From contig NZ_MEIK01000029.1 in NCBI RefSeq assembly GCF_002777855.1, positions 62,001 through 126,000 on the forward strand: DNA of 64,000 nucleotides. The letters are read 5' to 3'. The notes beneath the pieces were generated by a model. The model worked only from the letters and a program-made list of their open reading frames with translations, made no database searches and had not been told where the DNA came from. This document shows, in pieces, positions 1-64,000 of the stretch (within the stretch, counting starts at the first letter, position 1; each line of letters starts with the position of its first letter). The DNA comes from Snodgrassella alvi. Lineage in GTDB: Bacteria > Pseudomonadota > Gammaproteobacteria > Burkholderiales > Neisseriaceae. The position numbers and the translations under genes were made by a program.

Positions 1-36
1 TGACTGCTGATGTTCAGCAATAATTAATACAGACAT
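1..36 (-). CDS. etfA: Electron transfer flavoprotein alpha subunit, first 12 codons only (partial)
   Basis: The minus strand reads ATG followed by MSVLIIAEHQQS before leaving the window. This is the typical opening of the ETF alpha subunit, which binds FAD and, with the beta subunit, carries electrons from acyl-CoA and related dehydrogenases to ETF-quinone oxidoreductase. A good ribosome binding site (AAAGGAG, about 7 nt before the ATG) overlaps the end of etfB, and the two genes are 11 bp apart, as expected of an etfBA operon. Only the N-terminus is visible, so the call leans on the position next to etfB. Confidence 0.8.
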   Translation of the reverse strand, partial: MSVLIIAEHQQS

Positions 37-47
37 TTATATCTCCT

Positions 48-797
48 TTAAATAACCTTAGCTTCATGATGCAGTTTATCAACTAATTCACTTACATCAG
101 CTACTTTGATACCCGCCTTACGCTCTGGCGGTTCGGTTACTTTCAACTGAATCAGCCGCGAAGAAATATCCACACCTAGTTCGACTACCGTTTTTTTCTC
201 CAGCGGTTTCTTTTTAGCCTGCATAATGTTAGGTAATTTAATATAGCGAGGTTCATTCAGGCGCAAATCCACGCTAATTACAGCTGGCAATGTAAGTGCC
301 ACTTCTTCCTGCCCACCATCAATTTCACGCGTAACCAACACTTCATCAGAATTTAATTCAATTTTACTGGCAAACGTACCCTGAGAAACCTTCATTAAAG
401 CTGAAAGCATTTGTGCCGTCTGATTGGCATCATCATCTATTGCCTGTTTTCCCAGCAAAAACAATTGCGGCTGTTCTTTGTCTGCTACAGCTTTTAACAA
501 CTTGGCCACTGCAAGTGGCTGAAGTTTTTCATCGGTTTCAATATGTATGGCACGATCAATGCCCATGGCTAAAGCTGTTCGCAGGGTTTCTTCACATTGC
601 TTTACCCCAATTGATACGGCCACTACTTCAGAGGCTTTTCCTGCTTCTTTTAAACGCACTGCTTCTTCAACAGCAATTTCATCAAAAGGATTCATTGACA
701 TTTTAACATTGCCAATATCCACATCTGATTCATCAGCTTTAACGCGTACCTTCACGTTATAGTCAACAACACGCTTTATTGCTACCAATATTTTCAT
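48..797 (-). CDS. etfB: Electron transfer flavoprotein beta subunit
   Basis: This is the small subunit of the heterodimeric electron transfer flavoprotein, which holds AMP and forms the FAD-carrying complex with EtfA in the cytoplasm. The protein opens [20 protein letters not shown], a hallmark of the family. The ETF signature region lies near residues 115-145 ([10 protein letters not shown]), followed by [10 protein letters not shown] and a family-typical [19 protein letters not shown] stretch. At 249 residues it has normal length. The open frame extends 12 codons further upstream ([12 protein letters not shown]), but family alignment places the start at 797. It is the first gene of an operon with etfA directly downstream. 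Confidence 0.95.
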
Positions 798-1589
798 CAG
801 AACTATCCCTAGATTAATCAAAACCAGCAACAATCTTAGGTGTTACCAGCATTCTGATTACAGAATAACCATCTTAAAATGGATAAATCAGTCAAATTAA
901 ATAATTATACTGCTATCTTCTTTCCTAATAACTCGACATGGTATCAGAAATATAAACACACTGCCGATAAACCACTATTAACTACCTATTTGTCTGGCAA
1001 TGAACAGAATCTAATAGTATTTAATAGAATTTTATTGATGAGATTTTATTAAACTTTGAGTGTTTATTACTTTAAAAAATTTCCCTTTTAATCACAAATA
1101 AAGTGGCATGGTTTAACATTAAATAATAGAAAACTTTTATGTCAAAGTTAGTTACCTACATCCACTAACAAAATCATAATTTGGAAAATAATTTTCTAAT
1201 ATAAATTTAGTATTCAACCTCTTCCCTACTCTTTTTATTTATCCACATACCGCATTCAATCATTATTCTTATTTCCCTAAATCAAAGCTTTGATTTTAGA
1301 AGCCTGATACTTTTTATTTTATTAATCAGAACTGAATTTAGTTAAGAATCCATCAGTCAGCATAGATAATAAATTATCTATATTACATTGAATTTGTTTA
1401 AGTTATATGGGAAAACTTCAAACTTATAACATAACATTTTATTCAAATGATTTGAATTGGCTATGTACATCGGAAACAGGTTAGCTATTTTCTATTTATT
1501 ACAAAAATATATAAATAAAACAATTCATTATATCAATATCCACAACTTATATACAGATATATACACTGATTCCCGTACAATATGCTCAA
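798..1589. other. AT-rich intergenic region, no gene seen
   Basis: About 790 bp between the divergent etfB and trmO genes. It is strongly AT-rich, with stop codons in all frames and no tRNA-like or hairpin-terminator structure that I could see. The promoters of etfB (minus) and trmO (plus) must lie here, but no convincing -35/-10 pair could be chosen. Confidence 0.5.
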
Positions 1590-2333
1590 GTGAATAAATA
1601 TGTATTTAGTATGATGTCTCATTCTTGTGAAGTATCCAAAGGATATTGGTCAATCCAGCCAATTGGATATATTACTTCTCCCTATAAACAGAAATTTGGT
1701 GTAGCCAGGCAGCCTGGTCTTGTTCCAGCTGCTTTGGCATATATAGACTTATCCAAAGAATTCACAGCTGATTGTGTACGCGGACTAGAAGATTATGAAT
1801 ATATCTGGGTACAGTTTATTTTTCATGCCACCGTGAAAGAAGGTTGGCTGCCATTAATTCGTCCACCTAAATTGGGAGGTAAAGAAAAAAAAGGGATTTT
1901 TGCGACTCGTAGCCCACATCGACCAAATCATCTAGGTTTATCATTGGTGAAACTGGAACGAATCGAATGTAATAAACATGTTCGTATACACATCAGTGGT
2001 GTGGATTTTTTAGATCAGACACCAGTTATTGATATCAAACCTTATATTCCTTTTGTTGAGGCAAAACCTCATGCACGTTGTGGTTTTGCTCGTGAACATG
2101 AACAGCTGAGAGTGTACTGGTCACCAGAAGCTTTACAACATGTAAGATTATTTTCTTTAGATACAAAACATTATGATTTAATTAATCAGAGTTTAGCTCA
2201 TGATCCAAGACCAGCTCATCAATATAAATCTAATAAGATTTTTGTAGTGAATCTTTTTGATTGGGATGTGCTCTTCAGAGTTATCGATAATATTGTAGAA
2301 ATAACAGGAATACGTGAGCACATAGAAACTTAA
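1590..2333 (+). CDS. trmO: TrmO/TsaA family tRNA (t6A37) N6-methyltransferase
   Basis: TrmO methylates N6 of threonylcarbamoyladenosine at position 37 of threonine tRNAs, giving m6t6A, with S-adenosylmethionine as donor. The match is clear from QPIGYITSPYKQKFGVARQP near the N-terminus, the LEDYEYIWVQFIFH segment, KGIFATRSPHRPNHLGLS (the SAM-pocket segment of the family), and DIKPYIPFVE. At 247 codons it is close to the E. coli homologue, including the C-terminal half that ends FDWDVLFRVID. The frame opens with GTG at 1590. ATG at 1611 or 1614 is also possible and would leave a start 11-12 residues before QPIGYI; neither site has a good Shine-Dalgarno. It appears monocistronic, with lpxC 300 bp downstream. 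Confidence 0.88.
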   Translation: MNKYVFSMMSHSCEVSKGYWSIQPIGYITSPYKQKFGVARQPGLVPAALAYIDLSKEFTADCVRGLEDYEYIWVQFIFHATVKEGWLPLIRPPKLGGKEKKGIFATRSPHRPNHLGLSLVKLERIECNKHVRIHISGVDFLDQTPVIDIKPYIPFVEAKPHARCGFAREHEQLRVYWSPEALQHVRLFSLDTKHYDLINQSLAHDPRPAHQYKSNKIFVVNLFDWDVLFRVIDNIVEITGIREHIET

Positions 2334-2632
2334 TTTATTATTCTAATAAAAATATAAATAATAAAATGATGAAGACAAAGACGAAGCCATACATTCTGTG
2401 GATAACTTAAAATATCTATATTTATCATATGTTTAATTGTTGATAAGTTAAAATCTTGATTTGGGAATATTTTGTGGATTATGTGGATAACTTTTGCGAA
2501 ATTTTTGTTTGCAGTGGAAAACTCATTGGAATGAACCTTGATAGCAATAATTTATCCACTGTTTGGCAGAATTCATTACTGCCATAAGAAAATTTCGTTA
2601 CCATAAGGTATGCAGATTAGTCAGGAAAAATT

Positions 2633-3550
2633 ATGTTGCAACGGACATTAGCGAAAAGCATTAGTGTAACTGGTGTGGGTTTGCATTCGGGAGAGCGAGT
2701 AAGACTCGGATTACATCCGGCTGCTTTTAATACAGGGATACGTTTTCGGCGGATAGATTTGACCGGTGAACAAGGCCGTATTGTGCAACTGACACCAGAA
2801 CTGATTAACGATACCCGCCTTTCTTCGACTGTTGTGACAGAAGATGGCATTCGTATTGGTACCATTGAGCATATCATGTCCGCATTTGCTGCCTATGGAA
2901 TTGATAATATTCTGGTAGAGTTGAACGCACCGGAAATTCCCATTATGGATGGGTCTAGTTTACCTTTTATTTATTTATTACAGGATGCAGGCGTAGTTGA
3001 TCAGCCTGTAGAAAAGCGCTTTTTACGTATTAAAGAGACAGTAACACTTGTAGAAAAGGATAAATGGGTGAAATTTACTCCATATGAAGGATTTCAGGTA
3101 ACTTTGACCATAGATTTTGATCATCCAGTGTTTAACCGTAGTAATCAGACTTTTAAGATTGATTTTTCGGGGCAATCTTATATCGATGAAATTTCGCGGG
3201 CACGAACTTTTGGATTTATGCAGGAAGTAGAACTGATGCGTAGTCACAATCTGGGATTGGGAGGAAATTTAAACAATGCGATAGTGATTGATGATATGGA
3301 TATTCTTAATCCTGAAGGCTTGCGTTATCCAGATGAATTTGTACGCCATAAGATTCTGGATGCAATTGGTGACTTGTATGTACTGGGCCATCCAATTATC
3401 GGAGCTTTTGAGGGCTATAAATCTGGGCATGCTATTAATAATGCACTTTTACGGCAACTACTTAATCAGCCAGAAGCATATGAATGGGTAACTTTTCCAC
3501 ATAATCGGCTACTGCCTTCGGCATTTCATCACTTACCTCAGGTAGCATGA
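2633..3550 (+). CDS. lpxC: UDP-3-O-acyl-N-acetylglucosamine deacetylase
   Basis: LpxC carries out the committed, zinc-dependent deacetylation step of lipid A synthesis in the cytoplasm. The zinc ligands can be placed: H80 (IEHIMSAF), H239 and D243 (HKILDAIGD). The catalytic H266 lies in GHAINN. Other landmarks are the opening RTLAKSISVTGVGLHSG and EIPIMDGSSLPF. The length (305 residues) matches the family. The ATG at 2633 is preceded by AGGAAAA. In many proteobacteria lpxC follows the division cluster; here it stands apart from it, with only the small roadblock gene downstream on the same strand. It was one of the surest calls in the window. Confidence 0.97.
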   Translation: MLQRTLAKSISVTGVGLHSGERVRLGLHPAAFNTGIRFRRIDLTGEQGRIVQLTPELINDTRLSSTVVTEDGIRIGTIEHIMSAFAAYGIDNILVELNAPEIPIMDGSSLPFIYLLQDAGVVDQPVEKRFLRIKETVTLVEKDKWVKFTPYEGFQVTLTIDFDHPVFNRSNQTFKIDFSGQSYIDEISRARTFGFMQEVELMRSHNLGLGGNLNNAIVIDDMDILNPEGLRYPDEFVRHKILDAIGDLYVLGHPIIGAFEGYKSGHAINNALLRQLLNQPEAYEWVTFPHNRLLPSAFHHLPQVA

Positions 3551-3659
3551 AACTACTGAATTTAAAATCAGCTAAAGAATATGTTGCAATGGGTAAGAAA
3601 ATTTGAATACAATAACTGATATAATTTGGCCTAATTTCTAATTTTTGCAGGATAAGAGA

Positions 3660-4019
3660 ATGAACTATCAGGCTGTGGTAGCACAATTGTTAAACGTAGA
3701 AGGTGCACTAGCAGCTGCAGTGGTTGATTATGATAATGGTATGCTGATGGCTGGCAGTGCCATCAATAAAATAGATTTGGAAATTGCCGCAGCCAGCAGT
3801 ACAGAAGTTATCCGCTCTAAAATCAAAACCATGCAGATGCTGGAATTGAATGATGAAATTGAGGATATTCTTATTACTGTCGGACATCAATATCATCTTA
3901 TCCGACCGCTAAAAAAATTAGGTAGCCTGTTTTTATATTCTGTACTGGATAGTAATCGTGCTACTTTGGCTTTGTCACGTCGCGCTTTAATAGATGTTGA
4001 AAAAGAAATGGAACATTGA
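3660..4019 (+). CDS. Roadblock/LC7-fold small protein
   Basis: A 119-residue protein whose pattern fits the roadblock/LC7 fold: a helix (YQAVVAQLLNVEGALAAAVVD), a beta hairpin with DNGMLMAG, a long helix with EVIRSK, then strands (DILITVGHQYHLIRPL, GSLFLYSVLDSNRATLAL) and a final helix. In bacteria such proteins often partner small GTPases such as MglA or act in signalling, but no GTPase gene is nearby. The reading frame extends to a TTG at 3645, but ATG 3660 has the better ribosome binding site (AGGATAAGAG). It follows lpxC by 109 bp and could share its transcript. The specific role is unknown; the fold assignment is by eye. Confidence 0.72.
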   Translation: MNYQAVVAQLLNVEGALAAAVVDYDNGMLMAGSAINKIDLEIAAASSTEVIRSKIKTMQMLELNDEIEDILITVGHQYHLIRPLKKLGSLFLYSVLDSNRATLALSRRALIDVEKEMEH

Positions 4020-4837
4020 TTTTATTTGGTAAATTCATATTAATCCCAATTCGGGTTTTTTTGGAAATTTACATATTTAAATATGATAATTAAATAAATT
4101 TATGATGAAACTTTTAAAAATTTCATCAACAGATATTTTTGATAATAAAGTTCATATTTATTAAGCTTGGAATGAAATTCACTTTATTTAATATCATAAC
4201 TATCAAATTATATTATTGAAATTATCATTGTTATTTATATGAAATCAAGATTCTCTGATGTATGTGAAATTACAGATTCATCGCTTAGTTCTTCTCAATC
4301 AAAATGACCTTATATTATGAATAAATCATTTCATCTACAAATAACATTTATGTAATCTAAAAAGATAGCTTATCAAACACATACATGTTTTTAATTGGTT
4401 AACTAAAGAAGAATAAATATAAATTACAAAATTAAAAATACAATATTAATATATCATTCTTATTTCATTTGCTTACCCTCATGTAAACATTCATTTCCTG
4501 GAATGAATGTTTTTCTAAAGTTATGTAATTATTAAGTGTTAACAACATGGGTACTGTGGTTAGAATAAGACAATAATAACATTTAAACAAAGTATTTCTT
4601 CAGTCCTTAGTTTGATGAGACTTAATGATAGATAAAAAAATATCTTTATTTTTATAATGTTATATAAAAAGATAAAAATAATTTGATCAATACTGTTAAA
4701 TAATATTCGGTCTCGTTTACTACATCCAAACAAATATTTATGTTATATTACTTAAAGATTTAACTTGAGTTTTAACTTTATTTTAAGTTATCCAGAATTT
4801 TGTTTGACGGCATGATTTCTAATCAGGAGTAAACCAA
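4020..4837. other. Long AT-rich leader region upstream of the adhesin gene
   Basis: About 820 bp of very AT-rich DNA with no credible reading frame. A short CCC-loop-GGG element followed by seven T (about 4043-4061) could be a weak terminator for the preceding gene. I saw no long homopolymer or short tandem repeat that would suggest phase variation by slipped-strand mispairing. The adhesin promoter is presumably in the last 200 bp. Confidence 0.45.
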
Positions 4838-7800
4838 TTGAATAAAATATATCGTGCTATATGGAATGAAACGACCCAGACTTGGGTAGCTGCTTCCGAA
4901 CTAGCTAAAAGCAAAACCAAGTCTGATACAGTTTCCTTATTACCTGCTACCAATAAAGGTGGCAGTAAATCTAAACAGAATATCCTTTCCAAACTGGGTG
5001 TTATTACTGCGGTTTTGAATTTATCAATATTTGTTCCAAGTGCGTATGCTTCTAATGCAGCAATTGTTGGTGGAACTAATAAAGGTAGTGACGGTGTAAG
5101 CCAAAACTATCCTTATGGCAGTCATGGTTCTATGGTAATTAATGGAGCTAATGACCTTAACGCTACAGGTAGTGCTGCCTATCCTTATACATGTGGTGCA
5201 GATGAAGTTGTAGGAAGAGGAGATCCAAACCGCACTATTTCAGGCACAAGTATCAGTGCTCTAGATGAATACCTGCGGTTTGCCCAGAATCAGACTTTTC
5301 AAAATAATGGGGTAGGTACCAAGTATACTCCTTATGGTACAACTACCACTTCTGTAGATGCTAGCACAGACGGTATTACAACTACAGGCACCTCCGGTAT
5401 GCAGGGATTATTAACAGGCGGTGCTAAAAGTAAAATGCCTGTAGCATATGGTGTATATTCTTTTGTTTCTGGTTGTGGTGCCTATGCATCAGGTAATTAT
5501 TCTGTAGCTTTTGGTACCAATGCTACGGCAACAGCTGGTGGTGCAATGGCTATCGGTACAGCGGCTCTTGCCTCTGGACGCGCGGCAGTTGCCTTCGGTA
5601 TTGGCGCTCAGGCTACTGGTGTATCTAGTGTGGCTTTAGGCTCTGTGGCTTCGTCTGATGGCGTGGGTAGTGTGGCTGCTGGTTTGATGTCTCAAGCCAG
5701 CGCAGATGGTACGGTGGCTTTAGGTGTACAGTCTCAGGCCAAAAAAGATTCTGCTCTTGCCATCGGTAATTCAGCTCAGGCAAATGCGGAGCAGAGTATC
5801 AGTATTGGTTCAGCTAATCAGGTGAATGGTAAAGGTTCCGGAGCTATTGGTGGTTCCGGTACTACTACAGGCTTTAACAGTACAGATGGTACCCAGACTA
5901 CTGCTGCAACCGGTGTAACTATAGTCAACGGTGAAGGAACTTATTCTTTTGGTAATCAGAACGGCACGATTGCCGCTGATAATACTGGTATTTTTGGTAA
6001 TAAAAATACTATCCAGACTGATCCAGAAGGAATTAGTAAAGCTGATAACATAAGAATTCTGGGTAGCAGTAACACTGTTTCTGCACAAGCCACTGGAGCC
6101 ATGATTGTTGGTAATACGGCTAAAGTTAGTGCAGCCAATGCTTTGGCATTGGGTAATAATACTCAGGTAAGTGGTACCAATGGTGTGGCAATTGGCCAGG
6201 GTGCTTCTGCCAAATCTGACGATAGCATTGCTTTGGGTAGTGGTTCTGTCGCTTCTACTTCAAAAGGTATGGCCGGGTATAATCCATCAACAAGTGTTAC
6301 CCGCGATGCTGCAACTGCTTCACCTGTATGGAACAGCACAGCAAATGCTGTAGCAATTGGGGACGTTGCTTCAGGCTTGACTCGACAGATTACTGGACTT
6401 GCTGCTGGTACACAAGATACAGATGCAGTGAATGTAGCTCAGCTTAAAAGTCTGGGCACTTCCACATCAACCAGTCTGAGTTCACTTTCTTCGTCTACAT
6501 CAACCGGATTATCAACTACAAACAGTAATTTAACTGATTTTCTGGCAACTGCTTCTACATCAATAAGTACAACTACAAGTAATCTAACTGATCTGACAAA
6601 CAGTATTACCACTCGTTTTAATCAAGCAGATTCTAATATTACTTCCTTGAATACTTCAGCATCTACGGGAATTAAGCACCTTCAAGATGATGCGTTGCAA
6701 TGGAATACAAAAGAATTGGCTTATGATGCATCTCATGCAGCCAGTGGAGCAAAAACAGCAAGAATCATTAATGTTAGTGCTGGTGATATTAGTGCACCGG
6801 GTTCGACAGATGCTGTGAATGGTGGGCAGTTATATGCTACTAATACAGAGTTAGCTTCTTTAAGCACATCTTCATTAGGCAGCATCAGTAGTGCAGTAAA
6901 TAATTTTAATTCGACTTCAGTTTCTGTTAGCACAACGCTGTCGTCTTCTGTTAATCAGTTGAATACTCTTGTAACCAGTACGTCCACTAGTCTAAGCCAG
7001 CTGAATATTGATGCATTGCAATTGAAAAACGGTATGTATGATGCCAGCCGTAATGGTGAAGCACAAAAAATTACCAATATTGCCGCCGGCGATATTTCTA
7101 AAGCTACGTCTACTGATGTAGTTAACGGTGGGCAGTTGTTTACAACGAATTCAAGTCTCAGCCGGTTGTCTACTTCAACCAGCCAAAGTATTCAGGACGC
7201 AAATACTAAAAGAGACTCACTATCTACATCTGTGGGTACAGTACTTGATACTACGAATAAGACTATTTCTTCATTGTCTGTGGCTACTGGAAACAGTATT
7301 GGCCATCTTAGTGATGTGGCTTTGCAGCTTAATGGTGATGTTTATGATGCCAGCTATGCAGGTACAAATCGTAAGGTAACTAATGTTGCTGCTGGTGACA
7401 TCAGCAAGGCTACATCTTCAGATTTAGTTACAGGTGGACAATTATTTACCACTAATAAAAGTATCAGTACTTTAACATCAACAACAAGTTCAGACCTACA
7501 GTCTGCAAACGCTGATTTGTCTTCTTTATCAACCAGTATTGATACTAATATTACAACCTTATCTACTGCACTATCCAGCCGTGTGGATAATGTAGTGTCT
7601 AACATTAACACTAATCTGGGTAATGTTAGCGCTAGTTTATCAAGCGTGCAGGGTTCTACTTCTACAGGTATTAAAAATCTGAAATCTGATGCTTTACAAT
7701 GGGATGATAACTTAAAAGCATTTAGTGCCCTGCGTGGTAGCAGCCCTCAAAAAATTACTCAGGTTGCCGCGGGTGATATTTCATCTGTCGCTTCTACTGA

Positions 7801-10800
7801 TGCTGTCAATGGTGCTCAGCTATATACGACTAATTCAAATCTGACAGTTTTATCCGGTAGTGTTTCAACTGGATTGTCTCAGCTTTCAGATCAGATAATT
7901 TCTTCAACCACTGCAGATATTAATAAAGTTTCTCTGGTAGCAGGTACTATTAGTAATAGTGTTACTGGGCTGCAGAGTAATGCATTGCTGTGGAAAGAAG
8001 GTGCGTATGATGCCAGACATGGTGATGTGGATCAGAAGATCACTCATGTTAAAGCAGGTAGTACTGATCAGGCTTCCACTGATGCGATTAATGGTGGTCA
8101 GCTGTATAGTCTTTCCACTGTTACGGCTGGCAAATTAGCGAGTACTACTTCAACAGTTAATTCCAGTCTGGCAGATACCAGCACTAAATTAACTGCTGTG
8201 AAAGATCAGGCGCTTTTGTGGAATTCAAATCTAAATGTACCTGCTTATGATGCCAGCCGCAGTGGTAATGCTCAGAAGATTACAGGGGTAGCAGGCGGCG
8301 ATCTGACAGCAGATTCCAGTGACGTGGTTATTGGCGCTCAGTTATACACAACCAATACCAAGCTAGATACATTGTCTTTATCAACAACGAATAGTTTAAG
8401 TAGCCTGAATACTGCATTACAGAATTCTTCCAAGTCTGTAATCAGCAGCTTATCGTCTGCAGTAGGTGATAGCCAGGCAGATATTGCTAATCTGCAGAAA
8501 AATGCCTTGCAATGGAGTGGTGCTGATAAAGCATACAGTGCCAGAAATGGTGGCGAAAATCAGCGTATTACCAATGTAATGGATGGCACACTTGCAGCTA
8601 ATTCAACAGATGTAGCAACAGGTAGACAGTTGTATACGCTTTCTAGCTCTACGGTGGAAAGTCTAAACAGCTTATCTACTTCATTAGAAGGCTTGTCTGC
8701 AAAAGGAATACAAAGCCTGTCTACTATTCTCAGTACTGGTCTGCAATCTGCCAATACAAATATTTCAGCTTTGCAAAAAGATGCTTTGCAATGGAATAAT
8801 GATATTGGTGCTTATGATGCTAGCCATGGTTTGGCCAATACCACACAGAAAATTACTAATGTATCAGATGGCACACTTAGCGCTGATTCAAGTGATGTGG
8901 TTACAGGTAAGCAGCTATTTGCAACCAATACTAGTGTTAGTAGTTTGACTGACAAACTGAATAATGGACTACAAAGCTTATCTGGTTCTGCTTCTACCGG
9001 TCTAGATAATATTTCAGCTAATCTGAATAAATCCCTGTCTACAGGTTTGGGTTCTCTCTCTACTGCTGCTGAAAACAGTCTGACTACAACCAATACTAAT
9101 TTGAATTCATTAAAGCAGAATGCATTGCAGTGGAATAATACTGTAAATGCTTATGATGCCAGTCATGGTGCTACAAATGAAAAACAGAGAATTACCAATG
9201 TAGCTGATGGTAGTGCCGTAGCAGGCTCCAGTGATGTTGTTACCGGTGGCCAGTTGTATACTACCAATACCGCAGTCAGTGGCTTGTCTACTAGTATGTC
9301 TACTGGATTAAATACACTATCTACTGCTACTAGTAATAATTTGATCGATCTGACTAATACTCTGGATAACTCACTGAAATCTGGACTAAGATCATTATCT
9401 ACAACTTTGGATAATAGTCTGGCTTCTACCAGTGCTAATGTGACAGCATTACAGAAGAATGCTTTACAATGGAATAGTACTGCTAATGCTTATGATGCTA
9501 GCCACGGTGCGATAGGTGGATCAGAAAAAATTACTAATGTGGCCGATGCTACTTTAGGAGCTAATTCAAGTGACGTAGTCACTGGTGGCCAGTTGTTTAC
9601 TACTAATAGTACTTTGAGCGATATATCTAGCAGTACTTTTAGTACTCTTGGTTCGATTTCATTATCAGCCTCAACCGGTATCAGTAGTATATCCACAGCT
9701 TTGAACAATTTTGCTGATAGTAAAATTAGTAGTCTGTCTAGTAGTTTTGACTCTAAGCTGACTGCAACCAATACCAGCCTTTCAACTTTGCAGCAAAATG
9801 CATTGCTGTGGAATGGTGATTTAAAAGCTTATGATGCTACTCATAATGGACAGGCTCAGCGGATTACTAATGTTTTGGATGGAAATGCCATAGCTGGATC
9901 CAGTGATGTGGTTACTGGTGGTCAGCTGTTTACCACTAATAGTAATCTTACAACTTTGTCTGGAAGTGTTAGTACTACATTTGGTGAATTATCTAGTTCG
10001 CTTCAGGATATCAGCAACAATAGTCTTGCTGGTTTGAAAGATGAATTAAATAAAACCAATATCAAACTGAATGATCTGACTACCTCAACCTCTACTTCTC
10101 TTCAAACTACCAATTCCAATATTGGTGTGCTGCAGCAAAATACTTTATTGTGGAATAAGGATCTGAATGGTGGTCAAGGTGCTTATGATGCAAGTCATAA
10201 TGGTATCTATCAGCGTATTACTAATGTTAAAGATGGCATTTTAAGTGCAGATTCGAGTGATGTAGTTACTGGTGGCCAGTTGTTTACAACCAATACTAAT
10301 GTTAGCAAACTGTCTGGTAGCATAAGCTCGATTTCAGACAGTGTGGTAAATGGTTTAAGCAGCTTGTCTTCTTCTCTAACTGAGATGAATACTAATAATC
10401 TGGCCAGCCTTTCAACTGGTTTGAACAACACCAATAACAGGCTAACTGAATTATCTACTACTGCTTCCAGCAGCTTGAAAGTAACTAACGCTAATGTGAA
10501 TACATTGCAGCAGAACGCATTGCTGTGGAATGATAGTTTAGGTAATGGAGGTGCCTACGATGCCCGTCATGGTACAGCAGGTGCTTTAGGTAAGATTACC
10601 AATGTTGCTGCAGGTACACTTGCGCAGGATTCCAGTGATGTAGCGACTGCTGGCCAGTTGTTTACTACCAATACCAAAATATCTAGCCTTTCAAACAGTG
10701 TTAGCACAGGATTTGACAATTTTTCATCTTCTTTAAGCACGATTGTCAAAGCCGGTGGTGTATCTAGTCTTTCAACTGTTACCGAGGTGATTAGCGGCAA

Positions 10801-13800
10801 AGTAAGCCAGTTGCAACAGAACGCGCTGCAGTATAATTCTGCTCTGGTAGGTTATGATGCTAGCCATGCTACTGGCAAGCCAGCTAAAATTACCCGTGTT
10901 GCAGAAGGTGCTGAAACAGTAGATTCAAGTGATGTGATTACTGGTGCACAACTGTATCGTGCTTCCGCAGGATATTCTACCAGTTTGGCAAATGTATCTC
11001 GCTCACTATCATCTGGTTTGAATTCAGCCCAACAGACATTAGATAGCCTGTCTACATCTTGGCCGGAAAAACTAAACAATCTGTCTTCTAGTACTTCTAC
11101 TACTTTCAGTAGCTTGTCTACTACGGTATCGAATGCTTTCAACAGCTTGTCTTCTACGACATCAAACAGTGTAGCTATTCTGTCTTCTAGCTTCTCTACT
11201 GGGCTGAGCGGCTTATCTACAAGTTTTTCAAACAATATTGCTAATCTATCTACTGTTACTCAAAACAGCCTGAGTAGTTTATCCAATAGTTCATCCACAA
11301 CACTAGGACGCCTGAGCAGCACTGTGAGCTCAACTACTAGTACCGTAGCTGGATTACAGCAGGATGCTCTTCAGTGGAAAAATGGTAGCTATAGTGCAGA
11401 TCATGGTACAGATAAGCCACAGAAAATCACTAATGTAGCTGCCGGCAACGTAGCTCCGGATTCAACTGATGCAATTAATGGTACTCAGTTGTACAGCCTT
11501 TCTACCGGCATCAGAACAACGGTAGATAACCGCTATACCAGTCTTTCCACTATATTAGGTAATAGTATTAGTACTGTTGGCAGCAAACTGGATACTTTCA
11601 CTGCTAATACAACGAACAGCCTGAATAAACTAGATACCGATCTAAGCTCCACGACAGCCAAAGTTTCTGCTTTGCAAGATAATGCCCTACTTTGGAACAA
11701 TTCGCTGTCAGCTTATGATGCTGGACATGGTGGCACAGCGCAGCGTATTACTAATGTAGCTACGGGCTTGGTAGCTCTGAATTCTACCGATGCCGTTAAC
11801 GGTGGCCAGCTGTATACATTGTCTAGCTCTACTTCAACCGGACTAAGCAGTTTGTCTACTAATCTGAATGAAGTGACCAAAAATCAGCTGGGCAGTTTGT
11901 CTACCATTGTGATTAACAGTCTCAGTACGATAACCGATAATATCGGCAGCCTTTCTACTGGCTTAAGTAAGATTAATGGTAATGTCACTTCATTGCAGGC
12001 AGATGCATTACAGTGGAATAAAACTAAAGGAGCTTATGTAGCTGATCATGGTACAGGTCAGGCACAGAATATTACTCAGGTAGCTGCAGGTTCTATAGCT
12101 GCAGACTCTACTGATGCTGTCAATGGTGCTCAGATGTATAACTTGTCCACCAGTACAACAGCCAGTGTCAATACTTTGAATCAAAGTCTGAGCTCTACTA
12201 ATTTAGCGTTAAATACACTGTCTACTGCCTATGGCACTAGCCTGAGTACACTTACAACAAGCCTGAGTAGCACTAAAGATGCGCTGAATCAATTGTCTGA
12301 TACAACGACAAACAGTATTACTGGCATCAACAACAGCCTAAGCACCATAACCAGTACGACTTCATCCAATCTACAGATTTTGGATAAAGGATTACAGGCA
12401 GCTAATGCTAGTGTATCTTCATTACAGGCTAATGCGCTGCTGTGGAATGCAGGCAAGGGTGTGTACGATGCCAGCCGTAATGGAGAAGCCAAAGTATTGA
12501 GTGGTATTGGTGCTGGTGCAGTCAATGCAGCTTCAACAGACGCTATTAACGGCGGACAATTCTATAGTCTGTCTACGGTAACTGCGGCAGGCTTGAGTAG
12601 TACAAACAGTAATCTGAGTACGCTGAGCAGTAATACAGCAACAAGCTTGACTGGTTTGACTGCTAGCTTAAGCAGCACCAATCAAAATCTGACGACGCTG
12701 AAGGCTAATACCTTGCAATGGAATGGTTCACTTTCAGCTTATGATGCTGGTCGTGATGGTTCTGCACAACGCATTACCAATATTAGTGCCGGACGTCTTG
12801 CTGCAGACTCTACCGATGCAGTAAATGGCAGCCAGCTGTATACCTTATCTAATTCCACCTCAACCGGACTAAGCAGCTTGTCTACTAATCTGAATGAGGT
12901 AACAAAAAATCAGCTGGGTAGTCTGTCTACTATAGTGACAAACAGTCTCAGTACGGTAACCGATAATATCGGCAGCCTGTCTACGGGTCTGAGAGAAACC
13001 AATACTAATGTAGCAGCCTTGCAGCAAAATGCATTACAGTGGAACAGTGTGAGCGGTGCTTTTGATGCAACCCGTAATGGCCATGCTCAGAAATTGACCG
13101 GTATTGCTGGTGGCGATATTAGCGCTGTTTCAAGTGATGCCATCAACGGTGCCCAGATGTACAGCCTGTCTACTCTGACACAGGCAGGACTAAGCAGTAG
13201 CAGTACGGGACTGAGCAGCTTAAGTAGTGTTACATCAGCTGGTTTGTCTACTGTCAATGAACGAGTAGATACGCTGACCAGCACTACTCAACTAGGACTG
13301 GCTAGTGCCAGCACAGGCTTAAGCAGCCTGAGCAGCAGTACTTCATCCGGTCTGACTAGTCTGACGGCCAGCTTAAGCAGCACGAATCAAAACCTGACCA
13401 CTTTGCAGCAAAATGCCTTACAGTGGAATAGTTCGCTAACAGCTTACGATGCCAGTCATGGCGGTGGTACAGCTCAGCGTATTACCAATGTAGCGGCCGG
13501 CCGGGTAGCCTTGGATTCTACTGATGCAATTAACGGTAGCCAGTTGTTTAGTTTGTCTGGCTCTACTTCAACTGGACTAAGCAGCCTGTCTACTAATCTG
13601 AATGAAGTAACTAAAAATCAGCTAGGTAGTCTGTCTACCATCGTTACTGAAAGCCTCAGTACAGTAATAAAAAGTGTAAGCAGTCTGTCTACTGGTTTAA
13701 GTGATACCAATACCAATGTAGGTAATCTGCAAAAGGATGCACTGCAATGGAACAGTGTAGCTAATGCTTATGATGCCACTCGCGGTGGTCGTGCGCAGAA

Positions 13801-15907
13801 TCTGACCGGTATTGCCGACGGAAATATCAGTGCCGGCTCTAGTGATGCCATTAATGGTGCTCAGATGTACAGCCTGTCTACTCTGACGCAGGCAGGATTG
13901 AACAGTAGCAGTACGGGACTGAGCAGCTTAAGTAGTGCCACATCAGCAGGTTTAACTACGGTTAATAACAAAGTGGATACGCTGACTGGCACCACTCAAT
14001 TAGGACTGGCTAGTGCCAGCACAGGCTTAAGCAGCCTGAGCAGCAGTACTTCATCCGGTCTGACTAGTCTGACGGCCAGCTTAAGCAGCACGAATCAAAA
14101 CCTGACTACCCTGCAGCAAAATGCCTTGCAGTGGAATAGCACACTGGGCGCTTATGATGCCAGTCATGGTAGTGGTACAGCTCAGCGTATTACCAATGTA
14201 GCTGCAGGCCGAGTAGCAGTGGATTCTACTGATGCGGTAAATGGTAGCCAGCTGTATGCATTGTCTGGTTCTACTTCCACTGGCCTGAATAGTCTGTCAA
14301 CAGTAGTTTCATCAACTGTGATTTCAGGTATCAACAGTATCAGTAACTCTATGTCTACCGGATATGAGAGTTTGTCACGTAGTTTGAGTACAGCCAGTGA
14401 CAGTCTGGATAAGCTGGCTACAAACACGAGCACCAGTCTGAGCAGCCTGTCTACCAGCTTTGGCAATACTCAAAAAGATGTGAAAGAGCTGAAGGATAAG
14501 AGCCTGCAATGGAGTGATGATAAAAACGGGTTTGATGCTGGAAGACCAAATAAACTTACTCGAGATTTTGACGGAAAATATGGCAAGATTATCAATGTGG
14601 CTGATGGTTTAGTTGACCAAGATTCACATGATGCAGTAAATGGCGGCCAGTTGTATATCGAAAGATCAAGACTGACAAGTTTATCAACATCTACTTCGAC
14701 CGGATTATCTACAATCACCAGTATTTTGCAAGATACTCCGACAGGCGAAATGATCACTAATATTACTAACCTGACGAAGAATGCCTTGCAGTGGAATGGC
14801 ACGTTGGGAGCTTATGATGCCAGTCATGGCAGCGGTACAGCTCAGCGTATTACCAATGTGGCTGACGGTAGAATGTACAAAGGTTCTTTAGAGGCAGTTA
14901 ATGCTGGTCAGTTGTGGGATGTGAAAACAGACCTGGATAATCTGAGTACATTGGTACATAGTTTGCCAACAGGTACGGTTTCAGACGCACAATTGAATAG
15001 TCTGTCTACCGCGATCAGTCAAGCTGTTGGCAGCCAGATTGCTTCCATAGCATCAGGTCTGGGTACGTCTTACACACCGGGTTCGAATGCTATCAATCCA
15101 CCTAAATACGATACGTCTACGCCTACTGGTGGCAATGTAACAGCAAATAATGTCGCTGATGCTTTGCAAAACATTCAGAATTATGGCACCAAGTATGCGA
15201 AGATCAACTCTGCTAAAGCTGCATCAATTGCTCAAGGTGCTGATTCAATAGCAGTGGGTGGCGCAGCAATGGCTAGTGGTACATCAGCGATTGCGATTGG
15301 TGATTCAGCCAGTGCTCCTGCTGCCAATGGCGTGGCTTTGGGCAGCAATGCTCAGGTGAAACAGTCCGGTGGTGTGGCTCTGGGCTCCGGATCAGTAGCA
15401 AGCACAGCTGCTGGTAAAGTGGGATATATTCCAGTAACGGCAACATCGCAGCAGGCAGCAGCAATCCGTGCCACAAGAAGTACGGAAGGAGCGGTATCTG
15501 TGGGTGATGCATCTAAGGGTGTATACCGTCAGATAACTGGTGTGGCAGCTGGTACTGCTGACACTGATGCTGTGAATGTGGCTCAACTTAAAGGTGTTAA
15601 TAATCAGATTACGAACATCAATAAGTATGTGAACCAAGTAAATGAGCGTGTTCAGCGTACTGAGCGTCGTGCTTATTCTGGTACTGCTCTGGCCATGGCC
15701 TTATCCGGTGCTTATCTGCCTTCTCTGAATGCCGGTGAGCAGGCAGTTGGTGTGGGTGTAGGTACTTATCGTGGCTATACCGCTGTAGGCGCCAACTACA
15801 AGGCAATGAGTAATAGTGGTAATATCGGCTGGGGTGCAGGTGTTTCTACTACTGGCAAAGAGGTTGGCTTTAATGCCGGTGTTGGCTTCAAGTGGAGCAA
15901 CAACTAA
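4838..15907 (+). CDS. Giant YadA-like trimeric autotransporter adhesin (3,689 aa)
   Basis: A type Vc secreted surface adhesin. Residues 1-25 are an extended signal peptide region (MNKIYRAIWNETTQTW), followed by a hydrophobic signal core ending AYA at about residue 71. Residues about 215-475 carry YadA-type head motifs (SVAFG, AMAIG, SVALG). A neck (RQITGLAAGTQDTDAVNVAQ) lies near 515-540. A Ser/Thr/Asn-rich stalk spans about 541-3440 with 25 copies of a neck-like element (ALQWN ... AYDASHG ... ITNVAAG ... STDAVNGGQLY). A second short head and neck (about 3453-3586), a short coiled coil and the four-strand membrane anchor (about 3613-3689) finish it. The start is TTG, supported by CAGGAGT 9 nt upstream and the ESPR. 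The last residues are KWSNN rather than an aromatic terminus. A strong terminator follows, so it is probably monocistronic. The ligand cannot be read from sequence. Confidence 0.95.
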   Translation: MNKIYRAIWNETTQTWVAASELAKSKTKSDTVSLLPATNKGGSKSKQNILSKLGVITAVLNLSIFVPSAYASNAAIVGGTNKGSDGVSQNYPYGSHGSMVINGANDLNATGSAAYPYTCGADEVVGRGDPNRTISGTSISALDEYLRFAQNQTFQNNGVGTKYTPYGTTTTSVDASTDGITTTGTSGMQGLLTGGAKSKMPVAYGVYSFVSGCGAYASGNYSVAFGTNATATAGGAMAIGTAALASGRAAVAFGIGAQATGVSSVALGSVASSDGVGSVAAGLMSQASADGTVALGVQSQAKKDSALAIGNSAQANAEQSISIGSANQVNGKGSGAIGGSGTTTGFNSTDGTQTTAATGVTIVNGEGTYSFGNQNGTIAADNTGIFGNKNTIQTDPEGISKADNIRILGSSNTVSAQATGAMIVGNTAKVSAANALALGNNTQVSGTNGVAIGQGASAKSDDSIALGSGSVASTSKGMAGYNPSTSVTRDAATASPVWNSTANAVAIGDVASGLTRQITGLAAGTQDTDAVNVAQLKSLGTSTSTSLSSLSSSTSTGLSTTNSNLTDFLATASTSISTTTSNLTDLTNSITTRFNQADSNITSLNTSASTGIKHLQDDALQWNTKELAYDASHAASGAKTARIINVSAGDISAPGSTDAVNGGQLYATNTELASLSTSSLGSISSAVNNFNSTSVSVSTTLSSSVNQLNTLVTSTSTSLSQLNIDALQLKNGMYDASRNGEAQKITNIAAGDISKATSTDVVNGGQLFTTNSSLSRLSTSTSQSIQDANTKRDSLSTSVGTVLDTTNKTISSLSVATGNSIGHLSDVALQLNGDVYDASYAGTNRKVTNVAAGDISKATSSDLVTGGQLFTTNKSISTLTSTTSSDLQSANADLSSLSTSIDTNITTLSTALSSRVDNVVSNINTNLGNVSASLSSVQGSTSTGIKNLKSDALQWDDNLKAFSALRGSSPQKITQVAAGDISSVASTDAVNGAQLYTTNSNLTVLSGSVSTGLSQLSDQIISSTTADINKVSLVAGTISNSVTGLQSNALLWKEGAYDARHGDVDQKITHVKAGSTDQASTDAINGGQLYSLSTVTAGKLASTTSTVNSSLADTSTKLTAVKDQALLWNSNLNVPAYDASRSGNAQKITGVAGGDLTADSSDVVIGAQLYTTNTKLDTLSLSTTNSLSSLNTALQNSSKSVISSLSSAVGDSQADIANLQKNALQWSGADKAYSARNGGENQRITNVMDGTLAANSTDVATGRQLYTLSSSTVESLNSLSTSLEGLSAKGIQSLSTILSTGLQSANTNISALQKDALQWNNDIGAYDASHGLANTTQKITNVSDGTLSADSSDVVTGKQLFATNTSVSSLTDKLNNGLQSLSGSASTGLDNISANLNKSLSTGLGSLSTAAENSLTTTNTNLNSLKQNALQWNNTVNAYDASHGATNEKQRITNVADGSAVAGSSDVVTGGQLYTTNTAVSGLSTSMSTGLNTLSTATSNNLIDLTNTLDNSLKSGLRSLSTTLDNSLASTSANVTALQKNALQWNSTANAYDASHGAIGGSEKITNVADATLGANSSDVVTGGQLFTTNSTLSDISSSTFSTLGSISLSASTGISSISTALNNFADSKISSLSSSFDSKLTATNTSLSTLQQNALLWNGDLKAYDATHNGQAQRITNVLDGNAIAGSSDVVTGGQLFTTNSNLTTLSGSVSTTFGELSSSLQDISNNSLAGLKDELNKTNIKLNDLTTSTSTSLQTTNSNIGVLQQNTLLWNKDLNGGQGAYDASHNGIYQRITNVKDGILSADSSDVVTGGQLFTTNTNVSKLSGSISSISDSVVNGLSSLSSSLTEMNTNNLASLSTGLNNTNNRLTELSTTASSSLKVTNANVNTLQQNALLWNDSLGNGGAYDARHGTAGALGKITNVAAGTLAQDSSDVATAGQLFTTNTKISSLSNSVSTGFDNFSSSLSTIVKAGGVSSLSTVTEVISGKVSQLQQNALQYNSALVGYDASHATGKPAKITRVAEGAETVDSSDVITGAQLYRASAGYSTSLANVSRSLSSGLNSAQQTLDSLSTSWPEKLNNLSSSTSTTFSSLSTTVSNAFNSLSSTTSNSVAILSSSFSTGLSGLSTSFSNNIANLSTVTQNSLSSLSNSSSTTLGRLSSTVSSTTSTVAGLQQDALQWKNGSYSADHGTDKPQKITNVAAGNVAPDSTDAINGTQLYSLSTGIRTTVDNRYTSLSTILGNSISTVGSKLDTFTANTTNSLNKLDTDLSSTTAKVSALQDNALLWNNSLSAYDAGHGGTAQRITNVATGLVALNSTDAVNGGQLYTLSSSTSTGLSSLSTNLNEVTKNQLGSLSTIVINSLSTITDNIGSLSTGLSKINGNVTSLQADALQWNKTKGAYVADHGTGQAQNITQVAAGSIAADSTDAVNGAQMYNLSTSTTASVNTLNQSLSSTNLALNTLSTAYGTSLSTLTTSLSSTKDALNQLSDTTTNSITGINNSLSTITSTTSSNLQILDKGLQAANASVSSLQANALLWNAGKGVYDASRNGEAKVLSGIGAGAVNAASTDAINGGQFYSLSTVTAAGLSSTNSNLSTLSSNTATSLTGLTASLSSTNQNLTTLKANTLQWNGSLSAYDAGRDGSAQRITNISAGRLAADSTDAVNGSQLYTLSNSTSTGLSSLSTNLNEVTKNQLGSLSTIVTNSLSTVTDNIGSLSTGLRETNTNVAALQQNALQWNSVSGAFDATRNGHAQKLTGIAGGDISAVSSDAINGAQMYSLSTLTQAGLSSSSTGLSSLSSVTSAGLSTVNERVDTLTSTTQLGLASASTGLSSLSSSTSSGLTSLTASLSSTNQNLTTLQQNALQWNSSLTAYDASHGGGTAQRITNVAAGRVALDSTDAINGSQLFSLSGSTSTGLSSLSTNLNEVTKNQLGSLSTIVTESLSTVIKSVSSLSTGLSDTNTNVGNLQKDALQWNSVANAYDATRGGRAQNLTGIADGNISAGSSDAINGAQMYSLSTLTQAGLNSSSTGLSSLSSATSAGLTTVNNKVDTLTGTTQLGLASASTGLSSLSSSTSSGLTSLTASLSSTNQNLTTLQQNALQWNSTLGAYDASHGSGTAQRITNVAAGRVAVDSTDAVNGSQLYALSGSTSTGLNSLSTVVSSTVISGINSISNSMSTGYESLSRSLSTASDSLDKLATNTSTSLSSLSTSFGNTQKDVKELKDKSLQWSDDKNGFDAGRPNKLTRDFDGKYGKIINVADGLVDQDSHDAVNGGQLYIERSRLTSLSTSTSTGLSTITSILQDTPTGEMITNITNLTKNALQWNGTLGAYDASHGSGTAQRITNVADGRMYKGSLEAVNAGQLWDVKTDLDNLSTLVHSLPTGTVSDAQLNSLSTAISQAVGSQIASIASGLGTSYTPGSNAINPPKYDTSTPTGGNVTANNVADALQNIQNYGTKYAKINSAKAASIAQGADSIAVGGAAMASGTSAIAIGDSASAPAANGVALGSNAQVKQSGGVALGSGSVASTAAGKVGYIPVTATSQQAAAIRATRSTEGAVSVGDASKGVYRQITGVAAGTADTDAVNVAQLKGVNNQITNINKYVNQVNERVQRTERRAYSGTALAMALSGAYLPSLNAGEQAVGVGVGTYRGYTAVGANYKAMSNSGNIGWGAGVSTTGKEVGFNAGVGFKWSNN
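6460..15150 (+). repeat. 25-copy protein-coding repeat array of the adhesin stalk
   Basis: Each unit is roughly 100-135 residues: a coiled-coil segment rich in LSTSTS, then LQ-x-x-ALQWN, a YDASHG-like turn, ITNVAAGD and STDAVNGGQLY. I count 25 such elements, from KHLQDDALQWN to LTKNALQWN. The N-terminal copies differ a lot from one another, whereas those between about 11.8 and 14.3 kb are nearly identical at DNA level. Unit 24 (about 14,490-14,660) is the most divergent, carrying an insertion (KLTRDFDGKYGK). Confidence 0.9.
12887..14302 (+). repeat. Tandem pair of near-identical 708-bp units in the adhesin gene
   Basis: Two consecutive 708-bp (236-codon) units begin at 12,887 and 13,595, both with codons for NLNEVTKNQLGSLST. 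Within them, the segment beginning GGACTGGCTAGTGCCAGC occurs at 13,295 and 14,003, again 708 bp apart, and is almost unchanged for about 100 bp. A third copy of the NLNEVTKNQ segment lies at 11,861, 1,026 bp before the second. Multiples of three keep the frame, so copy-number change would lengthen or shorten the stalk without disrupting it. Confidence 0.85.
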
Positions 15908-15930
15908 ACCTTTTAGCTGAATCGTGAATA

Positions 15931-15966
15931 AAACTTCCGGATTCGAAAGAAATCCGGAAGTTTTTT
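15931..15966 (+). terminator. Rho-independent terminator of the adhesin gene
   Basis: A 13-bp perfect stem (AAACTTCCGGATT pairing with AATCCGGAAGTTT) around a 7-nt loop, running into six T. It lies 24 bp after the adhesin stop codon. Confidence 0.93.
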
Positions 15967-16923
15967 GTTTGATTGTGACTTTTATTGATAGATTTATCAG
16001 GCAATGCATTTGTTTGCCTGCATTTAATGTGAAGTTGATTTGCTCCAGACTGGATGAATATTTATCCAAATAATGAGTATAGATTTAAGGCCGAAATATT
16101 TTCTGCTAGGGATTGTTTGCTGTTTTGTTTTAGTTTGCTAAAACAATAAATTTTGGCTGTTTTCATGTTTTTCAGACTTTCATCCGCTCACTATCTAATC
16201 ATTTCTATTCGGCATTGAAACTACTGGTTGCCTGTTGGTGAATAGAAAGTCTGATTTAAACATTAACGATTAGTAAGGTAATTTTCGCCGATAAGAGCAT
16301 GCTCTACGAGGCGAGGTACTGGCTTTAAGTTTGTTTTATGAGCTGGTAATGGTGATGCAATGTTTCACTAGGCCGTACCCTACTCAGCCTTTATATGGTT
16401 TCTGTATAGGAAACGATAAAAGATGCCATGATGCGAATCATGTTGAAAATCTAGATTTATCTGTTTAAGAATGGCCAGCACCATGGCGCTTTAGCGCGAT
16501 AGCCAAGGAAATATTTGTTATCGCTTATAGCATCATGAGTTGGATTGTCTGGCCACAGATAGGCAATATGGCACGAAACTTATGATTTAAATCGGAGACG
16601 ATAAATATCACTATGCTTATATTTTTCTTGTAAAGGCAGTAGTTGTGCTGTTTACTTTTCCCAAAGGCAGTGGTGAATGCCTGCAATAAGTTTAATTTTC
16701 GCTTTTAAGGCAAAGTTTTTTGGTGCATGGGCTAACATGATTTTATTAACAACACCATTCTGACAACACTTGCCATATAAATAATTTTTATACCGGAGTG
16801 CATATGCTGAGGCTTAGTTTGGCCCGAATATTCTCGCCTCAAGCTGAAAACTAAATTTGTTTAATGCCTGGTGTATCACAAGTGGATTTGGGATTTCTTA
16901 CTTTAATCTTTGATGAAAATGCG
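15967..16923. other. Intergenic region, possibly decayed coding DNA
   Basis: Roughly 950 bp between the adhesin terminator and the end of hsdR. No intact gene is seen. The stretch 16,260-16,600 is less AT-rich than usual spacers here and has partly open frames broken by stops on both strands, which suggests decayed coding or mobile DNA, but I could not match it to a known family. No terminal inverted repeats were recognised. Confidence 0.4.
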
Positions 16924-19900
16924 TTAAATCCCTTTCAACATATCAAACACTACACGAGCGAAGTTCTTTGCCAGTTCAGGATTAGAAAGGTATTGCATCA
17001 TCATTTCCTTCTGGGCGTCATTGCTCTCCAACACGGCATTATCAATGGCTTTCGGGAAATCACCTAGCATCACCTGTTCTGGTGAGTTGTTCATAATCTG
17101 TGCCATTACAGTTTGGTTTTCTGACAGTTTATCGCGCACTGTGAAAGCATAATTAATTAAGTCTTTATCGGTTAGATTATCGGTGATAAACAGCTCATTC
17201 AAACGTTTTAGGATATTTGACAGAAACTCTTCTTTTTTGTGTTTTGGTTTTGCCGTACCAATATCATTACTTGGATTGATTTTGCCATCTTCAGCATTTT
17301 TTTGTAGCTGTAAACTTTGCTGATAGAGCTTCGAAATACGATAATGGCTCATTTCAACGTTGCTTAAATCAATTTTATCATCTTCAATGCGCTGTTCACG
17401 CAGCAACGGACGCAGATGGCGGGCAAACAGACTCAGCTTTTCTAAGTCTTTATCATCATAATCGACGATTTGGGACATAAACTCGTAAAAACGGACAAAA
17501 CTGCCGAGATCTTTCTTGAAAATAAGCAGCTTACTTTTTTCTTGTTCGCATGCTTTGTAGGTGTTTTCCGCATTGGTAATCAGTACAACATCGCCGGTTT
17601 GCTTAGTGCGTTCAACAATTTTTTTGGCATTCTCATACGCCTCAACCGCCGAATTGTAGCGTTGCTGCCAGCGTTGCACAGCTGGTTTGCAGATATTGCT
17701 TAAGGCCGCAATGGGTAAATGATTGTTGAAAAATACTTTGCAGAATTGCTCTACTTCGCTCCATAGGAAAATGCCGCTGGTACGCAGCTTTGCAAACAAA
17801 TCAAAGACGAGTTGTGGATCGCTAACATCCGTGAGTGTTGCTGTTTGGTAGTACGGCTGGAAAGCACCCAAAATATCTTCGGGCTGGTTGTAGAAATCAA
17901 GTACAAATATGTCTGATTCCGCTTTGCCTGGATAGGTACGGTTTAACCGCGATAGTGTTTGCACGCATTCGACACCACCCAGCTTTTTATCCACATACAT
18001 GGCGCATAGCTTAGGCTGGTCAAAACCAGTTTGAAATTTGTTGGCTACCAGCATTATCTGGTAGTCTTCAGTATCAAACGCTTTGCGCATATCCCGGCCT
18101 TTTAAGCCTGGATTCATATTGATTTCAGTAAACTTTTGATTTAGCAGTGCGAAGCTATTATGGTCATCTTCGTGGAATTCCACTTCACCGGAAAACGCTA
18201 CCATGGCTCTGATTTTGTCGTATTTTTGCTCGGCAATGTATTTATCGAATGCCAGCTTGTAGCGCACTGCCGCTTTACGCGAACTGGTTACCACCATCGC
18301 TTTTGCCTGCCCTCCCAGTAATTGCATCACATGTTTGCGGAAATGCTCTACTATCACTTTTACTTTCTGTGATACGTTATGCTCGTGAAGCAAGACCCAT
18401 TGATTTAATTTGATTTTGGCTTTTTTGCTGTCGACTTCTTGGTCTTCATCATCCAGCTTTTGCAGCAGCTTGTAGGCCACTTTGTAATTGATGTAGTTTT
18501 GCAGTACATTCAGAATAAAGCCTTCTTCGATGGCCTGACGCATGGAGTAAACATGGAAAGCTTGTGGCTTATTGGTTTTTGAAGCTGGTTCTTGCGGATT
18601 TGGTCGACGGCCAAACAACTCCAGCGTTTTGGCTTTAGGTGTGGCGGTAAAAGCGTAAAAGTTAAGGTTGTTGCTGCCTTTACGTGCGGCAATGGTAGCA
18701 TCTAGAATATCTTCTGAAGATATCTCTACATCGTCATCCATTGTGTCAGTCATCAATACTTCTTTTAGCTGACGCGCTGTAGAGCCACTCTGTGATGAGT
18801 GTGCTTCATCGGCAATCACAGCATATTTGCGCTGCTTCAGGCTGACGCTGTTTTCAATCGCTTTTAGGACAAATGGAAAGGTTTGAATGGTGACAATAAT
18901 GATTGGTTGCGAGTTTTCCAGTGCACTTGCCAGCTTTTCCGATTTTGAACCGTCCCCTTCTTTGTTGTTGATGCGGCCGACCACACCATCCTGATGCTCA
19001 AACTGATAGATGGTATCCTGTAGCTGATCGTCAAGCACAGTACGATCTGTTACCACAATTACCGAATTAAACAGCTTTTCGCCATCTTCATCGTATAGGC
19101 GCGAAAGCTGATGGGCTGTCCATGCGATAGAGTTTGATTTGCCCGACCCCGCACTATGCTGAATCAGGTATTTATTGCCGGTGCCTTCTACTGTGGCGGC
19201 GGTGATGAGTTTGTTTACGACGTCCCATTGATGATAGCGTGGGAAAATCAGGCTTTCACTTTTGTACTTCACGCCAATGGCATCTTCTTTTTCAACGATT
19301 TGCAAGTGCATAAAGCTGGCCAGAATTTTCTGCAGGTTGTCTGGCAACAGCACCTCATTCCACAGGTAGCTGGTGGCGTAGTCGTTGGTATTTTGCGGGC
19401 TATCGTTCCCCGCCCCGCCATCATGAGTGCCTTTGTTAAATGGCAGAAAGAAAGTTTTATCACCCGCGAGTTTGGTAGTCATAAACACTTCGTACTGGCT
19501 AACTGCAAAATGCACCAGTGCGCCGCGTTTGAAGGTGAGCAGTGGTTCAGACTTATTGGTACCAGAGTTGGGCAAACGCGTTTGTTTATACTGTGTAATG
19601 GCGTTTTGTACTGCCTGCTTAAATTCAGATTTCAGTTCTAGTGTTGCGATTGGCAGGCCATTAACAAACAATACCAGGTCAATACGCCATTTCTTGGCTT
19701 TGACCCCCGTTTCTGCCAATGCCGCTTTTGACGCATGCGGGCTGTAAATCAGCTCCGGTACGATACGAAAGATATTTTGCTTGTAGCGCGTTAGCGTATC
19801 TGGGTTGAGGTTATGTTCTGGCTTAAACTGGCACAGAGAAAAACGCGCACTATGGTTTTTGATACCATGGCGCAGCACGCCAAGTGTGCCGTAGGTGCGC

Positions 19901-20169
19901 GACTGCCTATCGGTAGCGTTGATATCCGCTTTTTTCAGCTGCGCCACCAGCGCATCGAGGAAATGACGCTCGGTATCGGTGGGATAAATGTTGGCAAACT
20001 TCTCCCACTCCTGTGGCTGTGTGGTCTGCACAAAGGTCAGTGCATCCTGTGAGTAAAGCGCACGTTCGCGATCGTAGCCGTCGGTTTTTCCACGGATCCA
20101 GCCTCTCTCTTCCATTTGAGCGATTATGTCATTCTGGAAAATCAGCTCTTTGGTGCTGTCCATGCTCAT
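16924..20169 (-). CDS. hsdR: Type I restriction enzyme, restriction/translocase subunit HsdR
   Basis: The motor and nuclease subunit of a type I restriction-modification complex. It translocates DNA with ATP and cuts at a distance when HsdM/HsdS find an unmethylated site. Visible landmarks: a PD-(D/E)xK nuclease core (RIDLVLFVNG then LELKS, around residue 160), Walker A HSAGSGKSNS near 340, TDRTVLDDQL, DEAH box IADEAHSSQSG near 453, FTATPKAKT, and the C-terminal helicase half with QTGFDQPKLC and TLSRLNRTYPGK. The length (1,081 aa) is normal. The frame reaches upstream to 20,220, but ATG 20,169 is chosen because its ATGA overlaps the hsdS stop, giving translational coupling. It is the last gene of hsdM-hsdS-hsdR. 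Confidence 0.95.
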   Translation of the reverse strand: MSMDSTKELIFQNDIIAQMEERGWIRGKTDGYDRERALYSQDALTFVQTTQPQEWEKFANIYPTDTERHFLDALVAQLKKADINATDRQSRTYGTLGVLRHGIKNHSARFSLCQFKPEHNLNPDTLTRYKQNIFRIVPELIYSPHASKAALAETGVKAKKWRIDLVLFVNGLPIATLELKSEFKQAVQNAITQYKQTRLPNSGTNKSEPLLTFKRGALVHFAVSQYEVFMTTKLAGDKTFFLPFNKGTHDGGAGNDSPQNTNDYATSYLWNEVLLPDNLQKILASFMHLQIVEKEDAIGVKYKSESLIFPRYHQWDVVNKLITAATVEGTGNKYLIQHSAGSGKSNSIAWTAHQLSRLYDEDGEKLFNSVIVVTDRTVLDDQLQDTIYQFEHQDGVVGRINNKEGDGSKSEKLASALENSQPIIIVTIQTFPFVLKAIENSVSLKQRKYAVIADEAHSSQSGSTARQLKEVLMTDTMDDDVEISSEDILDATIAARKGSNNLNFYAFTATPKAKTLELFGRRPNPQEPASKTNKPQAFHVYSMRQAIEEGFILNVLQNYINYKVAYKLLQKLDDEDQEVDSKKAKIKLNQWVLLHEHNVSQKVKVIVEHFRKHVMQLLGGQAKAMVVTSSRKAAVRYKLAFDKYIAEQKYDKIRAMVAFSGEVEFHEDDHNSFALLNQKFTEINMNPGLKGRDMRKAFDTEDYQIMLVANKFQTGFDQPKLCAMYVDKKLGGVECVQTLSRLNRTYPGKAESDIFVLDFYNQPEDILGAFQPYYQTATLTDVSDPQLVFDLFAKLRTSGIFLWSEVEQFCKVFFNNHLPIAALSNICKPAVQRWQQRYNSAVEAYENAKKIVERTKQTGDVVLITNAENTYKACEQEKSKLLIFKKDLGSFVRFYEFMSQIVDYDDKDLEKLSLFARHLRPLLREQRIEDDKIDLSNVEMSHYRISKLYQQSLQLQKNAEDGKINPSNDIGTAKPKHKKEEFLSNILKRLNELFITDNLTDKDLINYAFTVRDKLSENQTVMAQIMNNSPEQVMLGDFPKAIDNAVLESNDAQKEMMMQYLSNPELAKNFARVVFDMLKGI

Positions 20170-21524
20170 ACGGTGGACTCCTGTAGCTCCTCCACATCTT
20201 GCGTGTCCGGGATAACCCAATCGCGGACGTCGATTTTTCCGGTGACGGCGGCGGAGATCAGTGCGGTGCGGCGTTCTTGTGCAAGTCGGATTGTCAATTC
20301 TGCACTTTCAATTAAACATTCAAGAGTATCTATTTTTTCATTTAAATAGTTAACAATTTTATATTGTTCTTCTAATGGAGGGATACAGAACCAAAAATTC
20401 TGAATTTTATCCAAGTGCAGGTTAATTACAGTGCTTTGTTTAATTAAACCAAAAACTTGTTCTTTGATTTCGTGACTTTTGAAATAAAACTCTGAATATT
20501 CAGGTGTTAGCGTGCCCTTAAACTTTATCAGACACAGGCTAACGAAAATACTGAATTCCCAATCCCAGTCAACAAGTTTAGGAACGCCAATAGTACCATT
20601 TTTTGACAACAGTAAATCACCATTTTCTGGCCTGCATCTTTTAATTAATTCTTTATGCTCATGCTCAGGAATGAATTTTATATTATCAAAATCAATGTAT
20701 TTATCCTGAATATCAGTCACCCGTAAAAATGGGATACCTTTTTCAGTGTAAGTAGGTGTGAAGTGTGCACCATCTACAATTTGGCGTGTATGATATTTTA
20801 GGCGTGCGGGTATCCAATGCTCCGGCACTTCCCCCAACCAATCCACACCAGAATCTTTCATCGGCACATCAGGGTTTAGTCCTTTGGTGACAGCATGGCT
20901 AATCACTGCCTGACGTTTTTCTTTCAAAAGTTCAATCAGTTGCTGTTGCTTCTCAATGAGGTTATCGATTTTTGCGGTTTCGTGACTTAAAAATGCGCAT
21001 ATTTTCTTCTGCTCACCAAGACTAGGTAATAAAATTTCAACTATCCCAAACGTTTCTGGATATAATCGAAGACGAGAATCAATAACCCCCGTAGAAAGCG
21101 ATTTAAACTGGGTTGTGTATATTTTAGTTCTAAGTAAATAGTGCATGTACTCAGGTTGTGCTTTTGCCGTGTCAAATCTGAAAACAGAATATGCTGGGCT
21201 AATGATTCCGTCATAATTTGAAACGCCAAGACCAGTCTTCCAAGCCAGCATAATATTCATTGCTAAGTCATTGACCTGACATTTTTTATAGCCAATTAAA
21301 GAATCAGCTCTTGAGATAAAGTCGCCATCTTCAATGGTATCTTGCCTAGGTTTCACTCCATAATATTCAGAAACAGAAAGTAGGGTTTCATCCCCAGTAG
21401 TAGATAACTCTCTTACCTCTTTGAATACATATTTGCCACGTAACGTTTGCCAATATGTTGGAATCTCCCCCAACCACTCAACTCCAGAATCCTTATACTC
21501 CGGATACGCTTTATACTTAGCCAT
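20166..21524 (-). CDS. hsdS: Type I restriction enzyme, specificity subunit HsdS
   Basis: This subunit selects the bipartite DNA target for both methylation and cleavage. It shows the expected two-fold layout: two target-recognition domains, each opening with a related motif (KDSGVEWLGEIPTYW near residue 10 and KDSGVDWLGEVPEHW near 225). Each is followed by a conserved helical spacer (LGEQKKICAFLSHE and LEEQYKIVNYLNEK) ending in RQAVISHAVTKG and RTALISAAVTGK. At 452 residues it is full length with no frameshift. The start overlaps the hsdM stop by one base and the stop overlaps the hsdR start by four. The recognition sequence cannot be predicted from the sequence alone. Confidence 0.95.
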   Translation of the reverse strand: MAKYKAYPEYKDSGVEWLGEIPTYWQTLRGKYVFKEVRELSTTGDETLLSVSEYYGVKPRQDTIEDGDFISRADSLIGYKKCQVNDLAMNIMLAWKTGLGVSNYDGIISPAYSVFRFDTAKAQPEYMHYLLRTKIYTTQFKSLSTGVIDSRLRLYPETFGIVEILLPSLGEQKKICAFLSHETAKIDNLIEKQQQLIELLKEKRQAVISHAVTKGLNPDVPMKDSGVDWLGEVPEHWIPARLKYHTRQIVDGAHFTPTYTEKGIPFLRVTDIQDKYIDFDNIKFIPEHEHKELIKRCRPENGDLLLSKNGTIGVPKLVDWDWEFSIFVSLCLIKFKGTLTPEYSEFYFKSHEIKEQVFGLIKQSTVINLHLDKIQNFWFCIPPLEEQYKIVNYLNEKIDTLECLIESAELTIRLAQERRTALISAAVTGKIDVRDWVIPDTQDVEELQESTV

Positions 21525-23884
21525 CAGGAATGTACCTCCTGCAGCAGCTTCATAATCTCGGCGCTGACCGCGTCTAGATCGGCATCAATCTCTTTTAACG
21601 GACGCGGTGGCTGATAGACATAGAAATGGCGGTTAAACGGGATCTCGTAACCGACAATCCCCACCTCGCCATCTTTCGCATCACGCTTATCAGCGTTGAT
21701 CCACGCGTCATTCACGTGCGGCAGTACTTCTGCTTTGAAGTAGTTTTCAATCAGGTCGCTGGTGGACGATGCAGGGTTCAGCGGCACGTTTTCGTTATCG
21801 CGCAGCTCACCGTCCTGTTCGAACTCAACAACCTTGCCTTTGTACTCAAACGCCCCGTACAACGGCTGAGTGGCTTCTTTCAGCACCTTCTTCACTACCG
21901 GCTCGGCATCCGGGTTTTTGGTGGTGATGGCGTCGATAAACTGCTTGTTCTCTTTAGCGTCCAGCTTCACGCCAGCCGTTTTGATGGCACATTTCAGGGT
22001 CAACTGGAACTGGTTGAAGTCATTGCTCACCAGCGTTTTGCCACCCGCCTGTGTACCCAGAGCTGCCTGTATCTGCTGTGCTTTTTCCATTAACCCACGC
22101 TGCGCCAGCCACAGTTTGCTGTCGAGCAGGTCTTTAATCTGCTTCTCTTTCAGCTCGGCAAATTCAGCTTTGATGATGGCGCGCGCATCGGCTTCCAGCT
22201 CCGAGAAATCGCCGTAGGTGTTGTCCTGCCACTGGGATGCAAACTCTTTATACAGGCGTTCCATCGGCGCGTTAAATGGTTTCGGTGCAAAGCGTAGGGT
22301 TGCAATTGCTTCATCCGTCACCTGAGCAGATATTCGCAGCGGGCGCTCAATGGTCAGGCGGCGGTAGCCAAAGTCGGTATTGTTAAAGATTTTACTGGCG
22401 AAGGTTTTCGGCGCTTCGGTTTTGGTGGTGGCAGGCTGGCGGCCACAGTTGGATTTTTGCTCGGTGGCTTTTTCCAAACCCAATTTTTCTAGAGTGGCGG
22501 CGTTTACTACTGCAAAATCACCAAAGGTTTGGGCGATTAGTTTGATATCATCTTCGCCCATCATATTTCGTTTGGAGCCCAATGATTTACGCATTTTGCC
22601 GCACAGGTTGGTGCCATCAATTAGCTGTACTTTGCCTTTACGCTCAGGCGCTTTTTTGTTGGAGAGTATCCAGATGTAGGTGGCAATGCCAGTGTTGTAG
22701 AACATGTCTGTTGGCAATGCGATGATGCCTTCCAGCAAATCAGCTTCCAAAATGTAGCGGCGGATTTCGCTTTCACCACTGCCCGCTCCACCGGTAAACA
22801 ACGGAGAGCCGTTAAGAATAATTCCGATACGGCTGCCGTGGCTGACGCTATCATCTACATTATGGCTGTTGCGCATTTTGCTGATCAGGTGCAGTAGAAA
22901 CAATAGCGAACCGTCGGAAACCCGCGGCAGGCCAGGGCCAAAGCGGCCGCTAAATCCTTTTTGTATATGCTCATCAATAATCTCGCCCTCTATTTTTTTC
23001 CAGTCTACGCCAAATGGCGGGTTAGAGAGCATATAGTCAAATTTATCCAGTGGTAGCTGGTCGTTAGAGAGGGTGTTGCCCAGTTTAATTCGGCTGATAT
23101 CCTGACCTTTGATGAGCATATCGCCTTTACAGATGGCGTAGGATTCTGGGTTTAGCTCTTGGCCAAAAGGACATAGGACAGCTTTAGGATTCAGCTCGTG
23201 CACATATTCCATACCGGCAGAGAGAAAACCACCTGTGCCGGCGGTTGGGTCGTAAATGGTGCGGATGATACCGTCCTTGACCAGCACTTCATCATCTTTC
23301 ATTAATACCAGAGAGGTGGTTAAACGGACGATATCACGTGGGGTGAAGTGCTCACCGGCGGTTTCGTTTGAGCTTTCTGCAAAACGGCGGATCAACTCTT
23401 CGAATACTAGCCCCATTTCATAGTTGGATATCGCTTTTGGACTAAGGTCGGTAGTGGCAAATTTTTTTACCACTTTATACAGCAAGTTGGCATCTTCCAG
23501 CAGGCCGATAAACTCACTGAATTTAAAGTGATCGAAGATTTCACGCGCATCAGGTGAAAACGCCTGTACGTAGCTTTCTAGGTTGGCTTTGATGTCGTTC
23601 TGCCCCAATTTACCTAGATCCATCTTAGACGTATTGTAAAAAGTAAGTCCGCTGGCGTGCTGCAGAAGCATTTCTAAGCTTTCTTCCGGCAGTGTGTTGG
23701 TTTGAAATTCATCATATTTTGCCACCACTGCATCTTTCGTTTCTGCCAATACACACTCTAGGCGGCGCAGCAGAGTAAAGGGCAGGATCACGCGCCCGTA
23801 CTGAGACTGCTTGAAATCTCCACGCAGTAAATCTGCCACCGACCAGATAAACGCAGCCGTTTGGGAAAAATTAGTGTTTGTCAT
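21524..23884 (-). CDS. hsdM: Type I restriction enzyme, DNA adenine methyltransferase subunit HsdM
   Basis: The modification subunit, which transfers a methyl group from SAM to N6 of adenine. The N-terminal HsdM helical domain starts [20 protein letters not shown]. The SAM motif [10 protein letters not shown] lies near residue 211 and the catalytic NPPFG near 290. At 786 residues it is longer than EcoKI HsdM (about 530), with an extended C-terminal part from about residue 500 seen in many proteobacterial HsdM proteins. The frame is open up to 24,088, but ATG 23,884 has a GAGGA box and matches the family N-terminus. By eye this gene is richer in G+C than its surroundings, which fits horizontal acquisition of the operon. 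Confidence 0.95.
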
Positions 23885-24995
23885 GAGTTCCTCGGAAAAG
23901 ATTGCAGCCAGAGTACAAATGCGCCCAGGCAAAAAATTCAATTCAGAATGCTGTAGGCGAGATGATACCTGCTCTGTGTGCCATCGCAAGCGATGCAAAA
24001 CAAAGAAAGATACAGTGGGGGTGACGTATGACAAAGATGTATGTACAAACCCCTTAGGCTGGACAGTAATATATGGATGAGAAACCATAGCGCTGGTGAT
24101 GGTTGCTCTGAGCCCAAAGATTAGATATAGCTTGAATTTTACACTCGAATCAGAGTATTAACTAAATAAAAATTTTGATATTGGTTTGATGCTATTGGTA
24201 TGTTGGTGAGATGAGTTGGGCTGATTTTAATGAAGATGCTTTTGATAAGCGGCTTCTAAGTTTTATTTAAAAATTGGGTGCTCAAATGAAAATAATTGCT
24301 TCTGTTTGTGTTGATGTTTGAGCAATAACAAAACGTGATGTATTCCAAGGATAAACGGGGCAACATATTATTTTAGTAGAAAGCGTCAGGCGCAGTTTTT
24401 AGAAATGGGATGTTAATCCTTTCGGTATCTGAATATTTTTATATTTTTGTCATAATTAAGTGCTATGTGACGCTGTGTAACTCTGTGTCGAATATTTGAG
24501 CGTGTTTTTTCTTTATTCGTTCTGTTGCTCAAGATGATGAGTTGTATCATGTCGGTTCGCTTTTGGATTTGTGTTAACACTTGGCTATATTTTTGGGCCG
24601 GTGCGTTTGATATTGCATCTTCAGATGCGTAATTAAACTAAGCTTCTTTTTCTGAAATTTCATTAAGCAGTTTCAAAGGACGATGACATTTGGTGTAGAA
24701 CCGCTAATCGTTATTTGTGATTTCAACATTACTGATTCTAATCCAGCGGCCGTTGTAACCAAAAAGCGATAATTCGCTGTTTGATACGCCGGTTTGATTT
24801 TGTTTTATCTGGTGATAAAACGGAAGTTACTGACGGCGGTACAAATAGTGTGTTGTATAGTTGTTTTCAAAAAGAGCTGGTTAAATGCGGGTGGATAATA
24901 TGTAGTTGGAATCAGCTTTTATTGTCTTATGCCTATGTGTATTATATATTTATTAATATTTATCTATTATTACATAAACATGGATATGATAAACC
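23885..24995. other. Intergenic region upstream of the hsd operon
   Basis: About 1.1 kb between divergent hsdM and the patatin gene. It should hold the hsd promoter. Short frames exist (for example 24,781-25,086) but have no recognisable family, signal peptide or ribosome binding site. I see no inverted repeats or integrase remnants that would mark how the restriction operon arrived. Confidence 0.4.
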
Positions 24996-25895
24996 ATGTG
25001 TAATGCGCAGCGGGAACCGTCTGGGATGCAGGTTGCTTTGGTTGTGGAAGGCGGTGGTATGCGTGCCGCTTTCAGCAGCGGGGTAACAGATGCTTTTTTG
25101 CAGGCAGACTTTAATCCGTTTACTTTGCTGGTTGGTGTATCTTCTGGTGCCAGTACGATTGCCAGCTATTTGTCTGGGCAAACCGGTCGTAATCTGGATG
25201 TGCTGATGAATCAGTCGTGCCGACGGCAGTTTATCAGCTGGTCTCGTTTTATCCTTGGTGGTGATTTATTGGATATTGACTGGTTATGGCGAGTGGTACA
25301 GCAGGAAAATCCGCTCGACTGCGAACGTATGTTTGCACAGAAGCGTGATTTCAGAATTGTGCTTAGTAATGCTATTACAGGGGAGGCACATTATGCTGTG
25401 GCTGAACCCAAAAATTTTTTAGATGTGCTGCGTGCTTCTAGCTCTATTCCATTTATTATTCGTAAACCGGTACCCATCGGTAGTGATACTTATTATGACG
25501 GTGGTGTGGCTGATGCCTTGCCGGTGCGGTGGGCGCTGTCGCAGCCGAATATCGGCGGTGTTATTGTTATCCGTACACGTGCGCATGCTTATGTTAAGAA
25601 AGGTGGATTTGGTGATGCTTTGCTGGCACGGCGCTTGCCTGACAGTGGGTTTGCTCGGGCTTTGCGCCAGCGGGTAAAGCATTATAATGCTACGCTGGCA
25701 TGGATGCGCCGGCCTGAACACTCGCGGTATATTTTTGAAATCAATCCGCCGGAAAATAGCAAAATGGCTGGACGCCTGTGCCAGGATGCTAGCCGTTTGC
25801 GTTATAGTTATGCGGCTGGGCTGGAGTGTGGACAAAAATTTCTGCAGCAATGGCCAGTATTTAAAGATTTCTTCAGCCTTAATGTACAGGATTAA
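24996..25895 (+). CDS. Patatin-like phospholipase, YjjU-type
   Basis: A predicted cytoplasmic serine acyl-hydrolase of the patatin family. The catalytic features are all present: oxyanion loop EGGGMR near the N-terminus, nucleophile elbow GVSSGAS (G-x-S-x-G) and the dyad aspartate in YYDGGVADALP. Segments such as ADFNPFTLLVGVSSG and VLRASSSIPF resemble E. coli YjjU. The length (about 300 aa) is normal. ATG 25,026 (MQVALVVEGGG) is an alternative start; neither has a strong ribosome binding site. No signal peptide. It is followed 25 bp later by an MFS transporter gene, so the two are probably co-transcribed. The substrate is unknown. Confidence 0.88.
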   Translation: MCNAQREPSGMQVALVVEGGGMRAAFSSGVTDAFLQADFNPFTLLVGVSSGASTIASYLSGQTGRNLDVLMNQSCRRQFISWSRFILGGDLLDIDWLWRVVQQENPLDCERMFAQKRDFRIVLSNAITGEAHYAVAEPKNFLDVLRASSSIPFIIRKPVPIGSDTYYDGGVADALPVRWALSQPNIGGVIVIRTRAHAYVKKGGFGDALLARRLPDSGFARALRQRVKHYNATLAWMRRPEHSRYIFEINPPENSKMAGRLCQDASRLRYSYAAGLECGQKFLQQWPVFKDFFSLNVQD

Positions 25896-25920
25896 GGGGA
25901 ATGGGTAATTTGGTGAAGTA

Positions 25921-27123
25921 ATGACAACAGATTCGACTGTATCGAAAACACAGCATCGTCTTAGTCTTTTTGTGGCTATTCTGGCACTGGCTTTTGTTCT
26001 TCGTGGTCCACTGACGGGTGTTGGACCTTTATTGCAGAATATTCAGGCACAGCTGCACATCAGTAGTACGCTGGCTGGCTTACTAACAACGGTGCCGCTG
26101 CTGACCTTTGGTTTGTTTTCTATTTTTATTCCTAGACTGGCAGCGCGTTTTGGTTCGGAGCAGATGGTATTTTTTGCTCTGTGGGTGCTGACGCTGGGGC
26201 TGGTGTTGCGTTGTGGCAGTGGGCTATTTTTGCTGCTGGCGGGTACAACTTTGCTTAGCTGTGCTATTGCTGTGGGTAATGTGCTGATTCCCAGTATGGT
26301 GAAACAGTACTTCCCGTTTAAGATGGGCTTGGTGACTGCATTATATGCCTTGATTATGAATGTGGGTGGTGCTGCCGGTTCGGCATTGAGTGCACCTTTA
26401 GCGCATAGTAACTTGTGGGGCTGGCGTGGCGCTTTGGTGGCGTGGGTATTGCCAGCTCTGGTAGCGATGGTGATCTGGTGGCTGCCTTTTAAAACAGCGA
26501 ATGCCATTCCTAGAGCGGCTGTGCGTTCACGGCCGGTAACGGTACATTTGTGGCGTAATCCGCTGGCGTGGCAGGTGACGCTGTTTATGGGATTTCAATC
26601 ATTTTTGTTTTATTCCACGGTAAGCTGGCTGCCGCAGATTGTAGCTAAAGCCGGTGTGTCTGCTACTGAGGCCGGAGGCTGGCTTGGGCTGATGCAGTTG
26701 GTAATGGTGCCAACTAATCTGCTGATACCAATTTATGCCGCTAGATTAAAACAGCAGCAGTGGATTGGCGCATTGTGTGGGGTATCGCTGATACTGTCTG
26801 TGTTATTGCTGATGTCGCCATGGCGTAGCTGTTATTTTCCAGCCGTGCTGCTGCTGGGTCTCGGTATCAGTGGTGCTTTCTGTCTGAGTATGATGTTTTT
26901 CAGTCTGCGCAGTAGCAGTGTAACTGAGGGCGTATTGTTGTCTGGTATGGCACAGACCTGTGGATATTTGTTTGCTGCTGTAGGGCCGGTTTTGATGGGG
27001 GCGTTACACGATATCATGCATTCATGGTTTCCTGCGTTGGTGCTGATGTTTTTTGCTGCGCTGGTGATTACGGTATCCGGCTGGAAAGCTGGTCAGGATC
27101 GGAAGCTGGCTGATTTTCAGTAA
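25921..27123 (+). CDS. MFS transporter, CynX/NimT family
   Basis: A 400-residue inner-membrane protein with about 12 hydrophobic segments, of the major facilitator superfamily. The opening LALAFVLRGPLTGVGPLL and the central GNVLIPSMVKQYFP and YALIMNVGGAAGSAL are characteristic of the CynX/NimT branch, which includes transporters for cyanate, nitroimidazole and other small organic anions. The actual substrate cannot be read from sequence. ATG 25,921 lies just after GGTGAAGTA. It is the second gene of a likely two-gene unit with the patatin-like protein, a pairing whose meaning is unclear. Confidence 0.85.
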   Translation: MTTDSTVSKTQHRLSLFVAILALAFVLRGPLTGVGPLLQNIQAQLHISSTLAGLLTTVPLLTFGLFSIFIPRLAARFGSEQMVFFALWVLTLGLVLRCGSGLFLLLAGTTLLSCAIAVGNVLIPSMVKQYFPFKMGLVTALYALIMNVGGAAGSALSAPLAHSNLWGWRGALVAWVLPALVAMVIWWLPFKTANAIPRAAVRSRPVTVHLWRNPLAWQVTLFMGFQSFLFYSTVSWLPQIVAKAGVSATEAGGWLGLMQLVMVPTNLLIPIYAARLKQQQWIGALCGVSLILSVLLLMSPWRSCYFPAVLLLGLGISGAFCLSMMFFSLRSSSVTEGVLLSGMAQTCGYLFAAVGPVLMGALHDIMHSWFPALVLMFFAALVITVSGWKAGQDRKLADFQ

Positions 27124-27172
27124 TAGATAATTATCCACAAGTTTATCCACAGGATTTTGTGTATAAAGTTGG

Positions 27173-27916
27173 CTATCCGCATACCGGACAGTCTGGGTTT
27201 GGTGCCAGTTGAAAGCGTTGCCATTGAAAGCGTTGTGCATCAAAGCAGTGCAGCCAGCAGCCGGTAGGTTGAATACCGGTGATGATCTTTAATGCTTCGC
27301 CAGCCTGCGCGGCGCCCATGACACCGAGTAAGGGAGCAAATACGCCGTTTTTGGCACAACTGGCACCTTCATCATTCATTTCACCTTCAAAGAGGCACTG
27401 ATAACAGGGACCATGGCCGTCGCGAAAATCATATACTGCCAGCTGACCGGAAAATATCAGTGCTGAGGCCGAAACCAGTGGTTTATGGGCTGTAAAACAA
27501 GCCTGATTAATTAGACGGCGGCTGGCAAAATTGTCGGTGCAATCAAGTACTATGTCTGTATCCTGTACAAGCTTTTGCAGCAGAGTGGCATCTGCTCTGG
27601 CAACAACGGGATACAGTTGTGTGTGTGAGTGGTGAGCCTGTAAGCGTTGGCACAAGACGCTGGCTTTATCTGCGCCTATATCGGAATCGTTAAACCAATA
27701 TTGCCGTTGCAGATTGCTGATATCGATGCTGTCGTTGTCCACTACGGTGATATGCCCTACGCCGCTGGACACCAGATAGGTAAGCGACGGATGTGCTAAG
27801 CCACCAGCTCCGATTATCAGTATGCGTGCGCTGAGAATGGCCTGCTGTCCGGCTATATCCAGTTTATCCAGTAAGATATGGCGGCTGTAACGCAGTAGTT
27901 GTTCATCGGTAATCAT
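27173..27916 (-). CDS. MoeB/ThiF/HesA-family adenylyltransferase
   Basis: An E1-like enzyme that adenylates the C-terminal glycine of a small sulfur carrier (MoaD or ThiS) for molybdopterin or thiamine synthesis. Features: opening LLRYSRHILLDKLDIAGQQ, nucleotide loop GAGGLA near residue 36 (usually GAGGLG), DISNLQRQYWF, DCTDNFASRRLIN, and a zinc site formed by CYQC and CPVC. The 247-residue length is that of MoeB/ThiF without a rhodanese domain. Sequence alone does not separate MoeB from ThiF, and no moa or thi genes are nearby. It stands alone, divergent from tsaC. Downstream, 27,124-27,172 is a short spacer before the convergent transporter gene. Confidence 0.9.
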   Translation of the reverse strand: MITDEQLLRYSRHILLDKLDIAGQQAILSARILIIGAGGLAHPSLTYLVSSGVGHITVVDNDSIDISNLQRQYWFNDSDIGADKASVLCQRLQAHHSHTQLYPVVARADATLLQKLVQDTDIVLDCTDNFASRRLINQACFTAHKPLVSASALIFSGQLAVYDFRDGHGPCYQCLFEGEMNDEGASCAKNGVFAPLLGVMGAAQAGEALKIITGIQPTGCWLHCFDAQRFQWQRFQLAPNPDCPVCG

Positions 27917-28019
27917 GAGAGCCTCGTTTGATTGAATGATGGTGGCCGAAGATGCAGTAGTAGTGTGGATGGTTGTGCCCTGCTATTATAAGGGCTTAGC
28001 TATATTTCTCTGAATACCT

Positions 28020-28589
28020 ATGCACCATCGTGCTCGGCCGGCCGGCCGATTTTTACATCATCTGCAAGCGTTTCTGCACAAGGGCGGCTTGATTGCCTAT
28101 CCGGCGGAAGGCAGTTACGGGCTTGGCTGTTTGCCTGATTATGCTCCGGCGTTACGCCGGCTGATCGCGCTAAAAAAAAGGGCTCAGCATAAGGGGCTGA
28201 TTGTGATTGGTGCTGATTTTGCACAATTGCGGCCATTGTTGGCACCTGTGTCTGCAGCTGAATCTAAAGCTATTATGCGCGAATGGCCAGCGCCTAAAAC
28301 TTTGTTGTTACCAGCACGGCAGCGAGTTTTGCCTTTGCTGCGGGGGCGTGGTCGACACAATCTGGCGGTACGTATTCCTGATCTGGATACGGCACGGTTT
28401 TTGTGCAAAGCAGCCGGTACGGCACTGGTCTCCACTTCATGCAATCGGGCTGGTAAAAAAGCCTGTAAAACGGAGCGGGAGGTTAGACGTCAGTTTGGGC
28501 GTCAGGTGTTGATTCTTGGCGGTCGAACCGGTGGTCGCCGGCAACCCAGCCAGATTATTGACTGGGCGTCAGGTAAACGGCTGCGTTGA
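28020..28589 (+). CDS. tsaC: Threonylcarbamoyl-AMP synthase, TsaC/YrdC type
   Basis: TsaC makes threonylcarbamoyl-AMP from threonine, bicarbonate and ATP, the first step of the t6A37 modification of tRNAs that read ANN codons. The YrdC/Sua5 fold is clear: GGLIAYPAEGSYGLGC, KKRAQHKGLIVIG (the conserved K-R-x-x-x-K-G region), NLAVRIPD, and STSCNRAGKK, with the serine and asparagine of the SxN motif. The 189-residue length fits the short TsaC form rather than the longer Sua5. ATG 28,020 is taken as the start. The product of this pathway is the substrate of TrmO, encoded at 1,590 in this window. Confidence 0.92.
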   Translation: MHHRARPAGRFLHHLQAFLHKGGLIAYPAEGSYGLGCLPDYAPALRRLIALKKRAQHKGLIVIGADFAQLRPLLAPVSAAESKAIMREWPAPKTLLLPARQRVLPLLRGRGRHNLAVRIPDLDTARFLCKAAGTALVSTSCNRAGKKACKTEREVRRQFGRQVLILGGRTGGRRQPSQIIDWASGKRLR

Positions 28590-28687
28590 TTGCCGGTCTC
28601 TTTGTGAATCGTTGATCGCGTTTACTAAAGCAGAAATCTAAGTATTTGTTATCAAAATTCACGCGGGTTTGTGCGGTGATGATGTTG

Positions 28688-29584
28688 CTAATGATTGCGG
28701 GCAATGACAAATTGAGCCAGTTCGCGCAGATGCTCAGCGCGATGGTCAAAACCAGCCAGTGCTTCCAAGGCCTTTTGTATTAAGTTTTCAGCATATTGGC
28801 GCGCTGAAGCCAGACCCAGCAGGCTGACATAGGTGGGTTTATTGGCCTGTGCATCCTTTCCGGCTGTTTTTCCCAGAACGCCGCTATCCTGTTCACAATC
28901 GAGTACGTCATCTATTACTTGAAAAGCCAAACCCAAATGACAAGCATAGGCATCAAGAGCAGTAAGTTGGTGCTGTTCGATATCGTTACAGCTGAGTCCG
29001 CCAAGGGCTACGGCTGACCGGATTAGTGCACCGGTTTTGAGCTGATGCATATGCTCAAGTTCATTTTGATTCAGGCTTTTACCAACACAGGCCAGATCAA
29101 TGGCTTGTCCTCCAGCCATACCACTACAGCCGGCGGCCTGAGCCAGTGTCTGTACCATTTGCAGCTGACGCTCGGGTGAGAGTGTGGTGGGCCGGCTGAG
29201 TAGGCTGAATGCCATGCTTTGCAGCGCATCGCCAACCAGTAAAGCGGTGGCCGGTGTGTAGCGAATGTGGCAAGCAGCTTTGCCGTGACGTAAGCTGTCG
29301 TTGTCCATTTCGGGCATATCGTCGTGTACCAGTGAATAAATGTGGATACATTCGATTGCGGCAATGGCGTTATCCACAGCCTCTGCTATGTTGTTACCCA
29401 GCTCGGCAGCAGCGAAAACCAGCATCGGACGCAAGCGTTTGCCGCCATCCAGCGCAGCATAGCGCATGGCATCAATCAGGGGTGCTGGTAGCTCGTCAGA
29501 TAAGGGCAATAGGCGATTTAGGGTTTGTTCGGTATGGTTTTGTACCTGTTGTTGCCAGTGGGCAAAGTTACTCCCCTGCTTCAA
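28688..29584 (-). CDS. ispA: Polyprenyl (farnesyl/geranyl) diphosphate synthase
   Basis: Condenses isopentenyl diphosphate with dimethylallyl and geranyl diphosphate to give farnesyl diphosphate for undecaprenol and quinone side chains. The first aspartate-rich motif ([10 protein letters not shown]) and the second ([10 protein letters not shown]), plus [17 protein letters not shown] and FQVIDD, identify the family. Its 298 residues are normal for IspA. The start is a TTG at 29,584, inside the end of xseB (17-bp overlap). An AGGAG about 7 nt before it supports this choice. The xseB-ispA pairing is conserved in proteobacteria, where dxs often follows; dxs is not present here, and a convergent tsaC lies downstream. 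Confidence 0.93.
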
Positions 29585-29798
29585 GTTTCAGCTCCTTTAA
29601 TTCGCCATTGTCTAATACCTGTAGTTTTTGTTCGACTTCGGCCAGTTTTTGCTGGCAGTATTGCACCAATTCCTGACCATATTCGTAAGCGGTTAGTGCT
29701 TCTTCCAGTGGCAGATCATTGTTTTGCATTGATTCGGTAATTTTTTCCAATTGCTGGATGGCTTCTTCATAGCTTTTGGGTGTGATTTTCTTCATCAT
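29568..29798 (-). CDS. xseB: Exodeoxyribonuclease VII small subunit
   Basis: The small subunit of exonuclease VII, which degrades single-stranded DNA to oligonucleotides; XseB binds as several copies to XseA. The 76-residue sequence has the family signature [17 protein letters not shown] and [13 protein letters not shown] followed by a helical [14 protein letters not shown]. Two adjacent ATG codons (29,798 and 29,795) can serve as start. It overlaps the TTG start of ispA by 17 bp, so ispA expression is probably coupled to it. The large subunit gene xseA is not in this window. Confidence 0.93.
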
Positions 29799-30687
29799 GT
29801 GGGGTCTTTAGATATTATCGGGAATATTGTAACACTGGCTGCGGTGCTCTTGCTGTGGATATGCTTAGTGGTCGGCTGAATAGCAGTAGGGTTGAAGTTT
29901 TGTAGTGTAATGCGACTGCTGGTAGATTATGTTTCTGAGCTGCGAATTGCTGTTAATAATACTAATAAATTTTTGTTAACTTTTTTCTGATTAATAAGTG
30001 GTATGGTGTGGTTGTCTGGCTGTGATTCATGGATGCTTTAAATCATGGATTGAATCTGCTGAAGAATGTGTTTTGTATGAATTCGAAAATTCTGCCCATA
30101 AATTTTATTTATATATTCATAAATCCTATCTGCCTTAAGCTTAAAAATGGTTGAAAATAGGGAAACGTACTGAATGGAAGAATGGGTTTAAAGTATGGTT
30201 GTCAGTATTTATTCTTTTGGAATAAATATGTCTGACGCTATAAGACAAGGAAGCTAGGATAGAATATTTCAGCGTTTTTTAAGATGAATATTGTGTATAT
30301 TATTTATATGGAATTATATAATTTTTATTCGTTTTGATGAAATTTGTTTGCTGGTGTGTGTTTTTTTGCTGTTTATTTTACTGGTTTTAAAGCATAATAT
30401 TGTTTAAGGCATAATTATGTTGTGCTAACTTGGGGTGATTGTTTTATTTTAAAATTAAAACATGGAACTATTTAATTTGTATGTTTTGATAATTAAATTT
30501 ATGTATAAAAGAAATGCCTAGGGGGAAGTATTGGCGGGCTATTCATGCTGATATGTCTATAGGTTAATAGTATGGTGGTTTCTGTGTAAGCTGGATGTCA
30601 GTCCATTTGTTTATAATCGAATAAATGCTGTGTTCTGAATCGTTTTTACAGGTTGCTTGGGTAGTTTCTTAGGTTTAAGTAGGCGTT
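29799..30687. other. AT-rich intergenic region, no gene seen
   Basis: About 890 bp between divergent xseB and the RNase II-family gene. Very AT-rich, no long frame on either strand, no tRNA-like structure and no strong hairpin. It must contain both promoters. Confidence 0.45.
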
Positions 30688-32562
30688 ATGGGTAAACATA
30701 TTTTTTATGAGGAGTCCGGTCAGTTTAAAGTAGCCGAAGTGGTTCAGGAAAATGAGGCTACTTTTCTGGTGAATACACAGCATGGCAAACGGGCGAAAAT
30801 TAAATCCAGCCATGTTTTTTTGGTGTTTGAGGGTGATGCTGAGCAGTTTTTACAGCAGGCCAGTGCTGCTGCAGCTGGTATTGATATTGGCCTGTTGTGG
30901 GAAGCTGTGGGGGTGGAAGCTGAGTTTACGGCAGCCGAGGCTGCTTCTGAATACTTCGGTAGTAATAGTGGTCAGGTTGAACTTGCTGCGGTTTTAATGG
31001 CGCTCTATGCGGCACCTATGTACTTTTATAAGAAGAATAAAGGGGTGTTTAAGGCTGCACCGGCAGAAACTTTGCAGCAGGCTTTGGCGGCGATTGAACG
31101 GCGCAAACAGCAGGAAGAACAAATTAATGGCTGGATTGAAGAATTGCTAGCTGGCCGCCTCCCCGCTGCTATTGCTGCTGATGCAAAGATGATTTTGCAC
31201 GCGCCTGATAAGCAAAGTTTGAGTTATAAGGCGGTGATAAAAGCCGCTGAGCAGAAAAAAATATCTTTGTTTGCGCTGATGCAAAGTGTAGGTGCTGTGC
31301 CTGCGCTGCCGGACTACTTTCTGGATGGTTTTCTACTAGCCGAGTTTCCTAATGGGATGGTATTCGGAGATTATCCGTTGCCGGATATTGGCAATTTACC
31401 TGTTGCTGATGATGCGGTGCGGGCCTTTTCGATTGATGATGCGGATACTAGTGAAGTAGATGATGCGTTTAGTGTGCGGGATCTGCCCAATGGTAATAAG
31501 CTGGTGGGTATTCACATTGCTGCACCTTCCTTGGCCATTGATGCTGATTCGGCGCTGGAAAAGCTGATATTTGAACGCCTAAGTACGGTTTATTATCCGG
31601 GCGGAAAAATCACGATGCTGCCGGATAACTGGGTAGCCGCTTTTAGTTTGGATGAGGGTGATAGCCGGCCGGCGATCAGTCTGTATGCTGAAGTGAATTC
31701 TCAGTTTGAGGTTGTGCATTGTAAATCGTGTATTGAGTCGGTTTATGTAGATCGTAATTTACGGATTGAACATATTGAGCAGGCCTTTCAGCCGCAACAG
31801 ATGCGTACAGATGATGAGATTTTTCCGCATCAGCAAGAAATGAACTGGCTGTATGATTTTGCCGTAGCCAGAATGCAGGCACGCGGAAAATATGATCCGG
31901 CTCGCCCGTCTCAGTATGATTACGGTATTAAGCTGGAAGCGGGTAATCAGGTGCGTATCTCCGTACGTGAGCGAGGTGCGCCAATTGATATGCTGGTAAG
32001 TGAGCTGATGATTTTTGCCAACAGTACTTGGGCTCAGATGCTGGATGCTGCGGATATGGCGGGTTTGTTTCGTGTTCAGCCTACGGGGCGGGTGAGGATG
32101 AGTACGCATTCTGAGCCGCATATTGGTCTGGGACTGAAACATTATGCATGGTTTACTTCACCGCTGCGTCGCGCCACTGATTATATTAATCAAAAACAGC
32201 TGATTAGCTTGCTTGACCCGCATGCTTCTCCCCGCTTTGAACCGCAGGATGCGATGTTGTTTGCGGTATTGCGAGATTTTGAATCTACTTATGCTACCTA
32301 TAATGATTTTCAGCGCCATATGGAGGCATACTGGAGTCTGATTTATATTCAGCAGGAGCATTTGCAGGAATTGAATGCACAGTTAATCCGCGATGATTTG
32401 GTGCGGATAGAGGGTTTGCCATTGGTGAGCAGAGTGAGCGGGATACCAGTTGATGCTTTGCCTAAAAGCAGGATGAAAGTAGCGATAACTGGTGTAGACC
32501 TTGTGCAGGTGAGTGTGGGACTAAATTATATCAATGCTTTGTTGCCCCAGAACGGTGCCTGA
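30688..32562 (+). CDS. RNase II/RNB-family ribonuclease
   Basis: A 624-residue protein of the RNB exoribonuclease family, which processively removes nucleotides from RNA 3' ends. The RNB core starts near residue 245: SIDDADTSEVDDAFSV holds the acidic metal-binding cluster. Compared with E. coli RNase II (D201, D207, D209, D210), the equivalent of D207 appears to be Glu. Further matches are VGIHIAAPSLAID, MLVSELMIFANSTWAQML, HYAWFTSPLRRATDYINQKQL, and a C-terminal S1-like tail (MKVAITGVDLVQVSVG). The N-terminal about 60 residues form a small beta-rich domain rather than classical twin cold-shock domains. It appears monocistronic, with a terminator downstream. Confidence 0.85.
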   Translation: MGKHIFYEESGQFKVAEVVQENEATFLVNTQHGKRAKIKSSHVFLVFEGDAEQFLQQASAAAAGIDIGLLWEAVGVEAEFTAAEAASEYFGSNSGQVELAAVLMALYAAPMYFYKKNKGVFKAAPAETLQQALAAIERRKQQEEQINGWIEELLAGRLPAAIAADAKMILHAPDKQSLSYKAVIKAAEQKKISLFALMQSVGAVPALPDYFLDGFLLAEFPNGMVFGDYPLPDIGNLPVADDAVRAFSIDDADTSEVDDAFSVRDLPNGNKLVGIHIAAPSLAIDADSALEKLIFERLSTVYYPGGKITMLPDNWVAAFSLDEGDSRPAISLYAEVNSQFEVVHCKSCIESVYVDRNLRIEHIEQAFQPQQMRTDDEIFPHQQEMNWLYDFAVARMQARGKYDPARPSQYDYGIKLEAGNQVRISVRERGAPIDMLVSELMIFANSTWAQMLDAADMAGLFRVQPTGRVRMSTHSEPHIGLGLKHYAWFTSPLRRATDYINQKQLISLLDPHASPRFEPQDAMLFAVLRDFESTYATYNDFQRHMEAYWSLIYIQQEHLQELNAQLIRDDLVRIEGLPLVSRVSGIPVDALPKSRMKVAITGVDLVQVSVGLNYINALLPQNGA

Positions 32563-32675
32563 GGGAATAAATGAGTTTTGTATCAAGCCGATTCAGCTAT
32601 TGGATGCGGATATAGGTGCCGATTGGTTTAGATTATTCGCAATCGTTGTTATGGTGTTTGTCTGTGCTTGTTGGT

Positions 32676-32696
32676 GCCGGCGTTAACCGGCCTTTT
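32676..32696 (+). terminator. Probable rho-independent terminator after the RNase gene
   Basis: A short stem GCCGG / CCGGC with loop CGTTAA, followed by CTTTTT. It lies about 110 bp after the RNase stop codon. Confidence 0.6.
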
Positions 32697-32741
32697 TGCT
32701 TCAGCCGGAATTAACTTTGTTTTAATATCTTGTTTTTATAG

Positions 32742-32765
32742 ATGCAGCCCATATATGGGCTGCAT
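32742..32765. other. Perfect 24-bp palindrome upstream of dnaJ
   Basis: ATGCAGCCCATA and its exact complement TATGGGCTGCAT meet without a spacer, 75 bp before the dnaJ start. It could fold as a hairpin with TTCTATT after it, or serve as a protein binding site for dnaJ control. It does not match the CIRCE or sigma-32 heat-shock consensus that I know. Confidence 0.5.
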
Positions 32766-32806
32766 TTCTATTATCCGGTTTTTTTTCAGGCAACCTGTTG
32801 TACTGA

Positions 32807-33949
<1,143 letters not shown>

Positions 33950-34021
33950 GCTGTGATGAAAGAATGGTTTAGAAAAGTTTAGTCCAGACAGATAAATAAT
34001 CAACATTGGTTATGCAACGTT

Positions 34022-34057
34022 AAAGCCCGCTGATGGTATGAAATCAGCGGGCTTTTG
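34022..34057 (+). terminator. Rho-independent terminator of dnaJ
   Basis: A 13-bp perfect stem (AAAGCCCGCTGAT with ATCAGCGGGCTTT) and 8-nt loop followed by a T-rich tail, 72 bp after the dnaJ stop. Confidence 0.9.
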
Positions 34058-34267
34058 TTGTATTTGGCCAAGAATCAGGCTGTTTAAGGCTGAGCCGGTA
34101 GGCAGTATGCTTTAATTTGGGTGGTGTCGTTTTCTTGTTCGGGAAAAAGGTTAGTCGGTGTTTGGCCGGTTTAAAGTTTGCTAAATACTCGGATTATGGC
34201 TGGTATGAAGAGCCAAAGCTGATTAAGCTGAATCTCAACAGGCAATCTGTTTGATATAGCTCCAGGT

Positions 34268-34304
34268 AAAAAATCGCTTCTGTATGATTTGCTACAGAAG
34301 CGAT
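34268..34304 (-). terminator. Rho-independent terminator of the uvrD-HIT unit
   Basis: Read on the minus strand, a 12-bp perfect stem (ATCGCTTCTGTA with TACAGAAGCGAT) and 8-nt loop end in six T. It sits about 180 bp downstream of the HIT-family stop codon, in the spacer convergent with dnaJ. Confidence 0.85.
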
Positions 34305-34484
34305 GTGGAAAGGTGGCAGTCTGGGTAAATATATTGTGGACAAATTTAATGTATTTGTCTGAATAAAATTTAGCTTTTGTTCTGAAATCCTTGTGAATAA
34401 AGGATTAATTTCTTTTTTGCTTATATTATTAAATTGATTATCTGTGGATAAATCTGTGGATAATTATTGTATCAAACTGAAGTT

Positions 34485-34904
34485 TCATTCCAGTTCACCG
34501 CGTAGCTGCGCGGCCAGCTGTGCCAGCTCTGCTTGATCAGCAGGTGTGCTCTCATGCTTGGCGAGTTCATGAATGTGGCCGGGAATCAGATGAATGTGGT
34601 AGTGAAATACGGACTGGCCAGCTTGTTCGCCGGACAACTGCAACTGAACTACGCCATCACGGTGTAACACTTTACGTTGGGCGGTGATGATTTTTCTGGC
34701 TGCATTGAATACTGCTTGTAGATAATCATCTGGCATGTCGGTTAACTCTACCGCTTCGCATTTCGGAATTACCAGTACGTGGCCGCGCGCCTGCGGCATC
34801 ACATCCATAAAGGCCAGTGTTTGTGCGTCTTCATATACTTTATGACACGGAATTTCGCCACGGATGATTCGGGCGAAGATGTTATTTTGGTCGTACTGCT
34901 GCAT
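34485..34904 (-). CDS. HIT-family (histidine triad) protein
   Basis: A small nucleotide-binding hydrolase of the HIT superfamily, cytoplasmic. The start resembles Hint-type proteins (NIFARIIRGEIPCHKVYED), with LAFMDVMPQARGHVLVIPK, and ends its catalytic region with HYHIHLIPG, which supplies the H-x-H-x-H triad. The length of 139 residues is normal, with a slightly longer C-terminal helical tail. ATG 34,904 has a strong AGAGGAGA upstream. It lies 53 bp downstream of uvrD on the same strand, so it is probably co-transcribed with it. The natural substrate (purine nucleoside phosphoramidate or dinucleotide) cannot be assigned. Confidence 0.9.
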   Translation of the reverse strand: MQQYDQNNIFARIIRGEIPCHKVYEDAQTLAFMDVMPQARGHVLVIPKCEAVELTDMPDDYLQAVFNAARKIITAQRKVLHRDGVVQLQLSGEQAGQSVFHYHIHLIPGHIHELAKHESTPADQAELAQLAAQLRGELE

Positions 34905-34957
34905 GATGGGTCTCCTCTCTGGAGTGTCGGTGTGTTTGGCGTTACCTGAGTAACGGT

Positions 34958-37177
34958 TTAAGAAATAATGGTCAGTTTGTCTTTGGCAAATACGGTATCT
35001 AGCTCTTTGATTCCCTGTTTGCCGAAGTTTATGGTCAGACGCGCGCCTTCTGCTTTATGTGTGGCATCGATAATGACACCAGTACCGAAACGCTCGTGAT
35101 GCACATTCTGCCCCAGCTGGAAGCCGTCGAAATCTGGGCTGGCTTGTGTTTCAGCCAGTTTGCTGCGGCTATGAAATGGATTGGTGCGCTGTGTGCTCTG
35201 CTGTCTGGCTATCAAAGAGTTTTTGTGTGCTGACAGGTATTGCAGTACTGCTTCGGGTATTTCATCCACAAAGCGTGATGGTAAGGCAAAGTGAGTCTGT
35301 CCGTGTAGTAGCCGTTGCTCGGCCATGGTTAGATACAAGCGTTTACGTGCACGGGTAATGGCAACATACATGAGACGCCGCTCTTCTTCCAGTCCGTCGC
35401 GCTCAGCCATACTGTATTCGCTCGGAAACAGGCCTTCTTCCAGTCCAGTAAGAAAAACCCCGTCAAATTCGAGACCTTTAGCCGCATGAACTGTCATTAA
35501 TTGCAAAGCATCCTCGCCCTGCCCTGCCTGATGTTCGCCTGCTTCGAGTGAGGCGGTGCTTAGAAATGATAATACTGCGAATAATGGGTCGTTTGGGTCA
35601 TAGTCGGATTCAAATTCAAATCCTGATTCTTGTGGCTTGAATGCTACTGCTGCATTGAGAAGTTCTTCTAGGTTGTTGATGCGTTCCTGCTGCTCGCCTT
35701 TTTGGGTACGGTAATATTCCATCAGTCCGCTGTCGTAGATGGCAGCAGCCATGATTTCCGACAGGGAAATCTGCGTAGCTTGAAGCTGAAGATTTTCTAT
35801 CAGACGCACAAAAGCGGCAATTTTGCTGTTTTTGGACGCCAGATTGGTAGCAGCCTGCCATAGTGAGGTATTGGCTTCGTTGGCTGCTGCCTGAATATTT
35901 TCAATGCTGCGGGCGCCGATTCCGCGAGTGGGTACATTGATGATACGCAAAAGTGCGTTATCATCATCGGGATTGACGGCCAGCCGCAGATATGCCAGTG
36001 CATTTTTGATTTCCTGCCGTTCATAAAAACGCAAACCGCCATAGATTTTGTAGGGAATACCGGCGCGAAATAAGGCTTGTTCCAGTACACGCGATTGAGC
36101 ATTGCTGCGATACAGTATTGCCATCTGTATATAGTCTAGTCCTTCACGGTGCAAAGCTTTTACTTCATCGACAACAAATTGGGCTTCTTCTATATCGTTT
36201 ATCGCTTGTAAGACACGAATTTTTTCTCCGGTGCCTGCTTCGGTCCGCAGATTTTTTCCCAGTCGGCTGGCATTATGCGCAATCACGGCATTGGCTGCGG
36301 TAAGAATGTTACCAACGGAGCGATAATTTTGTTCCAGCCGAATGGGTTCGCTCACGTTAAATTCATGCAGAAAGCGGGTCATATTGGCTACTTCGGCTCC
36401 GCGGAAGCGATAAATACTCTGATCATCGTCGCCGACTGCGAAAAACGCTGCTTGTTTTCCGGCAAGCAGTTTTAACCATGCATACTGAAGTTTGTTGGTG
36501 TCCTGAAATTCATCAATGAGTACATGGTTAAAGCGATTTTGATAATGGCTCCTTAGTACATCATTATTTTGCAGAATTTCGTAACTGCGCAGCATCAGCT
36601 CGGCAAAATCCACTACACCTTCATTCTGGCACAGGCTGTCATAGGCTGCGTAGCATTCAATCATTTGCCGCTCATGCGGGTCGCGTGCGCTTAGCTGGGA
36701 GGCACGCAAACCGTTTTCTTTCTGAGCATTGATGAATCCTTGCAGGCTACGCGGAGCAATGATTTCATCAGAAATATTGAGTTGTTTGAGCAAGCGCTTA
36801 ATCACAGATAGCTGGTCACCCATGTCCAGAATCTGAAACGTTTTCGGCAGGCCGGCTTCTTGATAATGCAGGCGCAGAAAACGATGGCACAGACCATGGA
36901 AGGTACCCAGCCACATGGCGCGTACTGATACTGGTAACAGGGCGCTTAGGCGCAATTGCATTTCTTTGGCTGCTTTATTGGTAAAGGTAACAGCCAGTAT
37001 GCTGTGGACACTGGCTTGGCCTGTTTGTAATAACCAAGCAATACGGGTGGTAAGTACCCTTGTTTTGCCACTGCCGGCACCGGCCAGTACCAAAGCAGGC
37101 TGCGCCGGCCAAGTGACGGCGGCTAATTGTTCACTATTGAGGCCGGTTAGTAAACCGGAAGAAGATAGAATTTCCAT
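34958..37177 (-). CDS. uvrD: DNA helicase II, UvrD/Rep/PcrA family
   Basis: A superfamily 1A 3'-5' DNA helicase used in nucleotide excision and mismatch repair. Motifs run in order: Q motif LTGLNSEQLAAVT, Walker A GAGSGKTRVL, Ia TFTNKAAKEM, Walker B DEFQDTN, III VGDDDQSIYRFRGA, IV EQNYRS, V TVHAAKGLEFD, VI YVAITRARKRLYL. A C-terminal UvrD-type tail (LGQNVHHERFGTGVIID ... GIKELD) argues for UvrD rather than Rep. The length of 739 residues is normal. ATG 37,177 has only a weak ribosome binding site. The gene leads into the HIT-family gene. Confidence 0.95.
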   Translation of the reverse strand: MEILSSSGLLTGLNSEQLAAVTWPAQPALVLAGAGSGKTRVLTTRIAWLLQTGQASVHSILAVTFTNKAAKEMQLRLSALLPVSVRAMWLGTFHGLCHRFLRLHYQEAGLPKTFQILDMGDQLSVIKRLLKQLNISDEIIAPRSLQGFINAQKENGLRASQLSARDPHERQMIECYAAYDSLCQNEGVVDFAELMLRSYEILQNNDVLRSHYQNRFNHVLIDEFQDTNKLQYAWLKLLAGKQAAFFAVGDDDQSIYRFRGAEVANMTRFLHEFNVSEPIRLEQNYRSVGNILTAANAVIAHNASRLGKNLRTEAGTGEKIRVLQAINDIEEAQFVVDEVKALHREGLDYIQMAILYRSNAQSRVLEQALFRAGIPYKIYGGLRFYERQEIKNALAYLRLAVNPDDDNALLRIINVPTRGIGARSIENIQAAANEANTSLWQAATNLASKNSKIAAFVRLIENLQLQATQISLSEIMAAAIYDSGLMEYYRTQKGEQQERINNLEELLNAAVAFKPQESGFEFESDYDPNDPLFAVLSFLSTASLEAGEHQAGQGEDALQLMTVHAAKGLEFDGVFLTGLEEGLFPSEYSMAERDGLEEERRLMYVAITRARKRLYLTMAEQRLLHGQTHFALPSRFVDEIPEAVLQYLSAHKNSLIARQQSTQRTNPFHSRSKLAETQASPDFDGFQLGQNVHHERFGTGVIIDATHKAEGARLTINFGKQGIKELDTVFAKDKLTIIS

Positions 37178-37661
37178 AGCGCTTATTGTAGCCGATTGAG
37201 GCTGAAAAATCGCAAGGAAAAATATGTTAATGGATTATTAACAGTTTCTGTGAACAGGAATAATCAGCTTTAATTGAACGTTTAAACAGGAAAATTCTAT
37301 ATAAGGTAAATACCGGTAGGCGAAAACCGTGCTTTTTGGAAAAAAACTCTGCTTTTCTGGCATTCAGTGTATGTATACAAATAAACTGTGAACATGTCTT
37401 CACCTGCAGCCAGAACGGTATCCTGCTCAGACTGTTTCTATTCTTCTTCAGATAACTTGTAGCGGAGCCACTCCGGTTGCCGTTATTTATTCACTACCAG
37501 TTCAGCGCAGATGGAAATCATGAGTGCTTATCTGGTTTTCGCAAACATGAATATAATTGGTATTGTATCTACTTTGGTATTCGCTTCAGATGCGGCAAGC
37601 TGCCAACACTTTTTACAACTGTCGGACCACTCCCAATGTAAATTGTCTGTGTCGTTGGAAA
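37178..37661. other. Intergenic region between metR and uvrD
   Basis: About 480 bp downstream of metR and upstream of uvrD. No gene-like frame on either strand. No clear terminator for metR was found. Confidence 0.4.
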
Positions 37662-38594
37662 TTAATCGGGGGTGCTCAGTGGGCTAAGACCAGGTAAATC
37701 GGCGAAACTGCGCTCACGCACAATTTGGCAGAAACTATCCAGATAGCTTTTGCTGTGGTCTGATTCGCGCATCGCTGCATACAGCTCACTTTGCAATGGA
37801 ATGTCGCCAATCTGGCGTGCCACCACGTAACCTTTCTCCAGATAGGGCATCACCGTCCAATATGGTAAAGCTGCTATACCACGCCGGCTTGAGACCAGCT
37901 GGATGATGGCAATAGTTAATTCGCTGTTGCGGCGTGCGGGCTGTACGCCTGCTGGTTTCAATACTTTACGAATTAAATCCAGCATATCGTCCGGTACCGG
38001 ATAGGTAATCAGTGTGTCGTCGGTGAAGTCCTGCGCCTGCCAGACACTTTTGGCGGCCAGTGGATGGTCTTTGGCGCAAATTCCTACCATTTCATAGGCA
38101 AATAAAGGCTGAAAAAGAATTCCTGGTTGAGGTGCATATTCAGACACAATGGCCAGATCGGCACGATGGGTCAGCAGTAATCCAACCGGATCAGCCTGAA
38201 AACCAGATACGATGTCTAATTCCACTTTCGGCCACAGCGGCCGGAACGCATCCATGGCTGGCATCAGCCAGTCGAAACAGGTGTGGCATTCCACAGCCAC
38301 ACGCAGCTCCCCTGCTTCGCCTTCAATAATCTGCGCCATATCCAGCTCAGCTACGGTGACCAGAGGCGTGATTTCGCGCGCCAGTTGCAGTAGGCGTTCG
38401 CCTACGGGTGTAAAGTGAATGGGGCTGGATTTGCGTTCAAAGAGTGGTGTGCCGTAAAACTGTTCTAGCACCCGTATTTGATGTGATAGCGCAGACTGGG
38501 TCAGAAATACTCGCTTGGCTGCCATGGAAACACTTCCGGTTTCTTCGAGAGCTAGCAAAGTACGTAAATGACGCAGCTCAATAATCGACTCCAT
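37662..38594 (-). CDS. metR: LysR-type regulator MetR (methionine biosynthesis)
   Basis: A LysR-family activator, divergent from metE, which fits MetR. In E. coli, MetR activates metE with homocysteine as co-inducer. The N-terminal winged helix-turn-helix is clear (LRHLRTLLALEETGSV, FLTQSALSHQIRVLEQ, LFERKS, FTPVGERLLQLA). The effector domain shares MetR-like segments such as VAVECHTCFDWLMPAMDAF, DLAIVSEYAPQPGI, LITYPV and GIAALPYW. Length 310 residues. ATG 38,594 begins MESIIELRHL. Its start and that of metE are 301 bp apart, with an inverted repeat between them. Confidence 0.92.
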   Translation of the reverse strand: MESIIELRHLRTLLALEETGSVSMAAKRVFLTQSALSHQIRVLEQFYGTPLFERKSSPIHFTPVGERLLQLAREITPLVTVAELDMAQIIEGEAGELRVAVECHTCFDWLMPAMDAFRPLWPKVELDIVSGFQADPVGLLLTHRADLAIVSEYAPQPGILFQPLFAYEMVGICAKDHPLAAKSVWQAQDFTDDTLITYPVPDDMLDLIRKVLKPAGVQPARRNSELTIAIIQLVSSRRGIAALPYWTVMPYLEKGYVVARQIGDIPLQSELYAAMRESDHSKSYLDSFCQIVRERSFADLPGLSPLSTPD

Positions 38595-38680
38595 ATTTTC
38601 CGCCTTTAATGATTATTTTAACCACGAATACAAGTTAAAAAATTCATAAACAATCGTTTTGTTTATTAATTAAGAGTGAT

Positions 38681-38715
38681 ATGGCTATGCTGATTGTTTC
38701 TCTTCGAATAGCCAT
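38681..38715. promoter_or_regulatory. Inverted repeat in the metR-metE intergenic region
   Basis: ATGGCTAT at 38,681-38,688 and its complement ATAGCCAT at 38,708-38,715, with a 19-bp spacer, sit between the divergent metR and metE genes. Position and dyad symmetry suggest a regulator site, but the sequence does not match the known MetR consensus TGAA-N5-TTCA, which I could not find here. Confidence 0.35.
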
Positions 38716-38895
38716 TTATCTGTTTTCGTACTATACACTTACATACCTTATCATATTCTCGTACTGCATAGTGTTTGATTGGTATATTAAAATTTTTCAT
38801 GTAGAACTGCAAAATTTATCGCTTGTCGTCATGTCTTAACTCCCGCACACTGACTATTATCGAAATTTATCTTTCACAAATAGGGAGAAACACTT

Positions 38896-41169
38896 ATGAA
38901 TACATTCCATTTATCCGGTTATCCGCGTGTTGGCGCTAAACGCGAACTCAAATTTGCTGTTGAAGCGTTTTGGAAAGGCAGCAAAAGTGAGGCTGAGCTG
39001 CGGCAGACCGCCGCGGATATTCGCCAGAAAAACTGGGCTACTCAGATAGCTGCTGGCGCTGACTTGCTGCCGGTTGGTGATTTTTCTTATTATGACCATG
39101 TGCTGGATACTCTGTGTGCGCTTGGCGCTATTCCGGCTCGTTTTGGGTTTGATGCGGCCACGCTTACTCTTAGCCAGTATTTCGAGCTTGCTCGCGGTAA
39201 TGCCACTCAGGTGGCTATGGAAATGACCAAATGGTTTGATACCAACTACCACTATATTGTGCCGGAATGGCATCAGGACACCAGCTTTAAAGCCAATGCC
39301 GCCAATCTGATTGCACAGATCGAAGAAGCCAAAGCCACTGGCCACGATATCAAACCGACGCTGGTAGGTCCGCTGACGTTGCTGTGGCTGGGTAAGGAAA
39401 AAGATGCCGGTCATAACCGTTTGGAACTGCTACCACGTCTGTTGCCTGAATATCAGAAACTGCTGCGTGAACTGGCCAATGCCGGTGTAGACTGGATACA
39501 GATTGATGAACCAATTCTGGCGGTGGACATTGCGCGTGAATGGCTGGATGCGTTTGCACCTACCTATCAGGAGCTGGCTATTACTGGTACCCGCATCATC
39601 ATCGGTACTTATTTTGGTAGTGTGGCCGAACACCTGAATTTACTCAAAAATTTGCCTGTAAATGGTGTACACATTGATTGTGTCCGTGCACCCGAGCAGC
39701 TGGCCGAGTTTGCCAATGTATGGCCAGAAAACAAAGTTCTGTCCGTAGGCCTGATTGATGGACGCAACGTGTGGCGTGCCAATCTGCGTGAAGTAATCGA
39801 TTTGCTGGCACCGGTAGCCACTCAGTTGGGCAACAATCTGTGGATTGCACCGAGCTGCTCATTGTTGCATAGCCCGCAGGATTTAAATGTAGAAGAGAAA
39901 CTTAACCCAGAAATCAAAAACTGGCTGGCTTTTGCTGCCCAGAAATTACAAGAGCTGGGTATTATCAAACAAGCTCTGGCACATGGTAAGGACACGGTAC
40001 AGGAAGCTCTGGCTGCTTCTGATGCTGCTGCTGCCGGACGCAAGACCAGTAAACTGATTCATAACGATCAGGTTGCTGCGCGTGTAGCTAATTTGCGTGC
40101 TCATGCCGACCAACGTCATAGCCCGTTTGCAGAGCGGATTGAGAAACAGCAAGCGTGGATGAAGCTGCCGTTGTTGCCCACTACAACTATTGGTTCCTTC
40201 CCGCAAACTCAAGAAATCCGGCAGGCCCGTGCGGCTTTCAAAAAAGGTGAGCTGAGTGCCGCTGATTATGAAGCTGCGATGAAAAAAGACATCGCCTACT
40301 GTGTTGAGCAGCAGGAAAAACTGGATATCGATGTATTGGTGCACGGTGAAGCCGAACGCAATGACATGGTGGAATACTTTGGTGAGCAGCTGGATGGCTA
40401 CTGCTTTACTCAGTATGGCTGGGTACAAAGCTATGGTTCCCGCTGTGTAAAACCGCCGATTATCTTTGGTGATGTCGCCCGCCCGAAAGCCATGACCGTA
40501 GCGTGGTCTGCCTATGCTCAGTCGCTGACCAAACGGCCGATGAAAGGTATGCTGACCGGTCCGGTGACCATGATGAAATGGAGCTTTGTGCGCAATGACG
40601 TACCATTGAGCTTGGTGTGCAAACAGATTGCTTTGGCCTTAAACGATGAAGTGCTGGATCTGGAAAAAGCCGGCATCCGCGTCATTCAGATTGATGAACC
40701 GGCTATTCGCGAAGCTTTGCCGCTGAAACGTGCGCAATGGGATGAATATCTGGATTGGGCGTGTGAATCTTTCCGCCTGACGTCTACCGATGCTGACGAC
40801 AGTACGCAGATTCATACCCATATGTGCTATTCAGAATTCAATGATATTCTGCCAGCAATTGCTAGCATGGATGCTGATGTTATTACCATCGAAACCTCAC
40901 GTTCTGATATGGAATTGCTCGATGCCTTTGTGAAATTCAGCTATCCAAACGATATCGGCCCCGGCGTATATGATATCCACAGCCCGCGCGTACCTACCGA
41001 AGCTGAAGTGGAGCACCTGCTGCGCAAAGCGCTGAAAGTTATCGACCAACGTCGCTTGTGGGTAAATCCAGACTGCGGACTGAAAACCCGCGGCTGGCCG
41101 GAAACCACGGCAGCTCTAGAAGTGATGGTAAAAGTGACTAAAAAACTGCGTGCTGAACTAAAAGCCTAA
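38896..41169 (+). CDS. metE: Cobalamin-independent methionine synthase
   Basis: Transfers a methyl group from 5-methyltetrahydropteroyltri-glutamate to homocysteine, the last step of methionine synthesis, without vitamin B12. The zinc ligands are in place: H642 and C644 (IHTHMC), E666 (TIETSRSD) and C727 ([11 protein letters not shown]), each one residue later than in E. coli MetE. Both barrel halves are present: the N-terminal [18 protein letters not shown] and the C-terminal [12 protein letters not shown]. The length is 757 residues, as expected. ATG 38,896 follows AGGGAGAAA. It is single-gene, divergent from metR, with its own terminator. No B12 riboswitch was seen upstream. Confidence 0.97.
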
Positions 41170-41193
41170 AATTGATTCAGTACCATATTATCC

Positions 41194-41226
41194 AACCGCC
41201 TCGTTTATCAAGGCGGTTTTCTTTTT
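41194..41226 (+). terminator. Rho-independent terminator of metE
   Basis: An 8-bp stem AACCGCCT / AGGCGGTT with a 9-nt loop, then TTTTCTTTTT, 24 bp after the metE stop. Confidence 0.9.
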
Positions 41227-41791
41227 GGGTTTTCCATAATTATCATAAAAATTGCAGCAAAACGGCTGCACATAGAAAAGTATAAAAAGAGTCGACAGTG
41301 GGGTTCGGTAATGTCTATTGGTATGTATTCAGTTTATTTTATACTGGCTGCGTTACACATAAGCAGGAAATGCATTACCTGAATGACGGTTTTGTTTATA
41401 GTGCTTTGGCTGACTGTCTATATGATAAATGGAAGTATTTGGTTGTTGCTGATAACAATTAGATATTCATTTTGTAACAACTAAGCTTGCGTATATAAAA
41501 AACTAAAATGAATTGCCAGAAATAGTTTTATTCATATTATTCAACCAGTAGATTCACATAGATGGTTTCCTGCTTATACTAAATACAAACCGTGTCAATA
41601 TCTTTTTATCATTTTTTAATTATGAAATTCTTGATTGCCTGAAAATCATTCAGTTTACAGTTAACGCTAATATTGTGAATTAGCTCATGTTTTTCATGGC
41701 ATATGAATAAAACATTATTGATTATTTTAGTTAATAATCATTAAATTGCCACTATCATGGATTGCATTATTTTTAACAAGATTAACCAGAA
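41227..41791. other. Intergenic region, nothing recognised
   Basis: About 560 bp of AT-rich DNA between the convergent metE and patatin terminators. No frame, RNA gene or repeat is supported. Confidence 0.4.
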
Positions 41792-41823
41792 TAAAAACGC
41801 AGACTGCCACAGCGGCAGCCTGC
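41792..41823 (-). terminator. Rho-independent terminator of the bioH-bioC-patatin operon
   Basis: On the minus strand a 10-bp stem with one G-T pair (GCAGGCTGCC with GGCAGTCTGC) and a 5-nt loop runs into GTTTTTAT, 26 bp after the patatin stop codon. Confidence 0.82.
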
Positions 41824-41848
41824 ATCCAATTACACGGGCACAGAGCGC

Positions 41849-42739
41849 TCAGTTAACCTGATATTTGGCCAGAACCGCGCGAATTTGTGGTAAAGCGGCA
41901 CGCGCTGCTTGCTCACCCAGCTGAATAGCCTGCGTTTTCTGGTCGAAGCCGCCAACAGTACCCAGCTTCTGTACCTGTGGCCGGATCACCACCTGCGCCT
42001 TACTTAGCTCGCTGTTCAGTGCCGAAGCGCTCATGATATTCAGGCTCTGGTCTAAATAAGAAAAAAAGCCTTCACTGGTCAGGCGCGCCGGTTTGGCGGA
42101 AATATCCACCGCAATGACCACATTGGCACCAAGTTGTCGGGCGGCGGTGACCGGTACTGGTGCTACCAAACCACCGTCCACAAAACGTTTATTGCCAATT
42201 ACCGTTGGCTGAAAAATATTTGGAATGCTTGCCGAGGCGCGTACAGCCTGTCCGGCATTGCCACTATTAAACACTGCCATGCGGCCTGTACCGAATTCAG
42301 TGGCTACGGCACCAAAGCGGATAGGAAATTGCTGAATCGGTTTATTCTTTACCTTCGCATTGATGTAATCCTGTAGTTTCTGCCCCTTGATAAAGCCGGA
42401 AGTAGACAGCACCGGATCCACCAGATCGGTTTTATTTAGAATTTCTGCTTCCAGCTCCAGCCGGTCGGGGCTCATACCAGAGGCGTACATACTGCCTACC
42501 AGCGCGCCAGCACTGGTGCCAGTCACCACCCGTATCGGAATATGGTTTTCCTGTAAAACTTTTATTACCCCGATATGCGCAAACCCTTTAGAAACCCCGC
42601 CACCAAGTGCCAGCCCGATAACCGCACGCGGCTTGGTTGCCGGCGTTGGGGTGACAGGAGTAGTGCTTTTACAAGCAGAAAGACTACAGAAAACCGAAAT
42701 AGTCACAGCACAGGTACGCAGCAATACAGTACATTTCAT
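41849..42739 (-). CDS. Patatin-like phospholipase, predicted lipoprotein (RssA-like)
   Basis: A 296-residue protein with a lipoprotein signal peptide: hydrophobic residues 5-20 ending in the lipobox LSAC, with acylation expected at Cys 23. The patatin domain follows: ALGGGVSKGFAHIGVI (glycine-rich oxyanion loop), GTSAGALVGS (nucleophile serine), and FVDGGLVAPVPV (dyad aspartate). This arrangement resembles E. coli RssA/RssA-like NTE family proteins, except for the lipid anchor, which implies an outer- or inner-membrane periplasmic location. It is the last gene of a probable operon, 21 bp after bioC. Its substrate is unknown, and the link to biotin synthesis may be only positional. Confidence 0.88.
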   Translation of the reverse strand: MKCTVLLRTCAVTISVFCSLSACKSTTPVTPTPATKPRAVIGLALGGGVSKGFAHIGVIKVLQENHIPIRVVTGTSAGALVGSMYASGMSPDRLELEAEILNKTDLVDPVLSTSGFIKGQKLQDYINAKVKNKPIQQFPIRFGAVATEFGTGRMAVFNSGNAGQAVRASASIPNIFQPTVIGNKRFVDGGLVAPVPVTAARQLGANVVIAVDISAKPARLTSEGFFSYLDQSLNIMSASALNSELSKAQVVIRPQVQKLGTVGGFDQKTQAIQLGEQAARAALPQIRAVLAKYQVN

Positions 42740-42760
42740 ATTTATATTTTTATATTAAGG

Positions 42761-43570
42761 TTAGGAAGAGTGAGTGGAAGACGATGGATAAAACTGTATC
42801 GGTGCAACGTTCTCTGGAAGAATCTGTTTTTTCACACCATGTCCGTACACCAGTTCCAGCGTGATATTCTGTATATCTTCATTCTGCCACGCCTGTGCCA
42901 GAATACGTACAGCCTCGATTTCGTTGTCAAATTTCAGACTCTGCCACAGACCGGCTGTGCGCATATCTTCGATAAAGCGTTCTGGCTTAGTATATTGCAG
43001 CGTAAGCATATTCATATCCATCACCGGATCATAAAAACCGTGCTGATACAGCATGTCGCCAAGGTCATGCATATCGAGTAGCATCGGCGCGCTGACCACT
43101 ATACCCGCAGCGCGCCACAGTGTCAGGACTTCTTTTAATGTATCCGGCCCAAAGTGGCTAAAAAACAGCAGACCGTCAGGGCGCAAAGCACCAGCCCAGT
43201 TATCAATCACCGCTACTGCATCTGGCTGATGAATCAGGCCAAGATTACTCCATACCATATCCGCCGCCTGATTATCCGGCAGCCGGTCGGATGCGATCTG
43301 TTCCGGCAGACTGCTATTGAGCTTCTGCCACCAGCTCTGTTTGGCTTTTCGAATCGCCTGTGCTGCCTGAAGATAGCAGCTGCGACTATCATATTCATGG
43401 AAACAAGCTTGTGGATAACGCATTTTAAGTAAGCGGTAGCTTTCATTGCCATCAGCAGCGGCCAGCAAAATGTGCTGTGGCGGCTGTTTCAGAATACTCA
43501 GGCGTTCGTCTAGCGTCGCGGCCAGATGTGCATGCAGGAACCAGTCTGGCTGGTGTGGCAGAGTTGTCAT
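42761..43570 (-). CDS. bioC: BioC-like malonyl-ACP O-methyltransferase
   Basis: BioC methylates malonyl-ACP so that the fatty-acid machinery can build the pimeloyl chain of biotin. The identity rests on context (directly after bioH, with ATGA overlap at 43,567-43,570) and on the BioC-typical block NLGLIHQPDAVAVIDNWAGA, then FFSHFGPDTLKEV. The usual SAM motif I (DLGCGTG-like) is degenerate here: ILLAAADGNES. The protein has 269 residues. A TTG at 43,585 would add five residues, but ATG 43,570 fits coupling to bioH. If motif I loss is real, activity may rely on an unusual SAM pocket or be lost. Confidence 0.78.
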   Translation of the reverse strand: MTTLPHQPDWFLHAHLAATLDERLSILKQPPQHILLAAADGNESYRLLKMRYPQACFHEYDSRSCYLQAAQAIRKAKQSWWQKLNSSLPEQIASDRLPDNQAADMVWSNLGLIHQPDAVAVIDNWAGALRPDGLLFFSHFGPDTLKEVLTLWRAAGIVVSAPMLLDMHDLGDMLYQHGFYDPVMDMNMLTLQYTKPERFIEDMRTAGLWQSLKFDNEIEAVRILAQAWQNEDIQNITLELVYGHGVKKQILPENVAPIQFYPSSSTHSS

Positions 43571-44319
43571 GTGTATTGTTCCCAAAACCGACCCAGTACA
43601 CGGGCAAATTCATCAGGATGGCTTAAAAACGGTGTATGAGCAGCCTGCGGCAGCAGATGCCATTCACTCTGTGGCAGGTGCTGATGCAGATATTCGCCCA
43701 TGCGTGGCGGCGTTATGGTATCGCGACCACCGTAAACCAGTAATACCGGACAGTGTAAGCTACTGAGTAGCGGGCGTAAATCTGCTTGTTCTAACGCATG
43801 CAAAGCCGCGTTAAGAGCAACCGGTGCTCCGTACTGGCAAATGGCCGGCAGCAGATGCTGCATGACGGTTTGTATTCCCGTATCCGCATACAGCATCTGC
43901 AACTGTAGAAACTGTTGCATGTATTTGGGATAATCCATCCTGAATTTGTCTGCCATCTGATGCAGACTAACCTTTTGCAGGCCTTGTGGGTAGTCACTGC
44001 TGGCCAGTAATTTAGCCAGACTGGCTGTTAGACACAGCGTGGCAACCCTGTCTGGATAACGTGCGGCCAGACTGATGGCCACCATACCTCCCAGCGACCA
44101 GCCGAGAATATGAGCTGGTGTGGATAACTGCGCTGCCAGCTGATCGGCAATAACATTTATATCAAAAGTACCATTAAAAGGCGCACTGCCATGGCCGGGT
44201 AGATCCGGTGTAAGCATATGCATTTGATTTGGCAGCGGCAGGTTGGCCAGAAAAGGGTCGAAAATATGATGATTGGCACCCCAGCCGTGTATCAGTAAAG
44301 TTTGAGAAGGTGTGATCAT
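43567..44319 (-). CDS. bioH: Pimeloyl-ACP methyl ester carboxylesterase BioH
   Basis: An alpha/beta hydrolase that removes the methyl group from pimeloyl-ACP methyl ester, ending the pimelate branch of biotin synthesis. Catalytic residues are visible: LIHGWGANHHIFD (oxyanion region), nucleophile serine in GWSLGGM, aspartate in VYGGRDTITPP, histidine in AAHTPFLSHP. The length is 250 residues. ATG 44,319 is preferred over an upstream TTG (44,367) because family members start just before the LIHGWG strand. The start codon overlaps, on the opposite strand, the ATG of comF (44,318). It forms an operon with bioC and the patatin lipoprotein gene. Confidence 0.9.
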   Translation of the reverse strand: MITPSQTLLIHGWGANHHIFDPFLANLPLPNQMHMLTPDLPGHGSAPFNGTFDINVIADQLAAQLSTPAHILGWSLGGMVAISLAARYPDRVATLCLTASLAKLLASSDYPQGLQKVSLHQMADKFRMDYPKYMQQFLQLQMLYADTGIQTVMQHLLPAICQYGAPVALNAALHALEQADLRPLLSSLHCPVLLVYGGRDTITPPRMGEYLHQHLPQSEWHLLPQAAHTPFLSHPDEFARVLGRFWEQYT

Positions 44320-45028
44320 GGGAATAGTTTCATTACTTACTTCATTCTGGCACGCCTGTATCGGCAAGCCGCACTGTTTATTATGCCACGATTATGCTGA
44401 TGGCTCAGGCTTGTGCCATCCGTGCTGGCAGGACATAAGCAGCCTTCAGCGCCCAGAACGTGATATCTGTTTGCAATGCCATTCCGGCAATCTGACAGCG
44501 GGAACTTGTGAGCAATGCGGGCAGCATTGGCCATTTGCTCGCCTCTATGCCAGTTACCGCTATGCCACTCCACTCCGACAAATACTCAGCGCGTACAAAC
44601 ATCAGCGCCAGCTTGCCCTGCTCGATACCTTGGCCGCATTAATGCTGGCACGGCCGCCACAGTGGCTAGAAACCGCACAAATAGACGCAGTGCTGGCCAT
44701 GCCCTTAAGCCGTCAGCGGCTGTTTAAGCGCGGCTTTAATCAAAGCCAGCTGCTTGCTGCCAGCATTGCCCGCCATTACGAATTACCGCTGCTGCCACCG
44801 TACTGCATTGATCGCTCCCACCGGCCGCCCCAGTCGACATTGAAAAAATCAGCCCGCCAGCGTAATGTACGCAGTGTATTTCACTTGAAGCAGCCCGTAA
44901 AAAAACGTAACCTGTTGTTAATTGACGATGTTGTGACCACCGGCGCAACAATTGCCGAACTAGCGCAAACCCTTAAAAAATCGGGTGCCGCACAGGTTTT
45001 TGTTTGGTCGCTGGCTCATCCGGATTGA
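44318..45028 (+). CDS. comF: ComF/GntX-family phosphoribosyltransferase-like protein
   Basis: A ComFC/GntX homologue, associated with DNA uptake and processing during natural transformation; the biochemical role is still uncertain. Domain order: an N-terminal double zinc finger (CLLCHDYADG ... CHPC, then CLQCHSG ... CEQC), the ALMLARPPQW and AMPLSRQRLFKRGFNQSQLL blocks, and a PRPP-binding loop LLIDDVVTTGATIAEL. At 236 residues it is normal length. ATG 44,318 has GAGAAGG 7 nt upstream; a GTG at 44,312 would add two residues. It is divergent from bioH with overlapping start codons, so each 5' leader lies inside the other gene. Confidence 0.88.
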   Translation: MGIVSLLTSFWHACIGKPHCLLCHDYADGSGLCHPCWQDISSLQRPERDICLQCHSGNLTAGTCEQCGQHWPFARLYASYRYATPLRQILSAYKHQRQLALLDTLAALMLARPPQWLETAQIDAVLAMPLSRQRLFKRGFNQSQLLAASIARHYELPLLPPYCIDRSHRPPQSTLKKSARQRNVRSVFHLKQPVKKRNLLLIDDVVTTGATIAELAQTLKKSGAAQVFVWSLAHPD

Positions 45029-45214
45029 AAAAATCTTTGACAGACAAAGGCTTGTTTGGCATAGTGTCGCCCTGATAAATTACTGATTCAATTATTAACT
45101 GCGTTACCATTTCGGCTTTTAGCCGATTAGTAAGCAACTTTCGGAACCCGCCAATGTGCTGTATTAAACCACAGTCGGTGTCAGTTCCCGCCAATTGAGG
45201 TTACTGCCTCTCCT

Positions 45215-45246
45215 GCCACTTTTTAGTGGCTGCCACTGTTTTTTTG
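45215..45246 (+). terminator. Possible terminator after comF
   Basis: A 6-bp stem GCCACT / AGTGGC with loop TTTT. A further copy of GCCACT follows at once and then eight T. The middle AGTGGC can pair with either side, so two hairpins compete; only the second directly abuts the T run. Confidence 0.5.
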
Positions 45247-45352
45247 CTGTCTTAGTATAAATACAGTTTTACCAGACTAACGTGTTGTCGTGGACAACAA
45301 AATCTGCATGTCTGGTGTTTGCGTCTTTTACTCACAGAAACGGAAATACGGT

Positions 45353-46102
45353 TTGATCAGGATTAAAGTATTATTTGTTAGCGTTGTCATGATACTGGGG
45401 TTAAGCCTGGCCAGTGCCAAGCAGACCGCTCATCTGTCAGCGCCGGTTTATCATGCTAAAAAATCTCTATCTAATCTTACAGTAGCACCAGCAGAGCATC
45501 TGCATAAAACAGCTAACCTTAGCTATCAGGTAGCGGGCAAACGATATTACCCGTTACAAAAAGTGGCCAGTTTCAGTCAGGTAGGCCGAGCCTCTTACTA
45601 TGGTCAGAATTTTCACGGGCGCCGTACCTCATCTGGAGAGCGGTTTGACAGCCAGATGCTGACAGCAGCCCACCCCACTCTACCTATTCCCAGCTATGCT
45701 CGGGTAACCAATCTTTCAAACGGCAAGACTGTCGTCGTGAGAGTAAACGATCGTGGCCCCTTCCACGCGAATCGTGTCATGGACTTATCTTACGCTGCGG
45801 CGCAGAAACTGGGTTTCGTCCGTGCCGGCACAGCACAGGTACGCGTAGAACAGGTACTGCCCGGCGAAAGCCTGCAACCGGCCGGCAGTGGTGGCAACAT
45901 TTATGTTGATTTACAGAAATTTGCCAACAAAGAGCTGGCACAGCAGTATCTGAAAGCAACCACACAGCATCTGCAGGCTGCTGGCAGCGCACAGCAGGCC
46001 AAACTGGTGAAAGTGAAAAACAGCTACGTTGTCCGTATGGGCCCTTTCCAGCAACAACAACGTGCTGATGAAGCCAGAAAATCTATGCTGACCACACTGT
46101 AA
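45353..46102 (+). CDS. rlpA: RlpA-like septal ring lytic transglycosylase with SPOR domain
   Basis: RlpA proteins cleave denuded glycan strands at the division septum. The double-psi beta-barrel is clear: GRASYYGQNFHGRRTSSGE, LTAAHPTLPIPSYARVTN, VVRVNDRGPFHANRVMDLS. It ends with a SPOR domain (about the last 75 residues; YVDLQKFANKELAQQYL and VVRMGPFQQQQRADEA) that targets septal peptidoglycan. The N-terminus has a signal peptide (IRIKVLFVSVVMILGLSLASA) but no lipobox, unlike E. coli RlpA. The start is uncertain: TTG 45,353 gives a compact signal peptide; GTG 45,290 and ATG 45,308 are in frame upstream. Confidence 0.87.
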   Translation: MIRIKVLFVSVVMILGLSLASAKQTAHLSAPVYHAKKSLSNLTVAPAEHLHKTANLSYQVAGKRYYPLQKVASFSQVGRASYYGQNFHGRRTSSGERFDSQMLTAAHPTLPIPSYARVTNLSNGKTVVVRVNDRGPFHANRVMDLSYAAAQKLGFVRAGTAQVRVEQVLPGESLQPAGSGGNIYVDLQKFANKELAQQYLKATTQHLQAAGSAQQAKLVKVKNSYVVRMGPFQQQQRADEARKSMLTTL

Positions 46103-46120
46103 ACTCAGCAACAAACTCAG

Positions 46121-46156
46121 ACAAAAGCCCGTGGTATCATGCACGGGCTTTTGTTT
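46121..46156 (+). terminator. Rho-independent terminator of rlpA
   Basis: A 13-bp perfect stem ACAAAAGCCCGTG / CACGGGCTTTTGT with an 8-nt loop, immediately before the ruvA ribosome binding site. Confidence 0.9.
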
Positions 46157-46180
46157 GTCCCGCGTCAGGAAAGGAACATA

Positions 46181-46759
46181 ATGATTAGTCGTTTACGCGG
46201 TATCGTGCTAGAAAAAAATCCACCGATAGTGGTACTGGATGTACATGGCGTGGGTTACGAGGCTCAGGTGTCCATGCAAACCTTTTACAACCTACCCGCA
46301 GTCGGAGAAGAAACGGCGCTCTACACCCAGCTGGTAATACGGGAAGATGCCCATCTGCTGTTTGGCTTTGGCTCTCGCGAAGAACGCGAAACTTTCCGTG
46401 CACTTATCAAAGTAAGCGGCATCGGAGCCAAAAGCGCACTGGGCATACTCTCCAGCCTCAGCAGTGATGAACTAGCGGCAGCTATCGCCAGCGAAGACAT
46501 CAAACGCCTGACCGCTGCTCCCGGAATTGGTAAAAAAACAGCCGAGCGTCTCGTACTTGAGCTACGCGGCAAATTAGCTGCCAGTGGCGATAGCCTAGGT
46601 TTGTATGCTGCCGAAGCTGCCAGCGCAAACGAAGACATAATTAACACTTTGCTGGCCTTAGGCTATACCGATAAAGAAGCCCGCAGCGCCTGCAAAGACA
46701 TACCGGCCGGTACCGACATCAGTGAAGGTGTACGACTTGCCTTAAAAAACATGTTATAA
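46181..46759 (+). CDS. ruvA: Holliday junction branch migration protein RuvA
   Basis: RuvA binds four-way DNA junctions as a tetramer and loads the RuvB motor. The N-terminal OB fold begins [15 protein letters not shown] and includes [12 protein letters not shown]. Two helix-hairpin-helix elements follow ([16 protein letters not shown] and [16 protein letters not shown]), and the C-terminal RuvB-binding domain ends [12 protein letters not shown]. The length is 192 residues. The frame opens 14 codons earlier, but ATG 46,181 has AGGAAAGGA upstream and is the family start. No ruvB or ruvC in the window. A nucleotidase gene follows after 41 bp and may be co-transcribed. Confidence 0.96.
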
Positions 46760-46800
46760 ACAACACTCTGATAATCGCAGACCCCACCACAGGAAATCGT

Positions 46801-47349
46801 ATGGCAGCCAAATTGATTTTACTCGATCAGGATGGAGTTCTGGCTGATTTTGAGCAGGGTGTAAGACAGCGCTGGGAACTAACCTACCAGCAGCCCCTAC
46901 CCCTGCCAGAGCGCCGACATTTCTACCTGCGTGAAGACATGGCGCCACAGTATCACCAACAGCTGACACAGATTTACAGCAGTAAGGGTTTTTTTGCCTC
47001 CTTGCCACCCATGAATCAGGGTATTCAGGCGGCCAGACGCTTACTAGAAGCAGGACACGACGTACGCATCTGCACCTCACCTATCGACGATTATCATTAC
47101 TGCGTATCCGAAAAATTTGACTGGGTCGCCCGCTACTTAGGTGATGAATGGCTAAACCGCATCATTTTAGCCAAAGACAAAACATGGATTCGCGGCGATA
47201 TCCTCATTGATGACAAACCCATGATAAGCGGCAGCCTGAAACCACAATGGCAGCACTGGATTTATGATCAGCCCTACAACCGCAACGCAACCAACATCCA
47301 TCGCGTAAACTGGCAAAAACCGGAAAGCTGGTCCGAATTATTGCAATAA
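46801..47349 (+). CDS. 5'(3')-deoxyribonucleotidase-like HAD protein (NT5C family)
   Basis: A HAD-superfamily phosphatase resembling cytosolic 5'(3')-deoxyribonucleotidases, which dephosphorylate deoxynucleoside monophosphates. Motif I is LLDQDGVLADFE (the two catalytic aspartates), motif II ICTSPIDDYHYC, and the motif III/IV region KTWIRGDILIDDKPM. The sequence has 182 residues with no signal peptide. ATG 46,801 follows ACAGGAAATC. It lies 41 bp after ruvA. A role in limiting dNTP pools is plausible from the family but not shown here. Confidence 0.85.
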   Translation: MAAKLILLDQDGVLADFEQGVRQRWELTYQQPLPLPERRHFYLREDMAPQYHQQLTQIYSSKGFFASLPPMNQGIQAARRLLEAGHDVRICTSPIDDYHYCVSEKFDWVARYLGDEWLNRIILAKDKTWIRGDILIDDKPMISGSLKPQWQHWIYDQPYNRNATNIHRVNWQKPESWSELLQ

Positions 47350-47763
47350 CGCGGCAATAACAGCATTCAAAACCGCATCAATACTCGAAACAAAAACAGT
47401 AATCCGGAACATCACTACCAATCGCAACCAGTGCATACATGCGAATAAAAATAACGTCAGCGGCTATTTCAGAAATGCACAGTGCTTTCATTAGCATGGC
47501 GGAAAAAATATCCATCCGTTTTCAGAGCGCTTCGGCAATACTTTCTGCCAACATCGTTGAAACTGCCAACAACATAAGTAGAAAAAAACCTTAGAGACTG
47601 ATAAAAACTCAAATACCCGCAAACCAAACCGGCCGTATAAATTGGCCTAAATACCATAACACATTATCAAACCAGCGGCTCTAAGCTACAATAGCACCCA
47701 TATATTCATTACCAAAGACAAGCTTTTACAGAACTTTGGTTCACCTAGCATCAGGAATAACCC
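47350..47763. other. Intergenic region upstream of ftsY
   Basis: About 410 bp with no credible gene. A 62-codon minus-strand frame lacks a family match. The ftsY promoter is expected here; no clear terminator for the nucleotidase gene was found. Confidence 0.4.
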
Positions 47764-49038
47764 ATGTTTGGATTTTTTAAAAGAAAAAAAAATACAGAGC
47801 CAGAGCAAGAACAAGCCAGCGTTAACCCCGCTCAGCCGGAATCAGTAGAGCAACCCGATACAGCGGCTGAAACTCATACTCAGCCTGACCCGGCTGCTAC
47901 TCACCAAAGCGTAGAAGAGCACACAGCGAATGCAGCCGTCTCCGAATCTACAGCTACCGAAACAACAGAAGACATCATCGTACCGGCTGCTGTAGATGAG
48001 CCGGCCGCCATTGCCACCAGCACGGAATCAGAGGTTGTTCAGGCTCCGGCCAGCGAAAACACCATCGTGATTCCAGTAGAAACCACAGAAACCCCTAGCG
48101 ATACAGACAAACCAGCACGACTAGGGTGGGCAGCACGGCTCAAACAGGGTCTAAGCAAATCGCGCAACCAGATGGCCAAATCGTTAGCGTCTGTATTTGG
48201 TGGCGGCAAAATCGATGAAGACCTGTACGAAGAGCTGGAAACAGTATTGCTCACCAGTGATATGGGTATCGAAGCCACCGAAAAACTACTGGCACAGGTA
48301 CGCCAGCGCGTTACCCTGAAAGGATTGAAAAACGGAAACGAACTGCGCAGCGCTCTGAAAGAAGCCTTATATGAATTACTGCAGCCACTTCAGCAGCCCT
48401 TGTCCATACCTGCTGATAAAAAACCTTTTGTTATCATGATGGCTGGTGTAAACGGAGCAGGCAAAACCACCAGTATCGGCAAACTGGCCAAATATTTTCA
48501 AAGTCAGGGTAAAAGCGTCCTCTTGGCCGCAGGTGACACATTCCGCGCAGCTGCGCGCGAGCAATTACAGCAATGGGGTGAGCGCAATAACGTAACCGTA
48601 ATTGCGCAGGAATCCGGTGATTCTGCCGCCGTCTGCTTCGATGCCCTTGAAGCAGCCAAAGCACGTGGTATCGATATCGTACTGGCTGATACCGCTGGCC
48701 GCTTGCCAACCCAGCTGCATCTGATGGAAGAAATCAAAAAAGTAAAACGCGTGTTGCAAAAATCATTACCCGAAGCACCACACGAAGTCATGCTGGTACT
48801 CGATGCCAACGTCGGCCAGAACGCCATCAATCAAGTAGTCGCTTTCGACGACGCCCTTGGCCTAACCGGCCTGATCGTTTCTAAACTGGATGGCACCGCA
48901 AAAGGCGGTATCCTCGCCGCACTGGCCGCCAAACGCCCGATACCGGTACGTTTCATCGGTGTAGGCGAAGGCATCGACGATTTACGCCCGTTTGACGCCA
49001 AAGCATTTGTAGATGCATTGATTGAGGATGAGGAATAA
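47764..49038 (+). CDS. ftsY: Signal recognition particle receptor FtsY
   Basis: A GTPase that docks SRP-bound ribosomes at the inner membrane. The acidic A domain (residues about 1-115) is rich in Glu, Thr, Ala and Pro. The NG domain follows, with G1 GVNGAGKTTSIGKLA near residue 229, LAAGDTFRAAAREQL, DTAGRLPTQ and SKLDGTAKGG, ending in GVGEGIDDLRPFDA. At 424 residues it is in the normal range. ATG 47,764 opens MFGFFKRKK, a basic, membrane-interacting start, after CAGGAATAACCC. A terminator follows, so it is probably transcribed alone. Confidence 0.97.
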   Translation: MFGFFKRKKNTEPEQEQASVNPAQPESVEQPDTAAETHTQPDPAATHQSVEEHTANAAVSESTATETTEDIIVPAAVDEPAAIATSTESEVVQAPASENTIVIPVETTETPSDTDKPARLGWAARLKQGLSKSRNQMAKSLASVFGGGKIDEDLYEELETVLLTSDMGIEATEKLLAQVRQRVTLKGLKNGNELRSALKEALYELLQPLQQPLSIPADKKPFVIMMAGVNGAGKTTSIGKLAKYFQSQGKSVLLAAGDTFRAAAREQLQQWGERNNVTVIAQESGDSAAVCFDALEAAKARGIDIVLADTAGRLPTQLHLMEEIKKVKRVLQKSLPEAPHEVMLVLDANVGQNAINQVVAFDDALGLTGLIVSKLDGTAKGGILAALAAKRPIPVRFIGVGEGIDDLRPFDAKAFVDALIEDEE

Positions 49039-49052
49039 GCTTTCTGGCAAGA

Positions 49053-49088
49053 AAAAAGCTGGCTGTCGAAATTGATAGTCAGCTTTTT
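49053..49088 (+). terminator. Rho-independent terminator of ftsY
   Basis: An imperfect stem of AAAAAGCTG and CAGCTTTTT extended by CT/AG pairs with G-T mismatches, followed by a T-rich tail, 15 bp after the ftsY stop. Confidence 0.7.
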
Positions 49089-49557
49089 ATTTGCCAGCAC
49101 AGACTATCATACGTTTCCTTATATGAAGAAATAAACAGCCTTTTTAAATTAATATAATCAATTTACCCAATAAAATATATTCAAAGTGGATCAGACAAAA
49201 GTAATGAGCATTAAAATCTGTTTCTGCCGGTATTTGGTTATATCCACTGATCTGAACTTAATAAAAGGCTAAATAAAAGTGCCAGAGCTGGTATTGCCAC
49301 CGATTAATTATATTCCTTAGGTCAATGCACAGAAACCAAAAAACCATTTATAAACTAGCTTTTATATATGGTAGATGAAAGCTGGAAAAATTGCTTTAAA
49401 AACTGATTTTACTTATTTATTTAGGTTGTATTAAAAAAATCATATTGAGAGAAATCAACAAGTTTAAAATCTCAATAGGATAAATTAAATAATTATCGAA
49501 TAAAAACTGTATGGCGCAGAAAAAAACTTAGTTTATTTTAGATAATAGTCTTCTCTT
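49089..49557. other. AT-rich intergenic region between ftsY and mcrC
   Basis: About 470 bp of AT-rich DNA between convergent genes. No frame, RNA or repeat is supported, and no terminator for the mcrBC operon could be identified. Confidence 0.4.
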
Positions 49558-50700
49558 TTAATCATTTTGCTGAAAGCCGCCACTACTACAGCACCACTGA
49601 CTTAATAAATCCAATAAATTTTTTCTGATTAAACCGGAATCCAGATTAAGATCAATAGTACAGAATCGGAACTGATGATTTTGAATGGTGACAGATTCAT
49701 TAATCGATTCATTAATTGCAGGATACAATAACATTCCGGTTGCATTGAGTGATGGCGGATCAACAGGATTTTCCTGACTGCGCAGATAAGTATAGAGCTG
49801 GTAAATATGAGGACTTTTAAACACCTTGTCTTTATGAAAAGACTGGGTATGTATAGACGTACATTTGGTATCAATAATTAGGCGATGCCGGCACTGGCGG
49901 CGTTCAATTACCAAATCAGACTGCATACTGGGTAAAAAATCCTTTATACCAGTACTGGGTTGTAGCTGCTGCCAATATAATCGTTTGCCGGCGCTTATTA
50001 TCCAATCCTTACTACTCAAATTAGTGCGGCAAAATCCAACTATTGCTTTTTCAAATAAATGCCGCAACCACTGATCTTTTTTATCTGCTTGCTCCAGTAA
50101 ATAACTTCCTGCCTGCTCGGTGGGTATAGCCATATTAAATATCAGCCGGCACAGAGTAAGCAGCGTTTTATCTTGTTTGCCAGATTGATCAAAAGATTCA
50201 GTTAAATGATCATACTGAGTCGACTGCCCTATCTTAAGCGCCGTAAACCGACTGATAATGTTCTGGCATTGCCGGATTAATGTTTTATCTTCTAACTGTG
50301 CCAGCAATACATGCGCGGCAGCATGAATAAAGCGATTTTTCGGGGTATCAATGGTTAAAGAATCAAACTGGCATCGAATGCGCCCTTTTTCTAATAACTG
50401 CTGGCGTGCGGTAGTCAGCAGATCTATTTTTCCCCTGACACGAGTTAGTGATTGTGTATGTTGCTGATATCCGCAGGATAATGCGCGCATCAGCCTTTTG
50501 CTAACAGCCTGACAATATAGTTTTGCAACCAGAATAATCAGTTCTTGAGGATTTTGTTCCAGCTTTACCCTTTGCTGCGCACCAAGTGTTTTATACAGAT
50601 CAGAAGCATACAATAGCAGCAGCCAGATATTTCTGATGGGTATCGTAGCGACGGTATTATTGGTAGTGGATCGTTCAGGCTTTTGCATTACTATCAGCAC
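49558..50700 (-). CDS. mcrC: McrC, nuclease subunit of a type IV (McrBC) restriction system
   Basis: McrC joins the McrB GTPase ring, stimulates it and supplies the nuclease that cleaves DNA with modified cytosines. The protein begins with the McrC-typical IPIRNIWLLLLYASDL and contains RVRGKIDLL, DTPKNRFIHAA and the PD-(D/E)xK core SMQSDLVIE followed by LIIDTKC. It ends with a FCTIDLNLD block seen near the C-terminus of McrC. The length is 381 codons including stop. GTG 50,700 overlaps mcrB by 7 bp; ATG 50,688 is an alternative just after the mcrB stop. Neither has a strong ribosome binding site, so coupling is likely. Confidence 0.9.
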   Translation of the reverse strand: MLIVMQKPERSTTNNTVATIPIRNIWLLLLYASDLYKTLGAQQRVKLEQNPQELIILVAKLYCQAVSKRLMRALSCGYQQHTQSLTRVRGKIDLLTTARQQLLEKGRIRCQFDSLTIDTPKNRFIHAAAHVLLAQLEDKTLIRQCQNIISRFTALKIGQSTQYDHLTESFDQSGKQDKTLLTLCRLIFNMAIPTEQAGSYLLEQADKKDQWLRHLFEKAIVGFCRTNLSSKDWIISAGKRLYWQQLQPSTGIKDFLPSMQSDLVIERRQCRHRLIIDTKCTSIHTQSFHKDKVFKSPHIYQLYTYLRSQENPVDPPSLNATGMLLYPAINESINESVTIQNHQFRFCTIDLNLDSGLIRKNLLDLLSQWCCSSGGFQQND

Positions 50701-52388
50701 ACATCAGACAGTAAGGCTTCAATAGCCTCATCAATTTTATTTGGATCATTAAGCCAGTATTCTGTTAGTAAAGGCCGAATTTCAGTGTCGATAATGTTTT
50801 TATACCAAGTATCTGCATCTGGAACAGGTTTATTAGTGGTCAGATAACTGTGGCCAATGGTAAAAGCCTTTCCCAACATCGGATCATCGCTGATCTTCTG
50901 GTTCAGTAGCAACATGCGTTGCTGCCAGTCTTCTAATTTCTCATGTGCAATGGCCGTTTTTTCTGCCATATAGGATAGCCACTGCTTGCCAAAGTTTGGT
51001 TGCAGAGTGAAGAATGCAAAGCGTCGCCGCAATGCTAAATCAAACATGGCCAGTGATCGGTCGGAAATATTCATGGTACCGATTACGTATAGATTATCCG
51101 GAATAAAAAAAACGGTTTCATCATTACGCTTATAGGTTAATTCCATAGCTTCATGGTAATTTCGTTTATTTGCCTCCAGTAAGGTCAGCATTTCACCGAA
51201 AATCTGTGCCGGATTGCCTCGATTGATTTCTTCAATTACAAGTACATAATTTGTATTAGGATCGTATCTGGCCCGATTGGCCATTTCGATAAAAGGACCA
51301 TCAATCAATTCAAGCTTGCCATCACATGAGGGTCGATAACCGCGAATAAAATCTTCGTAAGACATATTTGGATGAAACTGTATTACTTTAATATTATCGA
51401 AATCTTGGAAACCAACCATCACATTGGCCAGACGTTTGGCCAGCCAAGTTTTACCTGTACCGGGCGGTCCTTGTAAAATCAGGTTTTTCTTTTCTTTTAA
51501 CCTTTCCAGAATAATTTCTAATTGTTGAGGATCAACAAAGCAGCCTTCGTTGATTAAATCCTTGAGAGAATAAAATGGTCTCACTATGTAATCCTGACTG
51601 TTTTCCTGTATATCTGCACTGAAGTGTTCAGTAATGTCTAGATCATAATCAGATAATTTGTATTGCCCTCTTGTTACAAACTGTAAAATATTCTGGTCAC
51701 GTAATTCTTGTAAGGTTCGGCTTACAGATTGTTCGATAGTATTGTTATCAGGAAACAGTTCTTTCAACTTTTGCTGATAATATTCGAGAATTTGTTGCCG
51801 GCTAAAAATCTCACTGTTATTTTGATGACACAATTCCTTAATGAATTCTAAAACAGTTTGTTTCCATCTAGATTTGGTTAGTTCTAGCTTATTTATATCG
51901 ACGTTACAAAAACGTTTCTGCCAGTATGGTGCATTGCAAAATCTGTTGATATCCTGAAGTTGATTATGAAAAGTAAAATTAATTAACTCTTCAGCTTGCC
52001 AGTTGCTCGGGATTACTTTCCAAATTGTTTTTGGATTGGAGTAAAAATACCATTTTTTTTCAGAAAAATTTTTATCCCAATCAACTTTCAGGCTTTTTCC
52101 ATCCCCTGGATTTTGCAAAACTGTACCGATCGCTTTGATTTTCAATACTGGAATGGGATAACCTTTGTTATCAAAAGGTAATTTATTTTTCTGTACATAA
52201 GCAGTCTTGATAGCGATCCTATCTCCGGTCTGGATAGACTGGATCAAATTTATATCCTTATTATTTTGACCGTAATATAGCCACGTTCCGCTATTGATAA
52301 AGTATTCACTTAGGTCATCATTACCATCTCGGCAGGCACCTAAAAACCAGTAGTTTTTGCTGGTATCAACCATTTTCCCCATCTGCAT
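50694..52388 (-). CDS. mcrB: McrB-type AAA+ GTPase with EVE-like N-terminal domain
   Basis: Motor subunit of the McrBC system. The C-terminal AAA+ domain has Walker A GPPGTGKTWLAKRL near residue 310, Walker B VLVIEEINRGNP near 390 and MNISDRSLAMFD (the McrB MNTADRS-like guanine-specificity motif). The N-terminal 110 residues (YWFLGACRDGNDD, GTWLYYGQ, IQTGDRIAIK) resemble an EVE/PUA-like modified-base reader rather than E. coli McrB's DUF3578. A winged-helix-like segment (IEQSVSRTLQELRDQNILQF) lies between. The first ATG is 52,388; TTG 52,394, ATG 52,382 and ATG 52,373 are also in frame. Target modification is unknown. Confidence 0.88.
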   Translation of the reverse strand: MQMGKMVDTSKNYWFLGACRDGNDDLSEYFINSGTWLYYGQNNKDINLIQSIQTGDRIAIKTAYVQKNKLPFDNKGYPIPVLKIKAIGTVLQNPGDGKSLKVDWDKNFSEKKWYFYSNPKTIWKVIPSNWQAEELINFTFHNQLQDINRFCNAPYWQKRFCNVDINKLELTKSRWKQTVLEFIKELCHQNNSEIFSRQQILEYYQQKLKELFPDNNTIEQSVSRTLQELRDQNILQFVTRGQYKLSDYDLDITEHFSADIQENSQDYIVRPFYSLKDLINEGCFVDPQQLEIILERLKEKKNLILQGPPGTGKTWLAKRLANVMVGFQDFDNIKVIQFHPNMSYEDFIRGYRPSCDGKLELIDGPFIEMANRARYDPNTNYVLVIEEINRGNPAQIFGEMLTLLEANKRNYHEAMELTYKRNDETVFFIPDNLYVIGTMNISDRSLAMFDLALRRRFAFFTLQPNFGKQWLSYMAEKTAIAHEKLEDWQQRMLLLNQKISDDPMLGKAFTIGHSYLTTNKPVPDADTWYKNIIDTEIRPLLTEYWLNDPNKIDEAIEALLSDVC

Positions 52389-52595
52389 AGACAATAAAAA
52401 AATAATATATTTATCTTAACATGTTAATCTATTTTGTTATTAATGAGTGAAGGAAATTTAATAAATCCAGTCTGACTATGAAATCAGATTTCAAAAAAAA
52501 TATATTAAAACGTGTAAATAACAGATTAGCCAATTGATTTAAAATAAAAAAACTAACTAAACTGAATAATTTAATTCATCACTCAATCGCAAACC

Positions 52596-52626
52596 AAAAA
52601 AAAACGCGGTACAAGCACCGCGTTTT
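52596..52626 (-). terminator. Rho-independent terminator of prlC
   Basis: On the minus strand AAAACGCGGT pairs with ACCGCGTTTT around a 6-nt loop, followed by nine T in all. It lies 18 bp after the prlC stop. Confidence 0.92.
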
Positions 52627-52643
52627 CTACTTTCCATTTATAT

Positions 52644-54743
52644 TCAGACAGCTTCATCCAAGCCACAATGGCGTAGCAATGCATCAATACTGGGTTCGCG
52701 GCCACGGAAAGCTTTAAACGATTCCATGGCCGGGCGTGAGCCGCCTACGGCAAGAATCTCATGCCAGAAGCGTTTGCCGGTAGCAGACGCATCAGCTTCT
52801 TCTTCAAAGGCTGCATAAATATCAGCCGATAGAACTTCTGCCCAGCTATAGCTATAGTAGCCAGCAGAATAGCCTCCGGCAAATATATGGCTGAAAGAAT
52901 GGGCAAAGCGGTTAAAGTCTGGTTGCGGCATCACCGCAACCTTGCGACGTACATCCCGCAATGTTTGCTGCCAGTCACAGCCAGGCTGGCTGTAAATTTC
53001 CATATCAAACAGTGCAAACTCCATCTGGCGCAAAATAAACAGTCCAGTTTGGAAATTTTTAGCAGCCAGCATTTTGTCGTACAGTTCTACCGGCAGGATG
53101 GCACCAGTGTCCTGATGGCTGCTCATGCCAGCCAGTACATCGTATTCCCACACAAAATTTTCCATAAACTGGCTCGGCATTTCCACCGCATCCCATTCCA
53201 CACCGTTGATACCGGATACGCCCAACTCATCCACCTGAGTCAGCAAATGGTGCAAGCCATGGCCAGTTTCGTGAAACAATGTCAGAATTTCTTCGTGGCT
53301 CAGACGCGCAGTATTACCAGCTACAGGCGGAGTAAAATTGCACACCAAATAAGCGATCGGTGTTTGAAGCTGGCCGGCATAATGACCATCAGTGAATCGG
53401 CGGCGGCCGCGATAATCATTCATCCATGCGCCGCCACGTTTGCCGGCACGTGCATACAGATCCATGTATACCCCGCCGATAATGGCGCCACCCTGTTCTA
53501 GTTCAAAATAACGAACATCAGGATGCCATACCGGAACCTGTTTTTCAATAAAATGCACCCCATACAGCTTATCAATCTGTGCAAACAGTCCAGCCAGTAC
53601 GCGGTCTGCCGGAAAATATTTTTTCACTTCTGTTTGGCTGAAGGCATATTTGGCCTGCCGCAGCTTTTCGCTGGCATAGGTTACATCCCATGGTTGTAAC
53701 TCATCCAATCCCAGATGCTCATGCGCATATGCTTTTACTTCGGCCAGATCTTTCTCAGCAAATGGTCTGGCGCGGCTAGCCAGATCCTGTAAAAAGGCCA
53801 GCACCTGTTGTGGCGTATCAGCCATTTTGGTGGCTAAAGACAGCTCAGCATAATTCTGGAAGCCCAATAAGTGTGCTTCACGAGTGGCTATTTCAAGAAT
53901 ACGGTTAATATTAGCTGTATTGTCCCATTTAGCCTCACCTAGTTCGCTGGCACGGGTAGAATAAGCATGATAAAGCTGCCGTCGCAGCTCGCGATTATGT
54001 GCATATTGCATCACAGCCAGATAGTGCGGCATCTGCAGGCCGATTTTATAGCCAGTTTTACCTTCGGCTTCTGCCGCGGCAGCAAACATGGCCAGCGCTT
54101 CTTCCGTCAGACCGCTAATTTCACTGTCGCGAGCAAAATCAGCCTTACTGCTGCAACCGCTGGAAGTATTCTCTTTACCTGCTAGTTCCTCACCATTGGC
54201 AAAATACAAAGCAAAAGCATCTGTAGCATCCAGTACATTCTGGCTGAAACTAGCGGAAAGCTGAGCGCCCTCTGCCTGTAAAGCGGCAAATTCAGCTTGT
54301 TCCGCTGCCGGCAGTTCCGCACCGCTCAGTACAAAATCCCGTAAATCGTGATTCAGCTTGGTTTGCTGAGCGGCACTCAAATGAGCATATTCATCACTGG
54401 CCTTAATACTCTTAAAGCGTTCGTATAAATCAATATCCTGACTGATGGCAGTAAAAAACTCACTTACTTTCGGCATCAGGCTATTATAGGCGTCACGTAG
54501 CTCAGGTGTATCAGCCACACTGTTCAAATGGGCAATTACTCCCCAGATACGGCCGGCGCGTTCGGTAATATTGGTCAGCGATTCTACCGTATTATTCCAG
54601 TTTACTTCGGGTTGTGCTTTAAGGTTTTTAATGGCTTCATTGGCCTGAAGCATGGCTTCAGTCATAGCCGGTTCGATATCAGCGGCACGAATGGCATCAA
54701 ATCGCGGTTCGCTGTCCAGATTCAACAAAACATTTTCAGACAT
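52644..54743 (-). CDS. prlC: Oligopeptidase A (M3-family zinc metallopeptidase)
   Basis: A cytoplasmic zinc endopeptidase that degrades oligopeptides, including cleaved signal peptides. The zinc motif is FHETGHGLHHLL (HExxH near residue 491), with the downstream glutamate region EWDAVEMPSQFMENF. Other family segments include GGVYMDLYARAGKRGGAW, PVAYL-like IAYLVCNF and HIFAGGYSAGYYSYSWAEV. The length is 699 residues, typical of OpdA. The frame runs 37 codons further, but ATG 54,743 (MSENVLLNLDSEPRF) with an AGAGAA box is the family start. Divergent from the gamma-carbonic-anhydrase-like gene, it has its own terminator. Confidence 0.96.
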   Translation of the reverse strand: MSENVLLNLDSEPRFDAIRAADIEPAMTEAMLQANEAIKNLKAQPEVNWNNTVESLTNITERAGRIWGVIAHLNSVADTPELRDAYNSLMPKVSEFFTAISQDIDLYERFKSIKASDEYAHLSAAQQTKLNHDLRDFVLSGAELPAAEQAEFAALQAEGAQLSASFSQNVLDATDAFALYFANGEELAGKENTSSGCSSKADFARDSEISGLTEEALAMFAAAAEAEGKTGYKIGLQMPHYLAVMQYAHNRELRRQLYHAYSTRASELGEAKWDNTANINRILEIATREAHLLGFQNYAELSLATKMADTPQQVLAFLQDLASRARPFAEKDLAEVKAYAHEHLGLDELQPWDVTYASEKLRQAKYAFSQTEVKKYFPADRVLAGLFAQIDKLYGVHFIEKQVPVWHPDVRYFELEQGGAIIGGVYMDLYARAGKRGGAWMNDYRGRRRFTDGHYAGQLQTPIAYLVCNFTPPVAGNTARLSHEEILTLFHETGHGLHHLLTQVDELGVSGINGVEWDAVEMPSQFMENFVWEYDVLAGMSSHQDTGAILPVELYDKMLAAKNFQTGLFILRQMEFALFDMEIYSQPGCDWQQTLRDVRRKVAVMPQPDFNRFAHSFSHIFAGGYSAGYYSYSWAEVLSADIYAAFEEEADASATGKRFWHEILAVGGSRPAMESFKAFRGREPSIDALLRHCGLDEAV

Positions 54744-54872
54744 AGTATTCTCTTGAGAAAAATACCTGTAAATTTGCGGTTTTTCAGGTAAAACGGGTGG
54801 AAAAGGCAGGAGCTGCTGTTTATCTTCTGCTATAAATACTGTTGCATAATGCAACAGGATAAGGTCAAAAAC

Positions 54873-55430
54873 ATGAAAAACAATATTCGTTCTTATTTAG
54901 ATACGCAACCACAAATTGCGCCAGATTGCTTTATCGACGATACAGCAGTGGTTATCGGCGATGTGATTTTGCACGAACAGGTATCCGTGTGGCCGTTTGC
55001 GGTGATACGTGCCGACGTAAACAGTATGCAGATAGGTGCTCGGAGCAATATTCAGGATCACTGTATGCTGCATGTAAGCCATAAAAGCGCAGACAAGCCT
55101 GAAGGCTCACCATTACGGATAGGTGAAGATGTAACCATCGGTCATCATGTAAATTTGCATGGCTGCACCATAGGCAACCGCGTGCTAGTAGGAATTAGTT
55201 CTATCGTACTAGATGATGCCGTAATCGAAGATGAGGTGATGATTGGCGCTGGCAGTCTGGTGCCACCACGCAAACGTCTGGCCAGTGGCTATCTGTACAT
55301 GGGTTCTCCCGTACAGCAGATCCGCCCTTTAACTGAAAAAGAACGCGAATTTCTAAAATATTCTGCTGCGCATTATGTCAGATTGATGCAGAATCACCAA
55401 TCAACCCAGAATATAAAGCATATTGAATAA
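54873..55430 (+). CDS. Gamma-carbonic-anhydrase-like hexapeptide-repeat protein (YrdA/PaaY family)
   Basis: A left-handed beta-helix protein of the gamma-carbonic-anhydrase family, probably a trimer with zinc between subunits. The hexapeptide rungs run from FIDDTAVVIGDV to GAGSLVPP. The zinc-site histidines are in NIQDHCMLH and IGHHVNLHGC, and RADVNSMQIGARSNIQD is the family signature. The length is 185 residues, with a C-terminal helix. ATG 54,873 has AGGATAAGG upstream; the open frame begins 8 codons earlier. Members of this family often lack measurable carbonic anhydrase activity, so the reaction is not assigned. A small lipoprotein gene follows after 10 bp. Confidence 0.9.
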   Translation: MKNNIRSYLDTQPQIAPDCFIDDTAVVIGDVILHEQVSVWPFAVIRADVNSMQIGARSNIQDHCMLHVSHKSADKPEGSPLRIGEDVTIGHHVNLHGCTIGNRVLVGISSIVLDDAVIEDEVMIGAGSLVPPRKRLASGYLYMGSPVQQIRPLTEKEREFLKYSAAHYVRLMQNHQSTQNIKHIE

Positions 55431-55440
55431 GGAAGCTAAC

Positions 55441-55581
55441 ATGAAAAAAATTCTGTCTTTAAGCCTGTTGTGCTGTACATTTTTACTGGCAGGTTGTGCT
55501 GCTGACGGAGGTAATAGCAGCCATACAGAAGTTTACGGCCAACTCAAAGGCGGCGTGGAAACGTCTCATACCAGCCATTAA
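55441..55581 (+). CDS. Small predicted lipoprotein (46 aa)
   Basis: A short gene with a good ribosome binding site (AAGGAAG). The product starts MKKILSLSLLCCTFLLAGC, a full lipoprotein signal peptide whose lipobox LAGC places the acylated cysteine at residue 19, leaving a mature peptide of 28 residues (AADGGNSS ... SHTSH). It sits 10 bp after the gamma-carbonic-anhydrase-like gene and may be co-transcribed with it. Function unknown. The mature part is Gly/Ser/His-rich and lacks a known domain. It is called real because of the signal peptide, ribosome binding site and tight spacing. Confidence 0.72.
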   Translation: MKKILSLSLLCCTFLLAGCAADGGNSSHTEVYGQLKGGVETSHTSH

Positions 55582-55761
55582 ATTTATAGGTCAAGTAAAT
55601 TTTGTTGGAATACGAACAATTCAGCAGGTTAAGCCAATAGTGTCGTAAAATGGATATATTATGCAGTTTGAAAGTGAAAAATTTACCTAGAGTAATTGTT
55701 ATATTAATAAAGTTAAGCTAGATTAATAAAACAGCTTTTCAAACCAACCATAAAGGACACA

Positions 55762-55890
55762 ATGATGAAAAAATTATTGGGATTGAGTGCAGTTTTAGCT
55801 GCTCTGTTACTGTCTGCTTGTGCAACCACAGATTCTGGTACCAAAGCCGCTCCTTACAGCGATGTACAGGCTGCAGTAGAATCTAACTAA
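55762..55890 (+). CDS. Small predicted lipoprotein (42 aa)
   Basis: A second tiny lipoprotein gene, 180 bp after the first. AAAGGACAC precedes ATG 55,762 (ATG 55,765 also possible). The product MMKKLLGLSAVLAALLLSAC carries a lipobox LSAC with the lipidated cysteine at residue 20, and a mature part of about 23 residues (ATTDSGTKAAPYSDVQAAVE). It is followed by a strong terminator. Its own promoter probably lies in the gap 55,582-55,761. It shows no clear sequence relation to the first beyond the signal type. Similar entericidin-like or Lpp-like tiny lipoproteins exist, but I assign no function. Confidence 0.72.
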   Translation: MMKKLLGLSAVLAALLLSACATTDSGTKAAPYSDVQAAVESN

Positions 55891-55905
55891 GCGTTACAGA
55901 TAAGT

Positions 55906-55955
55906 AAGTGGTATGCTTGCCTGACCAAAAATCAGGCGGACATACCACTTTTTTA
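55906..55955 (+). terminator. Rho-independent terminator after the second small lipoprotein
   Basis: A long two-part hairpin: AAGTGGTATG pairs with CATACCACTT, and inside it GCCTGA with TCAGGC, followed by a run of T. It lies 15 bp after the stop codon. Confidence 0.9.
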
Positions 55956-56237
55956 TTTCTATATTTGATGGTAGCAAATCCGTCGCAGTGATTGCCATAT
56001 TGTCTTGAAGCAAACTCAACTGCCGGAAAAAAATTCTTGCGGTCTGAGCATAATCTTTTTGTGAGACCAGAAAAACATAGCTGCAAACAATTCTGTACAG
56101 CCAATAAAAAAGAAAAATTAACTTAATCGTATCAGGATGCCGGCATAATCCAGCTATATTGGTTACCCCATCCACTAAAAACAGATATCGTATCTTCTCC
56201 TTTAACCACACTAAAGTAATCGGCTCAACTCATCTCA

Positions 56238-56278
56238 AACATAAACATATCAGCTGTTTTAGCTGATATGTTTATGTT
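56238..56278. repeat. Perfect 18-bp inverted repeat (hairpin)
   Basis: AACATAAACATATCAGCT and its exact complement are separated by GTTTT. There is no T run on either side, so it is not a standard terminator. It lies about 70 bp downstream of the secreted-protein gene at 56,349-56,957. It could protect an RNA 3' end, be a protein site, or be the scar of a mobile element. Confidence 0.75.
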
Positions 56279-56348
56279 AACGCACTGTGTTCCTGCCGGC
56301 TGGAATACCAGCAGGATGAAAAACTATTCAGTCAGCACTTGATAAAAA

Positions 56349-56957
56349 TCAATTGCCACCAGCCTGTACATTTACCAATGGCGTAGTCGAACCATCTGCA
56401 TGTACCTCCAACAGCGTTACACCACATTGTGCCGAAGCAGAAGATGCAATCGCCTCATAATCATGACCAGGTTTGGCTACAAATGTTAATTTGTTACTCT
56501 GGCAGGACGGCTCGTTATAAATAACGGATCCGTTTTGATGAGTATCATTGACGGTGGTCAGACCCATATAAGCATTAGAAATGGTTATCGGTATATTGGC
56601 CGGAATCGTGAATTCGCGATAAAACAGCTTAGACAGATTATGATTATGCTGTTTCATCGTTTCTATCGTAGACGTAGCAGGAATACCAATACTGCTGTTT
56701 CGGGCTATGTGCAAAAGAGAGGTAAAAGCCCCGCCCAGATTGCCACCAGCTGTTTCTTTCACCAAGTGCCCCTCATAGCTGTATCTCATATTGGTGGGTT
56801 TTTGGTTTTGCCCGTACAGGCGGATACGGGCCTGCGGTGCCATCTCAGAGGAAGCCTCCTGCGCCATAACAGAACTAAAGTTTAGGCTTAAAATTACACA
56901 CATTATCAAAGGTTTAATTAGACTTAGATTCGATTTAATGATACGGTTAATACGCAT
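56349..56957 (-). CDS. Predicted secreted protein of unknown function
   Basis: From ATG 56,957 the product has 202 residues. It begins with a basic N-region (MRINRIIKSNLS) and a hydrophobic core (LIKPLIMCVILSLNFSSV), with probable cleavage after VMA, just before QEASSEMAPQ. The mature protein looks like an all-beta periplasmic or surface domain: ARIRLYGQNQKPTNMRY, FTIPANIPITISNAYM, KLTFVAKPGHDYEAIA. It has two cysteines (EPSCQSNK and SAQCGV) that could form a disulfide. I recognise no family. The frame runs further up to 57,071, overlapping the divergent transposase-like gene; the internal start is preferred because of the signal peptide. Confidence 0.7.
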   Translation of the reverse strand: MRINRIIKSNLSLIKPLIMCVILSLNFSSVMAQEASSEMAPQARIRLYGQNQKPTNMRYSYEGHLVKETAGGNLGGAFTSLLHIARNSSIGIPATSTIETMKQHNHNLSKLFYREFTIPANIPITISNAYMGLTTVNDTHQNGSVIYNEPSCQSNKLTFVAKPGHDYEAIASSASAQCGVTLLEVHADGSTTPLVNVQAGGN

Positions 56958-57011
56958 GTTGTCGCTCACAGGGTAACTTAGGTTAAATAAATAATATGGT
57001 AAAGTAGTGTT

Positions 57012-57680
57012 ATGAAAGTATTTAACAAATATTACTATCATGCTCACATAAACGAGGCAAAATTTCGCCATATTATACGCTTGTTTGTAGAAGATTTACC
57101 TGCATCAAAGATTGCTCAGTTAAGTGACGTGAGCCGAATTAGTGTCAATAAACTAATGTATAAACTGCGCAGCCGCATCGTGTTGCTCACAGCTATGGAT
57201 TCGCCTGTAGATTTTGACATGACCATCACTGATGATTACATTCAACCGTTCAGTGACAACCACGACGGCATCGCGGATAAAAATTTCGTGTGTGGACTAT
57301 TGTGGCGTAATGACAAAGTCCATGTAGAAATTATCCCCGAACGATATCGTCTAATGCTACAGGAGGTAATTCGAGGTAAGCGAGATATTCGTACCGTGCA
57401 GCCTGCACGCAGTTGGTATCCGTATGATATGCTGATTGACGTTGAAGAAAATAAACGAGCCCGCCTGCATCATAGCGATGAAAGCCTGTTGGCGCATGAA
57501 GAAAAAATCCATCAGATTGCTGCCTTCTGGTCTTTTGTGACACGGCGGCTAGCGATGTTCAACGGAATAAATGTAGATAAATATTATTTGCACCTGAAAG
57601 AGTGTGAATTCCGCTTCAACAACCGCCATGAAAATCTGAGCACTCTGTTGCTAAAAGAATTCACACGTAATCCATTATAA
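57012..57680 (+). CDS. ISXO2/IS1595-like transposase homologue with lost catalytic residues
   Basis: A complete 222-residue frame clearly related to the IS1016/ISXO2 transposases of Neisseriaceae. Shared segments are an N-terminal helix-turn-helix (FRHIIRLFVEDLPASKIAQL), VCGLLWRNDKVHVEIIP, FWSFVTRRLAMFNGI and YLHLKECEFRFNNR. The DDE catalytic positions are changed: the block equivalent to ADESYFGG reads TDDYIQP, that equivalent to TDCYRSYD reads QPARSWYPYD, and ENFW reads AAFW. No terminal inverted repeats are apparent. It is therefore unlikely to transpose; a co-opted DNA-binding role is possible but unproven. The ribosome binding site is weak. It is divergent from a secreted-protein gene 54 bp away. 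Confidence 0.8.
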   Translation: MKVFNKYYYHAHINEAKFRHIIRLFVEDLPASKIAQLSDVSRISVNKLMYKLRSRIVLLTAMDSPVDFDMTITDDYIQPFSDNHDGIADKNFVCGLLWRNDKVHVEIIPERYRLMLQEVIRGKRDIRTVQPARSWYPYDMLIDVEENKRARLHHSDESLLAHEEKIHQIAAFWSFVTRRLAMFNGINVDKYYLHLKECEFRFNNRHENLSTLLLKEFTRNPL

Positions 57681-57711
57681 AACTACACTACAGCCTGCTA
57701 AAAACAACAAT

Positions 57712-57729
57712 GGGCACCAAATGGTGCCC
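57712..57729 (-). terminator. Probable terminator of tldD
   Basis: GGGCACC and GGTGCCC form a tight 7-8 bp hairpin with a 2-4 nt loop; on the minus strand a T-rich tract (ATTGTTGTTTTT) follows. It lies about 26 bp after the tldD stop. On the plus strand there is no T tract for the transposase-like gene. Confidence 0.65.
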
Positions 57730-57755
57730 GCTATGATTAGCCAGTTTTACATCGT

Positions 57756-59207
57756 TCAGGTCTGGCTGCCACCCACAGTTAGGCCGGCATCAATGCGTAG
57801 CGTTGGTTGCCCCACCCCTACCGGCACACTCTGTCCGTCTTTACCGCACACACCTACACCACTGTCCAAACGGCTGTCATTACCAATCATACTCACATGT
57901 TTCAAAACTTCAGGTCCACTGCCGATAATGGTGGCACCTTTTACCGGATACTGCAGCTTACCATTTTCAACCCACCAAGCTTCTGAAGCACTGAAAACAA
58001 ATTTGCCACTGGTAATATCAACTTGCCCGCCGCCAAAATTCACCGCATATAAACCTTTATCCACAGAAGCAAGAATTTCTTCTGGATTAAGCACACCATT
58101 TTCCATATAAGTATTGGTCATGCGTGGCATCGGTGCCGAAGCATAGTTTTCACGGCGCCCATTACCGGTAACCGGTACACCCATCAGACGAGCATTGGTT
58201 TCATCCTGTAAATAACCACATAAAATACCATCTTCAATCAGCACCGTGCGCTGGGTGGCATTGCCCTCATCATCCATATTCAGCGAACCACGGCGTTCAG
58301 CTATATTACCCTGATCCACCACCGTTACGCCTTTGGCCGCTACCCGCTCACCCAGACGGCCAGCAAAGGCACTGGTGCCCTTGCGGTTAAAATCACCTTC
58401 CAGACCATGTCCAACTGCCTCATGCAGCAGCACACCCGGCCAGCCGTTGCCCAGTATCACCGTCATCGATCCGGCCGGAGCCGGCCGTGCTTCCAGATTG
58501 GTCAGCGCCTGTGCTACAGCAATATCCACATACTCTTTAACCTTGGCCTCATCGAAATAGCCCAAATCAAAGCGGCCGCCGCCACCGCTACTGCCTTGTT
58601 CACGCCGTTCACCCTGCTTCGCAATCACCGTAACCGACAAACGCACCAGTGGACGGACGTCAGTGTGTATCCGGCCATCCAGCCGCGCCAGATAAATCAG
58701 CTCATGTTCACATACCAGACCAGCCATCACCTGCACAATGCGCGGATCCGCAGCTTTAGCCAGCGTTTCTACCCGCTGCAATAAAGCCACTTTCGCAGCC
58801 GCATCCAAGCTCAGCATCGGATTAGCCATTCCGTACAGCGGCTTGGCCAGATTTCGCGTTTGCAAACCAACTGAGCGTTGCTGACCAGCCTGACCAATTG
58901 CCCGTACCGCCTGCGCCGCATCGGTTAATGCCTGCACGTTTAGATTATCCGCATAAGCAAACGCCGTTTTTTCTCCGCTGACTGCACGTACCCCTACACC
59001 CTGCTCAATCTGAAAACTGCCCGACTTCACCATGCCTTCTTCCAAATGCCAGCTTTCATAAGTACTGCGTTGACAGTAAATATCGGCATAATCAATATGA
59101 TGTGCGCTCATCAACGACAGCGCATGAGTAAAGTCAGCTACAGCCAGCTCGTTATCGGCCAGTAACTGTTGATGTACAAGTTGAGCGGTTGGAGTAGAAA
59201 TAGGCAT
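57756..59207 (-). CDS. tldD: Metalloprotease TldD
   Basis: TldD forms a heterodimeric zinc protease with TldE (PmbA). The pair degrades unfolded peptides, matures certain microcins and helps turn over the CcdA antitoxin in E. coli. The active site is HEAVGHGLEGD (H-E-x-x-x-H) near residue 260. Other conserved parts are ADIYCQRSTYESWHLEEG near the start, FNRKGTSAFAGRLG, and GMLLDD-like NMDDEGNATQRT. From ATG 59,207 (MPISTPTAQLVH) it has 483 residues, as in E. coli; the open frame extends to 59,264 with a hydrophobic stretch that I regard as untranslated. tldE is not in this window. Confidence 0.95.
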   Translation of the reverse strand: MPISTPTAQLVHQQLLADNELAVADFTHALSLMSAHHIDYADIYCQRSTYESWHLEEGMVKSGSFQIEQGVGVRAVSGEKTAFAYADNLNVQALTDAAQAVRAIGQAGQQRSVGLQTRNLAKPLYGMANPMLSLDAAAKVALLQRVETLAKAADPRIVQVMAGLVCEHELIYLARLDGRIHTDVRPLVRLSVTVIAKQGERREQGSSGGGGRFDLGYFDEAKVKEYVDIAVAQALTNLEARPAPAGSMTVILGNGWPGVLLHEAVGHGLEGDFNRKGTSAFAGRLGERVAAKGVTVVDQGNIAERRGSLNMDDEGNATQRTVLIEDGILCGYLQDETNARLMGVPVTGNGRRENYASAPMPRMTNTYMENGVLNPEEILASVDKGLYAVNFGGGQVDITSGKFVFSASEAWWVENGKLQYPVKGATIIGSGPEVLKHVSMIGNDSRLDSGVGVCGKDGQSVPVGVGQPTLRIDAGLTVGGSQT

Positions 59208-59391
59208 GTGTGATAACAGATAGAATTGTGACAAAAAGCACAAACAGAGAAAGGGTTTAAACACAAAATAACTGTGGGCAATTATACCGAAAACAAGAAG
59301 CGTCTGGGTAAATGCCAGCTACCACCCTCAAACACAAGCAGCATTTTTATGCCCGTGATACAAAAACAATATATAAAAACAAAAATTGTTA

Positions 59392-59419
59392 TTGATAATA
59401 ATTATCATTATATTATAAT
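59392..59419 (+). promoter_or_regulatory. Fur box within a sigma-70-like promoter
   Basis: GATAATAATTATCATTATA at 59,394-59,412 matches the 19-bp Fur consensus GATAATGATAATCATTATC at 16 positions. It overlaps a promoter-like pair on the plus strand: TTGATA (59,392-59,397), a 16-bp spacer and TATAAT (59,414-59,419). Iron-loaded Fur bound here would block the promoter. The only plus-strand feature downstream before galE is a terminator, which suggests a small RNA. Control of tldD, which starts 185 bp away on the minus strand, is an alternative. Confidence 0.7.
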
Positions 59420-59425
59420 AAGCAT

Positions 59426-59578
59426 CACCAGTTAGTCAGCAATAGTTAACCGGTAAAGACCTCAAGCATCTTTCAACTTTATCTCAGGAGCGGCTTAGCG
59501 ATTAGCGTTAAATTTTGCATCAAAACTCAAAAACCGAAAACACCAGACCCACTGCATAATCAGTGGGTCTGGTGTTTT
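59426..59578 (+). ncRNA. Candidate iron-regulated small RNA (NrrF-like in logic)
   Basis: Transcription from the TTGATA/TATAAT promoter should begin near 59,426 and stop at the hairpin 59,537-59,578, giving about 150 nt. No open frame of note lies in it. A Fur box covers the promoter, so the RNA should appear when iron is scarce. Neisseria NrrF is a Fur-repressed RNA of about 155 nt that lowers sdh mRNA; this candidate shares that logic and size, but I cannot claim sequence homology. The stretch before the hairpin (CTTTCAACTTTATCTCAGG) is a possible seed region. Confidence 0.55.
59537..59578. terminator. Bidirectional rho-independent terminator
   Basis: An 18-bp perfect stem (AAAACACCAGACCCACTG with its complement) and 6-nt loop CATAAT, with T on both outgoing strands. 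It lies 17 bp after the galE stop on the minus strand and at the end of the candidate small RNA on the plus strand. Confidence 0.92.
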
Positions 59579-59595
59579 AAACATAGTTTAGGTAT

Positions 59596-60624
59596 TCAAG
59601 CTACAGCATCAGCCCCATAGCCTTGCGGATTTTGCTGTTGCCAGCGCCATGCATCCGCCATCATACAGGCCAGATCACGCTGTGCCTGCCAGCCCAGCTC
59701 CTGCGCCGCACGCTCAGGGTTGGCAAAACATACAGCAATATCACCCGCGCGACGTGGCACAATCTGATAAGGAATTTTTTGTCCACTGGCCGCTTCAAAA
59801 GCACGCACAATCTCCAGCACCGAATAGCCCTGTCCCGTACCCAGATTGTAAATATGTACACCGGAGCGATTTGCAGTAGCCTGCATAGCAGATAAATGGC
59901 CATCAGCCAGATCCATCACATGAATGTAATCGCGCACACCTGTGCCATCCGCTGTCTCATAATCGTCACCAAATACCGACAACTGAGCCAGCTTACCCAC
60001 CGCTACCTGACAGATATAAGGCAATAGATTATTCGGAATTCCGTTCGGGTCTTCACCCATCAGTCCCGATTCATGCGCACCCACCGGATTAAAATAACGC
60101 AGCAGCGTCACACTCCAGCGTGCATCGGCAGCCTGAATATCCATCAGCATCCGTTCCACCATATACTTCGACGTACCATAAGGATTAGTTGTGCCGCCGG
60201 TAGCTGCACATTCATCAATAGGTACCGTAGCTGGCGTACCGTAAACCGTAGCCGAAGAGCTGAATACCAGATTAAATACACCGGCTTTAGCCATTTCTTC
60301 TGCCAGAATCAAACTGCCGCTGACATTATTATCATAATATTTCAGAGGCTCGCGCACACTTTCGCCCACCGCTTTCAGACCGGCGAAATGCAGAACATTT
60401 TCAATTCTGTGCTGAGCAAAAATCTGTTGCAGCAAACCACGATCACGAATATCCCCCTGATAAAACGTGACTTCCTTGCCAGTAATCTCTTTGATACGCT
60501 CTAAAACTATACTTGAAGCATTGCACAAATTATCAATAATAACCACATCGTGGCCGGCATTTAACAACTGAACTGTAGTGTGAGAGCCAATAAAACCAGC
60601 CCCACCTGTTACCAAAATGGCCAT
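59596..60624 (-). CDS. galE: UDP-glucose 4-epimerase
   Basis: Interconverts UDP-glucose and UDP-galactose, supplying galactose for lipooligosaccharide and other glycans and for the Leloir pathway. Visible features are the NAD-binding GGAGFIGSH at the N-terminus, [21 protein letters not shown] (catalytic Ser/Thr region), YGTSK (catalytic Tyr and Lys), [11 protein letters not shown] and [13 protein letters not shown]. The length of 342 residues is normal. ATG 60,624 is the start ([10 protein letters not shown]). It stands alone with its own terminator; no other gal or LOS genes are next to it. Confidence 0.97.
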
Positions 60625-60871
60625 AAATCATCCGTAATAATGGAAAAAATAATAAAATTAATTAATATTAAAGAGATACAACTTATCTAATAGTGTTTAT
60701 ACATAAATCCTCAATTCATGTATAAGTAACTTTTAATTATAGCCTGATTGTGTTAAAGGGATACGTGAAAGATACAAGAAAATTGAATAAGCAAGTTAAT
60801 TATTAATATATCATTATTAGGCTTTTAAAGTTCAGATCCAAACGCAGATAGCTGTTGGTTGCTTTAGTTGA

Positions 60872-61741
60872 TTAGGTAATATGTTTAATGATTATTATGC
60901 ATAAAGAATAAATGCTAATAGCTATGACACTAATACAGGTTCCACAGGAGATGGGCTTAACTGAGCGGCCGGTACCTAAATAATGAGTTTCTAATACGAT
61001 GATATTTGCCGCAGGGGGAAGTAAGCAAAACAAATAAAGTGCTAGACTGTTTTGCAAAATAAGATTTTGTTTGAATAGATGTGCAAAGGCCAGCAAGATG
61101 GTTATGATTCCACAATAACCGGCGACTTTTTTTAGGAATAAAAAAAGAGTGGTACGCAGATCTTTTAAGGTAATTTTGGCTTTGGCTAACCACATGCCAA
61201 GTACAGCCATACCCAAAAAACTCATTAAAAATTTAGCTATGTTATAGATAAACTTGAATTCTAAATCAATCTGTCTGCTATATGGTAAAAGCATTATTCC
61301 AATTATTAGCGCAATTACAGGAGGCATTTGAATTAGTTTGCGTATATTAAATCTGATACCTGTAAGTAGCCATGCACCAAGTGAGTTGCCAATAATGGAA
61401 CTGCCGATATAGGCAGAAATAAAAATAGTGGCGGCCTGATTACCGAAAAGGGAGGCGGCTATGGGTAGACCCAGCCAGCCAATATTTAGGTAAGTGAAGC
61501 ATAGATTATCAACAGGGTTGATTTTAAATATTTTTCCTAGCAATAGCATCAAAGTCATCATAATGATAGTGGTGACAAGCACGACACTCATACTGCTAAA
61601 GTTAGTGGCTATATTATAGATGATGACAATAGGGATAATGAATTTGGTCAGTAGCTTTGAAAGTAGTGGTTTGAAATCAAAGCTTGTTTTCCCTGCGATC
61701 AAACCACACAGCAAGTAAATTAGTGGTAGGAAAAAGTTCAT
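60872..61741 (-). CDS. AEC (auxin efflux carrier) family transporter
   Basis: An inner-membrane protein with about 10 hydrophobic segments, matching the AEC/membrane-transport family that includes bacterial malate/malonate carriers (MdcF-like). The start MNFFLPLIYLLCGLIAGKT and segments LGLPIAASLFGNQA and FLGMAVLGMWLAKAKI fit the two five-helix halves. The length is 289 residues. ATG 61,741 overlaps the stop of the upstream oxidoreductase gene (ATGA), indicating translational coupling. By eye, the gene is low in G+C. The substrate is unknown; its partner suggests that it may export or import something the oxidoreductase acts on. Confidence 0.85.
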   Translation of the reverse strand: MNFFLPLIYLLCGLIAGKTSFDFKPLLSKLLTKFIIPIVIIYNIATNFSSMSVVLVTTIIMMTLMLLLGKIFKINPVDNLCFTYLNIGWLGLPIAASLFGNQAATIFISAYIGSSIIGNSLGAWLLTGIRFNIRKLIQMPPVIALIIGIMLLPYSRQIDLEFKFIYNIAKFLMSFLGMAVLGMWLAKAKITLKDLRTTLFLFLKKVAGYCGIITILLAFAHLFKQNLILQNSLALYLFCLLPPAANIIVLETHYLGTGRSVKPISCGTCISVIAISIYSLCIIIIKHIT

Positions 61742-63183
61742 ATGTTTTCCTTTTGTTCCGCTAATGAAAGCTGTCGAATTATATTTTTCGCTACAATGTT
61801 CGCACATTGGGTATTAAACCAATAGGCGTTAGTTGAAAACAAACATCCTTTATTTAATGGGCCTAGATTATATAGCCCCTTTACGGCTTGATTGTTAACG
61901 ATGCATTCCATAGTAGAGACATTTATGTTGATGCCACCACTTTGACAAGGTTCAATAAGATTTTTTTCTTTGAGAGAGCTTAATAAGCTATCTTTCATAA
62001 GAGTGAGATTATTTCCGCCACCAGTCGCATCCCAGAATGTTCCTGAACTGATTGTGCCTTTTTTCGTTGAAATTATATATTTATTTTTTTTAAATGTAGG
62101 AGCGGATATCAGTTTATGAAATTTTAATCTGTTATTTATGATAGCTTCATGTATTTCTTCGAATACCTTTTGTGGAACAGGATGGCGCCATGCAGCCCAA
62201 ATTGATCCTAAAGTGTTTATAAATTTCTGTTTTTGTTTGATATTCATCAAAGCCCAGATTTTATGCATATAGGGTCTTGTGCTAACCAGTATATCCTGAC
62301 AAGGAAGATTCCCTTCTTGGGCACGGTGCAGTAAAAATTCAAAATAATCTTGATGTTTCCCATGTTGTAAAAGATTCATGGCTTGTCTGAATTCTCCTAC
62401 TACTTTTAATTGACCCATCTCTTTATTCAGTAAATGTATGAATGTGTTCAGTATATCTCCAGATTTTTTAGTGTTTATTATGATATTTTGCCAGGTTAAA
62501 TATACAGGGTGATATTGGTTGCTGTTGCTTATGCAGGTAGGTAAATAACCTTTTCTTGAAAATAAGTTAATATCTTGATTTCCCTTACTATAAGCATATC
62601 TAAAAGCATCTATTGCTGTTAGGCTAGTGCCAGCAATCAGGATTTTACCGTCAGTATCGTCATATTCTTTAAAATGACGGATAAATCCTTTTTGTGTCGA
62701 AAATTGTGGAAAATTATCTGAAGATTTGGCACCTAGGCACATTACGACTGTTTTTGAATGTATAATTTGATGGTTGCTATCTTCAATAACAAATTTATCT
62801 TTTGCTTTGGCTATGGAGGTAGCTGAGCTATGAAATTCTGTAATGTGAAGTGTATCAGCGGAATTTATTTGATGATAAAGCTGGGATAGAAACCGAGAAA
62901 ATTGTAGTCTGGCTGGGTAGTTATCTGTAATAATTTTATTTTTTTTCAACCAGTGATAAAAGCTGTCAGGTTCATAGGATGAAACTGGCAATAAATTAGG
63001 AATGGTGTTAACTTTATGAATGCTGTCAGCATCGCCAAAAGCGTGGCCTGTGGCAAAGCTATTTAAAGGGTTCATTATAGCAATTTTAGGTTTATCTAGA
63101 TTAAGAGAATATATTTCATCTTGTATCTGCTTGATTAAACTAACTCCAGTCGCCCCAAATCCAACTATAGCTATGTCATACAT
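61738..63183 (-). CDS. FAD/NAD(P)-binding oxidoreductase of unknown substrate
   Basis: A 481-residue cytoplasmic protein with an N-terminal dinucleotide loop GFGATGVSLIKQI (GxGxxG), PLNSFATGHAFGDADSIHKVN (typical of the FAD-NAD(P)-binding family, Pfam-like NAD_binding_9), and an internal second nucleotide site ILIAGTSLTAIDAFRYA. Further conserved parts are FWDATGGGNN and the C-terminal LYNLGPLNKGCLFSTNAYWFNTQ. The family includes flavoproteins in siderophore or natural-product pathways, but a substrate cannot be given. It heads a two-gene unit with the AEC transporter (4-bp ATGA overlap). Base composition is lower in G+C than in most of the window. Confidence 0.82.
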   Translation of the reverse strand: MYDIAIVGFGATGVSLIKQIQDEIYSLNLDKPKIAIMNPLNSFATGHAFGDADSIHKVNTIPNLLPVSSYEPDSFYHWLKKNKIITDNYPARLQFSRFLSQLYHQINSADTLHITEFHSSATSIAKAKDKFVIEDSNHQIIHSKTVVMCLGAKSSDNFPQFSTQKGFIRHFKEYDDTDGKILIAGTSLTAIDAFRYAYSKGNQDINLFSRKGYLPTCISNSNQYHPVYLTWQNIIINTKKSGDILNTFIHLLNKEMGQLKVVGEFRQAMNLLQHGKHQDYFEFLLHRAQEGNLPCQDILVSTRPYMHKIWALMNIKQKQKFINTLGSIWAAWRHPVPQKVFEEIHEAIINNRLKFHKLISAPTFKKNKYIISTKKGTISSGTFWDATGGGNNLTLMKDSLLSSLKEKNLIEPCQSGGININVSTMECIVNNQAVKGLYNLGPLNKGCLFSTNAYWFNTQCANIVAKNIIRQLSLAEQKENI

Positions 63184-63509
63184 AATTTCTCCAAAATAAA
63201 TTTGTTTTAATTTGATTGCTAAATATTTTAATAATTTTTGTATATTATTATTTTTAATAAAAAAATTCTATTTTTTCTGGTTCGGTACTCGATATTTGGT
63301 ATTTTATTTTAAAATTAATACTATACAAGCAATCAAAAATTGATAATTGTGTAATTATATGATTTTATGTATCAATTGATTATACGGATCATTATATAAA
63401 AATAGGTTTTAGCTTTATTTTTATGCTTTTTGTATTTAATTTGTTTTTGGTCTGTTGAGTTATGCCTGTTTGCAAACAAATTGCACTATTTTACTTCTGA
63501 GCTGGAATG
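63184..63509. other. AT-rich intergenic region, no gene seen
   Basis: About 330 bp of very AT-rich DNA upstream of the oxidoreductase gene; it should hold that operon's promoter. No frame or RNA gene supported. Confidence 0.4.
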
Positions 63510-63748
63510 CTACCAATTTACTACTTCGATTCTTTTATATAATTTAATGCCTTCTTTTACTTGATGCTTCACTAATAACACCCTTCTGCCTGAAATGAAA
63601 TTTGAGGAATATTCTTGTTTTAGTACATCTAAATTATTAATATTTTTTGCAACACCAATTACCAAATCACCTCGAGCCAGAGCAGATTTTGCCAAGCGCA
63701 ACCCAAGCCACGAGATGCTCCTGTAATCAACTATACTTTTTTAATCAA
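63510..63748 (-). pseudogene. Decayed short-chain dehydrogenase/reductase (SDR) fragment
   Basis: The minus strand from a TTG at 63,748 encodes IKKV-stop-LITGASRGLG, the usual SDR opening KKVWLITGASRGLG with the tryptophan codon TGG changed to TAG (63,731-63,733). One base is then missing, since the next codons only make sense in another frame: LRLAKSALARGDLVIGVAKN, again SDR-like. After EYSSNF the similarity ends and the frame runs to a stop at 63,510. A nonsense change, a frameshift and a large deletion together mark a dead gene. The intact ancestor would have been about 270 residues. Confidence 0.82.
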
Positions 63749-63814
63749 ATGAATTCATCATAAATAATGGCTACATAATGAATCCCCCATTGTTTTAATT
63801 TCTTAAGATAATTT

Positions 63815-64000
63815 TTATTCAAACTTTGAAGTGTCGGTAGCACAAACACGAAGTCGATGACCATCTGGATCATTTCCTACAAATGTGTATCCGAAATCGA
63901 GCATTTGTGGTTCAAGTTCAATTTTGACGTTTAATTCCTTCCATATCGAATAAATTTCATCTACATCATTTTTTGTTACATCATTAAATGACAACTCAAA
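63815..64000 (-). CDS. VOC-family (glyoxalase/bleomycin-resistance fold) protein, C-terminal part
   Basis: The last 61 codons of a gene that enters from beyond the right edge. The translated end contains DVDEIYSIWKELNVKIELEP, MLDFGYTFVGNDPDGHRLRVC and ends TSKFE. The pattern F-x-x-x-DPDGHRLRV is typical of the final beta strand and metal-ligand region of VOC-superfamily proteins. Such proteins range from glyoxalases to drug-binding proteins, so no function is assigned. It is on the same strand as the SDR remnant, separated by 66 bp. Confidence 0.75.
   Translation of the reverse strand, partial: FELSFNDVTKNDVDEIYSIWKELNVKIELEPQMLDFGYTFVGNDPDGHRLRVCATDTSKFE

Follow-up and report, generated by a model that had tools for sequence, protein, structure and literature searches.

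A probable domesticated DNA-binding protein derived from an IS1016-type transposase in Snodgrassella alvi

Why should a transposase gene stay open from start to stop codon when the catalytic residues of its product have been replaced? The question is raised by a frame encoding 222 aa in the window (the whole 64,000-nt stretch of Snodgrassella alvi DNA analysed here). Eukaryotes offer many familiar examples of regulators that descend from transposases, and a locus of this kind serves as a warning that annotated transposase genes can be conserved host genes.

A transposase homologue without the DDE residues

The frame and the positions of its three catalytic columns, as read from the alignment with relatives, are as follows.

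57012–57680, forward strand: transposase homologue of the IS1016 type (IS1595 family), catalytically dead; 222 aa, single copy
57228–57230, forward strand: codon of the first aspartate, replaced by ACT (T73)
57408–57410, forward strand: codon of the second aspartate, replaced by CGC (R133)
57519–57521, forward strand: codon of the glutamate, replaced by GCT (A170)

The frame has no internal stop, and its product matches the NCBIfam model NF033547 (IS1595 transposase) over residues 12–205 with an E-value of 1.4e-11; the score of 44.7 bits lies under the curated cut-off of 75 bits. The match to Pfam DDE_Tnp_IS1595 is weak (E 0.078). Pfam and NCBIfam return the IS1595 family and a helix-turn-helix (HTH) model, with no HuH family found in the protein. 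In the alignment with relatives the D/D/E columns are occupied by T73, R133 and A170, the motifs VDESYFG, HSDGW and NGIESFW of the relatives being replaced by ITDDYI, PARSW and HQIAAFW. The same columns carry the IS1016 signature DESYFG...VYTD...HINGIENFW given in the accessible part of PMC12561309, and DDE could be read in 69 of the 79 distinct relatives of the active-type group. D74 adjoins T73, so that the first catalytic position alone is arguable, while the R133 and A170 columns have firm flanks. An intact triad obtained by shifting the alignment was considered and rejected: D74 does lie beside position 1, but the flanks fix positions 2 and 3.

These comparisons confirm the frame as a diverged homologue of the IS1595 family, IS1016 type, lacking the DDE triad. 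The first-pass annotation had described a full-length open frame with the catalytic residues replaced at all three positions, and had named alignment with active relatives and a search for further copies as checks. Both agree with it: no intact triad was found, and in the 2.34 Mb genome the sole match at E-values up to 10 was the frame itself.

Conservation is unevenly distributed along the protein. Its closest active relative is L041 (from Thiosymbion), and identity to L041 divides the frame into three parts.

57039–57197, forward strand: N-terminal HTH, conserved (residues 10–62; 57% identity to L041)
57198–57506, forward strand: eroded RNase H-like catalytic core (residues 63–165; 24% identity to L041)
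57507–57677, forward strand: conserved C-terminal helical part, FW...HLKECEFRFN (residues 166–222; 54% identity to L041)

Among 59 intact relatives the mean identities are 39% for the HTH, 58% for the core and 57% for the C-terminal part (rows under 210 residues being left out of the means for intact relatives and of those for the lineage C rows described below). With 24% in place of 58%, the usual conservation of the core has been lost. Most of the invariant columns of the alignment (A1) fall in the C-terminal part. The predicted structure (mean pLDDT 80.7) is confident for the HTH and the C-terminal helices; the HTH helices span residues 15–26, 31–38 and 42–62, and each block of residues 11–60 has a mean pLDDT of at least 90. 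Residues 70–86, the expected place of the first catalytic strand, fall below 50. Foldseek searches with this structure gave no match under E 0.001, and the weak matches from VIA-align were to HTH domains and retroviral integrase at middling Z-scores of 5.6 and below. The earlier statement that the whole fold is preserved was therefore too strong, given a core at 24% against an HTH at 57% and the low confidence at residues 70–86.

Selection and history within the genus

The history of the gene can be followed through its flanks.

56349–56957, reverse strand: divergent putative secreted-protein gene, 202 aa, with no family match above threshold
57756–59207, reverse strand: gene that we take to be tldD-like, the conserved landmark of the orthologous locus

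A terminator-like hairpin (GGGCACCATTTGGTGCCC) closely follows the tldD-like gene on the minus strand, at 57712–57729.

Between the two genomes of this species the 57012–57680 gene differs by 10 synonymous and no non-synonymous substitutions (dS 0.075). Under neutrality, the chance that all 10 would be synonymous is 2.5e-5 with transitions only and 7e-7 with kappa 2 (P ∼7e-7 to 3e-5). The synonymous to non-synonymous counts of eight neighbour genes are 27:1 (tldD-like), 7:0, 34:6, 19:3, 8:5, 11:8, 15:14 and 15:11 (divergent gene). The count of 10:0, together with its low neutral probability, argues that the 222-aa protein is constrained, as judged from one genome pair and 10 differences. The data, from two genomes and 10 differences, support the view of the first-pass annotation that selection has kept the frame. 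That annotation had named beforehand three results that would speak against it (an intact triad, multiple copies and a dN/dS near 1), and none of them was seen.

Across the 14 genus genomes surveyed (two of them less than 90% complete) the gene is intact in two, which are both genomes of this species; six others hold disrupted remains and six give no match at E 0.001. The gene is thus dispensable in the genus. Every match in the genus lies at the orthologous locus beside the tldD-like gene, in this species and in six congeners, and the secreted-protein gene flanks the other side of the remains in five of the six. It was not found in the sixth, G010, where the contig starts ∼0.9 kb from the recognised remains. 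As expected of a domesticated transposase, inheritance is vertical at one locus and purifying selection is seen, the latter in two genomes only. The secreted-protein gene itself is present in 13 of the 14 genomes, with 40–71% identity between species, and evolves fast, having 11 non-synonymous changes within the species. Its presence in 13 genomes against two for the intact transposase gene makes the neighbour independent of the latter.

All six congener pseudogenes have one TGA in frame at the W135 codon, along with 2–8 frameshifts in our own alignment, which indicates that the disruption arose in the shared line of the six. In the tldD tree the six form one cluster (92/98) that excludes both genomes of this species. 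The pseudogene of one congener (G008) has the same residues at the T73, R133 and A170 positions; catalysis was therefore lost before the species split. Two further congeners (G001 and G013) retain short stretches similar to the 5′ start of the other copies (blastn E 5e-6 and 4e-7).

The history bears directly on the competing account that survives best, in which a dead transposase is decaying to a pseudogene and is open by chance, without function, in this species. The six congeners with a pseudogene, the six without a match and the eroded core are what decay would leave behind. It sits badly with the 10 synonymous against 0 non-synonymous differences within the species. Death of the triad, moreover, predates the species split, so that the frame stayed open long after its use for transposition had ended, while the sister line gained stops and frameshifts. 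We consider chance-open decay unlikely.

The element end upstream of the gene and a proposed mechanism

The putative element ends are the following.

56965–57011, forward strand: fossil left end, proposed operator, making up most of the divergent spacer (26/47 matches to L041, TAACTT at −38)
57678–57696, forward strand: possible fossil right end, weak, overlapping the stop codon (12/15 matches to the L062 repeat)

Inverted repeats were found in 38 of 55 intact relatives, and 25 of them begin 44–47 nt before the start codon. The stretch of 47 nt that precedes the ATG of the window gene was compared with the sequence of L041 from its left end to its ATG; the two align ungapped and in exact register with 26 of 47 matches. 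No other register exceeded 21 matches. Among 20,000 shuffles the maximum was 25, and among the 303 other ATGs of the window followed by 100 or more open codons it was 24 of 47 against the L041 left end. Nine other relatives had 9–21 matches to the window's 47 nt, some of their starts being set roughly. The hexamer TAACTT at −38 is in register with the L041 inverted repeat and occurred in that register in five of 20,000 shuffles.

By these comparisons the in-register alignment with L041 is the only one with a clear fossil-end signal. In local alignment 4.0% of background windows were as good as the left end when nine related repeats were used and 15% when all 38 were used; the corresponding values for the right end are 3.6 and 4.6%. 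Against the repeat of L041 alone, the window ends were not above background in local alignment, and the local-alignment test of the fossil end against shuffles gave 0.12. A search for paired inverted repeats around the frame found no 16-mer pair with up to three mismatches within ∼220 nt (a chance pair appeared in 21 of 200 shuffles). The eight bases immediately outside 56965–57696 differ when compared by eye, where a duplication of 7–9 bp would be expected; the ends are imprecise. The first-pass annotation had seen no element ends: this holds for the paired repeat, of which none is left, but not for the left end, which is recognisable by its 26 of 47 matches to L041.

The window gene is like the IS1016 subgroup of the IS1595 family in its full-length homology, in its left-end-like upstream DNA, whose spacing to the start codon is unchanged, and in its C-terminal HLKECEFRFN motif, a similar signature being given in the accessible part of PMC12561309. 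It is unlike that subgroup in having neither DDE nor paired inverted repeats, in its single copy and in its purifying selection; of what marks an active IS1595 member it has the homology and does not have the DDE triad, the paired inverted repeats or mobility.

The inserted element begins at ∼56965. Provided that 56957 is the right start of the divergent gene, 7 nt separate its start codon from the element, so that most of the spacer expected to hold the divergent promoter would be derived from the insertion sequence. Congeners with a dead gene also retain the block TAACTTAGG at the fossil end; the reason for its conservation may therefore be the promoter of the neighbour.

We consider it probable that the 222-aa product is a domesticated, non-catalytic DNA-binding protein that arose from an IS1016-type transposase and binds the fossil end of its own element, with its own gene and perhaps the neighbouring one under its control. 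In an ancestor from which both this species and several congeners descend, an IS1016-type element would have landed beside the start of the secreted-protein gene, and its transposase would have lost all three catalytic residues. In the lineage of this species the protein would then have been retained as a non-catalytic DNA-binding protein, while in six sampled congeners the gene became a pseudogene and others keep nothing or a 5′ trace. The HTH may still recognise the former left inverted repeat by its inner half (∼56965–57011), the C-terminal part may join protomers, and binding at the fossil left end would control the gene's own promoter and possibly that of the divergent neighbour. DNA binding, oligomerisation, autoregulation and the target are what we infer. 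With catalysis gone, the HTH and C terminus kept and the site placed between divergent genes, autoregulation is likely, with control of the neighbour as a possible addition; the latter is the weakest step of the mechanism, and we put it forward tentatively.

Sites elsewhere in the genome were also sought. The 19-mer of the fossil end has one site within three mismatches in the genome of the window, and the reversed control has one per strand; the genome-wide search thus gave no result above the control.

Homologues without the DDE triad in other lineages

Full-length open homologues without DDE were also found elsewhere, in three lineages whose gene neighbours differ from those of the window gene. 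Lineage A is present in 9 of 23 genomes of a genus (g53) of the window's order (E 1e-25), and a second dead pair in the same genus makes lineage B. In seven of the nine genomes the lineage A gene is divergent from a nitronate monooxygenase gene. The motif GCTAGACTAGAATAG lies upstream of the start in six of the nine sequences. It is similar to active repeats in their inner half, with 2% of shuffles matching as well.

L103:4569-6633, L266, L268, L161, L163, L178, L179: lineage A loci beside the nitronate monooxygenase gene
L186–L217, L229–L265: lineage C loci, Chitinophaga genus

For lineage C, 79 genomes of the genus to which Chitinophaga sp. CB10 (L076, G473) belongs were searched, and every one has a copy. 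The copies are full-length and open in 77 of the 79 genomes, the exceptions having two stops (G548) or a split gene (G512), and the DDE triad is absent from all 58 distinct aligned sequences of the genus. The locus is fixed: in 61 of 61 genomes examined (neighbourhoods covered 61 of the 79) the gene is flanked by an MMPL/RND gene on one side and on the other by a SusC-like gene, upstream of which it stands. The median dN/dS, 0.07 overall, is lowest in the HTH (0.02), followed by the C terminus (0.04) and the core (0.12) (pairs 80–99.5% identical, those of the 333 with dS of at least 1.5 or uncomputable being excluded), and these values are rough, as dS is near 1. Beyond the genus we found 11 copies in ten genomes, out of 396 genomes of the order, with 38–48% identity and the DDE triad in none; they are included in the 69 lineage C rows used for the segment means.

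A palindromic block adjoins the lineage C start codon: the best 12-mers, with two mismatches allowed, occurred in 30 of the 30 upstream regions chosen and in at most eight of 30 in one shuffled set, shuffles being the only comparison. A downstream block scored 30 against 16 in shuffles. Genome-wide, the palindrome occurred once, just upstream of the gene, in two of four genomes, and the other two had no site within three mismatches. When the conserved blocks upstream of the Chitinophaga gene were compared with active repeats, fractions of 0.26, 0.03 and 0.20 of the shuffles were as good. A regulon was considered and rejected, given at most one site for the palindrome in each of the four genomes and the single site, without excess over the control, for the window 19-mer.

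Lineages A and C are full-length, open and without DDE, the column of the first aspartate being poorly aligned in the dead lineages; the HTH and C terminus are conserved and the core is eroded. Sequence comparison shows that in both of these lineages constraint has moved from the catalytic core to the HTH and C terminus. The DNA-binding role proposed in the first-pass annotation gains indirect support here: the HTH and C terminus are kept, the core erodes, and dead relatives stand at fixed loci beside particular genes.

A tree was built from 122 columns of the HTH and C-terminal part and 86 rows; rows under 190 residues and then near-duplicates had been dropped (161 to 156 to 87, of which 86 were used). 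The window protein clusters with the active L041 (99/81) inside a 14-row set of which 11 have DDE, and lineages A, B and C each form one clade. The AU test does not reject a single common dead clade (p 0.38), so that independent origins are favoured and not shown by the tree. The upstream DNA common to the window and L041 gives independent support to a separate origin of the window gene. Taken together, the comparisons make several independent origins of the dead lineages likely.

The parallel lineages also bear on the idea that the protein is an inhibitor of mobile elements, occupying the inverted repeats of incoming IS1016-type elements and thereby blocking them. Such a protein would keep the presumed end-binding parts and lose catalysis, as this one has, and its genome has no active copy. 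Congeners without an intact gene lack active copies too, however, all matches in the 14 genomes being at the orthologous locus; and one genome (G364) has both a dead lineage A copy and an open copy with the DDE triad, whose inverted repeats are perfect (L164 and L165). We regard an inhibitor as improbable, and as more so than chance-open decay. Least credible by far is the idea that the transposase still works, with other acidic residues such as D74 and those near R133 and A170 in place of the triad: D74 does adjoin the lost first aspartate, but the flanks at R133 and A170 are firm, the genome has no second copy, and the paired inverted repeats found in 38 of 55 intact relatives are absent here.

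Returning to the domesticated DNA-binding protein, its nearest bacterial parallel is TnpA-REP, or RAYT, described in the accessible part of PMC8266576 as a single, vertically kept transposase derivative with a housekeeping-like character. This described bacterial case is of the HuH type with its chemistry retained; RAYTs are enzymes that process REP sequences (PMC8266576), whereas the window protein is of the DDE type and has lost its catalytic residues. Among eukaryotes, FHY3/FAR1 (PMC13306707) and the CGGBP proteins (PMC8097297) are alike in that the DNA-binding part of a transposase was kept for a host role, and CGGBP proteins represent many independent domestications, as far as the accessible parts of these papers go. 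The window gene differs from both in being bacterial and full-length and in standing at its original insertion site with the fossil end adjoining.

Our literature search, in which subscription journals were mostly outside, found no account of an inactive IS1595/IS1016 transposase that bacteria have retained as a regulator, and the accessible part of PMC8987985 has nothing on IS1595. The more surprising result is that dead IS1016-type transposases exist as single-copy genes, and as a core gene in the Chitinophaga genus. It is conceivable, if somewhat short of probable, that IS1016-type transposases have repeatedly become non-catalytic, single-copy DNA-binding regulators that remain where the element inserted, with the inner half of their own fossil inverted repeat as operator. 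The Chitinophaga core gene upstream of the SusC-like gene would be one instance, and the window gene, kept in one species, an independent one. Conversions of this kind would show how a single event could provide a regulator together with its operator, both from one insertion sequence. The present locus makes the idea testable, since sister pseudogenes and intact relatives are available along with the gene and its fossil site.

On the far side of the secreted-protein gene, a tiny lipoprotein-like gene (42 aa) lies at 55762–55887. Several relatives have a second copy nearby, 31–38% identical, e.g. L132:8349-8474.
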